From positions 1-64,000 of the forward strand of contig JACCQO010000001.1 in assembly GCA_015709205.1 (NCBI GenBank): a stretch of 64,000 nucleotides of DNA, read 5' to 3'. This DNA is from Desulfovibrionaceae bacterium (GTDB lineage: Bacteria; Desulfobacterota; Desulfovibrionia; Desulfovibrionales; Desulfovibrionaceae). The position numbers were made by a program, and so were the translations under genes. Positions within the stretch are counted from its first letter, which is position 1; each line of letters begins with the position of its first letter. Under the pieces are notes generated by a model, which had not been told where the DNA came from, searched no databases, and saw only the letters and a program-made list of their open reading frames with translations. Shown here in pieces: positions 1-64,000 of the stretch.

Positions 1-870
1 CCCCCTCCACCCCTCTCCACCCCCAAAAACTGCTGGTTGGATGAGGAAGGGGGTGGCTGTCGGGACCGCGTGGATGCCGGACGGGGTGGGTGCCGGCGCG
101 AGAAGAGCGAAAAAGGCGAAGGTGGTGCGGACGCGCCGGGCTGCCGCCGCGTTGCGGCGGATGCGCCCTGGAGAACGGGAAAGAGAGGGAAAAAAGGAGG
201 ATTCGACGATACGGTGATTGAGCGCGAACGGAGGAAAGCCGAAGCCCCCAGCACAAAACCCGACGACGTAAAAAGAATGCGGCCGCGTTGACGATAAAGG
301 AAGGTAGCCGCCTGCCGCCACGTTGCACGGATTCGCCCAAGAAAAAGAGGACGCGGGCGCACGAAAACCGTCCTCCGAGCGCGGGCGAAGGAAAGCTGAA
401 ACCCCATGGCAACACCGACGACCGCGAAAAGGGTGCAGCGTCACGCTGCCGAAAGGGGTGCAGCGCCACGCTGCCGAAAAGGGGGGAGCGCCACGCTACC
501 TGCCGGGGAAAGGCGGACAAGGAGTGCTTTTCTCCCAGGGAATCCTGTGTTATGGATAAAAGTTCGGACATGCGGCGGCATCGTGTCCGCAGCGGCGTGG
601 CGCACCGCGCCCGCCGCCCGATGTCGCCAGCACTCGTGGCGTCCGCACACAGCCGCCGGGACGAAACCTTCGTCCCATGCGCCGGAAACGCAGCACCCCG
701 CGCTTCCGGATGCCGGACCATCCTCTCCGGCACATCCCCTGCGCACGCGGCCCTGTCCTGCGACGTCCTGTTCACGACACTTGCGCCCCGGACGGCTTCT
801 CCCGGGCCTTTCCGTGGGCGAACAATCCCCCTCCTTGCCGGAGGAGGGGCATCCCGAACCGGAGACAGCA
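1..870. other. Non-coding, repeat-rich region upstream of pyruvate carboxylase
   Basis: No convincing gene is seen. Short open frames here are arginine- and glycine-rich, have no family resemblance and look like GC-bias noise. The stretch holds two imperfect copies of a 27-28 base element (141-168 and 312-338) and a tandem repeat at 431-500. The promoter of the downstream carboxylase must lie here, but I could not pick a convincing -35/-10 pair. Confidence 0.6.
431..500. repeat. Tandem repeat, about 26 bp unit, 2.7 copies
   Basis: Units begin near 431, 456 and 481. Each carries the core gcagcg-n-cacgct followed by gccgaaa. The third copy is diverged and incomplete. It lies 370 to 440 bases upstream of the pyruvate carboxylase start. 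Confidence 0.7.
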
Positions 871-3800
871 ATGGAAAAGACGTTCGAACAGGTGGTCGAA
901 GAGGTGCGGGGCAAGCCGATCCTGGTCGCCAACCGGGGCATACCGGCACGCCGCATCTGCAGGTCCATTTCCGAAATGTTCGACGCCGTGGCCATCATGA
1001 CGGCCACGGACGTGGACAAGACGTCCCCGGCCACCACCGGCGCCAAGGAACTCCTGCTCCTCGGCGAGGACCCGCGCGGCTATCTGGACCTGGACAAGAT
1101 CATCCGCCGGGCCAAGAAGCGCGGGGTCGTGGCCATCCACCCCGGCTGGGGCTTCGGCGCCGAGGACGATTCCTTCCCGGCCAAGTGCCGCGAAGCGGGC
1201 ATCATCTTCATCGGCCCGGACCCCGAGCCCATGCACCTGCTGGGCAACAAGGTCGCCGTGCGCGAACTCGCGCTCAAGCTCGGCGTGCCGGTGGTGCCCG
1301 GCTCCACCAAGGCCATCGAGCTTTCCGAGGCCAAGGACCTCGCCAGGGAGATCGGCTTCCCGGTGATGCTCAAGGCCGAGGGCGGCGGCGGCGGCCGCGG
1401 CATCTACGAGGTCTGGAAGGAGGAGGACCTGGATTCCTCCTTCAAGAAGGGCTCTGCCCAGGCCCAGGCGGCCTTCGGCAACCCGCGCATGTTCATGGAG
1501 CGTCTCCTGCCCTCTGTGCGCCACATCGAGATCCAGGTCATCGCCGACCGCTACGGCAACGTCTTCGCCTGCGACGAGCGCGACTGCACCGTGCAGCGCA
1601 ACCACCAGAAGCTGGTGGAGATCACGCCCTCGCCCTGGCCGGGCATGACGACGGAACTGCGCGAACGGCTCAAGGAGTACTCGCGCAAACTGATCACGGC
1701 GTGCAACTACCACTCCCTGGCCACGGTGGAGTTCCTGGTCACGCCCGACGGCACGCCCTACCTCATCGAGGTGAACACCCGCCTGCAGGTCGAGCACGGC
1801 ATCACCGAATGCCGCTACGGCTTCGACATCGTGGAGGAACAGATCGCCGTGTGCCTGGGCGCCAAGCTCCGCCTGACCGCCGAGAACACGCGGCCCTACC
1901 AGCACGCCATGCAGGTGCGCATCAACTGCGAGGACCCGCAGAACAACTTCTCGCCCAACGCGGGCCGCATCTCGCGCTACGTCTCGCCCGGCGGCCAGGG
2001 CATCCGCGTGGACTCCTGCATCTGCGCGGGCTACGAGTTCCCCTCCAACTACGACTCCGCCGCGGCCCTGCTGATCACCTACGGCAACTCCTGGAACAAG
2101 GTGAACCGGCTCATGGACCGCGCCCTGCGCGAGTACTACATCGGCGGGGTCAAGACGACCATCAACTTCCAGCGCCGGGTCATGAACCATCCGCTGTTCA
2201 TCCGCGGCGACTACGACACCAAGTTCCTGCACGACCACCAGCAGGAGGTCATGGACTACGAGGACGAGGAGCCCCAGTCCTTCAAGCTGGGCCGCCTGGT
2301 GGCCGAGATCTGCGCCCGCGGCTACAATTCCCTGGTTGAGCTGGGCGAGTACCGCGGCCCGGCGGACAAGCGCGTGGGCCATTTCGACCCGGCCATGCCG
2401 TCGCTGCCGATCACCAAGCGCCGCCCGCGCATCCACCGGGCGCTCACGCGCGAGCAGGCCATCGCCCGCCTGCGCGAGGACCGCGAAAACGGCATCATCC
2501 ACTTCACGGACGTGACCCCGCGCGACGCCACGCAGTCCAACACGGGCAACCGCTTCCGCCTGGCCGAGGACCGGCTCATCGGGCCCTACCTGGACCGCTG
2601 CGGCTTCTTCTCCATCGAGAACGGCGGCGGCGCGCACTTCCACGTGGCCATGATGGCCAACGCCACCAATCCCTTCACCGAGGCCCGGGAGTGGAACGAG
2701 TTCGCGCCCGAAACCATGAAGCAGATCCTGGTGCGCTCCACCAACCTGCTGGGCTACAAGCCCCAGCCCAAGAATGTCATGCGGATCATGGCCAAGTCCA
2801 TCTGCCAGGACTACGACGTGATCCGCTGCTTCGACTTCCTCAACCACGTCGAGAACATGCGCCCCATCGCCGAGGGCGTGCTCGGCGAGAGCGACCGCAT
2901 CTTCGAGCCCGCCCTGTCCATCTCCTACGCCAAGGGCTTCGACGCCGAGCACTACATGGGCGTGGCCGAGCGGATGCTCGGGATGTGCGGAGATATCCTC
3001 GGCTGTTCCGCGGACGAGGCCCAGCGCCACGTGATCCTCGGGCTCAAGGACATGGCCGGCGTGTGTCCGCCCGACTTCGTGGAGAACCTGGTCCGCTCCT
3101 TCCGCGAGCGCTGGCCGGAGCTGTGCATGCACTACCACCGCCACGGCACGGACGGCCTCTTTGCCCCGGCCCTGGCCGCCGCGGCCCACGCGGGCGTGCA
3201 CATCGTGGACACCTGCCTCGGCCCGGCGGTGCGCTCCTACGGCCAGGGCGAGGTCCTGTCCGTGGCCGCGCACATCAAGAACACGGCCGGCCTGACCAAC
3301 ACCCTGGACACGGAGATGATCTCGACCTGCTCCTTCGTGCTCAAGCAGATCATGCCCTGGTACGACCGCTACTGCGGCCCCTACTTCCAGGGCACGGACT
3401 ACGAGGTGGTCAGCCACGCCATGCCCGGCGGGGCCACATCCTCGTCCCAGGAAGGGGCCATGAAGCAGGGCTACATCCACCTGCTGCCCTACATGCTCAA
3501 GTTCCTGGGCGGCGTGCGCCGGATCGTGCGCTACCACGACGTGACACCCGGCTCCCAGATCACCTGGAACACCTCCTTCCTGGCCGTGACCGGCGCCTAC
3601 AAGCGCGGCGGCGAGGTGGCGGTGCGCAAGTTGCTGACCATCCTCGACATGGTCAACACCGTGCCCGAGGAGCAGTTCACGGACCTGGAGAAGCAGGCCC
3701 GCCTGACCCTGTACCGCGACTGCAACGACGCCTTCCGCAACCTGCTGCTCGGCAGGTTCGGCCGCCTCCCCCTGGGCTTCCCGCCCGACTGGGTCTACCA

Positions 3801-4500
3801 ATCCGCCTTCGGCGAGGGCTGGGAGGAGGCCATAGCCAACCGCACCGAGGAGTCGCCCCTGGCCTCGCTGGAAGACGTGGACGTGGAGTCCGAACGCGCG
3901 GACCTGGCGGCCAAGCTGAATCGCCAGCCGCACGACGACGAACTGCTCATGTACCTCAACCACCCGGGCGACGCGCTCAAGTGCATCGACCAGACCGAGC
4001 GGTACGGCGATCCCAACAACCTGCCCCTGGACGTGTGGTTCGAGGGGCTGGAGCGCGGCGCGTCGGCCTCGTTCACGGACGACCACGGCAAGCCGCACCA
4101 GTTCCTCTTCCTGGACGTGACCGCGCCCGACGACGAGGGCATGTGCACCGTGCACTTCGAGTTGGACCACGAGATCGTGCAGCACCAGGTCAAGGTGGCC
4201 GAGCGCAAGGGCCACGCCGTGGGCGCGCTGGAGATGGCCGACCCGTCCAACCCCGGCCACGTGGCCGCGCCCTCCAACGGCGACCTGTGGATCATGCACG
4301 TCAAGCAGGGCCAGAAGGTCACGCGCGGCGAGGAGATATTCAACCTCTCGATCATGAAGCAGGAAAAGGCCGTGCTCGCGCCCATCTCCGGCACCGTGGC
4401 CCGCGTGCTCAAGAACGCGGACTACACCAACGACCGCAAGATGGTCCCGGTCAAGGAAGGCGAGCTCCTGGTGGAGATCACCCCCCTGCCCGCCTGCTGA
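871..4500 (+). CDS. pyc: Pyruvate carboxylase, single-chain biotin enzyme
   Basis: A 1209-residue protein that carboxylates pyruvate to oxaloacetate using ATP, bicarbonate and biotin, feeding the C4 side of central metabolism in the cytoplasm. The N-terminal third is a biotin carboxylase with an ATP-grasp fold (glycine-rich loop near residues 170-175). The middle is an HMGL-like carboxyltransferase domain, and the C-terminus is a biotinyl domain. The biotin lysine is in SIMKQEK (about K1163), where most carboxylases have AMKM. The reading frame stays open far upstream, but I chose the ATG at 871 because a GGAGA ribosome site precedes it and family homology begins there. The gene is monocistronic, with a terminator hairpin right after the stop. 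Confidence 0.95.
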   Translation: MEKTFEQVVEEVRGKPILVANRGIPARRICRSISEMFDAVAIMTATDVDKTSPATTGAKELLLLGEDPRGYLDLDKIIRRAKKRGVVAIHPGWGFGAEDDSFPAKCREAGIIFIGPDPEPMHLLGNKVAVRELALKLGVPVVPGSTKAIELSEAKDLAREIGFPVMLKAEGGGGGRGIYEVWKEEDLDSSFKKGSAQAQAAFGNPRMFMERLLPSVRHIEIQVIADRYGNVFACDERDCTVQRNHQKLVEITPSPWPGMTTELRERLKEYSRKLITACNYHSLATVEFLVTPDGTPYLIEVNTRLQVEHGITECRYGFDIVEEQIAVCLGAKLRLTAENTRPYQHAMQVRINCEDPQNNFSPNAGRISRYVSPGGQGIRVDSCICAGYEFPSNYDSAAALLITYGNSWNKVNRLMDRALREYYIGGVKTTINFQRRVMNHPLFIRGDYDTKFLHDHQQEVMDYEDEEPQSFKLGRLVAEICARGYNSLVELGEYRGPADKRVGHFDPAMPSLPITKRRPRIHRALTREQAIARLREDRENGIIHFTDVTPRDATQSNTGNRFRLAEDRLIGPYLDRCGFFSIENGGGAHFHVAMMANATNPFTEAREWNEFAPETMKQILVRSTNLLGYKPQPKNVMRIMAKSICQDYDVIRCFDFLNHVENMRPIAEGVLGESDRIFEPALSISYAKGFDAEHYMGVAERMLGMCGDILGCSADEAQRHVILGLKDMAGVCPPDFVENLVRSFRERWPELCMHYHRHGTDGLFAPALAAAAHAGVHIVDTCLGPAVRSYGQGEVLSVAAHIKNTAGLTNTLDTEMISTCSFVLKQIMPWYDRYCGPYFQGTDYEVVSHAMPGGATSSSQEGAMKQGYIHLLPYMLKFLGGVRRIVRYHDVTPGSQITWNTSFLAVTGAYKRGGEVAVRKLLTILDMVNTVPEEQFTDLEKQARLTLYRDCNDAFRNLLLGRFGRLPLGFPPDWVYQSAFGEGWEEAIANRTEESPLASLEDVDVESERADLAAKLNRQPHDDELLMYLNHPGDALKCIDQTERYGDPNNLPLDVWFEGLERGASASFTDDHGKPHQFLFLDVTAPDDEGMCTVHFELDHEIVQHQVKVAERKGHAVGALEMADPSNPGHVAAPSNGDLWIMHVKQGQKVTRGEEIFNLSIMKQEKAVLAPISGTVARVLKNADYTNDRKMVPVKEGELLVEITPLPAC

Positions 4501-4527
4501 TCGCGCGCAACGGCCGACCGGAAAACG

Positions 4528-4562
4528 AAACGCCGGTCCGGGATGCCCCGGACCGGCGTTTT
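4528..4562. terminator. Bidirectional intrinsic terminator
   Basis: A perfect 11-bp stem (4531-4541 with 4548-4558) and a 6-base loop are flanked by AAA on the left and TTTT on the right. The hairpin therefore works for the plus-strand carboxylase and the convergent minus-strand response regulator. Confidence 0.9.
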
Positions 4563-4590
4563 CCGTTGCAACGGGTTCCCCGATCCGGCG

Positions 4591-5814
4591 CTAGAAGTCC
4601 GCCTCCTCGGCGCCCGGGCAGCAGGCTCCCCGCCAGGCGTCCACGCGCGCGTCCAGGCCGCGCGCGCGCAAGGCCTCAATGTCCATGGGAAAGACGGTGC
4701 GCTCGTCGGAAAAGACGTTCAGTTCGTGGTCCAGGGCGTTGGCCGCGTGGGCGCACACGGCCGGGGTGAAGCCCCGGCCCGGGTCCCGGGAAAGGTCGTG
4801 GTGCGCGAGCACGGCCTGGACGGTCTCTTCGGCCATGCCCCAGACCCCGAGCAGGTAGGCCCCGAGCACGGCGTGATCTACGCCGAGCATCTCGCGCTCC
4901 AGCTCGAAGAGCGGCCGCCCCCGCTCGCGCACGGCCTCGATCACGGGCATGTAGTCGGCCCAGAGGTCCTGGGCCAGGAGCAGCTTGCCCACGTCGTGCA
5001 GGAGTCCGGCGAGCATGCAGCGCTCCAGGAAGCCCTTGTCCTTGGATTCCGTGGCGGCCAGGGCCCGGGCGTAGCCGCCGCAGCGGTAGCTGTGCGCGCC
5101 CACGCGCTCCAGGGAATAGCCCACGTAGCGCTCGTCCGAGAACCGGGAGAGCAGGTGCGCGCCCAGGACCACGCCCTTGAGGGTCTCGGTGCCCAGGAGC
5201 ATGACCGCCCGGGCCGGGTTGGTGACCGTGCCGAACAGGCCGAAGAAGGCCGAATTGACCAGCTTGAGCAGCGAGGCCGAGACCCCGGGGTCGCGGGAGA
5301 CGATCGCGCCGAGGCGGTCCATGGCCGGTTCGGGCGAGGCCAGTTCCTCCATGATGCTCACGTAGACGTCAGGCAGCGCGGGCAGGGCCCCGAGCCTGCC
5401 CACGTGGCGCAGTACCTGCCTGTCCACGAGCAGTCCGCGCAGGTTCAGGATGCGCGCGAGCACGCCGGTCAGTTCCTCGGAGGAGCAGGGCTTGGCCAGG
5501 AACTGGTGTGCGGCGCGGACCACCTTGAGGGTCGCGGCCATGTCCGAGTAGCCGGAGAGCACCACGCGCAGGGTGCCGGGCCAGCGCTCCTGGACCTGCT
5601 CCAGGAGCACGGCGCCGCCCATGCCACGCATGCGCAGGTCGGCCACGATCACGTCCACGGGCCGGTCCGCGGGCTGTTCCGCAAGCAGTTCCAACGCCTC
5701 CTCGCCGCTCTGGGCAAAGGACAGTTCCCACTCCTTGCGCCGCGAGCGGAGCATGAGCCGGAAGCCGTCGAGCACGGGCCGGTCGTCGTCCACAAACAGG
5801 ATTTTCTTTTTCAT
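4591..5814 (-). CDS. Response regulator with HDOD output domain
   Basis: A 407-residue protein with an N-terminal receiver domain (acidic pocket D9-D11, phosphoacceptor D59, conserved K108-P109) followed by an HDOD domain from about residue 140. HDOD is a signalling relative of HD hydrolases without a fixed activity. An LLHDVGK segment is retained in the HDOD part. The frame extends upstream to 6315, but that would overlap the divergent YbaK gene. The ATG at 5814 has an AGGGGTGGG ribosome site and begins the receiver fold exactly. Domain order and sequence closely match the regulator at 56954-58198, so the two are paralogues. No kinase is adjacent, so its partner is unknown. Confidence 0.9.
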   Translation of the reverse strand: MKKKILFVDDDRPVLDGFRLMLRSRRKEWELSFAQSGEEALELLAEQPADRPVDVIVADLRMRGMGGAVLLEQVQERWPGTLRVVLSGYSDMAATLKVVRAAHQFLAKPCSSEELTGVLARILNLRGLLVDRQVLRHVGRLGALPALPDVYVSIMEELASPEPAMDRLGAIVSRDPGVSASLLKLVNSAFFGLFGTVTNPARAVMLLGTETLKGVVLGAHLLSRFSDERYVGYSLERVGAHSYRCGGYARALAATESKDKGFLERCMLAGLLHDVGKLLLAQDLWADYMPVIEAVRERGRPLFELEREMLGVDHAVLGAYLLGVWGMAEETVQAVLAHHDLSRDPGRGFTPAVCAHAANALDHELNVFSDERTVFPMDIEALRARGLDARVDAWRGACCPGAEEADF

Positions 5815-5910
5815 CCCACCCCTTGACCGTGGAAAAATCGTCTTCGCCATGGCCCGGGCCTTGCGGCCCGGGTTTTCCTGGACTATGCATCCGTCTATCC
5901 CTTCCGGGAC

Positions 5911-5925
5911 AATTGCGCAATTATA
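5911..5925 (-). promoter_or_regulatory. Perfect 12-bp palindrome overlapping a TATAAT -10
   Basis: AATTGCGCAATT at 5911-5922 is a perfect palindrome. On the minus strand TATAAT occupies 5925-5920, giving a consensus -10 for the HDOD regulator about 105 bases before its start codon. The -35 is poor, which suggests an activator-dependent promoter or operator control. This is inference from sequence only. Confidence 0.4.
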
Positions 5926-5983
5926 GACGATAATTTCCCGTTCCCTTTTCCGAAATCCCGCAGCCCTCCACGGAGACACATCG

Positions 5984-6499
5984 ATGCAACACCCCTCCCA
6001 GCCCACCTCCGGCGACGTCCCCTCCCCCGCCCTGCCCAAGAGCGCGGCGCGCGTGCAACAGGCCCTGGAGGCCGCTGGTGCGCGGCTCACGGTCGTGGAG
6101 ATGCCTTCCTCCACGCGCACGGCCGCGGACGCAGCCGCCGCCGTGGGGTGCGACATCGCCAACATCGCAAAGTCGTTGATATTCAAGGGGAAGGAGTCCG
6201 GAGAGGGACTTCTGGTGGTGGCCAGCGGCGCGGGCCGGGTGGACACCAAGCTGTTGGCCGAGGCCGCGGGCGAGCCCCTGGCCATGGCCGATCCGGAATT
6301 CGTGCGCGAGCGCACGGGCTACGCCATCGGCGGGGTGCCGCCCCTGGGCCACGCCACGCCGCTGCCCACGCTCATCGACCGCGACCTCATGGACCTCGGG
6401 CGCATCTGGGCCGCGGCGGGCACGCCGCGCACGCTCTTCGAGCTCACGCCGGAACTGCTGGTGCACATCACGGGCGGCCGCGTGACGCGCGTGCGCTAG
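5984..6499 (+). CDS. YbaK/EbsC-family aminoacyl-tRNA deacylase
   Basis: A 171-residue protein of the YbaK/ProX editing family. These proteins hydrolyse misacylated tRNA, typically Cys-tRNA(Pro) or Ala-tRNA(Pro), as free-standing editing factors. Family marks visible here are the IAKSLIFK segment near residues 61-68, the GIGGVPPLGH-like loop (YAIGGVPPLGH near 111-121) and a C-terminal FELTPELLVHITGG stretch. The N-terminal ~20 residues are proline- and serine-rich and probably disordered. It is transcribed divergently from the HDOD regulator and converges on the MscS gene with a 32-base gap. Exact tRNA specificity cannot be told. Confidence 0.88.
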   Translation: MQHPSQPTSGDVPSPALPKSAARVQQALEAAGARLTVVEMPSSTRTAADAAAAVGCDIANIAKSLIFKGKESGEGLLVVASGAGRVDTKLLAEAAGEPLAMADPEFVRERTGYAIGGVPPLGHATPLPTLIDRDLMDLGRIWAAAGTPRTLFELTPELLVHITGGRVTRVR

Positions 6500-6531
6500 A
6501 CACGCGCGGCCCTCAGTCCCCGGCGTCCCGC

Positions 6532-7524
6532 TCAGTCCAGGGTGTCTTCGGGCGCGGGTCCGGCGGGCCCGGCGGCCTTTTTCGCCTTCTTCGCCATGTT
6601 CGCTCCGGGCGCTCCGTGCTCCGCCATGACGGGATTGACCGGTCCGCCCTCCCGCTCCATGCGCACGCGCACGGGGGGGGCTTGGCCCTCGCGGTCCTGG
6701 CCCATGTACACGGTGCGGTGCGGGAAGGGAATCTCGATGGACAGCTCGTCGAAGCGGCGCTTGAGACGGCGGTTGTATTCCCGGGCCACCTCCCACTGGC
6801 TCAGGGCCTTGGTCTTGGTGCGCGCGCGCACGATCACGGCCGAGTCCTCGAAACGGTCCAGGCCGAGCATCTCCAGCGGCTCCAGGATCAGCGCGCCGAA
6901 ATGCCCGTCCGCGCGCAGCTCCTCGTGCACCTCGTGCATGACCTCCATGACCCGGTCCACGTCCTCGCGGTAGGCCACACCCACGTCGAAGACGTAGCGC
7001 GAATACTCCTTGGTCATGTTCGTGACGATGCCGATCTGGCCGTTGCGGATGAAGTGCACGTTGCCTTCCAGGTCGCGCAGCACGGTGATGCGCAGGTTGA
7101 TCTTCTCCACCAGCCCGCCGCGGTCGCCGATCTTGACCACGTCGCCCACGCGGATCTGGTCGTCGAGCAGCAGAAAGAAGCCGTTGATCACGTCCTGCAC
7201 GAGCTGCTGGGCGCCGAAGCCCACGGCGATGCCGACCACGCCCGCGGCCGTGAGCATGGGGCCGATGGCCACGCCCATCTCCGAGAGCGCGCCGAAGATC
7301 GCCACGGTGCCCAGCGCGGCCACGATGGTGATGCGCGTGACCGAGGAGAGCGTGAGCATGCGCTTGGCGTATTCCTCGTCCCGGTGGCGCGCCAGCCGCT
7401 CGAAAAAGCGCCCCGCCACGGCCGACAGGATGCGCGCGGCCACCCAGGCCGCGGCGAGCAGCAGCACGATGCGTACGCCCGGGCCCGTGATCCAGGTCCA
7501 GGCGGATGCGATCATTGCACTCAT
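6532..7524 (-). CDS. MscS-family small-conductance mechanosensitive channel
   Basis: A 330-residue membrane protein. One N-terminal transmembrane segment (about residues 17-36), a second near 65-85 and the pore-lining helix near 90-110 are followed by the family hallmark GIAVGFGAQQLVQD (about 98-111) and the beta-domain segment around RVGDVVKIG. These channels open under membrane tension and release solutes during hypo-osmotic shock. The C-terminal ~35 residues are lysine-, alanine- and proline-rich, probably a cytoplasmic tail outside the core fold. It stands alone and converges with the YbaK gene. Confidence 0.9.
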   Translation of the reverse strand: MSAMIASAWTWITGPGVRIVLLLAAAWVAARILSAVAGRFFERLARHRDEEYAKRMLTLSSVTRITIVAALGTVAIFGALSEMGVAIGPMLTAAGVVGIAVGFGAQQLVQDVINGFFLLLDDQIRVGDVVKIGDRGGLVEKINLRITVLRDLEGNVHFIRNGQIGIVTNMTKEYSRYVFDVGVAYREDVDRVMEVMHEVHEELRADGHFGALILEPLEMLGLDRFEDSAVIVRARTKTKALSQWEVAREYNRRLKRRFDELSIEIPFPHRTVYMGQDREGQAPPVRVRMEREGGPVNPVMAEHGAPGANMAKKAKKAAGPAGPAPEDTLD

Positions 7525-7829
7525 TGTACCTCCTTCCCTGCCCGTGCGGCCGTCCGGCGCGCGCCGGGGCCGCCGGTGCGGTCCTTGCGCCTCCAGGGTA
7601 CAGAAATCGCCGCGCTTGTCGACCCCCTCGCGGAGGGACCAAAGAGAACGGAAGGCGCACGGAGCGCGGCGGAAGGAAAAGGAATGGGGGGAAGACGGGC
7701 CGCCCGACGGCCCGTGAACCGGGCCGTCGGGCGCGCCGAAACGAACGCCGTCAGGCGCGGAGAAGTTCGGGAACGCCGTCAGGCGCGCACGGCATGGCCG
7801 CCGTCAGGCAAGGGGGTCTTGACCGGCCG
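7525..7829. other. Intergenic region with hairpin and short repeat array
   Basis: There is no gene. It holds a GC-rich hairpin (7702-7732) and five copies of a gccgtc-a/g-ggc element at about 26-base spacing (see separate entries). The promoter of the minus-strand mscS gene should lie in its left half. Confidence 0.6.
7702..7732. terminator. Strong GC hairpin behind the minus-strand phn operon
   Basis: A perfect 13-bp stem (7702-7714 with 7720-7732) around a 5-base loop lies about 100 bases beyond the HAD gene stop on the minus strand. There is no U-tract on either side, so it may be a transcript-end stabiliser or a factor-assisted terminator rather than a classical intrinsic one. Confidence 0.5.
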
Positions 7830-7835
7830 TCAGGC
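7723..7835. repeat. Five-copy short direct repeat, core gccgtcaggc
   Basis: Copies start at 7723 (one mismatch), 7747, 7775, 7800 and 7826, with spacings of 24, 28, 25 and 26 bases. The last copy contains the stop codon of the HAD gene (7830-7832), so the array looks like repeated copies of the gene's 3' end. It is not a CRISPR array, because the repeats are far too short. Confidence 0.7.
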
Positions 7836-8549
7836 AAGGAGCTCATGAAAGGACGCCACGTGGCGCTCGGCCCGCAGCCTGGGGTTGCGGTAGGCCCAGA
7901 ACGGCACCCCGGCGCGCTCGGCCGTGAGCATGTCCAGATCCGAATCGCCCAGGAACAGGGCGCGCTCCGGGCTCGCGCCGAAGCGCTCCAGGAGCAGCAG
8001 CACGCCCTCGGGCGAGGGCTTGCCCTCGGCCACGTCGTCGGCCGTGACCATGCGCTCGAAAAAGCGCAAGAGCCCCACGTGCTCCAGGATCATGAACTGC
8101 TCCGCCCCGCCGTTGGTCACCACGCCCATCCGGCGGCCGGATGCGCGCAGCTCGGCCAGAAAGTCCTCGATGGCCTCCTGGGGCCGCACCAGGGGCAGGA
8201 TCTCGCGGAAGGAGACCCGCTCGCGCGCGGCCGGAAGGCGCGGCAGCAGTTCCTGCGGCACCATGCGCCGCAGGGACTCCTCCACGGTGTGCGCAAAGGC
8301 GTATTCCTCGTCGGCCGCGCCCATGGCCCCCATGCCCAGCTCCTCGCGCACGCGGTTGAAGTAGCGCATGGTCGAATCCCAGGATTCGATGAGCACGCCG
8401 TCGCAGTCGAAAAGCACGGCGGCCACCGCCTCGGGCACGCCCGCGACCCAACGTCCGGCGTCGCGGCCCGCGGCCCGTTCCGCGGCCAGCTCCGCGGCGC
8501 GCACGGCCGCGCGGCCGTCCGGTCTGTCACCCGTCCTCTGCGTATTCAT
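7830..8549 (-). CDS. HAD-superfamily phosphatase at the end of the phn operon
   Basis: A 239-residue hydrolase with the HAD motifs: DCDGVLIES (nucleophile and acid-base aspartates, about residues 48-56), TNGG, KPSPEG and the metal-binding GDSDLD. It resembles phosphoglycolate phosphatases (subfamily IA). The N-terminal ~40 residues before the fold are alanine- and arginine-rich and may not belong to the mature domain. The chosen ATG at 8549 has a GAGGGAC ribosome site. Upstream frame extensions would overlap phnN. As the last gene of the minus-strand phosphonate operon it may dephosphorylate a pathway intermediate. Its substrate cannot be read from sequence. Confidence 0.8.
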   Translation of the reverse strand: MNTQRTGDRPDGRAAVRAAELAAERAAGRDAGRWVAGVPEAVAAVLFDCDGVLIESWDSTMRYFNRVREELGMGAMGAADEEYAFAHTVEESLRRMVPQELLPRLPAARERVSFREILPLVRPQEAIEDFLAELRASGRRMGVVTNGGAEQFMILEHVGLLRFFERMVTADDVAEGKPSPEGVLLLLERFGASPERALFLGDSDLDMLTAERAGVPFWAYRNPRLRAERHVASFHELLA

Positions 8550-8599
8550 GATCGCGTCCCTCGTTGCGGTCGGAGTGTCTGTGATGGCATCGCACCGGG

Positions 8600-8700
8600 G
8601 CTTTCGGCCCGCCCTGATCGGCCCGCCCTGATCGGCCCGACCCGACAGGCCCGGCCTACCCGGCCTTGCCCATCCGGCCCTGCCCGGCCCACCCGGCGCG
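8600..8700. repeat. GC-rich tandem repeats reaching into the 3' end of phnN
   Basis: A 14-base unit (core ggcccgccctgatc) occurs twice near 8609-8640 and degenerates into further ggccc/cccgg steps that run into the phnN coding end. This gives its last ~15 residues a glycine- and alanine-rich, repeat-like composition. Similar CCGGTCC-type repeats lie at 12866-12952 and 61129-61196. Confidence 0.6.
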
Positions 8701-9252
8701 GCCCGTGAGAATGTCCAGCAGGGCGCGCCCGGCCCGGGCCAGTTCCGCGCCGTTGTCCACCAGCGCCAGGCGCGGATGCGCGCAGGCGGCCAATCCGCGC
8801 CCGCGCTCCAGGCGTCGCTCGATCTCGTCCTCGTCCTCGCGGCCGCGCGCGCGCAGCCGCTCGCGAAGCACCGCGTCGGCCACGTGCACGAGCACGGGCT
8901 CCAGCCCTTCGTAGCGGCGCACGGCCGTGTCCAGGTAGGCGCGCGAGCCGTTGACCACCACGGTGCACCCGGCCGCGAGCCAGAGATCGATCTCGCACCC
9001 CACGCCGTAGCGCAGCCCGTGGCTGTCCCAGTGCAGGGCAAAGAGGCCCGCGTCCAGCCGGGCCTGGAACTCCGCCTGGCTCAGGGCCACGTGGTTCTCG
9101 CCGCCTGCGGTCGCGGCCCGCGTGATGTATCGGTGCGCGAAGAGCACGGGCGGGCCGCCCGCGCCCGGCGCACAGCGCTCCCGGGCCCAGGCCATCACGC
9201 TGTCCTTGCCCGCGCCCGAGGGGCCGACGACGTAGACCAACCTGCCGCTCAC
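8656..9252 (-). CDS. phnN: Ribose 1,5-bisphosphate phosphokinase PhnN
   Basis: A 198-residue P-loop kinase that converts ribose 1,5-bisphosphate to PRPP, the last step in recycling the C-P lyase product. Walker A is GPSGAGKDS (residues 10-18). The guanylate-kinase-like fold continues with HRYITRAA and the NGSRAYL segment typical of PhnN. The start is GTG at 9252, which overlaps the stop of the upstream DUF1045 gene by four bases (GTGA), so translation is coupled. The C-terminal ~15 residues come from GC repeats. Confidence 0.92.
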   Translation of the reverse strand: MSGRLVYVVGPSGAGKDSVMAWARERCAPGAGGPPVLFAHRYITRAATAGGENHVALSQAEFQARLDAGLFALHWDSHGLRYGVGCEIDLWLAAGCTVVVNGSRAYLDTAVRRYEGLEPVLVHVADAVLRERLRARGREDEDEIERRLERGRGLAACAHPRLALVDNGAELARAGRALLDILTGRAGWAGQGRMGKAG

Positions 9253-9953
9253 ACCCAGGTCTCCCCGCCGAAGGGCAGCCGCCGCGCGAGCACGAAGGGC
9301 GAATCCCGGTCCACCTGGCGAAAGATGCACAGCTCGCGCACGAGCAGGTCCGGCCCGGTGAGCGGCGCGGTCAGTTCGCGCAGCGTCTTGAGCAGGCGGC
9401 GACGCAGACGGCGGTCCGGCACGGTGCCGGTGAGCGTGAGATGAAAGAGGTATTCCCGGAGCACGTAGGGGTAGCCCCACTGGGCCAGGTACTGTTCCTG
9501 GCGCGGCGTGAGCCCCCGGGCGCGGCGGCGTTCGGTTTCGGCGATGGAGGGCTCGGCGCGAAAGGGCTCGAAGGCGCGCAGGCACTGCTCGGCCAGGTGC
9601 GCGGCCTCGTGCTGCACGGGCGTGCACAGGGCCAGGAACGAGCCCACCTCGGTCGCCTCCAGCCCGGAGAGCGTGAAGGGCTGCAACCCGGCGGTGAAGA
9701 AGGCGGCGAAATCCAGGAGCGCGTCCTCGTCCTTGCCCGGGGCCAGGGCAAAGGGCGGCTTGAGCGTGGCGTGGAACCCGTAGCGCCGGGGCGAGCGCGT
9801 GAGGTGCGCCACCTCGGCCACGGAAAAGCCCGGCACGGACAGGGGCACCATGTCCAGCCCGGTCTCCACGTCGTAGCCCAGCCAGCGGCCGCCGAACACG
9901 GCCAGGGGGCTGCGCCTGGGCGGGGCGTAGTACACGGCGTAGCGCGGGCCCAT
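9249..9953 (-). CDS. DUF1045 phosphonate-operon protein, 2H-phosphoesterase-like
   Basis: A 234-residue protein of the DUF1045 family, known from phosphonate operons. Two H-x-T motifs are visible, HAT at residues 61-63 (in YGFHATLKPPF) and HLT at 171-173 (in YLFHLTLTG). Paired HxT motifs are the catalytic signature of the 2H phosphoesterase superfamily, which opens cyclic phosphodiesters. The C-P lyase pathway makes 5-phosphoribosyl 1,2-cyclic phosphate, normally opened by PhnP, and no phnP is seen in this window. I infer that this protein may do that step. It overlaps the phnM stop (TGATG) and the phnN start (GTGA). Confidence 0.88.
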   Translation of the reverse strand: MGPRYAVYYAPPRRSPLAVFGGRWLGYDVETGLDMVPLSVPGFSVAEVAHLTRSPRRYGFHATLKPPFALAPGKDEDALLDFAAFFTAGLQPFTLSGLEATEVGSFLALCTPVQHEAAHLAEQCLRAFEPFRAEPSIAETERRRARGLTPRQEQYLAQWGYPYVLREYLFHLTLTGTVPDRRLRRRLLKTLRELTAPLTGPDLLVRELCIFRQVDRDSPFVLARRLPFGGETWV

Positions 9954-11197
9954 CAGCAGACCCTCCGGCCCGCGCGCCAGACCCCGCGCACCACGGGCAG
10001 GTCCTCGACCATGCGCACGCGCACCAGGTCCGCGCGCTGCCCCACGGCCAGCTCGCCCCGGTCCGCGAGCCCCACGGCCCGCGCCGGGACGGCCGTGACC
10101 ATGGCCACGGCCTCGTGCAGCTCCACGCCCGGCTCGCGCGCCAGATCGAAGGCCGCGCAGAGCAGGGACGCGGGCAGGTAGTCCGAGGAAAGCACGTCCA
10201 GGAATCCGGCCCGGGCCAGTTCGCGCGCCGAGACGTTGCCCGAGTGCGAACCCGAGCGCACCACGTTGGGCGCGCCCATGACCACGCGCATGCCGCCCTG
10301 GTGCGCGGCGCGCGCCGCCTCCAGGGTGGTGGGAAACTCGGACACCGCGATGCCCTCCGCGCACGCCTGGCGCACGTGCTCGGGCAGGGTGTCGTCGTGG
10401 CTGGCCGTGCGCAGGCCGCGTTCGCGGCACAACCCCAGGATGGCGGCGCGGTTCTCCTCGGCGTGGCGCTCGTGCCGGGCGCGGTGCTCGTCGATGGCCC
10501 GGTCGAAGGCCGCGTCCCCGGCCTGGCGGCGGTGAAAGACGCGGTACTTGTCCAGGTCGGTCCACTGGCGCTGGCCCGGGGTGTGGTCCATGACCGAAAC
10601 CAGGGTCAGGCGCGGGTGGGCCAGATGGTCGGCGAGGATTTCCGGGGCGTCCGGGTCAGCCACCTCGCAGCGCAGGTGCAGGAGGTGCTCGCTGCGCAGC
10701 AGGCTCGCGCCGTTCGTCCCGGCAGAAACCCCACCGTCCGTCCCAGCGTGCGCGGCGTCGGCCGCGTCGGCCCGATCCAGGGCATCCAGACCATCCAGGG
10801 CCATGGCCAGCAGCGCCTTGCGCTGCGACCCGTGCAGCGGCTCGCCCACGCACAGGGAATCGAGCACCGTGGTGATGCCCGCCCCGGCGATCTGCGCGTC
10901 GTGGGAGAGCAGCGCGGCCAGACTCGACGGCCAGACCACGCCCGGCCGGGGCATGAGGTGGCTCTCCAGGTTGTCCGTGTGCAGCTCCACCAGCCCGGGC
11001 AGCAGAAAATCGCCCTCCAGGTCCACCACCGCGCCGTTGCCGGGGGTTCCGGCCGGTCCCGGCGCGCGGACCGCGGCCCGGCACGCGCCGCCGTTGGCCT
11101 CCACGTCCGCGATGCGCCCGCGGCGCACGCACAGCCGCCCGGCGGCCACGCCGTCGCGCAGCACCAGCCGCCCGTTGCGGAACACCGTCTCGCTCAT
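9953..11197 (-). CDS. phnM: PhnM, alkylphosphonate ribose-triphosphate diphosphatase (first of two copies)
   Basis: A 414-residue amidohydrolase-fold enzyme. PhnM removes diphosphate from the alpha-D-ribose 1-methylphosphonate 5-triphosphate made by PhnGHIL. PhnM marks include the LHTDN metal motif (H73, D75), HTPGQRQ, the SHDD segment and the late SGNVSARELA region. Compared with the plus-strand copy (18256-19416) it carries an alanine- and glycine-rich insert of about 25 residues between the HGSQRKALL and HLLHLRCE segments. It overlaps the upstream acyltransferase by ATGA and the downstream DUF1045 gene by one base. Possessing a second PhnM in the side operon is unusual. Confidence 0.92.
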   Translation of the reverse strand: MSETVFRNGRLVLRDGVAAGRLCVRRGRIADVEANGGACRAAVRAPGPAGTPGNGAVVDLEGDFLLPGLVELHTDNLESHLMPRPGVVWPSSLAALLSHDAQIAGAGITTVLDSLCVGEPLHGSQRKALLAMALDGLDALDRADAADAAHAGTDGGVSAGTNGASLLRSEHLLHLRCEVADPDAPEILADHLAHPRLTLVSVMDHTPGQRQWTDLDKYRVFHRRQAGDAAFDRAIDEHRARHERHAEENRAAILGLCRERGLRTASHDDTLPEHVRQACAEGIAVSEFPTTLEAARAAHQGGMRVVMGAPNVVRSGSHSGNVSARELARAGFLDVLSSDYLPASLLCAAFDLAREPGVELHEAVAMVTAVPARAVGLADRGELAVGQRADLVRVRMVEDLPVVRGVWRAGRRVC

Positions 11198-11841
11198 GCT
11201 CCCGCTCCGTTCTCGTAGCGCTCCAGAAAGGCCTCCACCGCAAGACTCCGGAAATCCTCCAGGGCCGCGCCGATGCGCTCGTGGGGCCAGTCCCACCAGG
11301 CCAGGGCCACCAGCCGCCGGGCCACGTCCTCGGGAAAGCGCGCGCGCACCACGCGCGCGGGCACGCCCGCGACCACGGCGTAGTCGTCCACGTCGCGCGT
11401 GACCACCGCGCCCGAGCCGACCACCACGCCGTGGCCCACGCGCACCCCGGGCATGACGATGGCCGCGTGCCCCAGCCAGGCGTCGCAGCCGATCTCGCAG
11501 CGGCGTTCCCGCCGCCAGTCGAAGATCTCCGCGTCGTCCGGCCCGAAGCCGTACTTGGCGCTGCGGTAGGTGAAGTGGTGCTGGGTGACGCGCCACATGG
11601 GGTGGTCCGTGGGCCCGATGCGCACGAAGGAGGCCACGTTCACGAAGCGGCCCAGGTCCGCATGGGCCACGTCGCAGCCGCGGCACAGGTAGGAATAGTC
11701 GCCCAAATCGCTTTCGAGCACCAGACAATCCTCGTCCACCTGGGTCCAGGCCCCCAGGCGCGAGCGTTCGACCCGCGCCGTGGGGTGCACCTGGGGCACG
11801 GGGCCGAGCCTGTCCGGCGCATAGGGATACGGTCCGTTCAT
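11194..11841 (-). CDS. Left-handed beta-helix (hexapeptide) acetyltransferase of phosphonate operons
   Basis: A 215-residue hexapeptide-repeat acyltransferase resembling the chloramphenicol/virginiamycin acetyltransferase-like family that recurs in phn operons. Isoleucine-patch repeats appear in the GHAAIVMPGV, GHGVVVGSGAVV and VAGVPARVVRARF stretches. The probable substrate is an aminoalkylphosphonate or another small amine acceptor, filling the role PhnO has in enteric bacteria. This is an inference. I took the ATG at 11841. A TTG further upstream at 11904 is in frame but less likely. It is the first gene of the minus-strand side operon, 256 bases after phnF. Confidence 0.85.
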   Translation of the reverse strand: MNGPYPYAPDRLGPVPQVHPTARVERSRLGAWTQVDEDCLVLESDLGDYSYLCRGCDVAHADLGRFVNVASFVRIGPTDHPMWRVTQHHFTYRSAKYGFGPDDAEIFDWRRERRCEIGCDAWLGHAAIVMPGVRVGHGVVVGSGAVVTRDVDDYAVVAGVPARVVRARFPEDVARRLVALAWWDWPHERIGAALEDFRSLAVEAFLERYENGAGA

Positions 11842-12097
11842 GGGCCGAAATCTATCCGGTCGGCGGGGCGCGGAAAGCGCGGCGCGGCGGCAAATTGGTG
11901 ACAAAGGTGACGGCGATGTTACAATTCATTGAAATCAAACAATTTTATGTACAAGTTGGCTACTTGTCTAGAGCCAGGGGAACGCGCTTGGCCTATTGCT
12001 GGCTGCGACGCGGGGCACACCGGCGCGCGGTGCGCCGCAGAGCGCCGGGCGCGATCCCGGCCCGCCCCGCAAACCCGAACCCGGCACGATCATGGCC
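11842..12097 (-). promoter_or_regulatory. AT-rich intergenic region with operator-like palindrome
   Basis: An AT-rich island (11918-11970) interrupts the otherwise GC-rich DNA before the minus-strand phn operon. It contains the inverted repeat ACAAGT-n5-ACTTGT at 11951-11967, directly followed by TGTCTAGA (11965-11972). The same eight bases recur at the phnG start (13015-13022). These are candidate PhnF operators, in keeping with GntR/HutC regulators binding short palindromes. No consensus -35/-10 pair is clear. Confidence 0.4.
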
Positions 12098-12823
12098 CTA
12101 TTCCGACGGCTCCACGAGAATCTGCACCCAGTCGCTGGCGAACAGGCAGACCCCGAACTCCACGGGCACCCCCGCGGGGTCCACGTTCACGCTCTCGGTG
12201 ACCAGCACCGGGCGGGTGCGCGGCTGATCCAGCACGCGGGCCTCCTCGGCCGTGGGCATGCGCGCGACGATGCGCGTGGACTTGCGGCTGTAGTCGCGCA
12301 CGCCGAAGTGGGCCAGGGCCTTGCTCACGGAGCCGGTCTCGCGGAAGAGGCGGGCCATGTCCGGAAAACGGCGGCGCGGAAAGAAGGAATTGGCGTAGCT
12401 GATGCGCCGTCCGTCGGCCTCGCCCGCGGCCGTGAGGCGGATGACCGTGTCGCCCGGCGCAAGGCCCAGGGCCTCGGCCACCACGTCGTCGGCCGCCGCC
12501 TCCACGGCCTGCAGGGGCACGTTGCCCGGGACGCGGCGCTGGCCCGCGAGGTTTTCGCTGAAGCGCGTGCGGCGCTTGACCGGATAGTTGATGACCGGCT
12601 CGCGCACGAAGGAGCCGCGCCCCTGCTCCACGCGCAGCACGCCGGTGCGCTCCAGTTCCTCCAGGGCCCGGCGGATGGTGTGGCGATTCACGGAAAAGCG
12701 CCGCGCCAGCTCGTTTTCCGAGGGCAGCCGGTCGCCGGGGCGGTACACGCCCTTGCCGATCTCCTCCTGGACCACCTCGCGAATCTGCCGCCACAGGGCC
12801 ACTCCCTTGCCTCTCGTGAGCAT
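12098..12823 (-). CDS. phnF: PhnF, GntR/HutC-family regulator of phosphonate use
   Basis: A 241-residue transcription factor. Residues 1-75 form a winged helix-turn-helix with the GntR signature GDRLPSENELARRF and RHTIRRALEEL. The rest is a UTRA ligand-binding domain, including the conserved ISYANSFFP segment. It is divergent from phnG and upstream of the minus-strand operon, the usual place for PhnF, and probably represses both units until a phosphonate or phosphate signal arrives. The ATG at 12823 follows an AGAGAGG-type ribosome site. Confidence 0.92.
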   Translation of the reverse strand: MLTRGKGVALWRQIREVVQEEIGKGVYRPGDRLPSENELARRFSVNRHTIRRALEELERTGVLRVEQGRGSFVREPVINYPVKRRTRFSENLAGQRRVPGNVPLQAVEAAADDVVAEALGLAPGDTVIRLTAAGEADGRRISYANSFFPRRRFPDMARLFRETGSVSKALAHFGVRDYSRKSTRIVARMPTAEEARVLDQPRTRPVLVTESVNVDPAGVPVEFGVCLFASDWVQILVEPSE

Positions 12824-12865
12824 ATGCCTCCTCTCTTTTTCCGCGCGCGCCGCGCGCCGTCGTGC

Positions 12866-12952
12866 CCGGCCGGTCCGATCGGATCAACCGGCCCGGCCGG
12901 TCTGGCCAGTCCGATCGGTCCCGGCCGGTCCAACCGGTCCAACCGGACCAGG
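12866..12952. repeat. CCGGTCC-type GC repeats in the phnF-phnG divergent region
   Basis: Imperfect tandem steps of ggccggtccgatcgg and ggtccaaccggtccaaccgg fill most of the 198-base gap between divergent phnF and phnG. Related strings are at 8600-8700 and 61129-61196, so they look like a dispersed intergenic repeat family. Any promoter for phnG has to lie within or beside them. Confidence 0.55.
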
Positions 12953-13021
12953 TCGTGCCGCATCGCGCGAGCGGGCGGCGGACCTCGCAGCACAGGACAC
13001 CAGACCCATGGGGATGTCTAG

Positions 13022-13714
13022 ATGACCGCTTCAAATGTCACGCAAATGCCACACGCGCGCATCGGGGCCGCCCCGAAAGGCGCGGTTCCCGACGGCACGA
13101 TTCCAGGCGGCGCGATTTCCGACAGCGCGGCCGCCAGCGGCGATTCCATCAACGCCCGCAGGCGCTGGATGGGCGTGCTGGCGCGCGCCGACGCGGCCGC
13201 GCTGCGCGACGCCGCGCGCGGGCTCGAACGCCGCCCGCGCTATGCGTTCCTGCGCGAGCCCGAGGTGGGCATGGTCATGGTCCGCGGCCGCGCCGGGGGC
13301 GCGGGCGTGCGCTTCAATCTGGGCGAGATGACCATGACGCGCTGTTCCATCCGGCTCGAAAACGCGCCCGAACTGGCGGCCGGGCTCGAACCGAACGGCG
13401 CGCCCCAACGGCACGGCGCCGCCGTCGCCGGTCCCGAGGCATCGGGTCCCGGCGCTCCTGGGCCGACGCCCGCCCCGGGCCCGGTCATCGGCCACGCCTA
13501 CGTGGCGGGCCGTGACAAGGCCCACGCCGAGCTGGCCGCGCTCTTCGACGCCCTGCTCCAGGTTCCGGCCCTGGGACCCCGCCTTCTGGACACCCTGGTG
13601 CGCGAGCTGGAGCTGGAGCAGGCCGAGCGCGCGCGCCGCAGGCAGCAACGGACCGACGCCACGCGGGTGAACTTCTTCACCCTGGTGCGCGGCGAGGATG
13701 CGGAGGAAAAATGA
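13022..13714 (+). CDS. phnG: PhnG, C-P lyase core complex subunit
   Basis: A 230-residue protein, longer than the usual ~150. PhnG is a structural subunit of the PhnGHIJ core and with PhnI, PhnH and PhnL attaches ribose triphosphate to the phosphonate. Recognisable PhnG segments are RRRWMGVLARAD (about 46-57), FNLGEMTMTRCSIRL (about 98-112) and GHAYVAGRDKAHAELAALFDAL (about 159-180). Two additions are visible: a ~45-residue N-terminal leader, and a ~35-residue proline/glycine/alanine insert between the middle and last segments. The true start could be one of the later ATGs. The stop overlaps phnH by four bases. Confidence 0.88.
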   Translation: MTASNVTQMPHARIGAAPKGAVPDGTIPGGAISDSAAASGDSINARRRWMGVLARADAAALRDAARGLERRPRYAFLREPEVGMVMVRGRAGGAGVRFNLGEMTMTRCSIRLENAPELAAGLEPNGAPQRHGAAVAGPEASGPGAPGPTPAPGPVIGHAYVAGRDKAHAELAALFDALLQVPALGPRLLDTLVRELELEQAERARRRQQRTDATRVNFFTLVRGEDAEEK

Positions 13715-14355
13715 GCAGCGCCCTTGTCCATAACCACCCGAGCGGCCCCGGCCGTTCGGGCCAGGAGTTCGCGCACGACATCCGCCCGGGCATGGCCAAC
13801 CCGGTCATGGACTGCCAGGCCGTGTTCCGCGCCCTGCTGCTGACCATGTCCCGGCCGGGCACCATCGCCACCCTGGGCCGCCGCCTGGCGCCGCCCGCGC
13901 CGCTGACCCCGGCGGCCGCGGCCGTGTTCCTGACCCTGGCGGACATGGACACGCCCGTGTGGCTGGGCGACGCGGCCACGCCCGAGCTGTGCACCTACCT
14001 GCGCTTCCACTGCGGCTGCCCCATCGTGCGCGAGCCGGGCCGGGCGGCCTTCGCCCTGGTGGCCGACGGCCGCAGGCTGCCGGAACTCGACGGCTTCGCC
14101 GCCGGACACCAGGAATACCCGGAGCGCTCGGCCACCCTGGTCCTCCAGGTGACGGGCTTCGACACCGCGTCGGGCGTGCGCCTCACCGGACCGGGCGTGA
14201 ACGGCGAAACCGTGCTCGGCGTGGACGGCCTGTCGCCCGGGTTCTGGCCCGCGTTCATGGACAACCATTCCCGTTTTCCCCTGGGCTACGACGCGATCCT
14301 CTGTTCCGAGGACGAGATCGCGGCCCTGCCCCGGTCCGTCCGGGTGGAGGTGTAG
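13711..14355 (+). CDS. phnH: PhnH, C-P lyase core complex subunit
   Basis: A 214-residue subunit of the C-P lyase core complex, needed for nucleophilic displacement on ATP to give the ribose triphosphate adduct. Family features include FRALLLTMSRPGT near residues 39-51, FLTLADMDTPVW and the C-terminal GPGVNGE and FPLGYDAIL segments. It begins with an ATGA overlap on phnG and ends two bases before phnI, so it sits within one transcript. Confidence 0.93.
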   Translation: MSSALVHNHPSGPGRSGQEFAHDIRPGMANPVMDCQAVFRALLLTMSRPGTIATLGRRLAPPAPLTPAAAAVFLTLADMDTPVWLGDAATPELCTYLRFHCGCPIVREPGRAAFALVADGRRLPELDGFAAGHQEYPERSATLVLQVTGFDTASGVRLTGPGVNGETVLGVDGLSPGFWPAFMDNHSRFPLGYDAILCSEDEIAALPRSVRVEV

Positions 14356-14357
14356 GC

Positions 14358-15554
14358 ATGTACGTCGCCGTGAAGGGCGGGGAGCGCGCCATCGACAACG
14401 CCCACCGCCTGCTGGATGCCGAACGCAGGGGCGCGCCGGACGTGCCCGAGATCGGCGTGGAGCAGATCGCCGAACAGCTTTCCCTGGCCGTGGACCGCGT
14501 CATGACCGAGGGCTCGCTCTACGACCGCGACCTGGCCGCCCTGGCCGTGAAGCAGGCGCGCGGCGACCTGGTCGAGGCCGTGTTCCTGCTGCGCGCCTTC
14601 CGCACCACCCTGCCGCGCCTGGCCGTGTCCACGCCCATCGACACCGCGTCCATGCGCGTGCGCCGCCGCGTCTCGGCCACCTTCAAGGACATCCCCGGCG
14701 GCCAAGTGCTCGGCCCGACCTTCGACTACACGCACCGGCTCCTGGACTTCACCCTGACGGGCGCGGGCCGCGACGGCCATCCGCTGGACGGGCCACCGGC
14801 CACGGCACCGGCGACGAACGCGCCCCATGTCCGGGACGAGAACGACGACGCCGACGAGGCCGCCGCGCCGCCCCGGGTCATGGACATCCTGGCGCGCCAG
14901 GGGCTGGTCTTCGAGGAGCGGCCCGAGGACGGCCGCGCCGTGGGCGACCTGACGCGCGACCCCCTGGGCTTTCCGGCCGCGCGCGACGTGCGCTTGCAGA
15001 ACCTGGCGCGCGGCGACGAGGGCTTTCTCCTGGCCCTGGGCTACTCCACCCAGCGCGGCTTCGGCGACAACCACCCCTTTGCCGGGGAAATCCGCATGGG
15101 CGAACTCGCCGTGGCCATCGCGCCGGAGGAACTGGGTTTCGAGGTGGAGATCGGCGACGTGACCGTGACCGAGTGCGAGATGGTCAACGCCTTCAAGGGC
15201 TCCAAGACCGAGCCGCCGCGCTTCACGCGCGGCTACGGCCTGACCTTCGGATTCTGCGAGCGCAAGGCCATGGCCATGGCCCTGGTGGACCGCGCGCTCA
15301 TGGCCCGCGAGCTGGGCGAGGAGCTGGACGCGCCCTCGCGCGACGAGGAGTTCGTGCTCTACCACTCGGACAACGTGGAGGCCTCGGGCTTCGTGCAGCA
15401 CCTCAAGCTCCCGCACTACGTGGACTTCCAGGCCGACCTCGTGATGGTCCGCGCCATGCGCGCGGAGATCGCGCGCCGGGAGGCGGCCGGAAAGGACTCC
15501 GGAACCGCCGACGCCGCCGACGCGGACACCTTCAACGACGGAGACGCGCGATGA
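14358..15554 (+). CDS. phnI: PhnI, C-P lyase core subunit (nucleosidase-like)
   Basis: A 398-residue protein that, with PhnG, PhnH and PhnL, forms the alpha-D-ribose 1-phosphonate triphosphate. PhnI alone has nucleosidase activity in Escherichia coli. Strongly conserved segments are MYVAVKGGERAI at the start, QGLVFEERPEDG, GYSTQRGFGDNHPFAGEIR and YHSDNVEASGFVQHLKLPHY. A ~25-residue acidic, alanine-rich insert (about 145-170) lies before the PRVMDILARQGL segment. The stop overlaps the phnJ start by four bases. Confidence 0.94.
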   Translation: MYVAVKGGERAIDNAHRLLDAERRGAPDVPEIGVEQIAEQLSLAVDRVMTEGSLYDRDLAALAVKQARGDLVEAVFLLRAFRTTLPRLAVSTPIDTASMRVRRRVSATFKDIPGGQVLGPTFDYTHRLLDFTLTGAGRDGHPLDGPPATAPATNAPHVRDENDDADEAAAPPRVMDILARQGLVFEERPEDGRAVGDLTRDPLGFPAARDVRLQNLARGDEGFLLALGYSTQRGFGDNHPFAGEIRMGELAVAIAPEELGFEVEIGDVTVTECEMVNAFKGSKTEPPRFTRGYGLTFGFCERKAMAMALVDRALMARELGEELDAPSRDEEFVLYHSDNVEASGFVQHLKLPHYVDFQADLVMVRAMRAEIARREAAGKDSGTADAADADTFNDGDAR

Positions 15555-16633
15555 GTCTTCTGGACGATGCCCTTCTGGACGATGCCCTTCTGGACGATGC
15601 CATGATGCCGGGCGCCGCCGCGTTCCTTGCCGAAAAGCCCGCCGCGACTGTGGACAGGGCCGCGACCGATGCCGGGGCCCGGATTTCGACCGCGTCCCAA
15701 AACGCGGCCCAGACCACGGCCCAGGCCGCGCCGGAACGCGACGCGCAGTACAACTACGCCTACCTGGACGAACAGACCAAGCGGATGATCCGCCGCGCCG
15801 TGCTCAAGGCCGTGGCCGTGCCCGGCTACCAGGTGCCCTTCGCCGGGCGCGAGATGCCCATGCCCTACGGCTGGGGCACGGGCGGCATCCAGCTCTCGGC
15901 CTCCATCCTGGGCCCGGACGACGTCTTCAAGGTCATCGACCAGGGCGCGGACGACACCACCAACGCGGTCTCCATCCGCAAGTTCTTCGTGCGCACCACC
16001 GGCGTGCGCACCACGGAATCCACGGCCGAGGCCAGCGTCATCCAGACGCGCCACCGCATTCCCGAGACCCCGCTCACCGAGGACCAGATCATGGTCTACC
16101 AGGTGCCCATCCCCGAGCCGCTGCGCTGGATGGAGCCGCGCGAGTCCGAGACGCGGACCATGCACGCCCTGGAGGAATACGGCGTGATGCACGTGCGCCT
16201 CTACGAGGACATCGCGCGCCATGGCCGCATCGCCACCAACTTCATGTATCCGGTGCTGGTCAACGGCCGCTACGTCATGAGCCCCTCGCCGATCCCCAAA
16301 TTCGACAACCCCAAGCTGGACCGGAGCCCGGCCCTGCACCTCTTCGGCGCGGGCCGCGAAAAGCGCATCTACGCCGTGCCGCCCTACACCGAGGTGCGCA
16401 GCCTGGACTTCGAGGACCACCCCTTCGAGGTGGAGAAGTGGGACGAGTGCTGCGGCCTGTGCGGGGCCACGGACAGCTACCTGGACGAGGTCATCCTCGA
16501 CGACGCGGGCGGGCGGATGTTCGTCTGCTCGGACACGGACCACTGCGCCGCGCGCCGCGCCGCGGGCCACGTCGGCCCCATGGCCGCGCGCCGGGACCTG
16601 AAGGAACTGGCGGACCGCACGGCCGCCGAATGA
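15551..16633 (+). CDS. phnJ: PhnJ, radical-SAM C-P lyase
   Basis: A 360-residue catalytic subunit that breaks the carbon-phosphorus bond of ribosyl alkylphosphonate, releasing alkane and the 1,2-cyclic phosphate. The Cys pattern C301-x2-C304-x21-C326-x5-C332 matches the three cluster ligands and the thiyl-radical cysteine of E. coli PhnJ (241, 244, 266, 272) in spacing. The first ~65 residues are extra. They begin with a threefold pentapeptide LLDDA coded by a 15-base tandem repeat (15559-15603). The conserved domain starts at YNYAYLDEQTKRMIRRA near residue 67. Start and stop both overlap neighbours by ATGA. Confidence 0.94.
   Translation: MSLLDDALLDDALLDDAMMPGAAAFLAEKPAATVDRAATDAGARISTASQNAAQTTAQAAPERDAQYNYAYLDEQTKRMIRRAVLKAVAVPGYQVPFAGREMPMPYGWGTGGIQLSASILGPDDVFKVIDQGADDTTNAVSIRKFFVRTTGVRTTESTAEASVIQTRHRIPETPLTEDQIMVYQVPIPEPLRWMEPRESETRTMHALEEYGVMHVRLYEDIARHGRIATNFMYPVLVNGRYVMSPSPIPKFDNPKLDRSPALHLFGAGREKRIYAVPPYTEVRSLDFEDHPFEVEKWDECCGLCGATDSYLDEVILDDAGGRMFVCSDTDHCAARRAAGHVGPMAARRDLKELADRTAAE
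15559..15603 (+). repeat. 15-bp tandem repeat, three copies, inside phnJ
   Basis: Three near-identical copies of ctggacgatgccctt encode LLDDA-type repeats directly after the phnJ start codon. The unit is a multiple of three, so copy-number changes keep the frame. Confidence 0.8.
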
Positions 16634-16644
16634 GGACGAGGACC

Positions 16645-17496
16645 ATGGAGACGAGCCTGCACGCGGCGGCGACCGCCGCCGCATTCCGCGAAACGCCCGC
16701 GCCCTTTGCCGGGCCCGCGCCCGGCCCGGCCCCGCTGCTCAACGTCAGCGGCCTGACCAAATACTACGGCGACATGCTCGGGTGCCGCGACGTGACCTTC
16801 GCCCTGTGGCCCGGCGAGGTCATGGGCATCGTGGGCGAGTCCGGCTCGGGCAAGTCCACCCTGCTCGGCTGCCTGAGCGGGCGCATGGCGCCCAGCTCGG
16901 GCCAGGTGGCCTACGAGTCCGAACGGTTCGGCGTGGTGGACGTGCACCGCGCGCCCGAGCCCGTGCGCCGCAACCTGCTGCGCACGGAATGGGGCGTGGT
17001 GCACCAGAACCCGCGCGACGGCCTGCGCCTGGCCGTGTCCGCGGGCGGCAACATCGGCGAGCGGCTCATGGCCGTGGGCGCGCGCAACTACGGGACGATC
17101 CGCGCCGAGGCCCTGCGCTGGCTGCGCGAGGTGGAGATCGACGCGACGCGCATCGACCACCTGCCGCGCACCTTTTCCGGCGGCATGCAGCAGCGGCTGC
17201 AGATCGCGGCCAACCTGGCCACGGGCCCGCGCCTGTTGTTCATGGACGAGCCCACGGGCGGCCTGGACGTCTCCGTGCAGGCCCGGCTGCTGGACCTGCT
17301 GCGCAACCTCGTCTCCCGGCTGGGGCTCTCCGTGGTCATCGTCACCCACGACCTGGCCGTGGCCCGGCTCCTGGCGCACCGGCTCATGGTCATGCGCCGG
17401 GGCAAGGTGGTGGAAAGCGGCCTCACGGACCAGGTGCTCGACGACCCGCAGCACCCCTACACGCAGTTGCTCGTGTCCTCGATCCTGCACGCCTGA
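16645..17496 (+). CDS. phnK: PhnK, ABC-type ATPase of the C-P lyase complex
   Basis: A 283-residue ATPase that docks on the PhnGHIJ core and is required for lyase activity. It is not an actual transporter subunit. Walker A is GESGSGKST, the signature is FSGGMQQRLQIA and Walker B is LLFMDEPTGGLD, followed by the switch histidine in VTHD. I preferred the ATG at 16645 because GAGGACGAGGACC directly precedes it. An in-frame ATG at 16630 overlaps the phnJ stop and would add five residues. Residues 1-30 are alanine- and proline-rich and precede the ABC fold. Confidence 0.93.
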   Translation: METSLHAAATAAAFRETPAPFAGPAPGPAPLLNVSGLTKYYGDMLGCRDVTFALWPGEVMGIVGESGSGKSTLLGCLSGRMAPSSGQVAYESERFGVVDVHRAPEPVRRNLLRTEWGVVHQNPRDGLRLAVSAGGNIGERLMAVGARNYGTIRAEALRWLREVEIDATRIDHLPRTFSGGMQQRLQIAANLATGPRLLFMDEPTGGLDVSVQARLLDLLRNLVSRLGLSVVIVTHDLAVARLLAHRLMVMRRGKVVESGLTDQVLDDPQHPYTQLLVSSILHA

Positions 17497-17527
17497 GGCG
17501 GCCCGGCACATCATGAGGAGAACGACC

Positions 17528-18226
17528 ATGGCGACCATGCTTTCGGTACGCGGCCTGTACAAGACCTTCACCCTGCATACGCAGCACGGCGCGCAGATCC
17601 CGGTGTTCCACAACCTGCGCTTCGACGCGGCCTCGGGCGAGTGCGTGGCCCTGGCCGGAGCGTCCGGCGCGGGCAAGTCCTCGCTGCTCTGCTGCCTCTA
17701 CGGCAACTACCGGCCCCAGGCCGGAACCATCGCCGTGTACCACGACGGCGCGCACACGGACATGGTCTCGGCCCAGCCGCGCGAAATCCTGGAGATCCGC
17801 CGCCGCACCCTGGGCTACGTGAGCCAGTTCCTGCGCGTGGTGCCGCGCGTGAGCGCCCAGGACGTGGTCGCCGAGCCGCTCCTGGCCCTCACGGGCGACC
17901 GCGAGGCCGCGCGGGACAAGGCCGCCGCGCTCCTGGCGCGGCTGAACATCCCCAGGTCCCTGTGGTCCCTGCCGCCGGCCACGTTTTCCGGCGGCGAGCA
18001 GCAGCGCGTGAACATCGCACGCGGCTTCTGCGTGGACTACCCGGTGCTGCTGCTCGACGAGCCCACGGCCTCGCTGGATGCGGCCAACCGCGCCGAGGTC
18101 GTGCGCCTGATCCACGAGGCCAAGGCGCGCGGCGCGGCCGTGGTGGGCATCTTTCACGACGAGGAGGTCCGCGACGCGGTCGCGGACCGGCTCTTCCATC
18201 TCGACGCCTACAAGGCGGCGGCCTGA
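17528..18226 (+). CDS. phnL: PhnL, ABC-type ATPase partner for C-P lyase
   Basis: A 232-residue ATPase required with PhnGHI for the ribose-triphosphate transfer step. Walker A is GASGAGKSS, the signature is FSGGEQQRVNIARGF and Walker B is LLLDEPTASLD, with FHDEEVRD in place of the usual switch region. There is no membrane partner in the operon, as expected for PhnL. The ATG at 17528 has a GAGGAG ribosome site. The upstream in-frame ATG at 17513 lacks one. Confidence 0.94.
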   Translation: MATMLSVRGLYKTFTLHTQHGAQIPVFHNLRFDAASGECVALAGASGAGKSSLLCCLYGNYRPQAGTIAVYHDGAHTDMVSAQPREILEIRRRTLGYVSQFLRVVPRVSAQDVVAEPLLALTGDREAARDKAAALLARLNIPRSLWSLPPATFSGGEQQRVNIARGFCVDYPVLLLDEPTASLDAANRAEVVRLIHEAKARGAAVVGIFHDEEVRDAVADRLFHLDAYKAAA

Positions 18227-18255
18227 ACGGGCCACCGCGCAACGAAGGACGAAGC

Positions 18256-19416
18256 ATGCTGAAGGAAACGATCATCAGGAACGCCCGCATGGTCCTTGCG
18301 GACGAGGTGGTGGAGGGCTCGGTGCGGATCGCGGGCGGCCGGGTGGCCGCCGTGGCCGCCGGGCCCTGCGCCGTGGCCGGGGCCGTGGACTTTGCGGGCG
18401 ACCTGCTCCTGCCGGGCCTGATCGAGCTGCACACCGACAACCTGGAAAAGCAGCTCGAACCCCGGCCCGGCGTGTTCTGGCCCGCGCCCGTGGCCTCGGT
18501 GGTGGCCCACGACACCCAGATGACCGCCGCGGGCATCACCACGGTGCTCGACGCCGTGTCCCTGGGCGAATACCACGACGGCCCCAAGCGCGCGAAGATG
18601 ATGGCCCTGAGCATCGAGGCCATCGGCCGCGCCCGGGCCGGGGGCGTGCTGCGCGCCGACCACTTCCTGCACCTGCGCTGCGAGTACCCGGACCCCAAGG
18701 TCCTGGAGATGCTCGCCCCGCACCTGTGCGACGAGCACCTGCGGCTGGTCTCGCTCATGGACCACACCCCGGGCCAGCGCCAGTTCACGGACCTCGCGGC
18801 CTACCGCACCTACTATTCCAAGCACGCCTGGACCGACCAGGAGTTCGAAACGCTCGCCCGCGACCTGCGGGCCCAGCAGGCGGCCTGCGCCGCGGCCAAC
18901 CGCGAGCGCATCCTGGCCTGGTGCGCGCGGGCGTCCATTCCCGTGGCCAGCCACGACGACACCCGGCCCGAGCACGTGGACGCGGCCGCGCGCGAGGGCG
19001 TAGCCATCTGCGAGTTTCCCACCACGCTGGCGGCCGCGCGCCGCGCGCGCGAAAAGTCCATGGCCATCGTCATGGGCGCGCCCAACGTGGTCCGCGACGG
19101 GTCGCACTCGGGCAACGTGGCGGCCCTGGACCTGGCGGCCGAGGGGCTTCTGGACATCCTCTCCTCGGACTACGTGCCCGCGAGCCTCCTGCACGCGGCC
19201 TTCCGGCTGCACCAGGAGCTGGAGATCCCCCTGCCCGACGCCGTGGCCACGGTCTCGCGCAACCCGGCGCGCGCCGTGGGGCTGACGGACCGGGGCGAGA
19301 TCGCGCCCGGGTTGCGCGCGGACCTGATCCGCGTGCGCCGGGTGGAGGGGCTGCCCGTGGTGCTGGAGACCCTGTGCGCCGGGCCCGGCCTGGGGGCCGG
19401 GGCGCGCGCGGCGTGA
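18256..19416 (+). CDS. phnM: PhnM, alkylphosphonate ribose-triphosphate diphosphatase (second copy)
   Basis: A 386-residue amidohydrolase in the main C-P lyase operon, directly behind phnL as in most phn clusters, so this is probably the housekeeping PhnM. The metal-binding LHTDN (H59, D61), HTPGQRQF, SHDD and GSHSGNVAALDLA segments are all present. It is clearly homologous to the copy at 9953-11197, with which it shares order and spacing of motifs but not the alanine-rich insert. The ATG at 18256 follows a GAAGGACGAAGC ribosome site. Confidence 0.93.
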   Translation: MLKETIIRNARMVLADEVVEGSVRIAGGRVAAVAAGPCAVAGAVDFAGDLLLPGLIELHTDNLEKQLEPRPGVFWPAPVASVVAHDTQMTAAGITTVLDAVSLGEYHDGPKRAKMMALSIEAIGRARAGGVLRADHFLHLRCEYPDPKVLEMLAPHLCDEHLRLVSLMDHTPGQRQFTDLAAYRTYYSKHAWTDQEFETLARDLRAQQAACAAANRERILAWCARASIPVASHDDTRPEHVDAAAREGVAICEFPTTLAAARRAREKSMAIVMGAPNVVRDGSHSGNVAALDLAAEGLLDILSSDYVPASLLHAAFRLHQELEIPLPDAVATVSRNPARAVGLTDRGEIAPGLRADLIRVRRVEGLPVVLETLCAGPGLGAGARAA

Positions 19417-19602
19417 AGATCACCCAACGGTAACAGAGCGATCACGAATTCGTTGCACTTCGGGGGTAGGACCCTGATCTGGAGCAATGCGCCCCGCACG
19501 CCGCAGACACGCCGGGGGCAGGGCTCCCGCCTTCCGGACTCGGCCCGCCGGAAGCCGCACGCGCCCGACGGCGCGCCCCGCAACCGGGTCGGGAGAGAGC
19601 CC

Positions 19603-20424
<822 letters not shown>

Positions 20425-20480
20425 GGCGGCATCGTGCCCGCATCGTTCCCCAACCCCATCGTTTCGCAAAGGAGACAAAG

Positions 20481-21356
20481 ATGATCGGCAAATCCCTGAA
20501 GGTTGTCGCGGCCTGCGCCCTGGTGCTGGCCTTCGCCCTGACCGGCATGGCCCAGGCCAAGGACTGGCCCTCCACCCTCAAGCTCGGCTTCATTCCCACC
20601 GAGGGCGCGGCGGACAGCGCCAAGCGCGCCCAGCCCCTGGCCAAGAAGCTGGAGAGCGCCCTGGGCGTGAAGGTCGAGATCTTCACCGCCTCCGACTACG
20701 CGGGCATCATCACCGCCATGGGCAACAAGCACATCGACCTCGCCTACTACGGCCCCAAGAGCTACGTCGAAGCCTCGGACAAGGGCATCGCCGAGGCCGT
20801 GCTCCTGGAGATGAACAAGGAGCACCAGCCCGGCTACACCGGCATCATCATCACCCGCAAGGATTCCGGCATCACCAGCATGGACGCGGCCAAGGGCAAG
20901 ACCTTCGCCTTCACCGATCCCAACTCCACCTCCGGCTTCCTGGTGCCCAACGTGCTCTTCGCCCGCGACATGAAGGTCGATCCCGAGAAGTACTTCAAGG
21001 AAGTGCGCTTCTCCGGCTCCCACGGCGCGTCCATCCTGGCCGTGAAGAACGGCGGCGTCGAGGTCGCGGCCACCAACAACATCGACCTGGACCGCATGAT
21101 CGAGAAGGGCTCCGTGTCCAAGGACGACTTCAACGTCATCTGGACCTCGGACATGATCCCCGGCGCGCCCATCGCCGTGCGCCCGGACCTGCCCGAAAGC
21201 CTCAAGGCCGCCATCGCCGGCGCCCTGCTGCAGATCAACGACGACCCCGAGGCCCTGGAGATCCTGCAGAACGGCGGCTACGTGCACACCAACGACAAGG
21301 CCTACGACATCGTGCGCTACCTGAAGCGCCTCAAGCAACAGCTCGCCAAGAAGTAA
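20481..21356 (+). CDS. phnD: PhnD, periplasmic phosphonate-binding protein
   Basis: A 291-residue solute-binding protein of the phosphonate/phosphite importer. A signal peptide with a hydrophobic core (about residues 8-25) ends in an AQA-K cleavage-like site. The mature part has the PhnD features DLAYYGPKSYVEA, DPNSTSGFLVP and SGSHGASILAVKNG that line the phosphonate pocket in known structures. AAAGGAGAC precedes the ATG. The TAA stop overlaps the phnE start (TAATG). Confidence 0.94.
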   Translation: MIGKSLKVVAACALVLAFALTGMAQAKDWPSTLKLGFIPTEGAADSAKRAQPLAKKLESALGVKVEIFTASDYAGIITAMGNKHIDLAYYGPKSYVEASDKGIAEAVLLEMNKEHQPGYTGIIITRKDSGITSMDAAKGKTFAFTDPNSTSGFLVPNVLFARDMKVDPEKYFKEVRFSGSHGASILAVKNGGVEVAATNNIDLDRMIEKGSVSKDDFNVIWTSDMIPGAPIAVRPDLPESLKAAIAGALLQINDDPEALEILQNGGYVHTNDKAYDIVRYLKRLKQQLAKK

Positions 21357-22459
21357 TGAACCAGGCACTGACCCTCGAACACGTGACTCCCAGGGCGACG
21401 CTTCAGCGGAAGGTCGCCCTGGGGGCCTTGGCGGCCGCGGTCGTGGCCGTGCTCGTCGCCAGCTACGTCTGGACGGGCATCGACCCCTTCAAGCTCTACG
21501 AGAAACGCCAGAATGCCTTCGAGTACCTCTTCGGCCGGCACCTTTCGCAGAGCGACCGCGACGCGGCCATGGAACAGGCCAGGCGGTTCCCGGAGATCAT
21601 CGCCTTCGAGGAGGCCTACCAGGAGGTCAAGCGCGAATACGAGGCCCGGGGCGAGACCCTGGACACCGTGCAGGCCCAGCGCCGGGCCCGGGAGATGGCC
21701 GACAAGCGCGTGGCGGCCATGGACCCGGCCGAGCGCAAGACCCTGGTGCGCCAGGAATACGAGCGCATCACCGACGAGCGCAGCGGCGGCTACTTCCCGC
21801 CGGAAACGGCCCTCGCGCACCTCAAGGACTACTCCCGCGCCCTGTTGGAGACCGTGGCCATCGCCATCTGGGGCACGCTCCTGGCCTTCATCGTGGCCAT
21901 TCCCCTGTCCATGTTCGCGGCCAAGAACACCCTGGAGCTCATGGTCCAGGGCGACGGCGCGTGGCAGCGGATGGTGCGCTGGTTCGGCCAGTTCGCCGTG
22001 CGCCGCGTGCTGGACTTCTGCCGCGGCTTCAACGAGTTCGTCATGGCCCTGATCTTCGTGGCCGTCATCGGCCTGGGGCCGTACGCGGGCGTGCTGGCCC
22101 TGGCCATCCACACCTTCGGCATCCTGGGCAAGGTCTTCTCCGAGGCCATCGAGCAGATCGAGCCCGGCCAGGTGGAGGCGGTCACGGCCTCGGGCGCGGG
22201 CCCGGCGCAGATCATGGCCTTCTCGGTCATCCCCCAGGTCATGCCGCTGATCGTCAGCTACACCCTGCTGCGCTTCGAATCCAACGTGCGCAGCGCCACG
22301 ATCCTCGGATTCGTGGGCGCGGGCGGCATCGGCTTCCTGATGTTCGACAAGATCAACGGCTACCTCTACCGCGAGGTCTGCACGATGATGATCATGGTCA
22401 TCCTCTCGGTGACGGTCATCGACTACCTCTGCGGCATGCTGCGGCGGCGCTTCGTCTAG
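21356..22459 (+). CDS. phnE: PhnE, phosphonate ABC importer permease
   Basis: A 367-residue inner-membrane permease. After a first transmembrane helix (about 20-41), an unusual ~110-residue charged, helical segment (about 50-160, rich in Glu, Arg and Ala, probably coiled-coil) precedes the five-helix permease core. The core includes the EAA-type loop around EAIEQIEPGQVEAVTASGAG (about 264-283) that contacts PhnC. Usual PhnE proteins are ~260-290 residues. The extra segment should lie in the periplasm if the first helix has normal topology. It is the last gene of the operon, followed by a terminator. Confidence 0.92.
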   Translation: MNQALTLEHVTPRATLQRKVALGALAAAVVAVLVASYVWTGIDPFKLYEKRQNAFEYLFGRHLSQSDRDAAMEQARRFPEIIAFEEAYQEVKREYEARGETLDTVQAQRRAREMADKRVAAMDPAERKTLVRQEYERITDERSGGYFPPETALAHLKDYSRALLETVAIAIWGTLLAFIVAIPLSMFAAKNTLELMVQGDGAWQRMVRWFGQFAVRRVLDFCRGFNEFVMALIFVAVIGLGPYAGVLALAIHTFGILGKVFSEAIEQIEPGQVEAVTASGAGPAQIMAFSVIPQVMPLIVSYTLLRFESNVRSATILGFVGAGGIGFLMFDKINGYLYREVCTMMIMVILSVTVIDYLCGMLRRRFV

Positions 22460-22504
22460 GCGGAACGCGCCGCGGCCCTGCGCGCCCCCGGGCGCACCTG
22501 CGCG

Positions 22505-22539
22505 AAAAGGCCGGGCCCCTTCGGGGACCCGGCCTTTTT
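22505..22539 (+). terminator. Intrinsic terminator of the phn plus-strand operon
   Basis: AAAAGGCCGGG pairs with CCCGGCCTTTTT, with an inner CCCC-TTC-GGGG hairpin and one mismatch. The T5 tract on the plus strand follows the stem, 45 bases after the phnE stop. Confidence 0.92.
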
Positions 22540-22596
22540 CGTCCGCGCAACGCAGCCGCGCCGCGGCAGTCCGATGCCGACGCGACCCGCGCCGCG

Positions 22597-23703
22597 TCAG
22601 TCGTCGGACTCCAGCGCCATGAGCAGATGAAAGAAGGACTGCACGTAGCGGCCCGAGACCACGTCGCACAGGGCGAAGTGCGGCAGGTCGCCGGGCGCGG
22701 GCCGCGAGGCGAAGGCCAGGAACACGGCCTGGGACACGTCCGCCAGCCCCGCGGCGAGCACGTTCTCCCACAGGTCCGCCTTGACCTCCTCGGGCAAATC
22801 CCAGGTGCGGCACTGCAGGGGGCGGCCCTCGAAGACCATGCACCCGCCGTCGCGGTGCAGCGGGCAGACGCCGCCCGCGTCGTAGAGACAGCTCTCCTCG
22901 CCGCCGCCCGCGTCCAGGCGCCCCGAGGCGAGCCGCTCCTCGCGCACGCGGCCCGCGGCGCGGCGCTCCTTCCGCGCGGTCTCCACGGCGCGGTCGATGA
23001 CGCCCTCGCGCTCGGCGCTGGTCAGGTGCTGGTCCACCCAGGTGCGCAGGTGCACGGCCTCGGCCAGGCTGAGCTGGATGGGCACGCGCGCGCAACGGTC
23101 GTGGCCGCGGCCGCAGCGGCCGCCCGCGGCGGCCTCCATGCCCGCCAGGTCCTCGGCCCAGGCCGCGAGCCGGTCGTAGTCGCGCAGGAACGGGGCCAGG
23201 TCCACCAACCGGCGCGTCTCCAGGGACGGCTCGCGCACGGTCAGGCGCACGTTGGCCTTGCCGTAGCGGCGCACGGTGCGCCACTGGGTGAAGTTGGCGG
23301 GCTTGGAACGGAGGCGCTTCAGGGCCCGGGCCGCGCCCCGGTGCCCGAGGCCCCGGCGCAGGAAGTAGGCGTTGAGCACCGTGCCGGTGCGGCCGATGCC
23401 GTGGCGGCAGTGGATCAGCACGCGCTTGCCCAGGTAGAGGCATTCGTCCAGCCAGGCCAGCGCGGCCTCCATCTCCTTGAGGTCCGGGGCCTCCTCGTCC
23501 CACACGGGCATGTGGTAGACCTCGAAGCCCTGGTCGCGCTCGATGTCGTGCAGGTCGCAAAATTCGGCGCAGAGGTTGAGCACCGCATCGATGCCCTCGG
23601 CGCGGAGCAGGTCCATGTGCGCCTGGGAAAGGGGCGCCGCGCCCACGGCCAGGTTGTCCGTGACCCAGACCAGGGGCTTGCGCGCGGACGCGCCGAACTC
23701 CAT
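22597..23703 (-). CDS. Dual-specificity phosphatase fused to a YkgJ-like cysteine domain
   Basis: A 368-residue two-domain protein. Residues 10-150 form a protein-tyrosine/dual-specificity phosphatase with the P-loop HCRHGIGRTG (nucleophile C99, phosphate-binding R105). Residues ~190-340 are cysteine-rich and carry CPLHRDGGC and FEGRPLQCRTW, the pattern of the YkgJ-type putative metal-chelating domain. Fusion of the two is unusual. The start ATG directly abuts the stop of the PEP-synthase-like gene, so both belong to one operon. In that context it could remove phosphate from the histidine or another residue of its operon partners. That is a guess. Confidence 0.8.
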   Translation of the reverse strand: MEFGASARKPLVWVTDNLAVGAAPLSQAHMDLLRAEGIDAVLNLCAEFCDLHDIERDQGFEVYHMPVWDEEAPDLKEMEAALAWLDECLYLGKRVLIHCRHGIGRTGTVLNAYFLRRGLGHRGAARALKRLRSKPANFTQWRTVRRYGKANVRLTVREPSLETRRLVDLAPFLRDYDRLAAWAEDLAGMEAAAGGRCGRGHDRCARVPIQLSLAEAVHLRTWVDQHLTSAEREGVIDRAVETARKERRAAGRVREERLASGRLDAGGGEESCLYDAGGVCPLHRDGGCMVFEGRPLQCRTWDLPEEVKADLWENVLAAGLADVSQAVFLAFASRPAPGDLPHFALCDVVSGRYVQSFFHLLMALESDD

Positions 23704-26265
23704 CTAGCCGCCCCCGCCGCGCGCGAAACGGGCCACGGCCGCGCGGAACGCGCCCACCTCGGCCTCAAGCTGCTCCTCGTCCTTGAGCTGCATGTCCATG
23801 AGCCGCGTGCGCGCCAGCAGGTAGCCGAGCACGGCCAGCTTGCGCTGCAGGTGGTCCATGTGCTCGCGCGCCAGGGAGGCGTCCAGCAGGTCGCCCTTGA
23901 TGGAGGCGGAAAAGCCCTGCTCCTCCAGGGCGCGACGCACGAAGCAGAGCCGCAGCCGCCTGCCGTCCGGCCCGGCCCCGCCGCCCATGAAGCGGAAGTT
24001 CACGTAGTTCGCGCCCACGTCCGGCCCGCAGAGCGCGTCCACCACCGCGAAATGGTAGCCGAAGCGGACCATGAGGTGCAGGTAGTTCTCGCTGGTCACG
24101 GCGTAGCTGGCCAGGAGGCTCGACTCGTGGTCGAAGATGCCCGCGCTGACGCGGTCGAAGGCCTCCCAATCCAGGTGCAGGGTGTCCTTGGGCCAGGCCA
24201 CGTCCTCGCTGGAAAGCCCCCACCACAGGGCCCACATGGGCAGGCTCTTGATGTCGTTGGGCGTGATCTCGTCCTTGTCCGCCGCGTCCTCGAAGAGCCC
24301 GCCCTCAAGGTCCAGGAGGTAGAGCACGATGGGCAGCTCGCTCCTGAGCCTGCGCGCGCCGCGCAGCCCCCGGCCGCCGCGCCCCACCAGGGAGAACATC
24401 TCGGCCACGGCCTTTTCGTGCGCATAGCGCACCACGTCGTGCAGGGAGAACCACTTCTCGGGCGCGAAGTCCGGGGATCCGGGGTCCGTGAGGGTCAGAC
24501 GGCTGACGCGCTCCATGACCCCGGCCAACCGGCGCGCCAGGGGGGAGCGGTCCTCGCGGCGCGGCCGCGCGTCCAGCAGCGCGGCCACGCGCCCGGCGTA
24601 GACCGCGCCGCGCCACCCGTCCACCGTGACCACGGAGTCCGGCTCCAGGGCGGAAAAGACCTCGTCCCCGGCGATGAGCACGGGCAGGCCGAACTCGCGG
24701 GCCACCGAGGCCAGGTGGCTGGCGCGGCTGCCCGCCGCGGCGACCACGGCCGAGGCCTTGCGCACCACGCGCGCCAGGGACGGCGAAAGCGTGCGCACCA
24801 CGAGCACGGCGTCGGGATCGATGTTGCCCACGTCCATGACCGTATCCACGTGCACCACCAGCCCGCAGCCCACGCCGGACGAGGCCGGTTCGGCCCCCTG
24901 GAGCAGCACGCGCGCGCCGACCGGCGGTTCGGGCGGGGTTCCGGGCCCGGGTCCGGATACGGTCCCGGACGCCGCGCGCTCGGACTGCAGGGTGCGCGTC
25001 TGGAGCACGTGCAGCGCGCCGTCGCGGGCCACGGCCCACTCCACATCCTGCGGACGGCCGAACTCGCGTTCCATGGCCCAGGCCGCGCGGGCCACGGCCT
25101 TGGCCTCCATGGAGGAAAGCAGCGGAGCCTCCACCACCGGGGCGTCGGCCCCGGCGCCCAGCCGCGCGGCAAGCTCGATGAGCCGGGGCGGGTCGTCGCG
25201 CGTGAGGCGGTGCACCTCGGGCCGCATCCGCCCGTCCACCAGCGAGGTGCCCAGGCCGGGCACGGAGTACACGGCCAGGACGGGCTCCCCGGCCCGGTCG
25301 CCCCCTCCGTTCCCCGCAGCGCCGCCCGGCCCGTCGGCCACGCGCGTGTAGGCCACGCCCGCGGCGCGCGCGTCGATGAGCGGCATGACCAGGGCGGCCA
25401 TGGGCGTCTCCAGATCGGCCAGCCCGTGCAGGATGCGGTAGGTCACGGCCTTGGCCGAATACTTGGCCGCCAGCACGCGCAGGTAGGCGCGCTCCACGCC
25501 GTCCGCGGGCACGCCGAGCTCGCTGGCGTACTGCCCGGCAAAGGAGGCCTCGCCGTCCTCGGCGATGGCGCTGGAGCGCACGGCCAGCAGCCTCTCCTCC
25601 CCGGCCAGGGCCCGCGCCGCAGCGCGCACCCCGGCGCGCACGGCCTCGGGCAGCTCGGCGCGCAGCACCAGGGCGCGCATCTCGGCGCAGAGCCGGGCCA
25701 GCTCCTCGGGCTCGGCCAGGTTCACGCGCGCCAACCGCTCGTCCAGCTCGTCGCGCAGCTCGTTGTACTCCATGACGTACTGGCAGCAGTTGGCCGTGAT
25801 CACGAACCCTTCGGGCACGGGCGCACCGGCCCCGCGCGCGGCGGCCGCCGCGCGCGCCAGGTTCGCGGCCTTGCCCCCGGCCAGCTCCGGCGTCAGGGAG
25901 GGATCGTCCAGGGAAAGCACGTGCGGCGGGGCCACGTCCGGCGCGGGCAGTTCCACGCCCATCTGCACGTAGAACTCCACCTTGCGACGGTATTCGCCCA
26001 ACCCCATGTGGCGCACGGGGTTCATGTCCGTGAGCCGGGCCACGAGCAGGACCACGCGCTCGCGCAGCAGCCCGGTAAGATAGACCACGCGGGCCCAGTC
26101 CGCGGGTTCGCGGTTGTAGTGGATCTCCTCGAGGTCGGCGATGAGCTCCAGGCAGGCCTCGTCGTGGGCCAGGAGCTCCTTGAAGGCGTTGTACTTGGAG
26201 CGCAGCAGCGCGCCCGGGGCAAAGACCTGGTAGGTCCAGTGGCGGAAGAGCTGGGTTATGGACAC
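23704..26265 (-). CDS. PEP-synthase-like protein with ATP-grasp and phosphohistidine domains only
   Basis: An 853-residue protein. Residues ~1-110 are helical and unassigned. Residues ~125-425 form a pyruvate, phosphate dikinase N-terminal ATP-binding domain (GGKAANL, then RSSAIAEDGEASFAGQY at 230-246, QDVEW near 406-410 and QTRTLQ near 422). Residues ~450-560 contain the mobile phosphohistidine domain with GSRASHLASVAREFG, catalytic-type H517. The C-terminal ~290 residues do not look like the PEP/pyruvate TIM barrel of PpsA or PpdK and are unassigned. It could therefore phosphorylate its own histidine from ATP and pass the phosphate elsewhere. It follows the receiver gene after 82 bases. Confidence 0.75.
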   Translation of the reverse strand: MSITQLFRHWTYQVFAPGALLRSKYNAFKELLAHDEACLELIADLEEIHYNREPADWARVVYLTGLLRERVVLLVARLTDMNPVRHMGLGEYRRKVEFYVQMGVELPAPDVAPPHVLSLDDPSLTPELAGGKAANLARAAAAARGAGAPVPEGFVITANCCQYVMEYNELRDELDERLARVNLAEPEELARLCAEMRALVLRAELPEAVRAGVRAAARALAGEERLLAVRSSAIAEDGEASFAGQYASELGVPADGVERAYLRVLAAKYSAKAVTYRILHGLADLETPMAALVMPLIDARAAGVAYTRVADGPGGAAGNGGGDRAGEPVLAVYSVPGLGTSLVDGRMRPEVHRLTRDDPPRLIELAARLGAGADAPVVEAPLLSSMEAKAVARAAWAMEREFGRPQDVEWAVARDGALHVLQTRTLQSERAASGTVSGPGPGTPPEPPVGARVLLQGAEPASSGVGCGLVVHVDTVMDVGNIDPDAVLVVRTLSPSLARVVRKASAVVAAAGSRASHLASVAREFGLPVLIAGDEVFSALEPDSVVTVDGWRGAVYAGRVAALLDARPRREDRSPLARRLAGVMERVSRLTLTDPGSPDFAPEKWFSLHDVVRYAHEKAVAEMFSLVGRGGRGLRGARRLRSELPIVLYLLDLEGGLFEDAADKDEITPNDIKSLPMWALWWGLSSEDVAWPKDTLHLDWEAFDRVSAGIFDHESSLLASYAVTSENYLHLMVRFGYHFAVVDALCGPDVGANYVNFRFMGGGAGPDGRRLRLCFVRRALEEQGFSASIKGDLLDASLAREHMDHLQRKLAVLGYLLARTRLMDMQLKDEEQLEAEVGAFRAAVARFARGGGG

Positions 26266-26347
26266 GGGCGTTTCCTGGGCCGCGGGCGGGCGGCCGGGAC
26301 GGCCGCGGGAACGGGAACCGGGACGGAGGCGGGGACCGGCGCGCGCA

Positions 26348-26707
26348 TCAGCCCCCCAGGACCTCGGCGACCTTCTCCTCCAACTCGTCCTTGTCGATGG
26401 GCTTGACGCAGTATTCGCTGGCCCCCAGGCGCAGGGACTCGCGGGCCGTCTCCAGGGTGGGATAGCCCGTGAGCATGATGGCCTTGATCTCCGGGCGGAC
26501 CTTCTTGAGCTCCTCGAGCACCTGCACGCCCGTCATGCGCTTGAGCTTGATGTCCAGGATGGCCAGATCCACGGCGTTCCTGGAGGCGAAACGGATGGCC
26601 TCCTCCTCCTCCGTGAACACGGAAACCTCGTGCCCCTTGCGCTCCATGATGCGCTTGATGAGCACCCCCGCGTCCACCACGTCGTCAAGAACGATGATAT
26701 GGGCCAT
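26348..26707 (-). CDS. Single-domain response regulator
   Basis: A 119-residue receiver domain without an output domain. Phosphoacceptor D52 (in LAILDIKLK), acidic pocket D8-D9, T84-type switch in MLTGYP and K102-P103 are in place. It lies 16 bases behind the histidine kinase gene and has a GGGAGGGGAC ribosome site before the ATG at 26707. The upstream in-frame extension would overlap the kinase and is rejected. With no DNA-binding domain it must act by protein contact, possibly with the PEP-synthase-like protein encoded next. Confidence 0.9.
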   Translation of the reverse strand: MAHIIVLDDVVDAGVLIKRIMERKGHEVSVFTEEEEAIRFASRNAVDLAILDIKLKRMTGVQVLEELKKVRPEIKAIMLTGYPTLETARESLRLGASEYCVKPIDKDELEEKVAEVLGG

Positions 26708-26723
26708 GTCCCCTCCCGCTGTT

Positions 26724-28787
26724 TTACGCCTGCTCGTTTTCCTCGGTCGTGTGGTCAAGGGGCAGTTCCACGGTGAGGATCGACCCCGGTCCCGAGACCG
26801 CGTCCTCGAGGATGCCCGCCCGTTCGCGCGCCTTGCGCAGCAGATCCTCGGGCGCGGGGCTGGCCGCGCGGATGGAGCCGTCGTGGTCCTCGATGATGCC
26901 GAAGGAAACCGACAGCCCCAGGCCGGTGCCCTGCCCCACGGGTTTGGTACTGTAAAACGGATCGAAAATCTTCTGCAAATCCTCGCGCCGGATGCCCTGG
27001 CCCGAATCCACGACCTCCAGGGTCACCTGCATGCGCGGGGTGTCCAGATGCGTGCGGACCATGATCACCCCGCCCTCGGGCATGGCGTCCAGGGCGTTGC
27101 CCAGAAGGTTCAGCCAGACCTGCTTGAGCTTCTCCGGATCACCGTAGATGATGGGCATGCGGTCGTCCATGTCCGTGACGATGGCGACCTTGTCCAGGGA
27201 GAAGGCGTGCTGCACGAGGCTGACGACCTCGAGCACGGAGTTGTTGAAGCACATGTGCAGCTTGGCGCTCTCGGTCTGGCGCGAGAAGCCGAGCAGGTCG
27301 GCCACGATCTTGCGGCAGACCTTGGCCTGCTTCTCGATGATCGCCAGGTCCGAGGCGAGCTGTCCGCCCTCGGGCGCATCCTCCTGCAGCAGTTGGGTGT
27401 AGCCGAGAATGATGCCCAGGGGGGTGTTGATCTCATGGGCCACGCCGCCCGCCAGCTTGCCGACGGACTCCATCTTCTGGGAGTGGATGAGCTGCTCCTG
27501 GACCTCCTTCATGTCCGTGATGTCGCGCGCCGAGCGCAGCAGGCCGATGACCCGGCCGTCGGCGTCGGCCACGGGCAGGCGCACCTCGTGGAACCAGCGG
27601 TCGCGCTCGCCGTCGAAAAAGGGGATCTCGCGGCTGGCGGGCTTGCCCGAGCGCATGACGTCCAGGTTGTCGCGGTCGCGGCGCGCCGCGTCGTCGGGCG
27701 GAAAGAGGTCCTTGCTGGTCAGCCCGGCGACCTCGTCGGGCCGCCGCCCCAGGGCCTGGGAAAAGGTGCGGTTCACGGCCAGGTAGACGAGCTTGTCGTC
27801 GACCATGGACATCTGGTCCGGCGAGGCGTCCAGCACCGTGCGCATCAGCCGCTCCTGGCGCTTGACGCGGGCCTCGGCCGCGCGCAACTCCTCGATGTGC
27901 GTCTTCAGGGCGCGGCTCATCACGTCGAAAGTCTCGGCCAGCTCCTGGATCTCGTCGCCGCGATTTTCGAGGTACACAGGGCAGACGTCGCAGGTCTTGC
28001 CCGCGCCCGGGCAGTCGCCGGTCTTGCAGGCCGGGTTCAGCGCCCCGGCCAGGTGCCAGCAGCAGGCCCCGCGCGTGCCGTAGGCCGGGCACTGCTCGCT
28101 GCCGCAGTCGAGCACCTCCCAGCAGTTGCGGTAGACCGGGGGCGCGGCCTGATGGTCCAGGTTGCCGCGCACGATCTCCTCGGCGTGGCAGCGCAGGGCG
28201 TTGAGCCGCCGGGTCACGCGGCCCGCGAAATAGGTGGAGGCCAGCAGCGCGGCCACGAAGGCCGTGCCCGCGGTGGCGTACACGGCCCAGAGCAGCCGGT
28301 TGACCACGGAGAGCACCTTCTGCCGCGTCAGGCCCAGGCGCACGGAGCCGAGCCTGTCCCCGGCCACGAGCACCGGGGCCGCGAAATCGTAGACCAGTTC
28401 TTGGCCGGTATCCAGGAGCTGGATGGCCACCCCGCGCCCCTCGGGCGTGGTGTTGGCCGTGGTCAGCTGCACGGGAAAACCGCCCTGGAAGGTGTGCACC
28501 AGCACGCGGCCGCTGTCGTCGGTGACGAAGGCGTAGAGGATGTTCTCCTCCACCTGGGGCAGTTCGTCCACCAGGTCCTTGAGGCGCAGCAGGTCGCCGC
28601 CGAGCAGGGGCTCGGCCGCGCGCATGGAGAGGTTCTCCACGAGCACGGAGCCCGTGCGCTTGGATTCGTCCTCCAGGGCGCGCGCGGCCACCTGGCTGAT
28701 GACCAGGGCGAGCACCAGGGCCGTGGCCGCCACGATGGTGATGATGCCCAGGTTGAGCTTGGTGCGGAAGCGCAGGGTGGAGGTCAC
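26724..28787 (-). CDS. Membrane sensor histidine kinase with a nine-cysteine insert
   Basis: A 687-residue kinase. Transmembrane helices at about 11-33 and 163-189 enclose a periplasmic sensor region. A HAMP-like segment follows, and residues 222-269 hold nine cysteines (222, 228, 233, 242, 243, 254, 259, 266, 269) in CW-x4-C-x4-CPAYG and CxxCP patterns, suggesting a metal or iron-sulfur site in the cytoplasm. A PAS domain (about 310-430), the H-box GGVAHEINTPLG (H451) and an ATPase domain with GTGLGLSVSFG complete it. Its start overlaps the PhnD-like lipoprotein gene by ATGA, and that protein is likely its periplasmic input. Confidence 0.9.
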   Translation of the reverse strand: MTSTLRFRTKLNLGIITIVAATALVLALVISQVAARALEDESKRTGSVLVENLSMRAAEPLLGGDLLRLKDLVDELPQVEENILYAFVTDDSGRVLVHTFQGGFPVQLTTANTTPEGRGVAIQLLDTGQELVYDFAAPVLVAGDRLGSVRLGLTRQKVLSVVNRLLWAVYATAGTAFVAALLASTYFAGRVTRRLNALRCHAEEIVRGNLDHQAAPPVYRNCWEVLDCGSEQCPAYGTRGACCWHLAGALNPACKTGDCPGAGKTCDVCPVYLENRGDEIQELAETFDVMSRALKTHIEELRAAEARVKRQERLMRTVLDASPDQMSMVDDKLVYLAVNRTFSQALGRRPDEVAGLTSKDLFPPDDAARRDRDNLDVMRSGKPASREIPFFDGERDRWFHEVRLPVADADGRVIGLLRSARDITDMKEVQEQLIHSQKMESVGKLAGGVAHEINTPLGIILGYTQLLQEDAPEGGQLASDLAIIEKQAKVCRKIVADLLGFSRQTESAKLHMCFNNSVLEVVSLVQHAFSLDKVAIVTDMDDRMPIIYGDPEKLKQVWLNLLGNALDAMPEGGVIMVRTHLDTPRMQVTLEVVDSGQGIRREDLQKIFDPFYSTKPVGQGTGLGLSVSFGIIEDHDGSIRAASPAPEDLLRKARERAGILEDAVSGPGSILTVELPLDHTTEENEQA

Positions 28788-29785
28788 GGCCGACCGTCCT
28801 CGAGCCCCAGGCGGCGCACCAGATCGAGGATCGGGGCGTACTCCTCGTCGCGCGCCGGGATGATGGCGCGCATCCCGGCCGTCGAGAGGATGGCCGCGGC
28901 CTCGGGATCCTTCATGGAAAGCTTGAACATGGCCTTGGCGATCTTCTGGACCTTGTCCTGGTCCAGGCCACGGCGCGCGGAATAGAGCCAGCCCGGATAG
29001 GCGCGGGTGCGCGCGAGCACGCGGATGCGGTCGAGCTCGATGCGGCCCTTGAGCAGGTCCAGGGTGCCCTCGCGCACCGACCCCACGTCATAGGTCCCGG
29101 CGTAGACGGCCATGACGACCTTCTCCTGGCTGCCGCCCGGGCCCGGGGCAAAGGCCACCTCAGCGAAGTCCGAACGGGCGATGCCGTTGTCGTGAAACAG
29201 CCCCAGGGCGAAAAGGAACCCGCCCGCGGAGAACGGGTCCACGGCGATCCAGTGCTTGCCGCGGCAGTCGGCCAGGGTGCGGATGGCGCGGTTGTCGCGG
29301 CGGCAGATGATCTGGCCGCGGAAGTACGGCTCGCCCGTGGGCTCCACGATGCGCGCGAACACGCGCGAGCCGAGCTTGGCCAGGCGCGTGTAGATGAAGG
29401 GGTTGGAGAAGGAGATGTCGATCTCGCCGCGCGCGACCATGTTCACATGCTCGTCGAAGGTGGCGGGAAAGACCTGGCGCACGGGAATGCCGGTGGCGCG
29501 CGTGAGGTAGTCCACCAGCCCCCGGTGGCGCTTGTAGGAAATGGCGTGGGAATACTGCGGAAGATAGGCGTAGGTCACGCCCTCGGGCGCGCCGGGCGCG
29601 GTGATCTCCACGCGCTTGGTGAGGTCCACGCGCTTGGCGGGCTCCTCGTCGGAACAGGAGGCCAGGGCGAAGGCGAGGGCCGCCACCAGGGCGAAGGCCA
29701 GCCCGGCGGGTGACGTGCAGCCCCGCTTCGCGGCCCTGGTCAGGGCCCGCGCCGTGGCCGGGAGTTCGCGCAACATGCGTCCCAT
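28784..29785 (-). CDS. PhnD-like phosphate/phosphonate-binding lipoprotein
   Basis: A 333-residue secreted lipoprotein. A hydrophobic signal (about 27-43) ends in the lipobox LASC with lipidated C44. The mature part is a PhnD-family binding protein, with YLPQYSHAISYKRHR, DISFSNPFIYTRL, DPFSAGGFLFALGLF and VGSVREGTLDLL segments. There is no ABC permease or ATPase nearby. Its gene overlaps that of a histidine kinase (ATGA), which fits a sensory rather than transport role. The ligand is probably a phosphate- or phosphonate-like anion by family, but this cannot be read from sequence. It is the first gene of the five-gene operon. Confidence 0.85.
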   Translation of the reverse strand: MGRMLRELPATARALTRAAKRGCTSPAGLAFALVAALAFALASCSDEEPAKRVDLTKRVEITAPGAPEGVTYAYLPQYSHAISYKRHRGLVDYLTRATGIPVRQVFPATFDEHVNMVARGEIDISFSNPFIYTRLAKLGSRVFARIVEPTGEPYFRGQIICRRDNRAIRTLADCRGKHWIAVDPFSAGGFLFALGLFHDNGIARSDFAEVAFAPGPGGSQEKVVMAVYAGTYDVGSVREGTLDLLKGRIELDRIRVLARTRAYPGWLYSARRGLDQDKVQKIAKAMFKLSMKDPEAAAILSTAGMRAIIPARDEEYAPILDLVRRLGLEDGRP

Positions 29786-29851
29786 GGCGATCCTTGGGCG
29801 CGGAGCGGGCCGCCCCGCCGCATGCGCGCCCGGTTGCAGTTCTCGCCGCGC

Positions 29852-30607
29852 TCAGGCCCGCGCGGGATCGGAGACGTCACGCCCGGCGGCGTCCGGATCG
29901 ACGGCACTGGAGCGGGCGGCACTGGGGCCAAGTGCGTTGGTGCCAAGCGCGTTGGTGCCGGGTACGTTGGAACCGGTTGCGTTGGAACCGGTTGCGCCGG
30001 AACCATCCGGCTTTCCGGCGCCCTCCGGCGCGTCGGACGCGCCGATGTCGCTCCAACTGACCATATCCTTGCCGGCGTCGGCCGCGCACTCCATTTTTTC
30101 GGCCACGCGCCGGAACAGGGAGAGCCGCGTCTTGACGCGGGAAAAGGCGATGCGCAGCGGAATGTACAGGCCGATGCACACGAAGGCATAGCCCACGTCG
30201 AAGGAGCCGGCCAGATGGATGTCCACCCCGGAGAAGCGGGTGGCCAGCCAGCCCAGGGCGAAGGGCATGGGCCACAGCGAGGTGGCGAACAGGGCCATCT
30301 GGGCGAAGAAGCACTTGCCGAATTCTTCGTTGGCCAGCTTGTTGCCCGCCTTGTAGGCGGTCTTGTCGCCCATGGCGATGGCCCGCACGGAGATGTTGTG
30401 CATGCGCACCATGGCGCGGTTCTGGCTATCGTAGTGCCGCCAGTTCCACAGGTAGACCCCGGCCATGGTCAGTTCGCCCAGGAGCACGCACCAGACGTCG
30501 AGCACGGCGGTGCCCAGCCAGAAACCGGCCACGGACGAGCCCGTGAGCCGGTAGGGAGCGATGAGCGCCGTATCCAGCGCGATGTAGAGCGAAGACAGAA
30601 TGTCCAT
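29852..30607 (-). CDS. Conserved membrane protein with pentapeptide-repeat tail
   Basis: A 251-residue protein with three probable transmembrane helices (about 20-52, 97-123 and 137-155) and a cytoplasmic loop carrying AIAMGDKTAYKAGNKLANEEFGK. The size and layout recall small EMC3/DUF106-like insertase-type proteins, but I cannot assign it firmly. The C-terminal ~60 residues are low complexity. Five copies of a GSN/GTN-type pentapeptide (ATGSN, ATGSN, VPGTN, ALGTN, ALGPS) come from a 15-base tandem repeat at 29930-30004. It is transcribed in the same direction as the TauE gene but beyond that gene's terminator. Confidence 0.7.
   Translation of the reverse strand: MDILSSLYIALDTALIAPYRLTGSSVAGFWLGTAVLDVWCVLLGELTMAGVYLWNWRHYDSQNRAMVRMHNISVRAIAMGDKTAYKAGNKLANEEFGKCFFAQMALFATSLWPMPFALGWLATRFSGVDIHLAGSFDVGYAFVCIGLYIPLRIAFSRVKTRLSLFRRVAEKMECAADAGKDMVSWSDIGASDAPEGAGKPDGSGATGSNATGSNVPGTNALGTNALGPSAARSSAVDPDAAGRDVSDPARA
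29930..30004 (-). repeat. 15-bp tandem repeat, five copies
   Basis: Five exact-length 15-base units start at 29930, 29945, 29960, 29975 and 29990 and share a cgttgg core. They encode the Gly-Ser/Thr-Asn pentapeptides at the tail of the membrane protein. The frame is kept whatever the copy number. Confidence 0.9.
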
Positions 30608-30671
30608 GTGGGGTCCTGCCGCGGCGGGCGGCGTTTCCGAAGGTCCAGGTTAGCACAATCGCCGCAGGACC

Positions 30672-30717
30672 AAAAGCCCGCAAGGCGGGCCGGGGCGGTG
30701 CGGCCGCCCCGGCCCGC
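30672..30717 (-). terminator. Terminator with two overlapping hairpins downstream of the TauE gene
   Basis: On the minus strand a small hairpin (30690-30685 with 30681-30676, CTT loop) is followed by TTTT, a classical terminator. A larger perfect 14-bp hairpin (30717-30704 with 30698-30685) lies just before it and shares six bases with the small stem, so both cannot form at once. Confidence 0.8.
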
Positions 30718-30740
30718 TGCGGACGGGGATCTTCCCTTGC

Positions 30741-31898
30741 CTAGAAGGGGGGAAGCAGACTGTAGCCGAGGAAGCCCTTGGTGGAGTACCGGATGCCCAC
30801 GTAGAACGCGAGGAAGATGAACAGGTACTTCAGCCACTTCTCGGGGATGAACTTGGAGGTCCGGGGACCGATGAGCGAGCCGATGAGCACGCCCACGAGC
30901 TCCACGCCGATGAGCGGCCAGAACACCGGGGTGCCCTTGACGACCATGTAGGTGAAGATCGAGGTGATCATGCCCACGAGCACGGCCAGGGACGAGGTGC
31001 CCGCCACCAGGTACATGGGCAGCCCGGCCACGCTGGTGAGGAACGGAACCAGCAGGAAGCCGCCGCCCACGCCCAGGAACGAGGCCAGGCCCGCGATGAC
31101 GAAACCACCGCACACCGGGATCAGCGGGTTGAAGTCGAATTCCACGCCGTAGAAGGTGAAGACGACCTTGGTCAGGGAGAAGCTCTTGACCTTCACGCCC
31201 AGGCTGGAGGTGTCCACCTTGGCTCCGGCGCGCTGCTCCTTGACCGTGGACTCGAAGGCGCGGGCGGCTTCCTTGGCCTTCTTCTTGGAGGCCTGGCCGC
31301 GCGGGGTGGTTTCATAGAGCAGGTAGCAGCCCAGGAAGAGCACGAACAGGCCGAAGTAGCCGATGTAGGCCTTGAGCGAGATCTTGCCGGCGGTCAGCCA
31401 AGGGATCAGGTAGGAACCGACCACGGAGCCGCAGGCCAGGGCCAGGCCCAGGGGCAGCACCAGCCGGCCCATCTTGTAGTAGTTCCAGGAGCCGATGCCC
31501 GCCGAGGTGCCCACGAGCCACTGGTTGGACACGCGGATGGAGTCGGTGACGACCTTGTTCAGCACGGGCGAGGTCTTCTTGAAGCCCGAGGCGTAGTCGC
31601 CGAAGCCGTAGATGGTGATGTGGCCCACGCCGGCCATGATGCCGCCGAACGCGCCCACGGTGGAGAAGATCCAGCCCACCCAGATGGCCCAGAAGAATCC
31701 GACCACGAGGTTGACGGACGGCGCGCCGGGGATGCCCAGGAAGCCGGTCGCGGCCTCGGGGTTGATCTGGCCGGGGCCGGTGCCCGTGGGGGTCTTGGCG
31801 ATGGCGTCGCCCAGGCGGTCGGCCCAGCTGGGCTCGACCAGGGCCACCACGGCGACGACCGCCACCAGGGCCGCGAAGAGCATGGTGCTGCGTTTCAT
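30741..31898 (-). CDS. TauE/SafE-family sulfite/organosulfonate exporter
   Basis: A 385-residue polytopic permease of the TauE/SafE (former DUF81) family, which moves sulfur oxyanions or organosulfonates. A hydrophobic N-terminus (about 5-26) is followed by seven to eight further helices, with the family repeats FSTVGAFGGIMAG (about 78-90) and ASFLGVGGGFLLVPFL (about 274-289). A ~55-residue lysine-rich cytoplasmic loop (about 200-250) separates the halves. It lies 18 bases behind the DUF169 gene, so the two are co-transcribed. In a sulfate reducer it could handle sulfite or a related anion. The substrate is not proven. Confidence 0.88.
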   Translation of the reverse strand: MKRSTMLFAALVAVVAVVALVEPSWADRLGDAIAKTPTGTGPGQINPEAATGFLGIPGAPSVNLVVGFFWAIWVGWIFSTVGAFGGIMAGVGHITIYGFGDYASGFKKTSPVLNKVVTDSIRVSNQWLVGTSAGIGSWNYYKMGRLVLPLGLALACGSVVGSYLIPWLTAGKISLKAYIGYFGLFVLFLGCYLLYETTPRGQASKKKAKEAARAFESTVKEQRAGAKVDTSSLGVKVKSFSLTKVVFTFYGVEFDFNPLIPVCGGFVIAGLASFLGVGGGFLLVPFLTSVAGLPMYLVAGTSSLAVLVGMITSIFTYMVVKGTPVFWPLIGVELVGVLIGSLIGPRTSKFIPEKWLKYLFIFLAFYVGIRYSTKGFLGYSLLPPF

Positions 31899-31916
31899 GA
31901 AGTGCTTTCCTCCGAG

Positions 31917-32708
31917 TTATTCGCCCTTGCTGGCGGGCTTGAAGATGATGAGCGGACAGTTCTTGCACACGTCCGCGCCGGGGAACCCGTCGCCCGGGCG
32001 GGTAATGGAGCTGGAGCCCTGGTTGGCCATGCGCTCCATGAGACGCTCGACCACGAGCTTGATCTGGCTGCCGGGGATGGAGACGTTGATCTCGCCGCGC
32101 TCGGTCTTGCCGGCGTTGTAGCTGCCGGAGCAGGCGGGGTACATGTTCGCCAGCTGGGCGTTGAAGGTGTAGACGTTGCCCGCGCAGGCGGCCGAGTTCA
32201 TGGTGATGTTCGAGTGCAGGGGATGCACGTCCATGGCCGACATGTAGTCCACCAGCAGATGGTAGGCCTGCATGTTGTCGCAATAGAAGTGGACCACATC
32301 GGGATCGAAGTAGGTGTCGGCCAGGGGCTGCACGGCGATGGCCTTGAGCGTTCCCTCGGGCAGGCGGGGTTTGGTCTTCACGAAACGCTCGGCCTGGGCC
32401 ATGTCCTTGACGTACTTCAGGTGGCTCTTGACCTCCTTCTCGGAGAACGGGGCCCAACCGAAGACGAACTGGGCGTTGGCGCAGCCGATGCCTTCCTGGC
32501 CGGAAAGCACGGACTGGCCCTTCATACGGGCGGCGATCTCGAGCTGGCAGAAGGTCATGGGCTTGACCGGCCGGAAGTGCTCCACGTTCTTCTCGAACTC
32601 GGCGATCTCCTCGTCCTTGAAAAAGTACTTGATGGCAATGGGATAGTGGTACAGGCGCAGTTCCTTCATCAGGAGTTCCTGCATTCCCGCGTAGGTGAGC
32701 TCTGCCAT
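31917..32708 (-). CDS. DUF169-domain protein
   Basis: A 263-residue soluble protein of the DUF169 family, common in anaerobes including sulfate reducers and of unknown function. Conserved features include the MTFCQLEIAARMKG segment, GIGCANAQFVFG, the AACAGNVYTF stretch and a C-terminal CKNCP. Cysteines are spread through the chain and may bind a cofactor, but no standard motif is present. It heads a two-gene unit with the TauE permease, and a CRP/FNR-type palindrome lies about 200 bases upstream. Confidence 0.85.
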   Translation of the reverse strand: MAELTYAGMQELLMKELRLYHYPIAIKYFFKDEEIAEFEKNVEHFRPVKPMTFCQLEIAARMKGQSVLSGQEGIGCANAQFVFGWAPFSEKEVKSHLKYVKDMAQAERFVKTKPRLPEGTLKAIAVQPLADTYFDPDVVHFYCDNMQAYHLLVDYMSAMDVHPLHSNITMNSAACAGNVYTFNAQLANMYPACSGSYNAGKTERGEINVSIPGSQIKLVVERLMERMANQGSSSITRPGDGFPGADVCKNCPLIIFKPASKGE

Positions 32709-32903
32709 TGCGTCCTCCTCCGCCGCCCTCGAGCGACGCTGTGTGATGTGATTTTCATCCCTGTCCCTGCCGCGGGATCAGGCTGCATGCCCGGCCTCTA
32801 GCATCCGCATTGCGGGCCCCACAATGAAACTGCCACCTTGTGAGAAAAAGAACTTGCCCTTCCCGGCAAGAATTTCCAAACCGTTGCATCGGGGCAAACG
32901 TAA

Positions 32904-32919
32904 AGTGATTTTTTTCACA
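32904..32919. promoter_or_regulatory. CRP/FNR-family palindromic site (HcpR-like)
   Basis: AGTGA-n6-TCACA differs by one base from the TGTGA-n6-TCACA palindrome recognised by CRP/FNR-family regulators. In Desulfovibrio, HcpR uses a very similar TTGTGA-n6-TCACAA site. It sits in the promoter region of the DUF169-TauE unit, although rather far (about 200 bases) from the start codon. Confidence 0.5.
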
Positions 32920-33003
32920 TGACCCGCCAGGGGGACTGCCGACAGCATACCTCCGCACGGCGGCTGCGGCAACAGTCCGCCCCATCCGGTCCGCTTGCGA
33001 CGC

Positions 33004-33034
33004 AAAAAAGCGCCCGGGCCAAGAGCCCGGGCGC
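33004..33034 (-). terminator. Intrinsic terminator of the acyl-CoA synthetase operon
   Basis: A perfect 10-bp stem (33010-33019 with 33025-33034) and a 5-base loop are followed on the minus strand by T6. It ends the operon that starts at 37611. Confidence 0.92.
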
Positions 33035-33087
33035 CTCGAATCTGCGCACGCCGCGCGCGGCGGCCGGATCGCCGCCGAGTTCGCGGC

Positions 33088-34731
33088 CTAGTTCGCGGCC
33101 TCGTCGCGCTCGCGAATCTCCGCGCGCTTGATCTTGCCCGAGATGGTCTTGGGCAGCTCGGTCACGTATTCCACCAGGCGCGGGTATTTGTAGGGCGCGG
33201 TGACCTTCTTGACGTGGTCCTGCAGTTCCTTGGTCAGCCCGGCCGAGCCCTCGAACCCCGCGGCCAGCACCACGGTGGCCTTGACGGCCTGGCCGCGCAC
33301 CGGATCGGGCACGCCCGTGACCGCGGCCTCGACCACGGCCGGATGGCTGACCAGCGCGCTCTCCACCTCGAAGGGCCCGATGCGGTAGCCCGAGCTCTTG
33401 ATCAGGTCGTCGGTGCGGCCCAGGAACCAGAGATAGCCGTCCTCGTCGCGCCAGGCCTTGTCGCCGGTGTGGTAGTAGTTCTCGTTGAGCACCCGGTCGG
33501 TCTTCTCCGGCTCGTCGAGATAGCCCAGGAAGAGCCCCACCGGCGTGCCCTTGCGCAGGTCGATGCAGATCTCGCCCTCCTCGCCCTCGGGGCACGGCTT
33601 TTCGTTCTCGTCCAGGAGCACGATGGGCCAGCCCGGCGCGGGCTTGCCGATGGAGCCGGGCTTGGGCTCCATACAGGGCAGCGTGGTCACCTGCAGGCAG
33701 GTCTCGGTCTGGCCGTAGCCCTCATAGATGGGCAGGCCGGTGATGCGCTTCCACTCGTGGAAGACGTTGTCGTTGAGCAGCTCGCCCGCCGTGGTGCAGT
33801 GGCGCAGGGCCGAGAGGTCGTAGGCCGAAAGGTCCTCGCGCACCAGGAAGCGGTAGACCGTGGGCGGTGCGCAGAAGCTGGTCACGTGGTGCTCGGAGAG
33901 CTGGTGCAGCAGTTCCGCGGGCTCGAACTTGCCGCGGAAGTCCCAGACGAAGATGGCCGCCCCGGCCAGCCACTGGCCGTAGTACTTGCCCCACTGGGTC
34001 TTGGCCCAGCCCGTGTCCGCCAGGGTCAGGTGCACGTCGCCGGGGCGCAGGTCGTGCCAGTACAGGCCCGTGGTGTAGTGACCCAGGGGATAGGTGTGCG
34101 TGTGCTCCACCATCTTGGGCATGCCCGTGGTGCCGGAGGTGAAGAAGATGTACAGCGGGTCGGCCCCGCCCGGGCGCTCGGCCGGGGGCGTGAAGGAGCC
34201 GTCGCCGTTCTGCAGCAGGGACTCGTAGGGCTCCCAGCCGTCGGCCGGGGCCTCGACGCCGCAACGCACCAGGTGGCGCAGGGTCGGGCACTCGGGCCGC
34301 GCCGCGTCGATGCGGTCCACCACGGACTCGTCCACCACCGCGCCGGCGACCTCGGCCTTGTTCACGCGAAAGACGATGTCCTTGGGCGTGAGCAGTGCGG
34401 GCGAGGGGATGGCCACCGCGCCGATGCGCGCCAGGGCCAGGGTCGTGACCCAAAACTCCACGCGGCGGTAGAGGATGAGCATGAAGCGGTCGCCCTTGCG
34501 CACGCCCATGCGCTGGAAGGCCGCGGCCAGACGGGCGGACTCGCGGCTGAAGTAGGCCATGTCGTAGTCGCGGCGCACGCCGTCGGGATCCACGTGGACC
34601 ATGGCGGGCCGCTGCGGATCCTCTGCCGCCACCGCGTCCAGGAAGTCGTAGGTGAAGTTGTAGTTCTCGGGGACGTCCAGGGAGAAGGACGCCATGAATT
34701 CGTCGTAACTGCCGCATTGCAGCTTTTTCAT
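33088..34731 (-). CDS. AMP-forming acyl-CoA synthetase, medium-chain/acetyl type
   Basis: A 547-residue ANL-superfamily enzyme that activates a carboxylic acid with ATP and CoA. The AMP-binding P-loop is FTSGTTGMPK, the adenine motif is YEGYGQTET, the hinge region has YHTGDKAW and the C-terminal catalytic lysine lies in KTISGKIKR. Overall it looks most like the ACSM/acetyl-CoA-synthetase-like branch rather than long-chain FadD. The ATG at 34731 has a GGAG site seven bases ahead. A TTG four codons earlier is in frame but less likely. It follows an XRE-cupin regulator gene after 13 bases. Confidence 0.9.
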   Translation of the reverse strand: MKKLQCGSYDEFMASFSLDVPENYNFTYDFLDAVAAEDPQRPAMVHVDPDGVRRDYDMAYFSRESARLAAAFQRMGVRKGDRFMLILYRRVEFWVTTLALARIGAVAIPSPALLTPKDIVFRVNKAEVAGAVVDESVVDRIDAARPECPTLRHLVRCGVEAPADGWEPYESLLQNGDGSFTPPAERPGGADPLYIFFTSGTTGMPKMVEHTHTYPLGHYTTGLYWHDLRPGDVHLTLADTGWAKTQWGKYYGQWLAGAAIFVWDFRGKFEPAELLHQLSEHHVTSFCAPPTVYRFLVREDLSAYDLSALRHCTTAGELLNDNVFHEWKRITGLPIYEGYGQTETCLQVTTLPCMEPKPGSIGKPAPGWPIVLLDENEKPCPEGEEGEICIDLRKGTPVGLFLGYLDEPEKTDRVLNENYYHTGDKAWRDEDGYLWFLGRTDDLIKSSGYRIGPFEVESALVSHPAVVEAAVTGVPDPVRGQAVKATVVLAAGFEGSAGLTKELQDHVKKVTAPYKYPRLVEYVTELPKTISGKIKRAEIRERDEAAN

Positions 34732-34744
34732 GAAGCGCTCCAAA

Positions 34745-35305
34745 TCAGTTTATCACATCGATGAACTCGGCTGGGAGTCCGTCGAGCCCTCGCAGCGCAT
34801 GGGGCACGCGCGATGCGAAATAGAGGCTGTCGCCGGACTCCAGGACTATGCGTTTATCTCCGAGAGTGATCTCCAGCCGCCCAGCGAGCATGTAGATGAA
34901 CTCCTGCCCCGGATGGGACTGGAAGTTGAGTGCATCCGGCTCCTTGGGCGGCACGGTAATGAAGAACGGCTCCATGCGGCGGTGGGTGAAACGGTAGGCC
35001 AGACTCTTGTAGGCGTAGTCCTTGCGGCGATCCACGGACAGTCCCTCGCCCTTGCGCACCACGGTGTACTCCTTGAGGTGCGCGTCGCCGCCGGACAGCA
35101 GCACGGTGAGGTCCACGTTGCAGGCGCGCGCGGTCTCGTAAAGGAAGCTCACGGGAATCTCCACGGTGCCGGACTCGAACCGCGCCACTTCCTCGGGCGA
35201 CAGGCCCGTGCGCCCGGCCAGCTCTTCCAGGCTCATGTCCACGGCCTCGCGCAGGGCGCGCACGCGCGGCGCGATCTCCTCATAAGGCTTTCTTTCGGCG
35301 CTCAT
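34745..35305 (-). CDS. XRE-cupin transcriptional regulator
   Basis: A 186-residue regulator. Residues ~10-65 form an XRE helix-turn-helix (MSLEELAGRTGLSPEEVARFESG) and residues ~110-180 a cupin ligand-binding barrel (SHPGQEFIYMLAGRLEITLGD). It is a homologue of the protein at 37042-37611, with the same architecture. Such regulators commonly control the metabolic gene beside them. Here each lies directly upstream of an acyl-CoA synthetase gene and probably senses the fatty or aryl acid or its CoA ester. Confidence 0.9.
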   Translation of the reverse strand: MSAERKPYEEIAPRVRALREAVDMSLEELAGRTGLSPEEVARFESGTVEIPVSFLYETARACNVDLTVLLSGGDAHLKEYTVVRKGEGLSVDRRKDYAYKSLAYRFTHRRMEPFFITVPPKEPDALNFQSHPGQEFIYMLAGRLEITLGDKRIVLESGDSLYFASRVPHALRGLDGLPAEFIDVIN

Positions 35306-35385
35306 CTCTGGTCTCCGCTTGCAAGAGGGTTGGAGAACGACGCGCCCGGCCGAAGCCGGACCCGCCGCCCAGGCCGGGCGGGCCG

Positions 35386-37038
35386 CTAGCCCATGGCCTC
35401 CGGAAAGAGTTCGGCCGCCAGCTCGCGCAGCTTGTACTTCTGGATCTTGCCGCTGGCGGTCATGGGGAATTCGTCCATGAAATGGACGTACTTGGGGATC
35501 TTGTGCCAGGCGATCTTGCCGCGGCAGTAGTCGCGCACGTCCTCGGGCTCCAAGTCCACGTTCGCCTTCAGGCGCACGAAGGCCCCGACCTCCTCGCCGT
35601 ACTTGCGGCTGGGCACGCCCGCCACCTGCACGTCCTGGACCCCGTCCAGGTGGTAGAGGAACTCCTCGATCTCGCGCGGGTAGATGTTCTCGCCGCCGCG
35701 GATGATCATGTCCTTCAGGCGCCCGGTGATGGACAGGTAGCCGTGCTCGTCCATGACGCCGAGGTCGCCGGAATGCAGCCAGCCGTCGGCGTCGATGGCC
35801 CGGGCCGTGGCCTCGGGGTTGTTGTAGTAGCCGCGCATGACCAGGTAGCCCCGGCAGCAGATCTCGCCCTGCTCGCCCGGCGCGCTGTCCTCGCCCGTGT
35901 CCGGGTTCACGACCTTGACCTCCACCTCGGGCATGGCCCGGCCCACGGTCTCGGTCTTGCGCTGCAGGTCGTCGTCGATGCGCGTCTGGGTCATCACCGG
36001 CGAGGACTCGGTGAGCCCGTAGCAGATGGTGATCTCGGTCATGTTCATCTTGTCCATGACCTGCTTCATGGTGTGCACCGGGCAGGGCGAACCGGCCATG
36101 ATGCCCGTGCGCAGCGAGGAGTAGTCGAAGCGGTCGAAGAGCTTGTGCTCCAGGATGGCGATGAACATGGTCGGCACGCCGTAGAGCGCGGTGCACTTCT
36201 CCTGGTCCACGGCGGCCATGACGTCCAGGGGCTTGTAGACCTCGGTGAAGACCATGGTCGCGGCGTGGCTGACGCAGGCCAGCACGCCGAGCACGCAGCC
36301 GAAACAGTGGAACAGCGGCACCGGCAGGCAGACGCGGTCCACGTGCGAAAAGCCCTGGTTCTCGCCGATCCAGAAGCCGTTGTTGCCGATGCTCTTGTGC
36401 GTGAGCATGACGCCCTTGGGAAAGCCCGTGGTCCCGGAGGTGTACTGCATGTTGACCACGTCGTCGGGCGTGAGCGAGGCCTGGCGCGCGGCGTAGTCCG
36501 CGTCCGTGACCACGGCGGCCATGGAAAGGACCTCGGGCAGGCTGTACATGCCGCGGTGCTTCTCCTGGCCCAGGAAGAAGGCGCGCTTCATGTGCGGGAA
36601 GGCCTCGTTCCTCATGCGCCCGCGCTCGGCGCTCTTGAACTCGGGAATCAGCTCGTAGAGCGTGGACACGTAGTCCGTGTCGCGGAACCCGTCGATGACG
36701 AAGATGTTCTCGGCCTCGCTCTGGGTCAGCAGGTAGCGCAGCTCCTCGCGCTTGTAGCTGGTGTTCACCGTGAGCAGCACCGCGCCGATGCGCGCGGTGG
36801 CGAACTGCAGGGCCACCCAGTAGGGCACGTTGGTGGCCCACAAGGCGATCTTTTCGCCGCGCTGCACGCCCAGGGCCATGAGGCCCTTGGCCAGCCGATC
36901 GACCAACTCGCCGAACTCGCGGTAGGTCAGCCGGAAGCCACGGTCCACGTAGACCACGGCGTCATTGTCGGGGTGCGCGGCGATGGACTCGTCGAGCAAC
37001 TGCCCCAGGGTGATATCGCGGATGGAGGGCTTGGACAT
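35386..37038 (-). CDS. AMP-forming acyl-CoA synthetase, FadD-like
   Basis: A 550-residue ANL enzyme. The P-loop is YTSGTTGFPKG (about 185-195), the adenine motif is ICYGLTESSPV (about 319-329), the hinge is DGWLHSGDLG and the catalytic lysine lies in MTASGKIQKYKLRE. The substrate is probably a medium- or long-chain fatty acid, feeding beta-oxidation or lipid use. It begins three bases after the stop of the upstream XRE-cupin gene. An 80-base gap separates it from the next regulator gene. Confidence 0.91.
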   Translation of the reverse strand: MSKPSIRDITLGQLLDESIAAHPDNDAVVYVDRGFRLTYREFGELVDRLAKGLMALGVQRGEKIALWATNVPYWVALQFATARIGAVLLTVNTSYKREELRYLLTQSEAENIFVIDGFRDTDYVSTLYELIPEFKSAERGRMRNEAFPHMKRAFFLGQEKHRGMYSLPEVLSMAAVVTDADYAARQASLTPDDVVNMQYTSGTTGFPKGVMLTHKSIGNNGFWIGENQGFSHVDRVCLPVPLFHCFGCVLGVLACVSHAATMVFTEVYKPLDVMAAVDQEKCTALYGVPTMFIAILEHKLFDRFDYSSLRTGIMAGSPCPVHTMKQVMDKMNMTEITICYGLTESSPVMTQTRIDDDLQRKTETVGRAMPEVEVKVVNPDTGEDSAPGEQGEICCRGYLVMRGYYNNPEATARAIDADGWLHSGDLGVMDEHGYLSITGRLKDMIIRGGENIYPREIEEFLYHLDGVQDVQVAGVPSRKYGEEVGAFVRLKANVDLEPEDVRDYCRGKIAWHKIPKYVHFMDEFPMTASGKIQKYKLRELAAELFPEAMG

Positions 37039-37041
37039 GAC

Positions 37042-37611
37042 CTACTCCGGAAAATAGAGCACCGCGTAGATTTCGGCCTTCTCGTCGCCCGCGTTGCTCA
37101 CGTAGTGGGGGACGACGGAATTGTAGTAGAAGCTGTCGCCTTCGTGGAGCACGTGGGTGGCGGCGCCGTAGACCAGTTCCACGGCCCCCTTGAGCACCAC
37201 GATGAACTCCTCGCCCTCGTGGGAGGAGACGACCTTGGTCTCCTCGCGGCCGGGTTCGATCTCCACCAGGAAGGGCTCCATGTGCCGGTCGGACTTGCCC
37301 CGGCCCAGAGAATGGAAGGTCATGGCCGCGGAGGCATCGTTGCCCGAGTGCATGCCCATATCGTCCTTGCGCTCGCCCTTGCGGATGATCAGCGGATCCT
37401 GGCTGATCTTGTCGTCCAGGAAGGTGCCCAGGCGCACGCCCAGGGCCCGGGAAATCCGCAGCAGCGGCCCCAGCGACGGATACAGGTCGCGCTCTTCCAC
37501 GGCCTCCACGAAATCGGCGGCCTGCCCGCTGCGCTCGGCCAGTTCCTCGCGGCTCAACCCCTGCTTTTCCCGGAACGCGCGGATGCGTTCGCCCAGCTTC
37601 TCCATGCTCAT
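37042..37611 (-). CDS. XRE-cupin transcriptional regulator heading the acyl-CoA synthetase operon
   Basis: A 189-residue protein with an XRE helix-turn-helix (residues ~8-62, RAFREKQGLSREELAERSG) and a C-terminal cupin barrel (SHEGEEFIVVLKGAVELVYG, about 128-147). The ATG at 37611 has GGGAGGAAAA directly ahead. A second ATG two codons later (37605) is also possible. Its promoter region and first ~20 codons have a decayed duplicate at 37905-38060. It is the first gene of a four-gene unit. Confidence 0.91.
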   Translation of the reverse strand: MSMEKLGERIRAFREKQGLSREELAERSGQAADFVEAVEERDLYPSLGPLLRISRALGVRLGTFLDDKISQDPLIIRKGERKDDMGMHSGNDASAAMTFHSLGRGKSDRHMEPFLVEIEPGREETKVVSSHEGEEFIVVLKGAVELVYGAATHVLHEGDSFYYNSVVPHYVSNAGDEKAEIYAVLYFPE

Positions 37612-38166
37612 TTTTCCTCCCGGTGGAACATATCTTACGAAAAGGAAAGAGGTTCCTACCATGCTTGTCGTTTTTTTCCAAGAGCGTCGCACCGATCCCG
37701 TCGATCGGACGCGCGCCGGACGGCGGCTATGCGAAAAGATCGCGCCGAACGGCGCGGCCCCTGATGGACGAGACGCGTCGCGTTCCGCCAACGGCGGACA
37801 CGGATGCGCAACGGACGAATCGTCTAGCAGGGCCGAATGGAGCTTCGTACTAGGGGTAGGTAATGGGGAAGAGGTGCAATGATGGGGGTGTTTCCGGGAA
37901 AGACCCGGCTACGAAGTGCGTGAAGCCGTTTTCGGGCGCCTGATTTCTGCATGTCCATTCTTCCTCCCCGCTGGGAAATTCCTACGAAATGGAAAAGTCT
38001 TCTACCATAAGTGTCATTGCTTTCCAAGGGAAATACGCCGGTGTCCGGCGAAAAGCGCGCCGAACGGCGGATGTGCGGAAAGAACGCACCGGGCGGCGGA
38101 CCCTGCGGGACGGAGAGCGCCGCATCCCGCCGCTCGGCGGGACGCGGATGCGGACGAATGGGTCGT
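37612..38166. repeat. Decayed ~345-bp tandem duplication between infA and the XRE-cupin gene
   Basis: Two imperfect copies are visible, about 37605-37835 and 37950-38178, offset by 343-347 bases. Matching landmarks are tttcctcc near the start codons (37611 and 37958), tacgaaa-n-ggaaa (37665 and 37992), ctaccat, tttccaag, cggatgcg and gtctag (37822 and 38165). Each copy spans the end of infA, the intergenic region and the beginning of the regulator gene. Confidence 0.8.
37824..37958 (-). pseudogene. Remnants of duplicated XRE-cupin 5' end and infA 3' end
   Basis: The ATG at 37958 opens a frame reading MDMQKSGARKRLHALRS, clearly related to the live gene's MSMEKLGERIRAFREKQ. After ~20 codons the similarity is lost and the frame ends at 37824. 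That end position corresponds to the infA stop in the live copy. Both gene pieces therefore look like leftovers of a tandem duplication and are not functional. Confidence 0.7.
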
Positions 38167-38385
38167 CTAGCGGGGGCGGAAGGTGATTCTTCCCCGCGTG
38201 AGGTCGTAGGGGCTGAGTTCGACGATGACGTTGTCGCCGGGCATGACCCGAATGCGGAACTTGCGCATCTTGCCGGAAACGTGGGCGAGCACCTCGTGGC
38301 CGTTTTCCAGGACCACCCGGAACATCGCGTTGGGCAGAGCCTCTTCCACGGTGCCGTTGATCGTGATTCCTTCTTCCTTCGCCAT
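38167..38385 (-). CDS. infA: Translation initiation factor IF-1
   Basis: A 72-residue S1/OB-fold protein that binds the 30S A-site during initiation. The sequence is typical from [17 protein letters not shown] through [21 protein letters not shown]. It lies behind the RRM gene, with an intrinsic terminator only 27 bases ahead of its start, so it must be made mainly by read-through or from a promoter hidden in the hairpin. AGGACATC precedes the ATG. Confidence 0.97.
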
Positions 38386-38411
38386 GATGTCCTTTTTTTT
38401 GTTGAGTAGAG

Positions 38412-38445
38412 AAAAAAAAGCCCGCTCCCTTGTCGCGGAGCGGGC
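38412..38445 (-). terminator. Intrinsic terminator or attenuator between the RRM gene and infA
   Basis: A perfect 9-bp stem (38420-38428 with 38437-38445) is followed on the minus strand by an eight-base T run. It ends 27 bases before the infA start codon, which leaves no room for a separate promoter after it. Confidence 0.92.
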
Positions 38446-38484
38446 CCGGGCTGCTGAGAGGATCGTCGGCCGCGTCGGACGCGC

Positions 38485-38748
38485 CTACCAGCGGTTCTGG
38501 CGCGGAGGACGGGGGCGAGCTTCGTTGACCTTCAGGGTGCGGCCCCCGAAGGTGCTGCCGTCCAGGGCCTCGATGGCCTCGGCGGCGCCGGACTCCATCT
38601 CCACGAAGGCGAAGCCGCGGGGACGACCGGTCTCGCGGTCCTCGATCAGTTTGACGGACTGCACATCACCGTACTGGGCGAAGGCTTCACGCACTTCCTC
38701 TTCGGAAGCGCTCCAGGGCAGATTGCCGACGTAAATGTTCGTTGCCAT
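38485..38748 (-). CDS. Single-RRM RNA-binding protein
   Basis: An 87-residue RNA recognition motif protein. RNP2 is IYVGNLPW (residues 5-12) and RNP1 is RGFAFVEM (about 44-51), with the tail ending in basic PRPPRQNRW. Such small RRM proteins of bacteria are often cold-induced and act as RNA chaperones. The ATG at 38748 has GAGGAG about ten bases ahead. The frame extends upstream, but family homology starts here. The long untranslated region upstream fits a regulated leader. Confidence 0.93.
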   Translation of the reverse strand: MATNIYVGNLPWSASEEEVREAFAQYGDVQSVKLIEDRETGRPRGFAFVEMESGAAEAIEALDGSTFGGRTLKVNEARPRPPRQNRW

Positions 38749-39299
38749 CTCTGATTTCTCCTCAATGGCTAAGGGATTAAGAGGTAATTCTTGAGCCGGA
38801 GGCGATGCTTGAACAGAGAGGCAATGCGCGCTACGGAACCCAATTTTCCCCGTCGCCCGGGCCAAGGCGGCCCGGATGCGACCCAACACGCGGAAACCGA
38901 CCCATGTCGGCCCCCAAGTGATTCGCATTTAAGTGACGACTCGGGGTCTGTCCAGCACTTTTTTATGGTATTTCGGTTTTTTTTCGACAAAAGGATACTC
39001 TTTCTCCCCACCGCCACCCGGGCAAACCCACGCTCGGCGGGCGGCCCGGCCGGGAACGGTCCCCGGCGAGACGCCCGGGACGAACAAGCCGAAAACAATA
39101 TCCTTTTCAGGAAGAAACCAAAGAACGGCAGAGAGGAAGGAACGGCGGCGCCGGCCCAACGAATCCCCGCCCCACTCCGCCCGGCGGCGCGAATACCGCC
39201 GGGCCCCTTGTCGGCGGACCATCCCGGTGTCGCGGGCGTCGGCGGACCGATTCCATGCGCCCTCGTTGTCCCGGCACACGCGAACGCCCGGCGCTCCGG
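38749..39299. other. Intergenic region, promoter side of the RRM gene
   Basis: There is no gene in about 550 bases. AT-rich DNA near 38935-39000 could hold the RRM-gene promoter. A long imperfect inverted repeat at 38955-39135 dominates the middle (separate entry). The right part is GC-rich and featureless down to the small membrane peptide gene. Confidence 0.5.
38955..39135. repeat. Long imperfect inverted repeat
   Basis: The left arm, with aaaaggata at 38989-38998, pairs with the right arm, with tatcctttt at 39099-39107. Similarity continues on both sides through cccgggc and gcccggg into a GC-rich centre. Matching is patchy and about 60 percent by eye. It could be a decayed mobile-element remnant or a structured leader. 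Confidence 0.4.
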
Positions 39300-39407
39300 C
39301 TACAGCGACACGCCCAGGTGTGCCGCGGCCGTGAGGACCACGAGCAGGACCAGGGCGGCCAGCACTTCCAGCCCCCTGCGCACGCAGGCCCGTTTCACCC
39401 CGTACAT
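39300..39407 (-). CDS. Small single-span membrane peptide behind nifV
   Basis: A 35-residue open frame, basic at the start (MYGVKRACVRRG) and then one hydrophobic helix of about 20 residues ending LGVSL. It overlaps the end of nifV by 13 bases and has a strong AGGAGGG ribosome site six bases ahead of its ATG, so translation looks real. I recognise no family. Position suggests co-expression with nifV under nitrogen-fixing conditions. It could be a small membrane regulator or transporter accessory, but function is unknown. Confidence 0.5.
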   Translation of the reverse strand: MYGVKRACVRRGLEVLAALVLLVVLTAAAHLGVSL

Positions 39408-40633
39408 GGCGCGCCCTCCTTGCCCGCCCCGGTGCACAGGGCGAGCAGTTCCTCGTCGCGCAGCGGGCGGCCCAGCCGGGCCGATTCCGCACGCACCGCG
39501 GCCACCAGCGCGCCCGCGCGCGCCGGGCCGACCTCCACGCCCAGCCGTCCGGTTGCGTGCAGCACGGCGGCGCGGCCGCTCTTCTTGCCCACGGCCACGG
39601 TGCGGCGCTGGCCGGTCAGCTCCGGGGAAAAGGGTTCGAACAGCGCCGGGTCGCGCAGCACGCCATGGGCGTGGATGCCCGTCTCGCAGGCGAAGATGCG
39701 CCCGCCGGTCACGGGCTTGTCCACGGGCATGGGCCGCCCCAGGGCCGCGGAAAGCGACCGGCACAGGGCCACGGCCGCGTCCATCCGGTAGCCCGCGGCG
39801 CAGGTCCGCCCGGCCAGCCCGCCGCCGTCCGCGCCCGAGCCGGTGCGCGCCAGCACCTGCCGGGCCATGACCTCCTCCAGCCGCGCGATGCCCGCGCGCT
39901 CGCCCAGGCCGAGCACGGACACGTCCGCATAGGCCGCGCCCGCCTCCAGGGCCGTGACGGCGTTGGCCGTGGCCATGCCCAGGTCGTTGTGGCAGTGCAC
40001 GGCCACGTCCAGGGATACGCGCGAGCGCACCAGGCGCACCAGCTCGGCCATGCGCACCGGGGTCAGCAGCCCCACGGTGTCCGCCAGCCGCACGCGCGAC
40101 GCGCCCGCGTCCTCGGCGGCCATGGCCATGCGCACCAGAAATCCGGCGTCGGCGCGCGAACAGTCCTCCAGCCCCACGCTCACGTAGCCGAAGCCCGCCT
40201 CGCGCGCGGCGCGCACCACCACGGCCATGCGCGCCAAAAGCTCGCTGCGGCCCATGCCCAGCCGCGCGCCCATGTGCGCGTCCGACGAGGGCACGCCCAC
40301 GCTGACGCGGTCCACGCCCAGAAGCGCGGCGCGGCGCACGTCCTCCACCCGGCAGGGCGACCACACGGACAGCGCGGTGCGCGGCGGGATCGGCACGGGC
40401 AGGCCCGCGCGGCCGTCTCCGGGCTCGTCGCCGGAAATCGTTCCGGCCGGGGCCCGCACGGCCTCGCGGGCCCAGGCTGCCAGTTCCGGCAGTTCCTCCT
40501 GGCCCACGCAGCCCAGTTCGATCTCGTCGATCCCGGCCGCCACGAGCCCGGCCACGATGCGCCGCCGCAGGGCCGCGTCGTAATACACTTCAAAGGCCTG
40601 TTCCCCTTCGCGCAGGGTCGTGTCGATGAGCAT
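39395..40633 (-). CDS. nifV: Homocitrate synthase NifV
   Basis: A 412-residue DRE-TIM metallolyase-type enzyme that condenses acetyl-CoA and 2-oxoglutarate to homocitrate, the organic ligand of FeMo-cofactor. Visible marks are DTTLREGEQ at residues 4-12, the metal-binding HCHNDLGMATAN near 195-206 and GLGERAG, plus a CETGIHAHG segment typical of NifV. It is divergent from nifH and has its own sigma-54 promoter. AGGAGAGACC precedes the ATG. Context, rather than sequence alone, separates it from isopropylmalate synthase. Confidence 0.93.
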   Translation of the reverse strand: MLIDTTLREGEQAFEVYYDAALRRRIVAGLVAAGIDEIELGCVGQEELPELAAWAREAVRAPAGTISGDEPGDGRAGLPVPIPPRTALSVWSPCRVEDVRRAALLGVDRVSVGVPSSDAHMGARLGMGRSELLARMAVVVRAAREAGFGYVSVGLEDCSRADAGFLVRMAMAAEDAGASRVRLADTVGLLTPVRMAELVRLVRSRVSLDVAVHCHNDLGMATANAVTALEAGAAYADVSVLGLGERAGIARLEEVMARQVLARTGSGADGGGLAGRTCAAGYRMDAAVALCRSLSAALGRPMPVDKPVTGGRIFACETGIHAHGVLRDPALFEPFSPELTGQRRTVAVGKKSGRAAVLHATGRLGVEVGPARAGALVAAVRAESARLGRPLRDEELLALCTGAGKEGAPCTG

Positions 40634-40762
40634 GGTCTCTCCTGTTCGCGTCCGGTGCGGCCGCTTTTTCCGATGGCTTGTTGCGGGCCGGCCCAGCACC
40701 GGTCCGGCCGCCGGGGCGTCCGCCCCACGCCGGCCGGAACCCGTGGGCCCCGCTCCGGGTAT

Positions 40763-40778
40763 CGCAACTTCGATGCCA
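40763..40778 (-). promoter_or_regulatory. Sigma-54 promoter of nifV
   Basis: Read on the minus strand, TGGCATCGAAGTTGC keeps the invariant GG and GC with ten bases between and matches the consensus in TGGCA and TTGC. Transcription would start near 40752, about 120 bases before nifV. Confidence 0.75.
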
Positions 40779-40855
40779 AGTGCGACGAAAATCCAACACG
40801 CTGATATTACGGAGTTTTATAGTTCCCCCCCTGCTCCTCCCAGGGGACGACGAAA

Positions 40856-40871
40856 TTGTCGATGCGGACAA
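40856..40871. promoter_or_regulatory. Candidate NifA activator site shared by nifV and nifH
   Basis: TTGTC-n6-GACAA is a perfect 5-bp inverted repeat. It lies about 90 bases from the nifV -24 element and about 120 from the nifH -24 element, suitable for an enhancer serving both. The classical NifA site is TGT-n10-ACA. Here the spacing is TGT-n8-ACA, so this is a candidate, not a match. Confidence 0.5.
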
Positions 40872-40981
40872 ATCCGTGCTCGCACATGGGCGGGCGCGCC
40901 CTTTTTGTTATCCCTTATTTTCCGCGGTGTTTTACATATTTCCACTGCGATATCGGCAGGATGACCGCAAGCTGCCCCAGA

Positions 40982-40997
40982 TGGCACGCTCCTTGCC
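40982..40997 (+). promoter_or_regulatory. Sigma-54 promoter of the nifH operon
   Basis: TGGCACG-CTCC-TTGCC fits the -24/-12 consensus fully. Transcription should start near 41008, about 43 bases before nifH. An AT-rich stretch at 40896-40950 between it and the palindrome could bind a bending protein such as IHF. Confidence 0.93.
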
Positions 40998-41008
40998 CAA
41001 AAGGGTGA

Positions 41009-41881
<873 letters not shown>

Positions 41882-41926
41882 CCCCGGCCCCGTTCCACCC
41901 ACCACGAACCCAACGGAGAAGAAGCA

Positions 41927-42280
41927 ATGATGATCATGGTGAGAGCTATTGTGCGGCCCGAGAAAGCGGATGACGTCCTGGCCGCCCTCATGGACGCCGG
42001 TTTCCCGGCCGTGACCAAGTACTCGGTGGCCGGGCGCGGCAAGCAGCGCGGCATCAAGATCGGCGAGGTGACCTACGACGAGATCCCCAAGACCATGCTC
42101 ATCTGCGTGGTCCAGGACACGGACAAGGACTTCGTGATCGAGACGATCATGACCGCGGCGCGTTCCGGCAAGAAGGGCGCCTTCGGCGACGGCAAGATCT
42201 TCGTCAGCCCCGTCGAGGACGTCTACACCATCAGTTCCGGCGTGCGCGACACGGCTCCGGCCGAGGGGGTGCCCGCATGA
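41927..42280 (+). CDS. nifI1: NifI1, PII-family nitrogenase regulator
   Basis: A 117-residue PII-like protein encoded between nifH and nifD. With NifI2 it blocks nitrogenase activity when ammonium appears, relieved by 2-oxoglutarate, as shown in methanogens. The signature GRGKQRGIKIGEV and the ATG-adjacent MVRAIVRPEKADDVL fit the family. Two ATGs at 41927 and 41930 are equally plausible behind GGAGAAG. It overlaps nifI2 by four bases. Confidence 0.96.
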   Translation: MMIMVRAIVRPEKADDVLAALMDAGFPAVTKYSVAGRGKQRGIKIGEVTYDEIPKTMLICVVQDTDKDFVIETIMTAARSGKKGAFGDGKIFVSPVEDVYTISSGVRDTAPAEGVPA

Positions 42281-42651
42281 AGGAGATCGTCGCCGTCGTG
42301 CGCATGAACATGATGAACCGCACCAAACAGGCCCTGACCGACGCGGGCGTGGACGCCTTCTTCGCCCACGAATGCTCGGGCCGGGGCAAGGGGCTCGTCA
42401 ACGAGAAGCTCCTCGAGGGTGCGGGCAAGGGCTACGCCGAGGCCGTGGAGATGCTCGGCGAGAAGGGGCGGCTGTACCCCAAGCGCATGATCACCGTGGT
42501 CGTTCCCAGCGAAGACGTGGACGACGTGGTCGCGGCGATCATCGAGGCCAACCAGACGGGCAAGCCCGGCGACGGGAAGATCTTCGTCATGCCCGTGAGC
42601 AACGCCGTCCGCGTCCGCACCGGCGAGGTCGGCGAGGCATCCATCAGCTGA
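42277..42651 (+). CDS. nifI2: NifI2, PII-family nitrogenase regulator
   Basis: A 124-residue partner of NifI1. It has the conserved MKEIVAVVRMNMMNRTK start, GRGKGLV in the T-loop region and VVPSEDVDDVVAAIIEANQTG. The two form a hetero-oligomer that binds NifDK and prevents Fe-protein docking. The ATGA overlap with nifI1 indicates coupled synthesis in equal amounts. Confidence 0.96.
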   Translation: MKEIVAVVRMNMMNRTKQALTDAGVDAFFAHECSGRGKGLVNEKLLEGAGKGYAEAVEMLGEKGRLYPKRMITVVVPSEDVDDVVAAIIEANQTGKPGDGKIFVMPVSNAVRVRTGEVGEASIS

Positions 42652-42683
42652 CCCGCAGCAAAACGCCAGAAGAGGAAATCAGT

Positions 42684-44306
42684 ATGCCGACCAAGAAAAA
42701 GAGCGCCATGTGGGACGCGGCCGCCATCAAGGAGGAGCTGCTCAAGAAGTATCCTCCCAAGGTCGCCCGCAAACGCGCCAAGCAGATCGTCGTCAACGAG
42801 GACAACCAGGAGATCATGGCCAACGTCCGGACCATTCCGGGCATCATCACCATGCGCGGCTGCACCTACGCGGGCTGCAAGGGCGTCATTCTCGGGCCCA
42901 CGCGCGACATCGTGAACATCACCCACGGCCCCATCGGCTGCGGCTTCTACTCGTGGCTGACACGCCGCAACCAGACCGAAACCACCGAAGAGAACCCCGA
43001 CAACTACATGCCCTACTGTTTCTCCACGGACATGCAGGACAAGGACATCATCTTCGGCGGCGAGAAGAAGCTGGAGGCCGCCATCCGCGAGGCCCACGCC
43101 ATCTTCAACCCCAAGGCCATCGCCATCTTCGCCACCTGCCCCGTGGGCCTGATCGGCGACGACATCCACGCCGTGGCCGCCCGGCTGAAGGCCGAACTCG
43201 GCTGCAACATCTTCGCCTTCTCCTGCGAGGGCTACAAGGGCGTCAGCCAGTCCGCCGGCCACCACATCGCCAACAACCAGATCTTCAAGCACGTGGTGGG
43301 CGAGAACGACGAGGTCAAGCCGGGCGAATACAAGATCAACATGCTCGGCGAGTACAACATCGGCGGCGACGCCTTCGAACTGGACCGCATCTTCAAGAAG
43401 TGCGGCATCACGTGCCTGGCCACCTTCAGCGGCAACTCCACCTACGACCAGTTCGCCTCCTCGCACACCGCGGACCTGAACTGCGTCATGTGCCACCGCT
43501 CCATCAACTACGTGGCCGACATGCTCGAAACCAAGTTCGGCATCCCCTGGATCAAGGTCAACTTCATCGGGGCCGAGGCCACGGCCAAGTCCCTGCGGCG
43601 CATCGCCGCCTATTTCGGCGACAAGAAGCTCATCGACCGCGTCGAGGAGGTCATCGCCGAGGAGATGCCCGCGGTGAAGGCCGCGCAGGAGGAAGTGCTG
43701 CCCAAGACCACGGGCAAGACGGCCATGCTCTTCGTGGGCGGCTCCCGCGCCCACCACTACCAGGAGCTCTTCGCCGAGATGGGCATGCGCACCCTGGCCG
43801 CGGGCTACGAGTTCGCCCACCGCGACGACTACGAAGGCCGCCAGGTGATTCCGGACCTCAAGGTGGACGCGGACAGCCGCAACATCGAGGAGCTGGAGAT
43901 CGAGAAGGACGAGGCCCGCTACAAGGCGCGCATCACCGACGTGGAGCGCGCCAAGCTCGAGGCCGCGGGCGTCCCGTTCAAGGACTACAAGGGCATGATG
44001 CCCGAAATGGACAAGCAGTCCCTGGTCATCGACGACCTCAACCAGTACGAGGCCGACAAGCTCGTGGAGATCCTCAAGCCCGACGTCTTCTGCGCGGGCA
44101 TCAAGGAAAAGTACTCCATCCAGAAGCTGGGCGTGCCCATGAAGCAGCTGCACAGCTACGACTACGGCGGACCCTACGCAGGGTTCAAGGGCGCCATCAA
44201 CTTCTACCACGAGATCGAACGGCTGGTGACGTCCAAGGTCTGGGGCTACATGAAGGCTCCCTGGCAGAAGAATCCCGAGCTTTCGGCCACCTACGTGTGG
44301 GAATAA
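42684..44306 (+). CDS. nifD: Nitrogenase molybdenum-iron protein alpha chain NifD
   Basis: A 540-residue catalytic subunit carrying FeMo-cofactor. P-cluster ligands are C60, C86 and C152. The cofactor ligands are C270 (in NCVMCHRS) and H490 (in QLHSYDYGGPYAGF). A ~50-residue insert around 385-440 makes it longer than the Azotobacter protein and is typical of the group II/III nitrogenases of anaerobes. GAGGAAATC precedes the ATG at 42684. Upstream in-frame codons overlap nifI2 and are not used. Confidence 0.98.
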   Translation: MPTKKKSAMWDAAAIKEELLKKYPPKVARKRAKQIVVNEDNQEIMANVRTIPGIITMRGCTYAGCKGVILGPTRDIVNITHGPIGCGFYSWLTRRNQTETTEENPDNYMPYCFSTDMQDKDIIFGGEKKLEAAIREAHAIFNPKAIAIFATCPVGLIGDDIHAVAARLKAELGCNIFAFSCEGYKGVSQSAGHHIANNQIFKHVVGENDEVKPGEYKINMLGEYNIGGDAFELDRIFKKCGITCLATFSGNSTYDQFASSHTADLNCVMCHRSINYVADMLETKFGIPWIKVNFIGAEATAKSLRRIAAYFGDKKLIDRVEEVIAEEMPAVKAAQEEVLPKTTGKTAMLFVGGSRAHHYQELFAEMGMRTLAAGYEFAHRDDYEGRQVIPDLKVDADSRNIEELEIEKDEARYKARITDVERAKLEAAGVPFKDYKGMMPEMDKQSLVIDDLNQYEADKLVEILKPDVFCAGIKEKYSIQKLGVPMKQLHSYDYGGPYAGFKGAINFYHEIERLVTSKVWGYMKAPWQKNPELSATYVWE

Positions 44307-44330
44307 CCCCGATCCCCTAAGGAGAGCGAC

Positions 44331-45707
44331 ATGCTGCTCAGACATACCCCAAAAGAGATCAAGGAGCGCAGCGCCCTGGTCATCAACCCCGCCAAGACCT
44401 GCCAGCCCATCGGCGCCATGTACGCGGCCCTGGGCATCCACGGCTGCATGCCGCACAGTCACGGCTCCCAGGGTTGCTGCGCCTACCACCGCTCCACGCT
44501 GACCCGGCACTACAAGGAGCCCGTGCCCGGCACGACCAGCTCCTTCACCGAGGGCGCGTCGGTGTTCGGCGGCCAGGCCAACCTGCTGCAGGCCATCGAC
44601 AACATCTTCACGGTCTACGAGCCCGAGGTCGTGGCCGTGCACACCACCTGCCTGTCCGAGACCATCGGCGACGACCTGCCCCAGATCCGGGACAAGGCCT
44701 TCAAGGAGGGCAAGGTCCCCGCGGGCAAGGAGATCATCTACGCCTCCACGCCCTCCTACGTGGGCTCGCACATCACCGGCTTCTCGAACATGGTCAAGGG
44801 CATGGTCTCCTGCCTGTGCGAGGCCACGGGCAAGAAGAACGGCAAGGTGAACGTCCTCCCCGGCTGGGTGGAGCCCTCGGACATGACCGAGATCAAGCGC
44901 ATCGCGGCCATGATCGGCGTGGACATCACCATGTTCCCGGACACCTCGGGCGTGCTCAACGGCCCGCTCACGGGCAAGCACAGGACCTTTGCCGAGGGCG
45001 GGACCAAGATCGCCGACATCCGCAAGGCCGGCGACGCCATCGGCACCCTGGCCCTGGGCGAATGGGCCTCGGCCGACGGCGCGCGCACCCTGGACTCCCA
45101 GTGCAAGGTGCCCTGCCGCATCCTGGACCTGCCCATCGGCCTGTCGGCCACGGACCGCTTCGTGGACGCCCTGCGCATCGTGGGCGGCACCTCGGTGCCC
45201 GCCGAACTGGAGCTCGAACGCGGCCAGCTCGTGGACGTGATCTCCGACATGCACCAGTACTTCTACGGCAAGAAGGTGGCCCTGGTCGGCGACCCCGACC
45301 AGCTCATCTCCCTGACCGAGTTCCTGGTCAACCTGGACATGCAGCCCGTCTACGTGGTCACCGGCACGCCCGGCAAGCGCTTCGAGCGCCGCATCAAGGA
45401 GCTCACGGCCGACGCGGGCTTCGAGGTCAAGGTCAAGGCCGCGGGCGACATGTTCCTGCTCCACCAGTGGATCAAGAACGGCCCCGTGGATTTGATCATC
45501 GGCAACACCTACTGCAAGTACATCGCCCGGGACGAGGACATCCCCCTGGTGCGCCACGGCTTCCCCATCCTGGACCGCGTGGGACACCAGTACTTCCCGA
45601 CCACGGGCTACACGGGCGCCATCCGCCTGCTGGAAAAGATGCTCGACGCGTTCCTGGACCGCAAGGACCGCGACACGCCCGAGAAGCACTTCGAGCTGGT
45701 CTACTAG
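44331..45707 (+). CDS. nifK: Nitrogenase molybdenum-iron protein beta chain NifK
   Basis: A 458-residue subunit. It lacks the ~50-residue N-terminal extension of Azotobacter NifK, again as in anaerobe-type enzymes. P-cluster ligands are C24 (NPAKTCQPIGA), C49 (HGSQGCC) and C107 (HTTCLSETIGDD). AAGGAGAGCGAC precedes the ATG. A strong hairpin (45729-45756) follows the stop. Confidence 0.98.
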   Translation: MLLRHTPKEIKERSALVINPAKTCQPIGAMYAALGIHGCMPHSHGSQGCCAYHRSTLTRHYKEPVPGTTSSFTEGASVFGGQANLLQAIDNIFTVYEPEVVAVHTTCLSETIGDDLPQIRDKAFKEGKVPAGKEIIYASTPSYVGSHITGFSNMVKGMVSCLCEATGKKNGKVNVLPGWVEPSDMTEIKRIAAMIGVDITMFPDTSGVLNGPLTGKHRTFAEGGTKIADIRKAGDAIGTLALGEWASADGARTLDSQCKVPCRILDLPIGLSATDRFVDALRIVGGTSVPAELELERGQLVDVISDMHQYFYGKKVALVGDPDQLISLTEFLVNLDMQPVYVVTGTPGKRFERRIKELTADAGFEVKVKAAGDMFLLHQWIKNGPVDLIIGNTYCKYIARDEDIPLVRHGFPILDRVGHQYFPTTGYTGAIRLLEKMLDAFLDRKDRDTPEKHFELVY

Positions 45708-45728
45708 TCCGAAACGACGACAACGGCC

Positions 45729-45756
45729 CGGGGGCGGGCCGCACGGCCCGCCCCCG
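45729..45756 (+). other. Strong hairpin after nifK inside the nif operon
   Basis: A perfect 12-bp GC stem around a GCAC loop begins 21 bases after nifK. It lacks a U-tract, so it probably protects the 3' end of a processed nifH-to-nifK message or lowers read-through. That would set the structural genes above the assembly genes. Confidence 0.6.
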
Positions 45757-45791
45757 ACCCCAAGACCTCCAACGCGCGAACAAGGACCGCC

Positions 45792-47069
45792 ATGAGCTCC
45801 AAGCCCGTCAACACCGCCGCCGGAACGGCCGCCGCAACCGCCACCCCGTGCGTTCGCCCCCACGTCCGGCTGGACCTGCCCGTGGCGCCCCGGCGCAACG
45901 CCATGGGGGCCTTCGAGACCGTTCCGGCCACCGCCGAACTGCCCGCCATCTCCCCGGCCGACGCCCTGGCCCTGCTCGATGCGGCCCTGGACGCCTCCCT
46001 GGACGTGACCACGATCAAGATTTCCGGTCCCGGCGACCCGCTGGCCGAGCCCGCGCCCATGCTGGACACCCTGCGCGCCGTGCGCGCCGCCCATCCGGAC
46101 ATGGCCCTCCAGCTCGTGACCAACGGGCTGCACGTGGCCCTGTTCGCCGACGACCTGGCCGCCCTGGACGTGGCCCACGTGACCCTGCTCGTGGACGCCG
46201 TGGACGCGGCCCTGGCCGAGCGGCTCTACGCCTGGGTGCGCCCGGGCCGCAAGACCCTGCCCCGGGCCGAGGCCGCGGCCCTGCTCGTGGAGCAGCAGGC
46301 CGAGGCCATGCGCGCGCTGGCCGCGCGGTCCGTCCCCGTGACCGTGCGCACCACCCTGCACGGCGACGTGAACGCCGCCCACGCCCCCGAGGTGGCCCGC
46401 GTCATGGCCGGGCTCGGGGCCGCGAACATGCGCATCGTGCGCGCCACGCCCGGCACGGACAGCCGCGACGACGCGCCCGCGCCCGTGTCCAAGGCCGACT
46501 ACGACGCGATCAAGGCCGAGGCCGCCCGGCACCTGCCCCTGGTGGAGGACGCGGACTGTCCCACCCGCACCGGGAACGCCCGGACTCCCTGCCTGGACCT
46601 TGCCGACCTGCCCGAAGGCCGCGAGCTGCTCGCGCGCGCGGGCCGTCCCACGGCCTTCTCCACGCCCACGGGCGAGCGGCCCTACGTGGCCGTGGCCAGC
46701 GAGAGCGGCATGGAGGTGGACGCGCACCTGGGCCACGCCCTGCGCTTCCTGATCTACGGCAAGGGCGTGAAAACCAGCCAGGAGGGCATGGTCGGCCTGC
46801 TGGAGATGCGCACCGCGCCCGCGCCGGGTTCCGGCGATGCGCGCTGGCAGGAGCTGGCCGAAACGCTTTCGGACTGCTGCGTGGTGCTCTGCGCCGGCGC
46901 GGGCGAGCGGCCGCGCGAGATCCTGGGCCGGACCGGCCTGCGCGTGGTCGTGACCCAGGGCGACGTGGAAGGCGTGGTCGAGGCCCTGTACGGCGGCGGC
47001 AAGAAGCCCGGCAAGGGTCGGGGCAAGGGGTCGGCGCCCCTTGCCGACGGCGGCAACTGCTCGGCGTAA
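45792..47069 (+). CDS. NifB-like pseudoenzyme: radical-SAM-fold remnant without cysteines plus NifX-like domain
   Basis: A 425-residue protein that aligns along its length with the true NifB at 50888-52156. LPVAPRRNAMGAF (29-41) replaces LPVAPKCNIQCNYC, so the three cluster cysteines become R35, G39 and E42. The SAM-binding SGPGDPLA (78-85) is kept, as is the order NG-L, H-VTLLVDAVD and V-VRTTL. The other NifB cluster ligands (the HPC start, the YDC cysteine, C110, CKRC) are absent. From ~295 a NifX/NafY-like domain follows (RPYVAVASESGMEVDAHLGHAL), then a glycine/lysine-rich tail. I infer a non-catalytic cofactor carrier or scaffold. Function is unproven. Confidence 0.8.
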   Translation: MSSKPVNTAAGTAAATATPCVRPHVRLDLPVAPRRNAMGAFETVPATAELPAISPADALALLDAALDASLDVTTIKISGPGDPLAEPAPMLDTLRAVRAAHPDMALQLVTNGLHVALFADDLAALDVAHVTLLVDAVDAALAERLYAWVRPGRKTLPRAEAAALLVEQQAEAMRALAARSVPVTVRTTLHGDVNAAHAPEVARVMAGLGAANMRIVRATPGTDSRDDAPAPVSKADYDAIKAEAARHLPLVEDADCPTRTGNARTPCLDLADLPEGRELLARAGRPTAFSTPTGERPYVAVASESGMEVDAHLGHALRFLIYGKGVKTSQEGMVGLLEMRTAPAPGSGDARWQELAETLSDCCVVLCAGAGERPREILGRTGLRVVVTQGDVEGVVEALYGGGKKPGKGRGKGSAPLADGGNCSA

Positions 47070-47129
47070 ACGAATTTTTTGTCCAAGGCCCGGCAAACCC
47101 ACACTGCAACGCATCTCAAGGAGACGATA

Positions 47130-47438
47130 ATGGCCAGCAAACCCACGCACCAGATCCTGGTCTGCCAGAGCTTCCGCGCCAAGGGCGAACCCCAGGGCGT
47201 CTGCCACAAGAAAACCGACGGCCTGCTCCAGTACATGGAAGAGGAAGTCCTGGACCGCGGCCTGGACGTGCTGATCACGCCCACGGGCTGCATGAAGCAG
47301 TGTGAGCAGGGCCCGGTGATGGCCGTGCAGCCCGAAAACTGGTGGTTCGGCGGCATCGACAGCGAAGAGGCCGTGGACGCGGTGCTCGATTCCATCGAGG
47401 ACGGCGCGCAGAACGGCGACTACGCGATCCTGAACTAG
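47130..47438 (+). CDS. [2Fe-2S] thioredoxin-fold ferredoxin
   Basis: A 102-residue ferredoxin with cysteines C12, C25, C54 and C58 in the C-x12-C...C-x3-C layout of thioredoxin-like 2Fe-2S ferredoxins. The sequence GCMKQCEQGPVM is characteristic. Nif-cluster members of this group are thought to serve FeS protein assembly or nitrogenase protection rather than bulk electron flow. AAGGAGA precedes the ATG at 47130. Frame upstream of it is not conserved. Confidence 0.9.
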   Translation: MASKPTHQILVCQSFRAKGEPQGVCHKKTDGLLQYMEEEVLDRGLDVLITPTGCMKQCEQGPVMAVQPENWWFGGIDSEEAVDAVLDSIEDGAQNGDYAILN

Positions 47439-47451
47439 CGACCCTTTTTCC

Positions 47452-47475
47452 GCGGCGGCCCCCCGGGGCCGCCGC
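47452..47475 (+). other. GC hairpin between ferredoxin and GNAT genes
   Basis: An inverted repeat with 11-base arms (47452-47462 and 47465-47475) begins 13 bases after the ferredoxin stop, with no U-tract behind it. It resembles the hairpin after nifK and may be another processing or stability element in the long nif message. Confidence 0.5.
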
Positions 47476-47491
47476 GCAAACGGACCACACA

Positions 47492-48028
47492 ATGAACGCC
47501 ACGACCACCGCACCGGCCTTCGCCGCCACCGCCCCGGACCACGGCTGGACCCTCCGGCCCGCCACGCGCGCGGACATGGATGCCATGGTCCGCCTGCTCG
47601 GCGTGCTCTTCGGCATCGAGGCCGACTTCACGCCCAACGTGGCGGCCCAGCGCGCCGGGCTGGCCCTGATGCTCGCCGCGCCCGCCACGCGTTGCGTGCT
47701 CGTGGCCGAGCTGGACGGCGCGGTGGTCGGCATGGGCACCCTGCAGATGGTCGTGTCCACGGCCGAGGGCGCGCCCTCCGGGCTCATCGAGGACGTGGTC
47801 GTGGACGAGACCGCGCGCGGCCTGGGCATCGGCCGGGCCCTGGTGGACGGGCTGCGCCGCCGCGCCGCCGAGCGCGGGGCCACGCGCGTGCAGCTCCTGG
47901 CCGACGCGGACAACGGTCCGGCCCTGGCCTTCTACGAACACATCGAATTTTCGCGCACCGGCCTCGTCTGCCTGCGCGCGCACCTGAACAGCACCCCCGG
48001 CGTCCGGACGACGGCGCCATCGGAGTAA
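47492..48028 (+). CDS. GNAT-family N-acetyltransferase in the nif operon
   Basis: A 178-residue acetyltransferase. Motif A is IEDVVVDETARGLGIGRALVDGL (about 112-134), with the acetyl-CoA loop RGLGIG, and the C-terminal AFYEHIEFSRTG matches motif B. It lies four bases ahead of nifE, so it is made only with the nitrogenase genes. Its substrate is unknown. A role in modifying a Nif protein is possible but not shown. Confidence 0.88.
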   Translation: MNATTTAPAFAATAPDHGWTLRPATRADMDAMVRLLGVLFGIEADFTPNVAAQRAGLALMLAAPATRCVLVAELDGAVVGMGTLQMVVSTAEGAPSGLIEDVVVDETARGLGIGRALVDGLRRRAAERGATRVQLLADADNGPALAFYEHIEFSRTGLVCLRAHLNSTPGVRTTAPSE

Positions 48029-48031
48029 GCC

Positions 48032-49498
48032 ATGGCCGAAACCTCTCCCCTGACCGTATTCGAGGAACGCCAGGACCAGATCCACTGCACGGGCGACGGG
48101 CCCTTCGAAATGGCCTGCAACCGCGACTCCCTGGCCGGAGCCGTGAGCCAGCGCGCCTGCGTGTTCTGCGGCTCGCGCGTGGTGCTCTACCCCATCGCCG
48201 ACGCCCTGCACCTGGTGCACGGGCCCATCGGCTGCGCGGCCTACACCTGGGACATCCGCGGCTCGCTCTCCTCCGGGCCCGAGCTGCACCGCCTCTCCTT
48301 TTCCACGGACCTGCGCGAGCGGGACGTGATCTTCGGCGGCGAGAAGAAGCTCGCGGCCGCCCTGGACGAACTCATCGACCGCCACCACCCCAACGCGGCC
48401 TTCGTCTACTCCACCTGCATCGTGGGCATCATCGGCGACGACCTCGAGGCCGTGTGCCGGACCATGACGGAAAAGAAGGGCATCCCGGTCATCCCGGTGC
48501 TCAGCGAAGGGTTCAAGGGCAACAAGCGCGCCGGCTACCTGGCCGCGTGCAAGGCCATGAACCGCCTGGTGGGCACGGGCGACGTCACGGACATCTCGCC
48601 GGTCTCCGTGAACATCCTCGGCGACTTCAACCTGGCCGGTGAAATCTGGATCATCCGCAACTATTTCGAGCGCATGGGCGTGCAGGTCGTGGCCAACATC
48701 ACGGGCGACGGCCGCGTGGCCGACATCCGCCGGGCCCACGGCGCGGCGCTCAACGTGGTGCAGTGTTCCGGCGCGACCCTCGACCTGGCCAAGATGATGC
48801 GCGAGGAGCATGGCGTGCCTTTCGTGCGCGCGGCCTACCTGGGCATCGAGGACATGGCCGACTCGCTCTACCGCATCGCCGACTTCTTCAAGGGCATCGA
48901 CCCCGGCATCGTGGACCGCACCCGCGCCCTGGTGCGCGAAGAGGTCTCCGCCCTGCTGCCCAGGCTCGCGGAAATGCGCCGCGACCTGGAGGGCAAGAAG
49001 GCCGCCATCTACGTGGGCGGCGCGTTCAAGGCCTTCTCCCTGATCAAGGCCTTCCGCCACCTGGGCATGACCGTGGCCGTGGTCGGCTCCCAGACCGGCA
49101 CCGAGGAGGACTACGCCGAGCTGGCCCAGGTCACGGACCCGGGCACGATCATCATCGACGACGCCAACCCCCTGGAGCTCTCCCGCTTCGTCAAGGAGAA
49201 GGACGTGGACGTGTTCGTGGGCGGGGTCAAGGAACGGCCCATCGCCTACAAGCTCGGCGTGGGCTTCTGCGACCACAACCACGAGCGCAAGATCGCCCTG
49301 GAGGGCTTCGAGGGCATGTACAACTTCGCGCGCGAGGTCCACGCCTCGGCCATGAGCCCGGTGTGGCGCTTCGTGCCCCGGCGCGAGGCGCAGAACAGGG
49401 CCGCCGCCAAGGGCGGAACCGCCCCGGCGGACGCCGGGAGCGACGCTCCGGCGCCGGGCGAAGCCAACATCCCGAACGACAAGGAGGCCGTGGCATGA
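48032..49498 (+). CDS. nifE: FeMo-cofactor scaffold subunit NifE
   Basis: A 488-residue homologue of NifD that with NifN receives NifB-co and finishes it with molybdenum and homocitrate. Conserved cysteines are in RACVFCG (43-46), HGPIGCAAY (C68) and STCIVGIIGDD (C129). The cofactor-region cysteine is present in NVVQCSGA. The last ~45 residues are alanine- and proline-rich and not conserved. The end overlaps nifN by ATGA. Confidence 0.96.
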   Translation: MAETSPLTVFEERQDQIHCTGDGPFEMACNRDSLAGAVSQRACVFCGSRVVLYPIADALHLVHGPIGCAAYTWDIRGSLSSGPELHRLSFSTDLRERDVIFGGEKKLAAALDELIDRHHPNAAFVYSTCIVGIIGDDLEAVCRTMTEKKGIPVIPVLSEGFKGNKRAGYLAACKAMNRLVGTGDVTDISPVSVNILGDFNLAGEIWIIRNYFERMGVQVVANITGDGRVADIRRAHGAALNVVQCSGATLDLAKMMREEHGVPFVRAAYLGIEDMADSLYRIADFFKGIDPGIVDRTRALVREEVSALLPRLAEMRRDLEGKKAAIYVGGAFKAFSLIKAFRHLGMTVAVVGSQTGTEEDYAELAQVTDPGTIIIDDANPLELSRFVKEKDVDVFVGGVKERPIAYKLGVGFCDHNHERKIALEGFEGMYNFAREVHASAMSPVWRFVPRREAQNRAAAKGGTAPADAGSDAPAPGEANIPNDKEAVA

Positions 49499-50853
49499 AG
49501 ACCAAAGAGAGCTTCGTCTCCACCACCAACGCCTGCAAGCTCTGCAAACCCCTGGGCGCGACCCTGGCCTTCAAGGGCGTGGAGGGCTGCGTGCCCTTCC
49601 TGCACGGCTCCCAGGGCTGCGCCACCTACATGCGGCGCTACATCATCAGCCACTTCCGCGAGCCCATGGACATCGCCTCCTCGTCCCTGGGCGAAAAGAA
49701 CGCCATCTACGGCGGCGGCCCCAATCTGAAAAAGGGCCTCCTCAACGTGATGCAGAAGTACGGGGCCAAGGTGGTCGGCGTGGCCTCCACCTGCCTGACC
49801 GAGACCATCGGCGACGACATGCCCATGATCATCGCCGAGTTCCGCAGGGAATTCGGCGACCTGGACCTGCCGGAGATCGTCCAGGTCTCCACGCCCAGCT
49901 ACGAGGGCACGCACACCGAGGGCTTTCACGCCGCGGTGCGCGCCATGGCCGACCAGCTCGTCACGGACAAGGTCGAGCCGCACGGCGGCGTGAACGTCAT
50001 GCCCGGGCTGGCCAGCGCCGAGGACCAGCGCCACCTGGCCGAGCTCGTGCGCCTGTTCGGGGCCGAACCCACCCTGCTGCCGGACACCTCCGACACTTTG
50101 GACGGCCCGGCGCTCATGGAATACGAGCGCATCCCCTCGGGCGGCACGCCGCTTTCCGCCATCCGGGCCATGTCCGGCGCGCGCGGCACCGTGGAGCTGG
50201 GCCGCACGCTCAAGGGCATGCGCACCGGCGGCGACGGGCTGGCCCAGCGCTTCGACGTGCCGCTCTTCAAGATCGGCACGCCCGTGGGGCTGCGCGAGAC
50301 CGACGGGCTGTGCGCGGCGCTGGAGGCGATCACCGGCGCGCCCATGCCCAAGGCGCTGCTCAAGGAGCGCGGACGGCTGGTGGACGCCCTGGTGGACGGC
50401 CACAAGTACGTGTTCGGCAAGCGCGTGGTGGTCTACGGCGAACCGGACCTGGCCATCGGCCTGACCGCGTTTCTGGCCGAGATGGGCGCGCAGCCCGTGC
50501 TCGTGGCCACGGGCGCGGAAAAGTGCGGCCTGGCGGGCCACGTGGCCGAGGCCTGCGGCGACCTGCTGCGCGAGCGGCCCGAGATCTGCGAGGGCGTGGA
50601 CTTCCACGAGATCGCGGAAAAGGCCGAAGCCATGGGGCCGGAGCTGCTCGTGGGCAACTCCAAGGGCTACCCCTCGGCGCGCAAGTGGAACATCCCGCTG
50701 ATCCGCACGGGCTTCCCGATCCACGACCGCTTCGGCGGCCAGCGCATCCTGCACATGGGCTACAAGGGCGCGCTCGGGCTCTACGACGCCGTCGTCAACG
50801 CCGTTCTGGAAAAGAAGCAGTCGGACAGCCCCGTGGGCTACGGCTATCTCTAG
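49495..50853 (+). CDS. nifN: FeMo-cofactor scaffold subunit NifN
   Basis: A 452-residue NifK homologue and partner of NifE. It has NACKLCKPLGA near residues 12-22, HGSQGCATYMRRY near 38-50 and STCLTETIGDD near 98-108. It starts at the ATGA overlap with nifE. Upstream in-frame codons lie inside nifE and are ignored. AAGGAGGCC precedes it. It ends 34 bases before nifB. Confidence 0.96.
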   Translation: MKTKESFVSTTNACKLCKPLGATLAFKGVEGCVPFLHGSQGCATYMRRYIISHFREPMDIASSSLGEKNAIYGGGPNLKKGLLNVMQKYGAKVVGVASTCLTETIGDDMPMIIAEFRREFGDLDLPEIVQVSTPSYEGTHTEGFHAAVRAMADQLVTDKVEPHGGVNVMPGLASAEDQRHLAELVRLFGAEPTLLPDTSDTLDGPALMEYERIPSGGTPLSAIRAMSGARGTVELGRTLKGMRTGGDGLAQRFDVPLFKIGTPVGLRETDGLCAALEAITGAPMPKALLKERGRLVDALVDGHKYVFGKRVVVYGEPDLAIGLTAFLAEMGAQPVLVATGAEKCGLAGHVAEACGDLLRERPEICEGVDFHEIAEKAEAMGPELLVGNSKGYPSARKWNIPLIRTGFPIHDRFGGQRILHMGYKGALGLYDAVVNAVLEKKQSDSPVGYGYL

Positions 50854-50887
50854 GAATTTCCGTCACGTCTTCCCAAGGAGCAGGACC

Positions 50888-52156
50888 ATGACCACCGACC
50901 GTTCCAAGCACCCCTGTTTCAACAAGTCCGCCGCCGGAGACTGCGGTCGCGTGCACCTGCCCGTGGCCCCCAAGTGCAACATCCAGTGCAACTACTGCAA
51001 CCGCCGCTACGACTGCGTCAACGAGTCGCGCCCCGGCGTGACCAGCGCGGTGCTCAACCCCGAGCAGGCCGTGGAGTACATGGACAAGGTCCTGGAGGCC
51101 GAGCCGCGCATCACCGTGGCGGGCATCGCCGGCCCCGGCGACCCCATGGCCAACGCCGCCGAGACCCTGCGCACCATGCGCCTGATCCGCGAGAAGCATC
51201 CCGAACTGCTCTTCTGCCTGTCCTCCAACGGCCTGGCCCTGCCCGAGCACGTGGACGAGATCGCCGCGGTGGGCGTGAGCCACGTGACCGTGACCATGAA
51301 CTTCGTGGACCCGGCCATCGGCGAGAAGATCTATTCCTTCGTGCGCGACGGCAAGGTGGTCTACCGCGGCCGCCAGGCCGCCGAGCTGCTGCTCTCCCGC
51401 CAGCGCGAGGCCATCCGCCTGCTCAAGGAGAAGGGCATCCTGGTCAAGGTCAACACCATCGTCATTCCCGGGATCAACGAGGAACACGTGCTGGAGGTGG
51501 CGCGCGAGGCCCGCAGGCTGGGCGCGGACATCCAGAACCTGATCCCGATCAAGCCCACCGAGGGCACGCCCTTCGGCGACCTGGACGAGCCCGCCCCCGG
51601 GCGGATCAAGGAGCTGCGCGCCGCGGCGGGCGTGGACATCGACCAGATGACCCACTGCAAGCGCTGCCGCGCCGACGCCGTGGGGCTGCTCTCCAACGAC
51701 CTGTCCGGCGGCGCGCTGGGCGGCTGCCTGCGCGCCTGCGCGGCCAAGAAGGTGGAACCCGCCCGGCGGCCCTACGTGGCCGTGGCCAGCCGCGAGGGGC
51801 TGCTCGTGAACCAGCATCTGGGCGAGGCCCAGACCCTGCAGATCTGGGAGCAGGCCGGCGACTCCTTCCGCCTGGTCGAGGAGCGCGAGACCCCGAACCG
51901 GGGCTCGGGCCCCAAGCGCTGGCTGGAACTGGCCAAGACCCTGGACGACTGCCGCGCCGTGCTTTCCGCGGCCGTGGGCGAGACGCCCACGCAGATCCTG
52001 CGCGAGCACGGCACCGAGCCCTACGCCGTGTCCGGGCTCATCGAGGCCGCCCTGGCCGCGGTCTACGGCTCGGGCGACGTGAACGTGCTGCGCGCGCGAC
52101 GCGCGGGCGCATGCGGGGGCAGCGCGTGCAGCGGCGGCGGCGGCGGTTGCGGCTAG
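50888..52156 (+). CDS. nifB: NifB, radical-SAM enzyme making NifB-co, with NifX-like domain
   Basis: A 422-residue enzyme that fuses two [4Fe-4S] clusters and inserts carbide to give NifB-co. Radical-SAM cysteines are C30, C34 and C37, followed by the YDC cysteine C43, GPGDP (82-86), C110 and the CKRC pair near residues 259-262. H8 in KHPCFN matches the known N-terminal ligand region. From ~295 a NifX-type domain follows (RPYVAVASREGLLVNQHLGEA), and the tail is Gly/Cys-rich (CGGSACSGG). It is the last gene of the nif operon. Confidence 0.97.
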   Translation: MTTDRSKHPCFNKSAAGDCGRVHLPVAPKCNIQCNYCNRRYDCVNESRPGVTSAVLNPEQAVEYMDKVLEAEPRITVAGIAGPGDPMANAAETLRTMRLIREKHPELLFCLSSNGLALPEHVDEIAAVGVSHVTVTMNFVDPAIGEKIYSFVRDGKVVYRGRQAAELLLSRQREAIRLLKEKGILVKVNTIVIPGINEEHVLEVAREARRLGADIQNLIPIKPTEGTPFGDLDEPAPGRIKELRAAAGVDIDQMTHCKRCRADAVGLLSNDLSGGALGGCLRACAAKKVEPARRPYVAVASREGLLVNQHLGEAQTLQIWEQAGDSFRLVEERETPNRGSGPKRWLELAKTLDDCRAVLSAAVGETPTQILREHGTEPYAVSGLIEAALAAVYGSGDVNVLRARRAGACGGSACSGGGGGCG

Positions 52157-52402
52157 GCCGCGCGGCCCCATCGACTGTTCGGAAAGCGAGATTCGGACAA
52201 CAACATCCTCTCCGCCGGGCCCGCCGCCTTCGGGCGGCGGCCCGTGCGGCCACCACGCGAGAGATGCGGCCCGGCGGACCGGAGACGGCCCGCCGGGCCG
52301 CATCGATTTCAGCAAACCGGAACGCGGTCCCACAAGAAAACGGCGACGTCGCCCCGGAGGGTGACGCCGCCGTTTTCCTGCGACGCGAACAGGAACGGAT
52401 GC
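52157..52402. other. Convergent nifB-nifA gap with three hairpins
   Basis: This gap holds a GC hairpin at 52217-52243 (TTCG loop, one bulge), a perfect 15-bp stem at 52263-52277 with 52290-52304, and the bidirectional terminator at 52337-52376. No gene is seen. Confidence 0.7.
52337..52376. terminator. Bidirectional terminator between nifB and nifA
   Basis: Eighteen-base arms (52337-52354 with 52359-52376) pair with two mismatches around a short loop. The AAAA start and TTTT end serve both convergent genes. Confidence 0.88.
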
Positions 52403-54010
<1,608 letters not shown>

Positions 54011-54302
54011 GAGCCCGTCCAAAGCAAGGACCATACCGGATTGCGAGGTTTCTTCAACACGCCGGAATCGTATCCCATTCCGGATCCGGGAACGACGATC
54101 CGCCATTTTTGTTGGCAAATTCGTCATTATTTTTTGCAAATTTGAAAACAACACCCGGAAGAAACGGGATCGAAAGACGAACAACGGCGACACTGGCTTG
54201 ACAAAAGGCGACAAACGCGGCGCGCGGCGCAGGAACGTCGGCCCACCCCGGGCGAACGGACGCGGACGCGACGGGCGAACGGACGCGAGGACCGGGCCCG
54301 GC
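54011..54302. promoter_or_regulatory. AT-rich promoter region of nifA
   Basis: This is a marked AT island (54100-54160) in GC-rich DNA. On the minus strand TTGTTT and TAATGA are 16 bases apart, a weak sigma-70-type pair. No sigma-54 element was found here. There is no gene in the gap. Confidence 0.4.
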
Positions 54303-54548
54303 CTACGTGCTGCGCAGCAGGTCCCACCACAGGCGGAATTCGCGGACCTCTTCCGCGGCTTCCTCGGTCTGGCATTCCACGAGCATGGCGCGCACGCCGT
54401 CCTCGAATTCCGCGTCCGTGAAGGACAGATCGGCCTCGGCGAGCAGCGCGAGCCGGGCCTCCTGGTCCGCGGCGCGCGCCAGGGCGCGCCGGAACCCGGC
54501 GTCGGTGGAAATACGCCGGGCCAGGCGGCGCACGTTGGTCATGGGCAT
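54303..54548 (-). CDS. Nif11-domain small protein
   Basis: An 81-residue protein matching the Nif11 pattern: a helical start ([20 protein letters not shown]), [25 protein letters not shown] in the middle and a charged C-terminus ending LWWDLLRST. Nif11 proteins occur in nif clusters with unknown role. The same fold forms leader peptides of some RiPPs, but no modification enzyme or core peptide is seen here. The ATG at 54548 has GGGGAGACC ahead. It lies upstream of nifA and has its own sigma-54-like promoter. Confidence 0.75.
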
Positions 54549-54585
54549 GGCGGTCTCCCCGTGTCGGACGCCCGGGGCGCGATAG

Positions 54586-54601
54586 TGCAAAAGAAGCGCC
54601 G
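54586..54601 (-). promoter_or_regulatory. Sigma-54-like promoter of the Nif11 gene
   Basis: On the minus strand CGGCGCTTCTTTTGCA has GG and GC exactly ten bases apart, with TTTGCA matching the -12 element. The -24 part deviates (CGGCGC for TGGCAC). Transcription would begin near 54575, about 27 bases before the start codon. Confidence 0.6.
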
Positions 54602-54742
54602 CGCGGGCAGAAAATCAATGCAATACCCGCCGCATGCAGGTATGCTTGGTTCCACTCCACCCCAATCCGGCGGCCGTGTCAAACCCGCGCCCGCCGCACG
54701 GGACGGAACCGGACAAACACTGCAAGCACAACGGACCACGCC

Positions 54743-55879
54743 ATGAAGCTCAAGATACTCCTGGTGGACGACGACGAACGGCTGCTGCGCTCCTTCGAGC
54801 GCGTGCTCGGCCGCAGCTTCGACGTGGCCACCGCGCCCAACGGCCCCGAGGGGCTCACGGCCATGCGCGAAAAAGGCCCCTTCGCCGTGGTCATCTCCGA
54901 CTTCAAGATGCCCGGCATGAGCGGGGTGGACTTCCTGGTCCAGGCCAAGGACCTGGCCCCGGACACGGTGCGCATCATGCTCACCGGGTTCGCGGACGTC
55001 GAAAACGCCATCGCCGCGGTCAACGACGGCAACGTCTTCCGCTTCCTGACCAAGCCCTGCCCGGGCGAGGTGCTCTCCAAGGCCCTCAAGGCCGCCATCC
55101 GCCAGTACCAGTTGGTCACGGCGGAGCGCGAGCTCCTGGAACAGACGCTGATGCAGACCGTGGAGGTGCTCTCCGAGGTCCTCGCGCTGATCAACTCCGA
55201 GGCCTTCGAGAAGGCCGCGCGCACCAAGCGTTACGTGCGCTACATCGCCGAGCAGATGGACGCGGAAAACCTCTGGAGCTACGAGATCGCGGCCATGCTC
55301 AGCCAGCTCGGCTGTATCCTGCTCTCCGACGGCACCCTGCGCAAGATCGAGCGCGGCGAGGAACTGACCCCCGAGGAGGAGCAGACCTACAACATGCACC
55401 CCTCCATCGCCCACGACCTGCTGGGCCGCATCCCCCGCCTGGAGGACATCGCGCGCATGATCGCCTACCAGAACAAGGGCATGGACGGCTCGGGCACGCC
55501 CGTGGACGGCGTGCAGGGCGAGGACATCCCCCTGGGCGCGCGCATCCTGCGCGCCGTGCTCGACTACGACGCCAACCTCCAGCAGAACAAGGTGCCCAAC
55601 AAGGCCTTCGCCATGATGGAGGAGCACTCGGACGCCTACGACCCCATGGTCCTCTACTACCTGGAGTGCATGCTCGGCGTGGAAAGCCGCTACCGGGTGG
55701 CCGAGCTGCCCATCGCGGACCTGCAGCCGGGCATGATCGCCCACGAGGACATCCGCTCGGTCAACGGCCCCGTGGTCGTGCGCAAGAGCCTGGAGCTCTC
55801 CGAGCACATGATCCAGCGGCTCAGGCTTTTCGCCAAGCAAAACCCCGTCAAGCAGCCCGTGGCGGTGCTCATCCCCTGA
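54743..55879 (+). CDS. Response regulator with degenerate HD-GYP domain
   Basis: A 378-residue protein with a receiver domain (D53, LTGFAD, K106-P107) and an HD-GYP-like output part. The metal-binding HD is missing: the place of HDIGK reads SQLGCILL, and NKGMDGSGTP stands where HERxDGSGYP is expected. It is unlikely to cleave cyclic di-GMP and may be a sensor or decoy. It lies ten bases ahead of an intact HD-GYP regulator gene, with which it is probably co-transcribed. Confidence 0.88.
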   Translation: MKLKILLVDDDERLLRSFERVLGRSFDVATAPNGPEGLTAMREKGPFAVVISDFKMPGMSGVDFLVQAKDLAPDTVRIMLTGFADVENAIAAVNDGNVFRFLTKPCPGEVLSKALKAAIRQYQLVTAERELLEQTLMQTVEVLSEVLALINSEAFEKAARTKRYVRYIAEQMDAENLWSYEIAAMLSQLGCILLSDGTLRKIERGEELTPEEEQTYNMHPSIAHDLLGRIPRLEDIARMIAYQNKGMDGSGTPVDGVQGEDIPLGARILRAVLDYDANLQQNKVPNKAFAMMEEHSDAYDPMVLYYLECMLGVESRYRVAELPIADLQPGMIAHEDIRSVNGPVVVRKSLELSEHMIQRLRLFAKQNPVKQPVAVLIP

Positions 55880-55889
55880 GGAGCGCGAC

Positions 55890-56957
55890 GTGGAACGATC
55901 CCCTGGCCCCAGTCGAGAACGCGTCCTGCTGGTGGACGACGACGCCAAGGTCCTGACCGCCGAGGTGCGCTCCCTGGGCGAGCGTTTCCGCATCGACACG
56001 GCCGCGTCCGGCGACGAGGCCCTGGACCTCGTACGCCGGACCGACTACGCCGTGGTCGTCTCGGACCTGAAGATGCCTGGCATGGACGGCATCCGGTTCC
56101 TCACCCGCGTGCGCGAACTGCGGCCGGACACGGTGCGCATGGTCCTCACCGGGTTCGCCACGCGCGACAACGCCATCGACGCCGTCAACGACGGCTACGT
56201 GTTCCGCTTCCTGACCAAGCCCTGCCCCACCACGGCCCTGCGCACGGCCATCGAGGCCGGCGTGGCCCAGTTCCGGCTGATCCGCGACCAGGCCGAACTG
56301 CAGGGTCTGCGCAAGGTGCACCGGGCCATGGCCGGCATCATCCAGGGCTTCACCTCCCTGGTGGAGGCCCGCGACCCCTACACCGCCGGGCACCAGCGCA
56401 AGGTCACGGCCCTGAGCCTGGCCATGGCCCGGCACATGGGCTGCGACGAGGACACCCTGAACGGCCTGGGCATGGCCGCCATGGTCCACGACATCGGCAA
56501 GCTCTACGTTCCCGCGGAGTTCCTGAACAAGCCCGGCAAGCTCACCGAGGCCGAATTCTCGATCATCAAGTCCCACCCCAAGGTCGGCTTCGACATCCTC
56601 GATCCCGTGGACTTTCCCTGGCCCATCAGCCGCATCGTGCTCCAGCACCACGAACGGGTCGACGGCTCCGGCTATCCCCAGGGGCTTGCGGGCGCGCAGA
56701 TCCTGCCCGAGGCGCGCATCCTGGCCGTGGCCGACGTGGTCGACGCCATCCAGTCGCACCGGCCCTACCGCCCGGGCCGCGGCCGCGCGGCCGCCCTGGA
56801 GGAAATCCGCGAGGGCCGCGGCGCGCTCTACGACCCGGGCGCGGTGGCCGCCTGCCTGGCGGTGGTGGATCAGGTGGACGTGGACGCGGGCCCGACCTTC
56901 ATCACCCAGCCCCGCGGCTCCGGAGACGCCGGACGGGCCGACGAGGAGGAGGCATGA
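55890..56957 (+). CDS. Response regulator with intact HD-GYP phosphodiesterase domain
   Basis: A 355-residue protein. The receiver domain has D59 and K109-P110. The HD-GYP part has MVHDIGKLYVP and QHHERVDGSGYPQGL, all residues needed for cyclic di-GMP hydrolysis. The start is GTG at 55890 behind a GAGGAG site. It overlaps the next gene by ATGA. Its role is probably to lower cyclic di-GMP in response to a kinase signal, perhaps one of the two kinases encoded opposite. Confidence 0.92.
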   Translation: MERSPGPSRERVLLVDDDAKVLTAEVRSLGERFRIDTAASGDEALDLVRRTDYAVVVSDLKMPGMDGIRFLTRVRELRPDTVRMVLTGFATRDNAIDAVNDGYVFRFLTKPCPTTALRTAIEAGVAQFRLIRDQAELQGLRKVHRAMAGIIQGFTSLVEARDPYTAGHQRKVTALSLAMARHMGCDEDTLNGLGMAAMVHDIGKLYVPAEFLNKPGKLTEAEFSIIKSHPKVGFDILDPVDFPWPISRIVLQHHERVDGSGYPQGLAGAQILPEARILAVADVVDAIQSHRPYRPGRGRAAALEEIREGRGALYDPGAVAACLAVVDQVDVDAGPTFITQPRGSGDAGRADEEEA

Positions 56958-58198
56958 CCCCCCTGAAGGTGCTCTTCGTGGACGACGAACAGCAGATCCT
57001 CGACGGGTTGCGGCGCATGCTGCGCCACAAGGCCCGCGACTGGGACATGGACTTCGCCATAAGCGGGGCCAGGGCCCTGGAGGTGCTCGCGGAGCACCCC
57101 GTGGACGTGCTCGTCACGGACATGCGCATGCCGGAAATGGACGGCGGCAGGCTCCTGGAGGAGGTGGTGCGCCGCCACCCGCGCGTGGCGCGCGTCGTGC
57201 TCTCCGGCCATTCGGGCCAGGACATGGCCGCCCAGGCCGCGCGCTCCGCGCACCTGTTCCTGAGCAAGCCCTGCCCGCCCGAGACGCTCATCGAGGCCCT
57301 GGACCGCTTCATCTGGATGCGCGAGATCGCGGCCGACGGGCCGCTCCTGGAGGTCATCACCGGCCTGGAAAGGCTCCCGGTGCTGCCCGACGCCTACCGG
57401 ACCGTGGCCGCGGAGCTGACCAAGGAGGACCCCTCCCTGGACGTGGTCGCCGCGGCCGTCAGCCGGGACGTGGGCATGAGCGCCAAGGTGCTCCAGCTCG
57501 TGAACTCCTCGTTCTTCGGCTTCTACCGCACCATCGACAGCGTGCGCCAAGCCGTGACCCTGCTCGGCGTGAACACCGTCCGCCACCTGGTGCTCGCCCT
57601 GCACCTCTTCGACGCCTACGACCCCGCGGCCCTGCGCAACTATTCCCTGGCCAAGCTCTGGCAACACAGCCTGCGCACCGCGGGCATCGCCCGGGCCATC
57701 GCCGAGGCCGAGACCGGCGGGAAGCCGCCCACGCCGCAGCACCTGGCCGACGTGTTCTTCGCCGGGCTGCTGCACGACGTGGGCAAGCTCGTGCTGGCCA
57801 GCAACCTGGGCCCCCAGTACCAGGAGATCATCGACGCCCTGGCCGCGAAGGACGCGGCCTCGGCCCACTGCGGCGGCGTGGCGGCCGAGGAGTTGCGCCG
57901 CTTCGGGGCCAGCCATGCCGAGGTCGGGGCCTATCTCATGGGGCTGTGGGGCATGGACCGCGAGGTGGTCGAGGCCATCGCCCGCCACCACCGGCCGGAA
58001 CTGCCGGCCGAGGGCTATTCCATGGCCGCGGCCGTGGCCGTGGCCAACCACCTGGACCACGATCTGACCATCCTCACCCCGGGCCGCGCGCATCCGACCC
58101 TGGACGCGGCGCTCGTCCGGCGCGTAGGCGGCGAGGAGCGGTTGGCGGCCTGGCGCGCGGCGGCCGAGGCCCAGATCGGGAACAAGAACGCAGTCTAG
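56954..58198 (+). CDS. Response regulator with HDOD output domain
   Basis: A 414-residue protein with a receiver domain (D56, K106-P107) and an HDOD domain holding LLHDVGKLVLAS. It is a full-length paralogue of the regulator at 4591-5814, with the same order of LPVLPD/LPALPD, NSSFFG/NSAFFG and HHRPELP/HHDLSR segments. HDOD proteins act as signalling platforms, often tied to cyclic di-GMP networks. That fits the HD-GYP neighbours upstream. Confidence 0.9.
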   Translation: MTPLKVLFVDDEQQILDGLRRMLRHKARDWDMDFAISGARALEVLAEHPVDVLVTDMRMPEMDGGRLLEEVVRRHPRVARVVLSGHSGQDMAAQAARSAHLFLSKPCPPETLIEALDRFIWMREIAADGPLLEVITGLERLPVLPDAYRTVAAELTKEDPSLDVVAAAVSRDVGMSAKVLQLVNSSFFGFYRTIDSVRQAVTLLGVNTVRHLVLALHLFDAYDPAALRNYSLAKLWQHSLRTAGIARAIAEAETGGKPPTPQHLADVFFAGLLHDVGKLVLASNLGPQYQEIIDALAAKDAASAHCGGVAAEELRRFGASHAEVGAYLMGLWGMDREVVEAIARHHRPELPAEGYSMAAAVAVANHLDHDLTILTPGRAHPTLDAALVRRVGGEERLAAWRAAAEAQIGNKNAV

Positions 58199-58235
58199 GG
58201 TCCGCGCCATCCCCGGCCCTGCGCCCGCGGGCCTG

Positions 58236-61073
58236 CTACTCCTCCACGTTCACCGGCAGGCGGACGACGAAGGTCGCGCCCTGGCCCGGCTCCGAACGCA
58301 CGGAAATCTCGCCGCCGTGCTTGTCCACGATGATGGATCGGGTGATGGCCAGCCCCTGGCCCGTGCCCACGCCGACCTCCTTGGTGGTGAAGAAGGGGTC
58401 GAAGATGCGGTCGCGGATCTCCGGGGAGATGCCCGGGCCGGAGTCCTGGATCTCGATGCGCACCCACTCGCCCTCGGCGCGCGTGCGCACGGTGATCCGC
58501 CCGGGTTCGCCGTCCGCGCCGTTCGCGCCGGCGATGGCCTGGGAGGCGTTGATGATGATGTTCAGCAGGGCCTGGTTCAGCTCGCCCACCAGGCAGGGCA
58601 CGCGCGGCAGGGACTCGTCCAGCTCCGTGTCCACCTCGGCCACGTGCTTCCAGGCGTTGCGCGAGACCGTAAGCGTGTTGCGCAGGGCCTGGTTCACGTC
58701 CGTGGGGATGCGCTCCTTCTGCCCGGGGTGGGAGAAGTCGCGCATGGCGGAAACGATCTCGGCCATGCGCTTCAGGCCGTCCTCGGTGTCGGAAAAGGCC
58801 GGGCCGGTCTCCTTGAGCACGTAGTCGGCGTCCATCTCCTCCAGCAGCCCATCCAGCGCACCCGGCAGGGCCGGGACGGTCCCGGCGTCCGCAACCACAT
58901 CCCCGGCCGCCGCGCGCAGCCGCAGGCACTCGCGCACCACGTCCAGGGCCCCGTCGCACGACTCGCGGATGAAGGTCAGGTTGTTGGCCACGAACTGCAG
59001 GGGCGTGTTGATCTCGTGGGCGATGCCCGCGGCGAGCTGGCCGATGGCCTCCAGCTTCTGGGACTGCAGGAGCTGGCCCTCCAGGGCCAACCGTTCGGTC
59101 ATGTCCGCCTCCATGCCCACGAAGTTGACCACCCTGCCCCGCTCGTCCTTGATGGGCACGATGGTCGCGTCCACCTGGATGAGCGAGCCGTCCTTGCAGC
59201 GGTTCACCAGCCGGCCGGACCAGACCTCGCCCCGGTTCAGCACCGCCCACATGCGCTCGTAGAACTCCTCGCCGTGCTGGCCGCTGCGCAGCAGGTCCGG
59301 ACTGCGGCCCGCCACCTCGGCGCGGGTGTAGCCGGTCAGCCGCTCGAAATACGGATTCACGTATTCGATGCGCCCGCGGGCGTCGGTGATGATCGTGGCC
59401 TCGGCGGCCTGCTCGATGGCCCGGGAGAGCAGGTTAAGCTCCCGCTGCGCGGCCATGCGCGCGGTCACGTCCAGGAGGATGCCGATGCACCCGGCCACGC
59501 GGCCCTTGTGGTCCTGGAAGGTGCCGCCGGAAACCAGGTAGTGCCGCTGCGCGCCCGCCGCGTCGGCCACGGTCACGAGCACGACCTCGTCGGACGAGCG
59601 GGCCGCCGCGTTGGCGGACGCCGGTGCGTCGCCGGAGCCTTCCGGATCCGCGGAATCCTTCGAATCCAGCGTGCATTCGGCCACGCGCAGCAGTTCGGCC
59701 GGCAGGTCCAGCGCGTCCAGGCGCAGCCCCACGGCATCGCTCGCGGCGCGGCGCGCGATGTTGCGCAGAAAGGCCCCGTTGCCGCCCAGGAGCACCCCGG
59801 CGTTGTCCGAATAGTACACCGGGTTGGGCATGGACTCGATCAGAGCGGAAAGAAAGATGTACTGCTCCTGGGCCCGGGCCTCGGCCGCCTTACGCTCGGC
59901 CACCTCGGCCTGGAGCTCGCGGGTGCGCTCGACCACCTGGCGCTCCAGGGTGCCGTACTGCTCGGAGAGCTGGTCCATGAAGGTGTTGAAGCAACGCGCC
60001 AGGGTTCCGGCCTCGCCGCCGTATTCCGTGCGCGAACGCACCGAGAGGTCGCCCTCGGCCCCGCGCTGGAAGAGCCCGGCCAGGGCCTCCAGGGGCCGGG
60101 CGATGGAGGCGCTGATGCCCACGGAAAGCAGCATGACGAGCACCAGGGAAAGGCCCAGGGCCAGCACGAAGAAGAACCGGATGCGGTGCACGGACTCGCG
60201 GAACGGCTCCAGGAAGACCACGTGGGCCACGATCCACTTGAACCTGGGGATGGCCAGGCGGAAGACGCGGTGGTCCGTGCTCTCCACGTCCTCGGGCGTC
60301 GCGCCGGGCGGCGTCCAGAACCCGTCCTGGGCCCGGGCCAGGTCGCGCAGCAACTCCGGCCGGTCCAGCAGGGGCACGCGCTGGACGGTTTCGGGCGGTG
60401 GAACGACCATCCCCCCCCGGGAGTCGAGGATGAAGAGATAACCGGTCCTTTTGGCCGCCAGCTTGCGGATCATTCCGGCAATGGCGCCCTTGTCCAACAG
60501 GCGGGCGAATTCCTCGCGGTAGCTGGAGGCGGAGATGATCCAGTCCCAGGGCGCGAAATAGGTCATGTACAGCGCCTTCTCCCGGGCCGCGACCTCGCCG
60601 GGGTTGCGCCAGTCGTATTCCAGGTAGCCCTCGCGCCGGGCAATCTGCTCGCGCACGAAGCCGTACTCCTTGAACGCGCTGCCCAGGAGCGAAGCCACGG
60701 GGTGCACTTCGAGCACGCCCTTGCTGTCCAGGCAGTAGATGTAGCCCGTCTCGCCGATGTGCTGGGCGAGCAGGATGCGCGTGGCCTCGGCCCTGGCCTG
60801 CGCCTCGCTCATCTCGCCGTCCTTGGCGCGGCGGTAGAAGTCGCGCACGATGTCCAGGTTCTTTTCCGCCACGGCGCGCAGGTAGTTTTCCACCGCCTCG
60901 CTCAGGGTCATGTCCACGGTGCTCTGCATCATGCCGGTGAGCTGGCCCGACTCGCGCTCCACGTCCGCGTCCATGAGCGCACGGGTCTGGGAGAAGGTGG
61001 ACAGCCACATGCCCAGCAGCACCACGGCAAAGGCCGCGGAAAACAGGAGAGCGAGCTTGTTCTTGATGCGCAT
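58236..61073 (-). CDS. Sensor histidine kinase: double Cache, HAMP, PAS, kinase
   Basis: A 945-residue membrane kinase. Transmembrane helices at about 7-25 and 290-312 enclose a double-Cache periplasmic sensor (IGETGYIYCLDSKGVLEVHP, then KRTGYLFILDSRGG). HAMP and a coiled coil follow, then two PAS domains, an H-box GIAHEINTPLQFV and an ATPase domain with GTGQGLAITRSI. Cache domains usually bind small organic acids or amino acids. It is convergent with the three-regulator cluster. The ATG at 61073 is preferred over a GTG at 61124. Confidence 0.92.
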   Translation of the reverse strand: MRIKNKLALLFSAAFAVVLLGMWLSTFSQTRALMDADVERESGQLTGMMQSTVDMTLSEAVENYLRAVAEKNLDIVRDFYRRAKDGEMSEAQARAEATRILLAQHIGETGYIYCLDSKGVLEVHPVASLLGSAFKEYGFVREQIARREGYLEYDWRNPGEVAAREKALYMTYFAPWDWIISASSYREEFARLLDKGAIAGMIRKLAAKRTGYLFILDSRGGMVVPPPETVQRVPLLDRPELLRDLARAQDGFWTPPGATPEDVESTDHRVFRLAIPRFKWIVAHVVFLEPFRESVHRIRFFFVLALGLSLVLVMLLSVGISASIARPLEALAGLFQRGAEGDLSVRSRTEYGGEAGTLARCFNTFMDQLSEQYGTLERQVVERTRELQAEVAERKAAEARAQEQYIFLSALIESMPNPVYYSDNAGVLLGGNGAFLRNIARRAASDAVGLRLDALDLPAELLRVAECTLDSKDSADPEGSGDAPASANAAARSSDEVVLVTVADAAGAQRHYLVSGGTFQDHKGRVAGCIGILLDVTARMAAQRELNLLSRAIEQAAEATIITDARGRIEYVNPYFERLTGYTRAEVAGRSPDLLRSGQHGEEFYERMWAVLNRGEVWSGRLVNRCKDGSLIQVDATIVPIKDERGRVVNFVGMEADMTERLALEGQLLQSQKLEAIGQLAAGIAHEINTPLQFVANNLTFIRESCDGALDVVRECLRLRAAAGDVVADAGTVPALPGALDGLLEEMDADYVLKETGPAFSDTEDGLKRMAEIVSAMRDFSHPGQKERIPTDVNQALRNTLTVSRNAWKHVAEVDTELDESLPRVPCLVGELNQALLNIIINASQAIAGANGADGEPGRITVRTRAEGEWVRIEIQDSGPGISPEIRDRIFDPFFTTKEVGVGTGQGLAITRSIIVDKHGGEISVRSEPGQGATFVVRLPVNVEE

Positions 61074-61128
61074 ACCGGATTCCGTTGCGATCTTGCGGTT
61101 TGAGGTTGCGGGCGCGCCCTGCACGGCG

Positions 61129-61196
61129 GCGGACCGGTCCGATCCGGTCGGGCCGGTTCGGGCCTGCGGGTGCGGGCCTGACCGGGTCGGGCCTAG
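61129..61196. repeat. CCGGTCC-type GC repeats between the two kinase genes
   Basis: Short imperfect steps such as accggtccgatccggtcgggcc fill the gap and run into the end of the downstream kinase frame. They are related by core sequence to repeats at 8600-8700 and 12866-12952. Confidence 0.5.
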
Positions 61197-63325
61197 GGGG
61201 TGCGGACGGAGCCGTCCCCGTCGGCGCCTGGAGAACCGTCGGGCAGGCGGACCACGAACTCCGTGCCCTCGCCCAGTTGCGACGCGACCTCGATGGTCCC
61301 GCCCAGGCGCGTGACGATGGAGTGGGCGATGGACAGGCCCACGCCAGCGCCCCGCCCCACCTCGCGCGTGGAAAAGAAGGGATCGAAGATCCGCTCCATG
61401 TCCTCCGGCGCGATGCCCGTGCCGTCGTCGCGCACGCGCACGAGGACCGCGCCGTCCCCGGCCTCGGTCCCCAGGATGATGCGCCCCCGGCCCTCGCGGG
61501 CGTACCGTTCGCCCACCGCGGCGCTGGCGTTGAGCAGCAGGTTGAGGATCACCTGGCCCAGTTCGCCCGGCACGCAGGAAACCGGCCGCAGGTCCGCGGC
61601 CAGTTCCAGCTCCAGTTCGGCGTGCCGCTCCACCTCGCCGCGCGCCAGGGATGCGGCCTCCCGGGCGGAGCGGTTCACGTCGCAGGGCGCGCGCCCGCCG
61701 GACTCGAAATCCGCGAAATGGCGCACGGCGCGCACGATGGCCGCGATGCTCTCCAGGCCGTGACGCGAATCGCGCAGGGCCGAGCGCATCTCCTCCAGCA
61801 GATCCCCGTCGGCCGCCGCGGAGTCCGTGTTCCCCGGGCCCTCCGCCCCCCCGGGCGCGCCGCGCAGCATTGCCAGGCTGCGCTCCACGAAGTCGATGTT
61901 CGCCAACACGTACTGCGCCGGGGTGTTGATCTCATGGGCGATGCCCCCGGCCAGTCGCCCAACGGCCTTGAACTTCTGGCTGCGGGTGAATTCCTCCTCG
62001 AACTGCCGACGCTCGGTGTAGTCCAGGCAGATGCCCCGGACCATGGCGGGCTCGCCCTCGGCGTTGCGCTCCACCACGGCCTGGCCGTGCAGGTGGAGCA
62101 CCCTGCCGCGCGCGCCCAGGATGCGGAAGTCCGCGGCCGCGAAGTTCTCCCCGCGCAGCAGGTGGCCGAGCCGATCGCCGAGGCCCGCGAGGTCGTCGGG
62201 GTGCACGCGCGCGGCGAAACGCTCCGGCCCGGCCTCCAGCGCGGCCGGGGCCAGCCCGAAGATGGCGTAGAGCTCGTCCGAGCAGGTGGCCGAGGCCGTG
62301 GCGCAGTCGTATTCGAAGCTGCCGACCTTGGCGATGGCCTGGGCGCGCTTGAGGGCCTCGCCGTAGCCCTTGAGGCGCTCGATGCGCCGAGCGTTGGCCA
62401 GGGCCACGCCCGCGTATTCGCCGAAGATGTCGGCCAGGCGCGCGGCCGCCTCGTCGAAGCCGTCGGGCCTGTTGGCCAGGCCAAGCAACCCCTGCACCTT
62501 CCCGTCCACGCACAGCGGAGCAAAGAGCACGTTGTCCAGCCGGGCGTGCCCCTCGGGCAGGAAGGCCTGCCAGGGCCCGGCGGCGAAATCGTTCTCGTAC
62601 GCCGCGCGGCCCGTGCGGTAGACCTCGCTGCGCAGGCCCCGGATGGGCATGGGCAGGTTCGGGTCCACGGTGCAGGGAATGCCCCCGGCCTCCAGGAAAA
62701 GCAGTTCGTTCTCGCTGCCGTCGGCCGAGAGCAGGGCCACGTAACCGGCCTGCGCTCCCAGGACCTCGCGGCAAGCGTCGAAGATGGCCCGCGCGACCAC
62801 GGGGAACTCCTCGGTGGAGAGCACGGAGCGGGCGGCCGCGAGCAGGGCCTGCTGCTCCCTCGAACGGCGCTCCACCTCGGCCAGGGAACGCCGCAGCCGC
62901 TGCTGCTGCAGGTGCAGGTCCGCGAACAGGCGCACCTTGCCCTGGATCACGGACCGTTCCACGGGCTTGGCCAGATAGTCCACCGCCCCCAGGGCGTAGC
63001 CCTTGCGCATGTAGTCCGCGTTGCGGCCGTGGGCGGTGATGAAGAGCACGGGCAGGTTGGGGTTGTTCGTCACGCGCTGCAGTTCCAGCGCGGTGTCGAA
63101 GCCGTCCATGTCGGGCATCATCACGTCCAGCAGGACCATGGCCGGCCGCTCCCGGGCCGCGGCCTGCACGGCCTCGCGCCCGGACGCGGCCGGCAGCACC
63201 CGCGTCCCCTCCACCTGGGCCACGATCATGGAAAGCATCTTGCGGTTGACCGCGTCGTCGTCCACGACCAGGACGACGGCCTTGTCCTCGTCGCGCACCT
63301 CACGGCCCTCCGGGGCCCGGGACAC
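61193..63325 (-). CDS. Hybrid-type sensor kinase: receiver, GAF, PAS, kinase
   Basis: A 710-residue soluble protein. An N-terminal receiver domain (phosphoacceptor in LLDVMMPDMDG, K-P pair in LAKPVERS) is followed by a coiled coil, a GAF domain (about 175-320), a PAS fold (about 330-450), an H-box GIAHEINTPAQYV and an ATPase domain with GAGVGLSIAHSI. Having no membrane segment, it should sense a cytoplasmic signal or take phosphate from another kinase. The start is GTG at 63325, with a second GTG nine codons in. It is probably read with the following Cache kinase gene. Confidence 0.9.
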   Translation of the reverse strand: MSRAPEGREVRDEDKAVVLVVDDDAVNRKMLSMIVAQVEGTRVLPAASGREAVQAAARERPAMVLLDVMMPDMDGFDTALELQRVTNNPNLPVLFITAHGRNADYMRKGYALGAVDYLAKPVERSVIQGKVRLFADLHLQQQRLRRSLAEVERRSREQQALLAAARSVLSTEEFPVVARAIFDACREVLGAQAGYVALLSADGSENELLFLEAGGIPCTVDPNLPMPIRGLRSEVYRTGRAAYENDFAAGPWQAFLPEGHARLDNVLFAPLCVDGKVQGLLGLANRPDGFDEAAARLADIFGEYAGVALANARRIERLKGYGEALKRAQAIAKVGSFEYDCATASATCSDELYAIFGLAPAALEAGPERFAARVHPDDLAGLGDRLGHLLRGENFAAADFRILGARGRVLHLHGQAVVERNAEGEPAMVRGICLDYTERRQFEEEFTRSQKFKAVGRLAGGIAHEINTPAQYVLANIDFVERSLAMLRGAPGGAEGPGNTDSAAADGDLLEEMRSALRDSRHGLESIAAIVRAVRHFADFESGGRAPCDVNRSAREAASLARGEVERHAELELELAADLRPVSCVPGELGQVILNLLLNASAAVGERYAREGRGRIILGTEAGDGAVLVRVRDDGTGIAPEDMERIFDPFFSTREVGRGAGVGLSIAHSIVTRLGGTIEVASQLGEGTEFVVRLPDGSPGADGDGSVRTP

Positions 63326-63637
63326 GATCCGGACCGCACGGCCGCCGGGCCGGGTGAAAGGTGGGAGAGGTGCTCTGCTCGCTGCTCACGGAAGCGCTCC
63401 TGCGGATGGGCCGAGGACAAGGGGTGGACGGACCCGGGGCCGGGCCGCACGCGGGCCACCGGCCGGGCTGCCGGAAAAGGCCCGGCGACGTCGGCACTCG
63501 GAAATTCCGCACCATTCTACCCCGAGGGCGCGCATTTTCAAAGCCTCCAACCGGCTCAGGCCAAAGAAAATAACGCCCCCGGGCGCGACCTCCGCCGCGC
63601 GCCGGGGCCACACGCCGCCACGGACCGTACGCGTTGC
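63326..63637. other. Intergenic region upstream of the hybrid kinase
   Basis: There is no gene in about 310 bases. The kinase promoter must lie here, but no clear elements are seen. The right end passes into the terminator of the histidine-rich protein gene. Confidence 0.5.
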
Positions 63638-63668
63638 AAAAAAAGCCGGGAGGGCTGTGCCTCCCGGC
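63638..63668 (-). terminator. Intrinsic terminator of the histidine-rich protein gene
   Basis: A perfect 9-bp stem (63645-63653 with 63660-63668) and a 6-base loop are followed on the minus strand by T7. It lies about 47 bases after the stop at 63715. Confidence 0.93.
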
Positions 63669-63714
63669 GTTGCGGCCGTTGCGCGCACCCCCCCGGCGTC
63701 GCGCGCCGAAACGC

Positions 63715-64000
63715 TCAATCGTGGGGATGATCGTGCCCGTCCCCGCCCTCGTGGGCGTGGGCCGCGTCGGTGCTGTGCGCGCCGTGGCCGTGGGTGTGCT
63801 CGTGGGAGTGTTCGGCCTCGTGGGTGTGGATGTGATCGTGGCCGTGGGTGTGCCCGTGCTCGTGCACGTGGCAGTGCTCGTGGGTGTGCGTGGTGCCGTC
63901 GGCGTGGGTGTGCTCGTGCACATGGCTGTGCTCGTGCTCGTGGGTGTGCTCGTGGGCCTGGTCGGTAACGTGCCCATGGGCGTGGCTGTGCTCGCGCCGC
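63715..64000 (-). CDS. Histidine-rich metal-binding protein, C-terminal part, cut by the window edge
   Basis: At least 95 residues are read without interruption to the end of the window, so the start is outside. Roughly 40 percent are histidine, in HEHTH, HTHGHDH and HGHGAH strings with Asp, Glu and Gly, ending GHDHPHD. Such tails bind nickel, zinc or cobalt, as in CDF or ZIP transporters, nickel chaperones (HypB, SlyD) or free histidine-rich storage proteins. Which one cannot be told without the N-terminal part. A terminator follows. Confidence 0.8.
   Translation of the reverse strand, partial: RREHSHAHGHVTDQAHEHTHEHEHSHVHEHTHADGTTHTHEHCHVHEHGHTHGHDHIHTHEAEHSHEHTHGHGAHSTDAAHAHEGGDGHDHPHD

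Follow-up and report, generated by a model that had tools for sequence, protein, structure and literature searches.

A conserved NifB paralogue without the radical-SAM cysteines between nifK and a ferredoxin gene, a predicted carrier of NifB-co

The gene between nifK and a ferredoxin gene in the nif operon of a Desulfovibrionaceae bacterium, here called the slot gene, belongs to a conserved family of NifB paralogues that are SAM-dead as judged from sequence and are most likely carriers of the precursor NifB-co. The copy in the window (the whole stretch of 64,000 nucleotides that was analysed) ranks with the more eroded proteins of the family, from which more can be learned than from this one gene.

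The slot gene and its protein in the window

The gene order in the window is nifH-nifI1-nifI2-nifD-nifK-slot gene-ferredoxin-GNAT gene-nifE-nifN-nifB, in which the nif names were given by reading of the open reading frames and from the matches between them. The features are as follows.

41051..44306, + strand: nifH, nifI1, nifI2, and nifD
44331..45707, + strand: nifK, upstream neighbour of the slot gene
45792..47069, + strand: slot gene, predicted SAM-dead NifB paralogue (ATG start, 425 aa, AAGGA upstream)
45849..46646, + strand: NifB-like domain (degenerate radical-SAM fold), residues 20-285 of the slot protein
45849..45851, + strand: codon of C20, which lines up with the HPC cysteine (C29 of Methanotrix NifB), a K-cluster ligand
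46026..46040, + strand: GPGDP of the slot protein, residues 79-83
46557..46559, + strand: codon of C256, at the K2-region cysteine position of relatives in the slot-only alignment
46668..47003, + strand: NifX-type domain (PF02579), residues 293-404 of the slot protein
46725..46727, + strand: codon of H312 in VDAHLGHA, aligned with NifX H35 (NifB-co ligand according to the accessible part of PMC13128457)
47130..47438, + strand: [2Fe-2S] ferredoxin gene, downstream neighbour of the slot gene (scores with the NCBIfam 2Fe-2S ferredoxin models fall short of their cut-offs)
48032..49498, + strand: nifE
49495..50853, + strand: nifN
50888..52156, + strand: true nifB, all ligands present

The GNAT-family acetyltransferase gene (47486-48028, + strand) lies between the ferredoxin gene and nifE in the nif operon, and a similar gene occupies this place in several relatives. 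On the - strand, 54303-54587 codes for a small protein with a Nif11 domain (PF07862, 31.1 bits), and the gene near it at 52403-54214 is nifA-like by eye only.

The slot protein was identical to the true NifB of the window at 137 of 398 positions (34%; BLASTP, E 7e-57), which is far beyond chance and bears out an earlier note in which the gene was described as a full-length NifB homologue. Against the NifB equivalog model TIGR01290 it scored 147.9 bits, below the cut-off of 343.65, compared with 401.6 bits for the true NifB. The same note had reported R, G, and E in place of the three cluster cysteines, and the alignment agreed, with R35, G39, and E42 at the positions of NifB C30, C34, and C37, so the CxxxCxxC motif is gone. 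GPGDP and the NifX-like tail (PF02579, 42.5 bits, cut-off 26.3) were retained, as had been claimed. PF02579 was the only domain that Pfam found in the window slot protein, and the radical-SAM family PF04055 gave no match in it down to E 0.1; four relatives without the radical-SAM (RS) motif (L053, L058, L033, and L001) passed PF04055 weakly, with 31-38 bits against 29.5. Searches of Pfam, NCBIfam, and the PDB returned no nearer kin than NifB, NifX, and NafY. An AlphaFold2 model of the slot protein, built from three input sequences including the window NifB, was of modest quality (mean pLDDT 60, pTM 0.51). Foldseek ranks 1-5 for this model were NifB structures (E 3.1e-14 to 4.6e-12, the window NifB having been part of the model input), with NifX at rank 35, the NafY core at rank 50, and an E of 1.7e-5 for 9ian_F. 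The predicted structure has the NifB fold.

Ligand names follow Methanotrix NifB as numbered in the accessible part of PMC9692996. In the window slot protein, the C62/E65 loop is deleted, H42 is replaced by D28, and C128 by Q, and to this extent the other cluster ligands are lost, as the earlier note had stated. The statement did not hold for the C29 equivalent (C20), nor for the probable C276 equivalent (C256), which is kept only in the slot-only alignment and was scored as lost in the joint alignment with NifB. The window slot protein keeps these two of the four tested K-site ligands. Radical-SAM chemistry and NifB-co synthesis are predicted to be absent from the slot protein.

Conservation, selection, and history of the slot family

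Homologue searches gave matches in 51 of 100 relatives and 209 of 289 family members, and a NifX-only profile matched in 128 of 298 order members; the true NifB and the paralogue are mixed in all of these tallies. At least 75 distinct full-length proteins, the window protein included, were encoded with nifK upstream and the ferredoxin gene downstream. They represent part of the matching loci, with identical cores counted once, open frames only, and truncated copies at contig ends (L181, L183, and L188) left out. The 75 came from 16 genera of the window's family and from one public MAG record (L001), which was also the one locus found when genome contigs were scanned with the window slot protein; two genera, g5 and g8, supplied 41 of them. 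Matches at E 1e-90 or better turned up in 59 of 395 genomes of the phylum, and 13 of the 20 phylum regions fetched, in five other families, showed the order nifK-paralogue-ferredoxin without the RS motif. Eleven NifX-only proteins, all in one genus of another family, occupy the nifK-ferredoxin position. In several genera, and on a Nitratidesulfovibrio vulgaris plasmid, the ferredoxin gene follows nifK with nothing between. The CxxxCxxC motif was complete in 4 of the 75 slot proteins, from two genera, and incomplete in 71.

Selection was assessed by Nei-Gojobori estimates of omega and dN for 18 within-genus slot pairs, none with the window copy, and 19 NifB pairs; pairs share members, and the NifB pairs numbered at most three per genus, with dS saturated in two and the self-pair L093 removed. 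For the NifB-like domain of the 18 slot pairs omega ranged from 0.07 to 0.64, and for the NifX domain from 0.04 to 0.38, indicating purifying selection among these relatives. In 15 of the 18 the NifX domain had the lower dN of the two domains, the three exceptions all belonging to genus g39. The reverse was found for NifB, with dN higher in the NifX domain in 15 of the 19 pairs and an omega of 1.06 in the NifX domain of the pair L087/L158. The window slot protein was more similar in its NifX domain than in its NifB-like domain to each of 16 clade members.

These results bear on the possibility that the slot gene is a decaying duplicate without function. The window copy, with its long branch (1.05) and the loss of two of four K ligands, could be taken in this sense, as could the repeated ligand changes and the empty positions in some relatives. 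However, omega stayed below 1 in all 18 pairs of relatives (the window copy has no close relative), and the 75 frames are open at one and the same place in 16 genera of the family and one record outside it, a count from which broken copies could be missed because only open frames were collected. Together with the incomplete motif and the same gene order in five other families, this agrees with the earlier view of a conserved pseudoenzyme, and we regard decay as highly improbable.

The rooted tree contained 36 paralogues; two NifN-B type proteins, together with NifB from Rahnella and from Sinorhizobium, served as the outgroup, and the bootstrap was not fully settled. The 36 paralogues formed one clade apart from NifB (100/99), in which the genera that bear the RS motif split off before all others (these others 99/94), and this tree implies one loss of the RS motif and seven changes of H42 together with C128. 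Two further careful trees, from thinned sets with 40 and 47 paralogues, also recovered one clade. Independent duplications are disfavoured by the support for a single clade in the three careful thinned-set trees (100/99 or 100/100). The slot clade sits beside the NifB proteins of the phylum (those 90/76). Families are mixed within the main clade, and thus some horizontal transfer is likely.

The NifX-only proteins fell inside the slot clade, with SH-aLRT values of 99 for grouping with slot proteins and 91 with the main clade, in a quick tree of 123 columns that carried a long-branch warning. The same grouping disfavours their being an unrelated NifX recruited to this place. In the accepted view, the NifX domain of NifB was added by fusion (PMC3733012, accessible part). 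Here a NifX-like protein seems, from the tree, to have arisen from NifB by domain loss, opposite to the accepted fusion.

Cluster ligands, the NifX-type domain, and the predicted role

The 50 NifB proteins adjoining nifN that served as the comparison set, the window's included, all keep every ligand checked. Leaving out ten proteins, those of clades II and III, from the 75 gives the main clade of slot proteins (n = 65). Of these, 30 were placed in it by the tree of 40 paralogues and a few more by that of 47, and the rest were assigned by exclusion. Within the main clade, the counts of proteins that retain a ligand are 0, 1, and 0 for the three RS cysteines, 0 for C62, 1 for E65, 61 for C29, 53 for H42, 49 for C128, 56 for C276, and 2 for C273. 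The C-terminal cysteines of NifB are not kept. C29, H42, C128, and C276 occur together without the RS motif in 45 proteins, 39 from g5 and g8 and the other 6 from five genera; the proteins of L053 and L058 are examples. The fused [8Fe-8S] K cluster of Methanothermobacter NifB has C18, H31, C115, C260, and C263 as ligands (PMC9692996, accessible part), and therefore these 45 proteins hold equivalents of four of the five. Over 78 NifB-invariant domain positions, genus-weighted retention had a mean of 0.50 and a median of 0.54; C29 ranked 15 (0.95), C276 31 (0.68), H42 35 (0.65), and C128 36 (0.65), and the RS cysteines ranked 64, 77, and 78. The RS site is thus lost to an extreme degree; the K site is truly retained in several genera, but over the whole set its retention does not stand out. 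The K site is also lost in clade II and others, besides the window copy. Outside the order, six proteins of family f21 keep H42, C128, and a K2-region cysteine, with the first cysteine about 2 residues off C29, and the other seven paralogues keep neither H42 nor C128.

Two genera have RS-bearing proteins at the nifK-ferredoxin position. Those of g16 (L017/L031) keep the RS motif, C62, H42, and both K2 cysteines, without C29 and C128, and resemble a SAM plus K2 module without K1; those of g11 (L050/L051) keep the RS motif and C62, without K ligands.

A retained K site could mean that the protein feeds or stores clusters upstream of NifB, its C29/H42/C128/C276 site holding a [4Fe-4S] or [8Fe-8S] cluster and loading NifB. 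The 45 proteins with all four ligands fit such a role, as do the K-cluster ligands of Methanothermobacter NifB (accessible part of PMC9692996) and a K1-only NifB that holds a cluster (PMC6053413). However, two genera account for 39 of the 45, the site is lost in the window copy, clade II, and others, and conservation is stronger in the NifX domain; feeding or storage is in our judgement unlikely.

The loss of the cysteines with retention of GPGDP, which the earlier note proposed to look for in relatives, is shared: beside the incomplete CxxxCxxC in 71 of 75, the two GPGDP glycines are near-invariant, in 65 and 64 of the 65 main-clade proteins. This could suggest a SAM sensor or SAM-gated regulator acting through GPGDP. 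On the other hand, GPGDP may be structural, the SAM-anchoring cluster is without its ligands, the NifB-like domain is dispensable in one genus, and the asparagine of SSNG, which we presume to lie near SAM in the radical-SAM NifB-type fold, is kept in only 21 of the 65. Control through SAM is extremely improbable.

The NifX-type domain contains an invariant histidine, present in 75 of 75 slot proteins and 13 of 13 paralogues outside the order. In a PDB alignment of the NifX-only profile with 9ian_E it falls on H35 of NifX, a ligand of NifB-co in the structure of NifEN with NifX (PMC13128457, accessible part). Its context is VN.HLGE in NifB (N in 50 of 50, E in 49 of 50), VD.HLG[H/Q] in slot proteins (D in 70 and H or Q in 71 of 75), and VDQHFG in NifX. 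The isolated tail of the window slot protein scored 21.7 bits against the NifX model TIGR02663, short of the cut-off of 112. The C-terminal tail is short and basic, with a charge of +3 or more in 70 of 75 slot proteins versus 29 of 50 NifB tails; since NifX docks through its C-terminal helix, on a patch of positive charge on NifE (accessible part of PMC13128457), docking of the slot proteins would have to differ.

No gene exceeded the TIGR02663 cut-off in 30 genomes, a result of unproven sensitivity because 0 of 14 control genomes passed too, and the 13 weaker NifX matches listed in the 30 genomes all lay within NifB or slot proteins. A stand-alone NifX elsewhere was thus set aside for the 30 genomes, yet PF02579 genes do occur apart from the slot. 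Three clustered ones over the cut-off are found in the own genome, away from the window nif genes (G000:C34:38030-42416), and a small PF02579-type protein directly follows nifB in family f69 (L239:817-1143 and L240:2357-2695), in whose genomes the paralogue occurs too. The idea that a NifN-B fusion stands in for the slot protein was dropped, since two distant nif sets (G056 and G040) were the only ones in which such fusions occurred. The nif sets of g20 and g41 (L048 and L049) encode NifN-B fusion proteins, with no paralogue in the stretch seen.

The place after nifK raises the possibility of a partner of apo-NifDK or NifB, either a NafY/NifY-like chaperone or an allosteric pseudoenzyme. The gene directly follows nifK in the 75 loci, which were chosen by that position, and in 13 further ones, the NafY core was matched by Foldseek and by profile, and the slot protein is a SAM-dead homologue of a would-be partner enzyme. 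PF02579 is, however, the only Pfam domain in the window protein, and we hold this role to be rather unlikely.

Our preferred reading has slightly better than even chances: the slot gene is a former NifB, now SAM-dead, whose protein is predicted to hold NifB-co and hand it over. The NifX domain would bind NifB-co via H312, as NifX does via H35, and in members that keep the K ligands the K pocket may dock a 4Fe or 8Fe cluster. The protein would pass NifB-co from NifB to NifEN, replacing a stand-alone NifX; in the window protein, with the K pocket mostly gone, the work would rest on the NifX domain. This carrier role is suggested because the RS motif is complete in only 4 of 75 proteins while four K ligands persist in 45 of 65, because the invariant histidine falls on NifX H35 in a NifX-like VD.H.G context, and because the NifX domain is the better kept one by dN, the reverse of NifB pairs. 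It also draws on the single clade with a single RS loss, on the NifX-only proteins of one genus grouping inside that clade, on the lack of a gene over the NifX cut-off in 30 genomes (with control sensitivity unproven), and on the laboratory NifB that holds a K1 cluster without its SAM and K2 cysteines (PMC6053413). Against a carrier role, the tail is a poor NifX with a basic C-terminus, retention of H42, C128, and C276 (0.65-0.68) is above average but not outstanding, with H42 and C128 changed seven times, and some relatives have an empty position. In addition, were the NifX domain alone important, more lineages should have shed the NifB-like domain. NifX itself is not essential in Azotobacter vinelandii according to the accessible part of PMC13128457, and thus a mild phenotype of the slot gene is possible. 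The earlier note had offered carrier, scaffold, or SAM sensing; carrier or scaffold fits best, and the SSNG asparagine and the genus without the whole domain speak against SAM sensing.

Beyond this, we tentatively propose, at chances well short of even, a two-site cofactor chaperone, combining an emptied K pocket with the NifX histidine, that arose from a duplicated radical-SAM maturase after loss of the SAM cluster. RS-bearing paralogue, SAM-dead NifB, and bare NifX domain would form a living series, and NifX-type carriers would arise by erosion of NifB. Our estimate is held down because H42, C128, and C276 are retained only modestly above other NifB-invariant positions.

Relation to known systems

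Two questions of current interest in nitrogenase assembly are the path of NifB-co from NifB to NifEN and what the NifB pocket can hold when there is no SAM chemistry. The slot protein, a natural NifB without a SAM site, could serve as a carrier part or to trap K-cluster or NifB-co states, and its family points to a way in which a radical-SAM enzyme could become a NifX-like chaperone. A NifB survey removed 28% of its sequences, most without CxxxCxxC, as NifX, and full-length SAM-dead NifB is not set apart in its accessible part (PMC5715403). A Pseudodesulfovibrio genome has nifB_1 and nifB_2 in its nif cluster (PMC11505543, accessible part), one of which we infer to be the slot gene. The slot proteins are thus a group possibly filtered out as NifX in the former source and seemingly listed as a second nifB in the latter, as far as the accessible parts of both go. 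No other account of the slot protein was found in the literature searched, which was mostly without subscription journals.

Compared with two-domain bacterial NifB (TIGR01290), the slot protein shares fold, length, GPGDP, the NifX-like tail, about a third of its residues, and the HPC cysteine (61 of 65), but it is without the RS cysteines, the C62/E65 loop, and the C-terminal cysteines, falls below the family cut-off, and is encoded between nifK and the ferredoxin gene. With NifX of A. vinelandii (TIGR02663) and VnfX, it shares the PF02579 fold and the NifB-co histidine in a VD.H.G context; unlike them, it is NifB-derived, still has a NifB-like domain, lies below the NifX cut-off, and has a basic C-terminus. 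With NafY and NifY, it has in common the PF02579 domain and a gene near nifK (nifY presumably follows nifK in A. vinelandii), while the window protein has no further Pfam domain beside PF02579. Slot proteins keep the NifB-co histidine, which NifY does not have according to the accessible part of PMC13128457. NCBIfam TIGR04347, a pseudo-SAM/SPASM protein, is alike by name only and belongs to a different family and context. The closest laboratory parallel is the K1-only variant of MaNifB, which still holds its K1 cluster after removal of the SAM and K2 cysteines (PMC6053413): the slot proteins are likewise without SAM-module and K2 cysteines and have K1 ligands, but they are natural, carry a NifX domain, and have no equivalent of MaNifB C63, and the window copy is also without H42 and C128.
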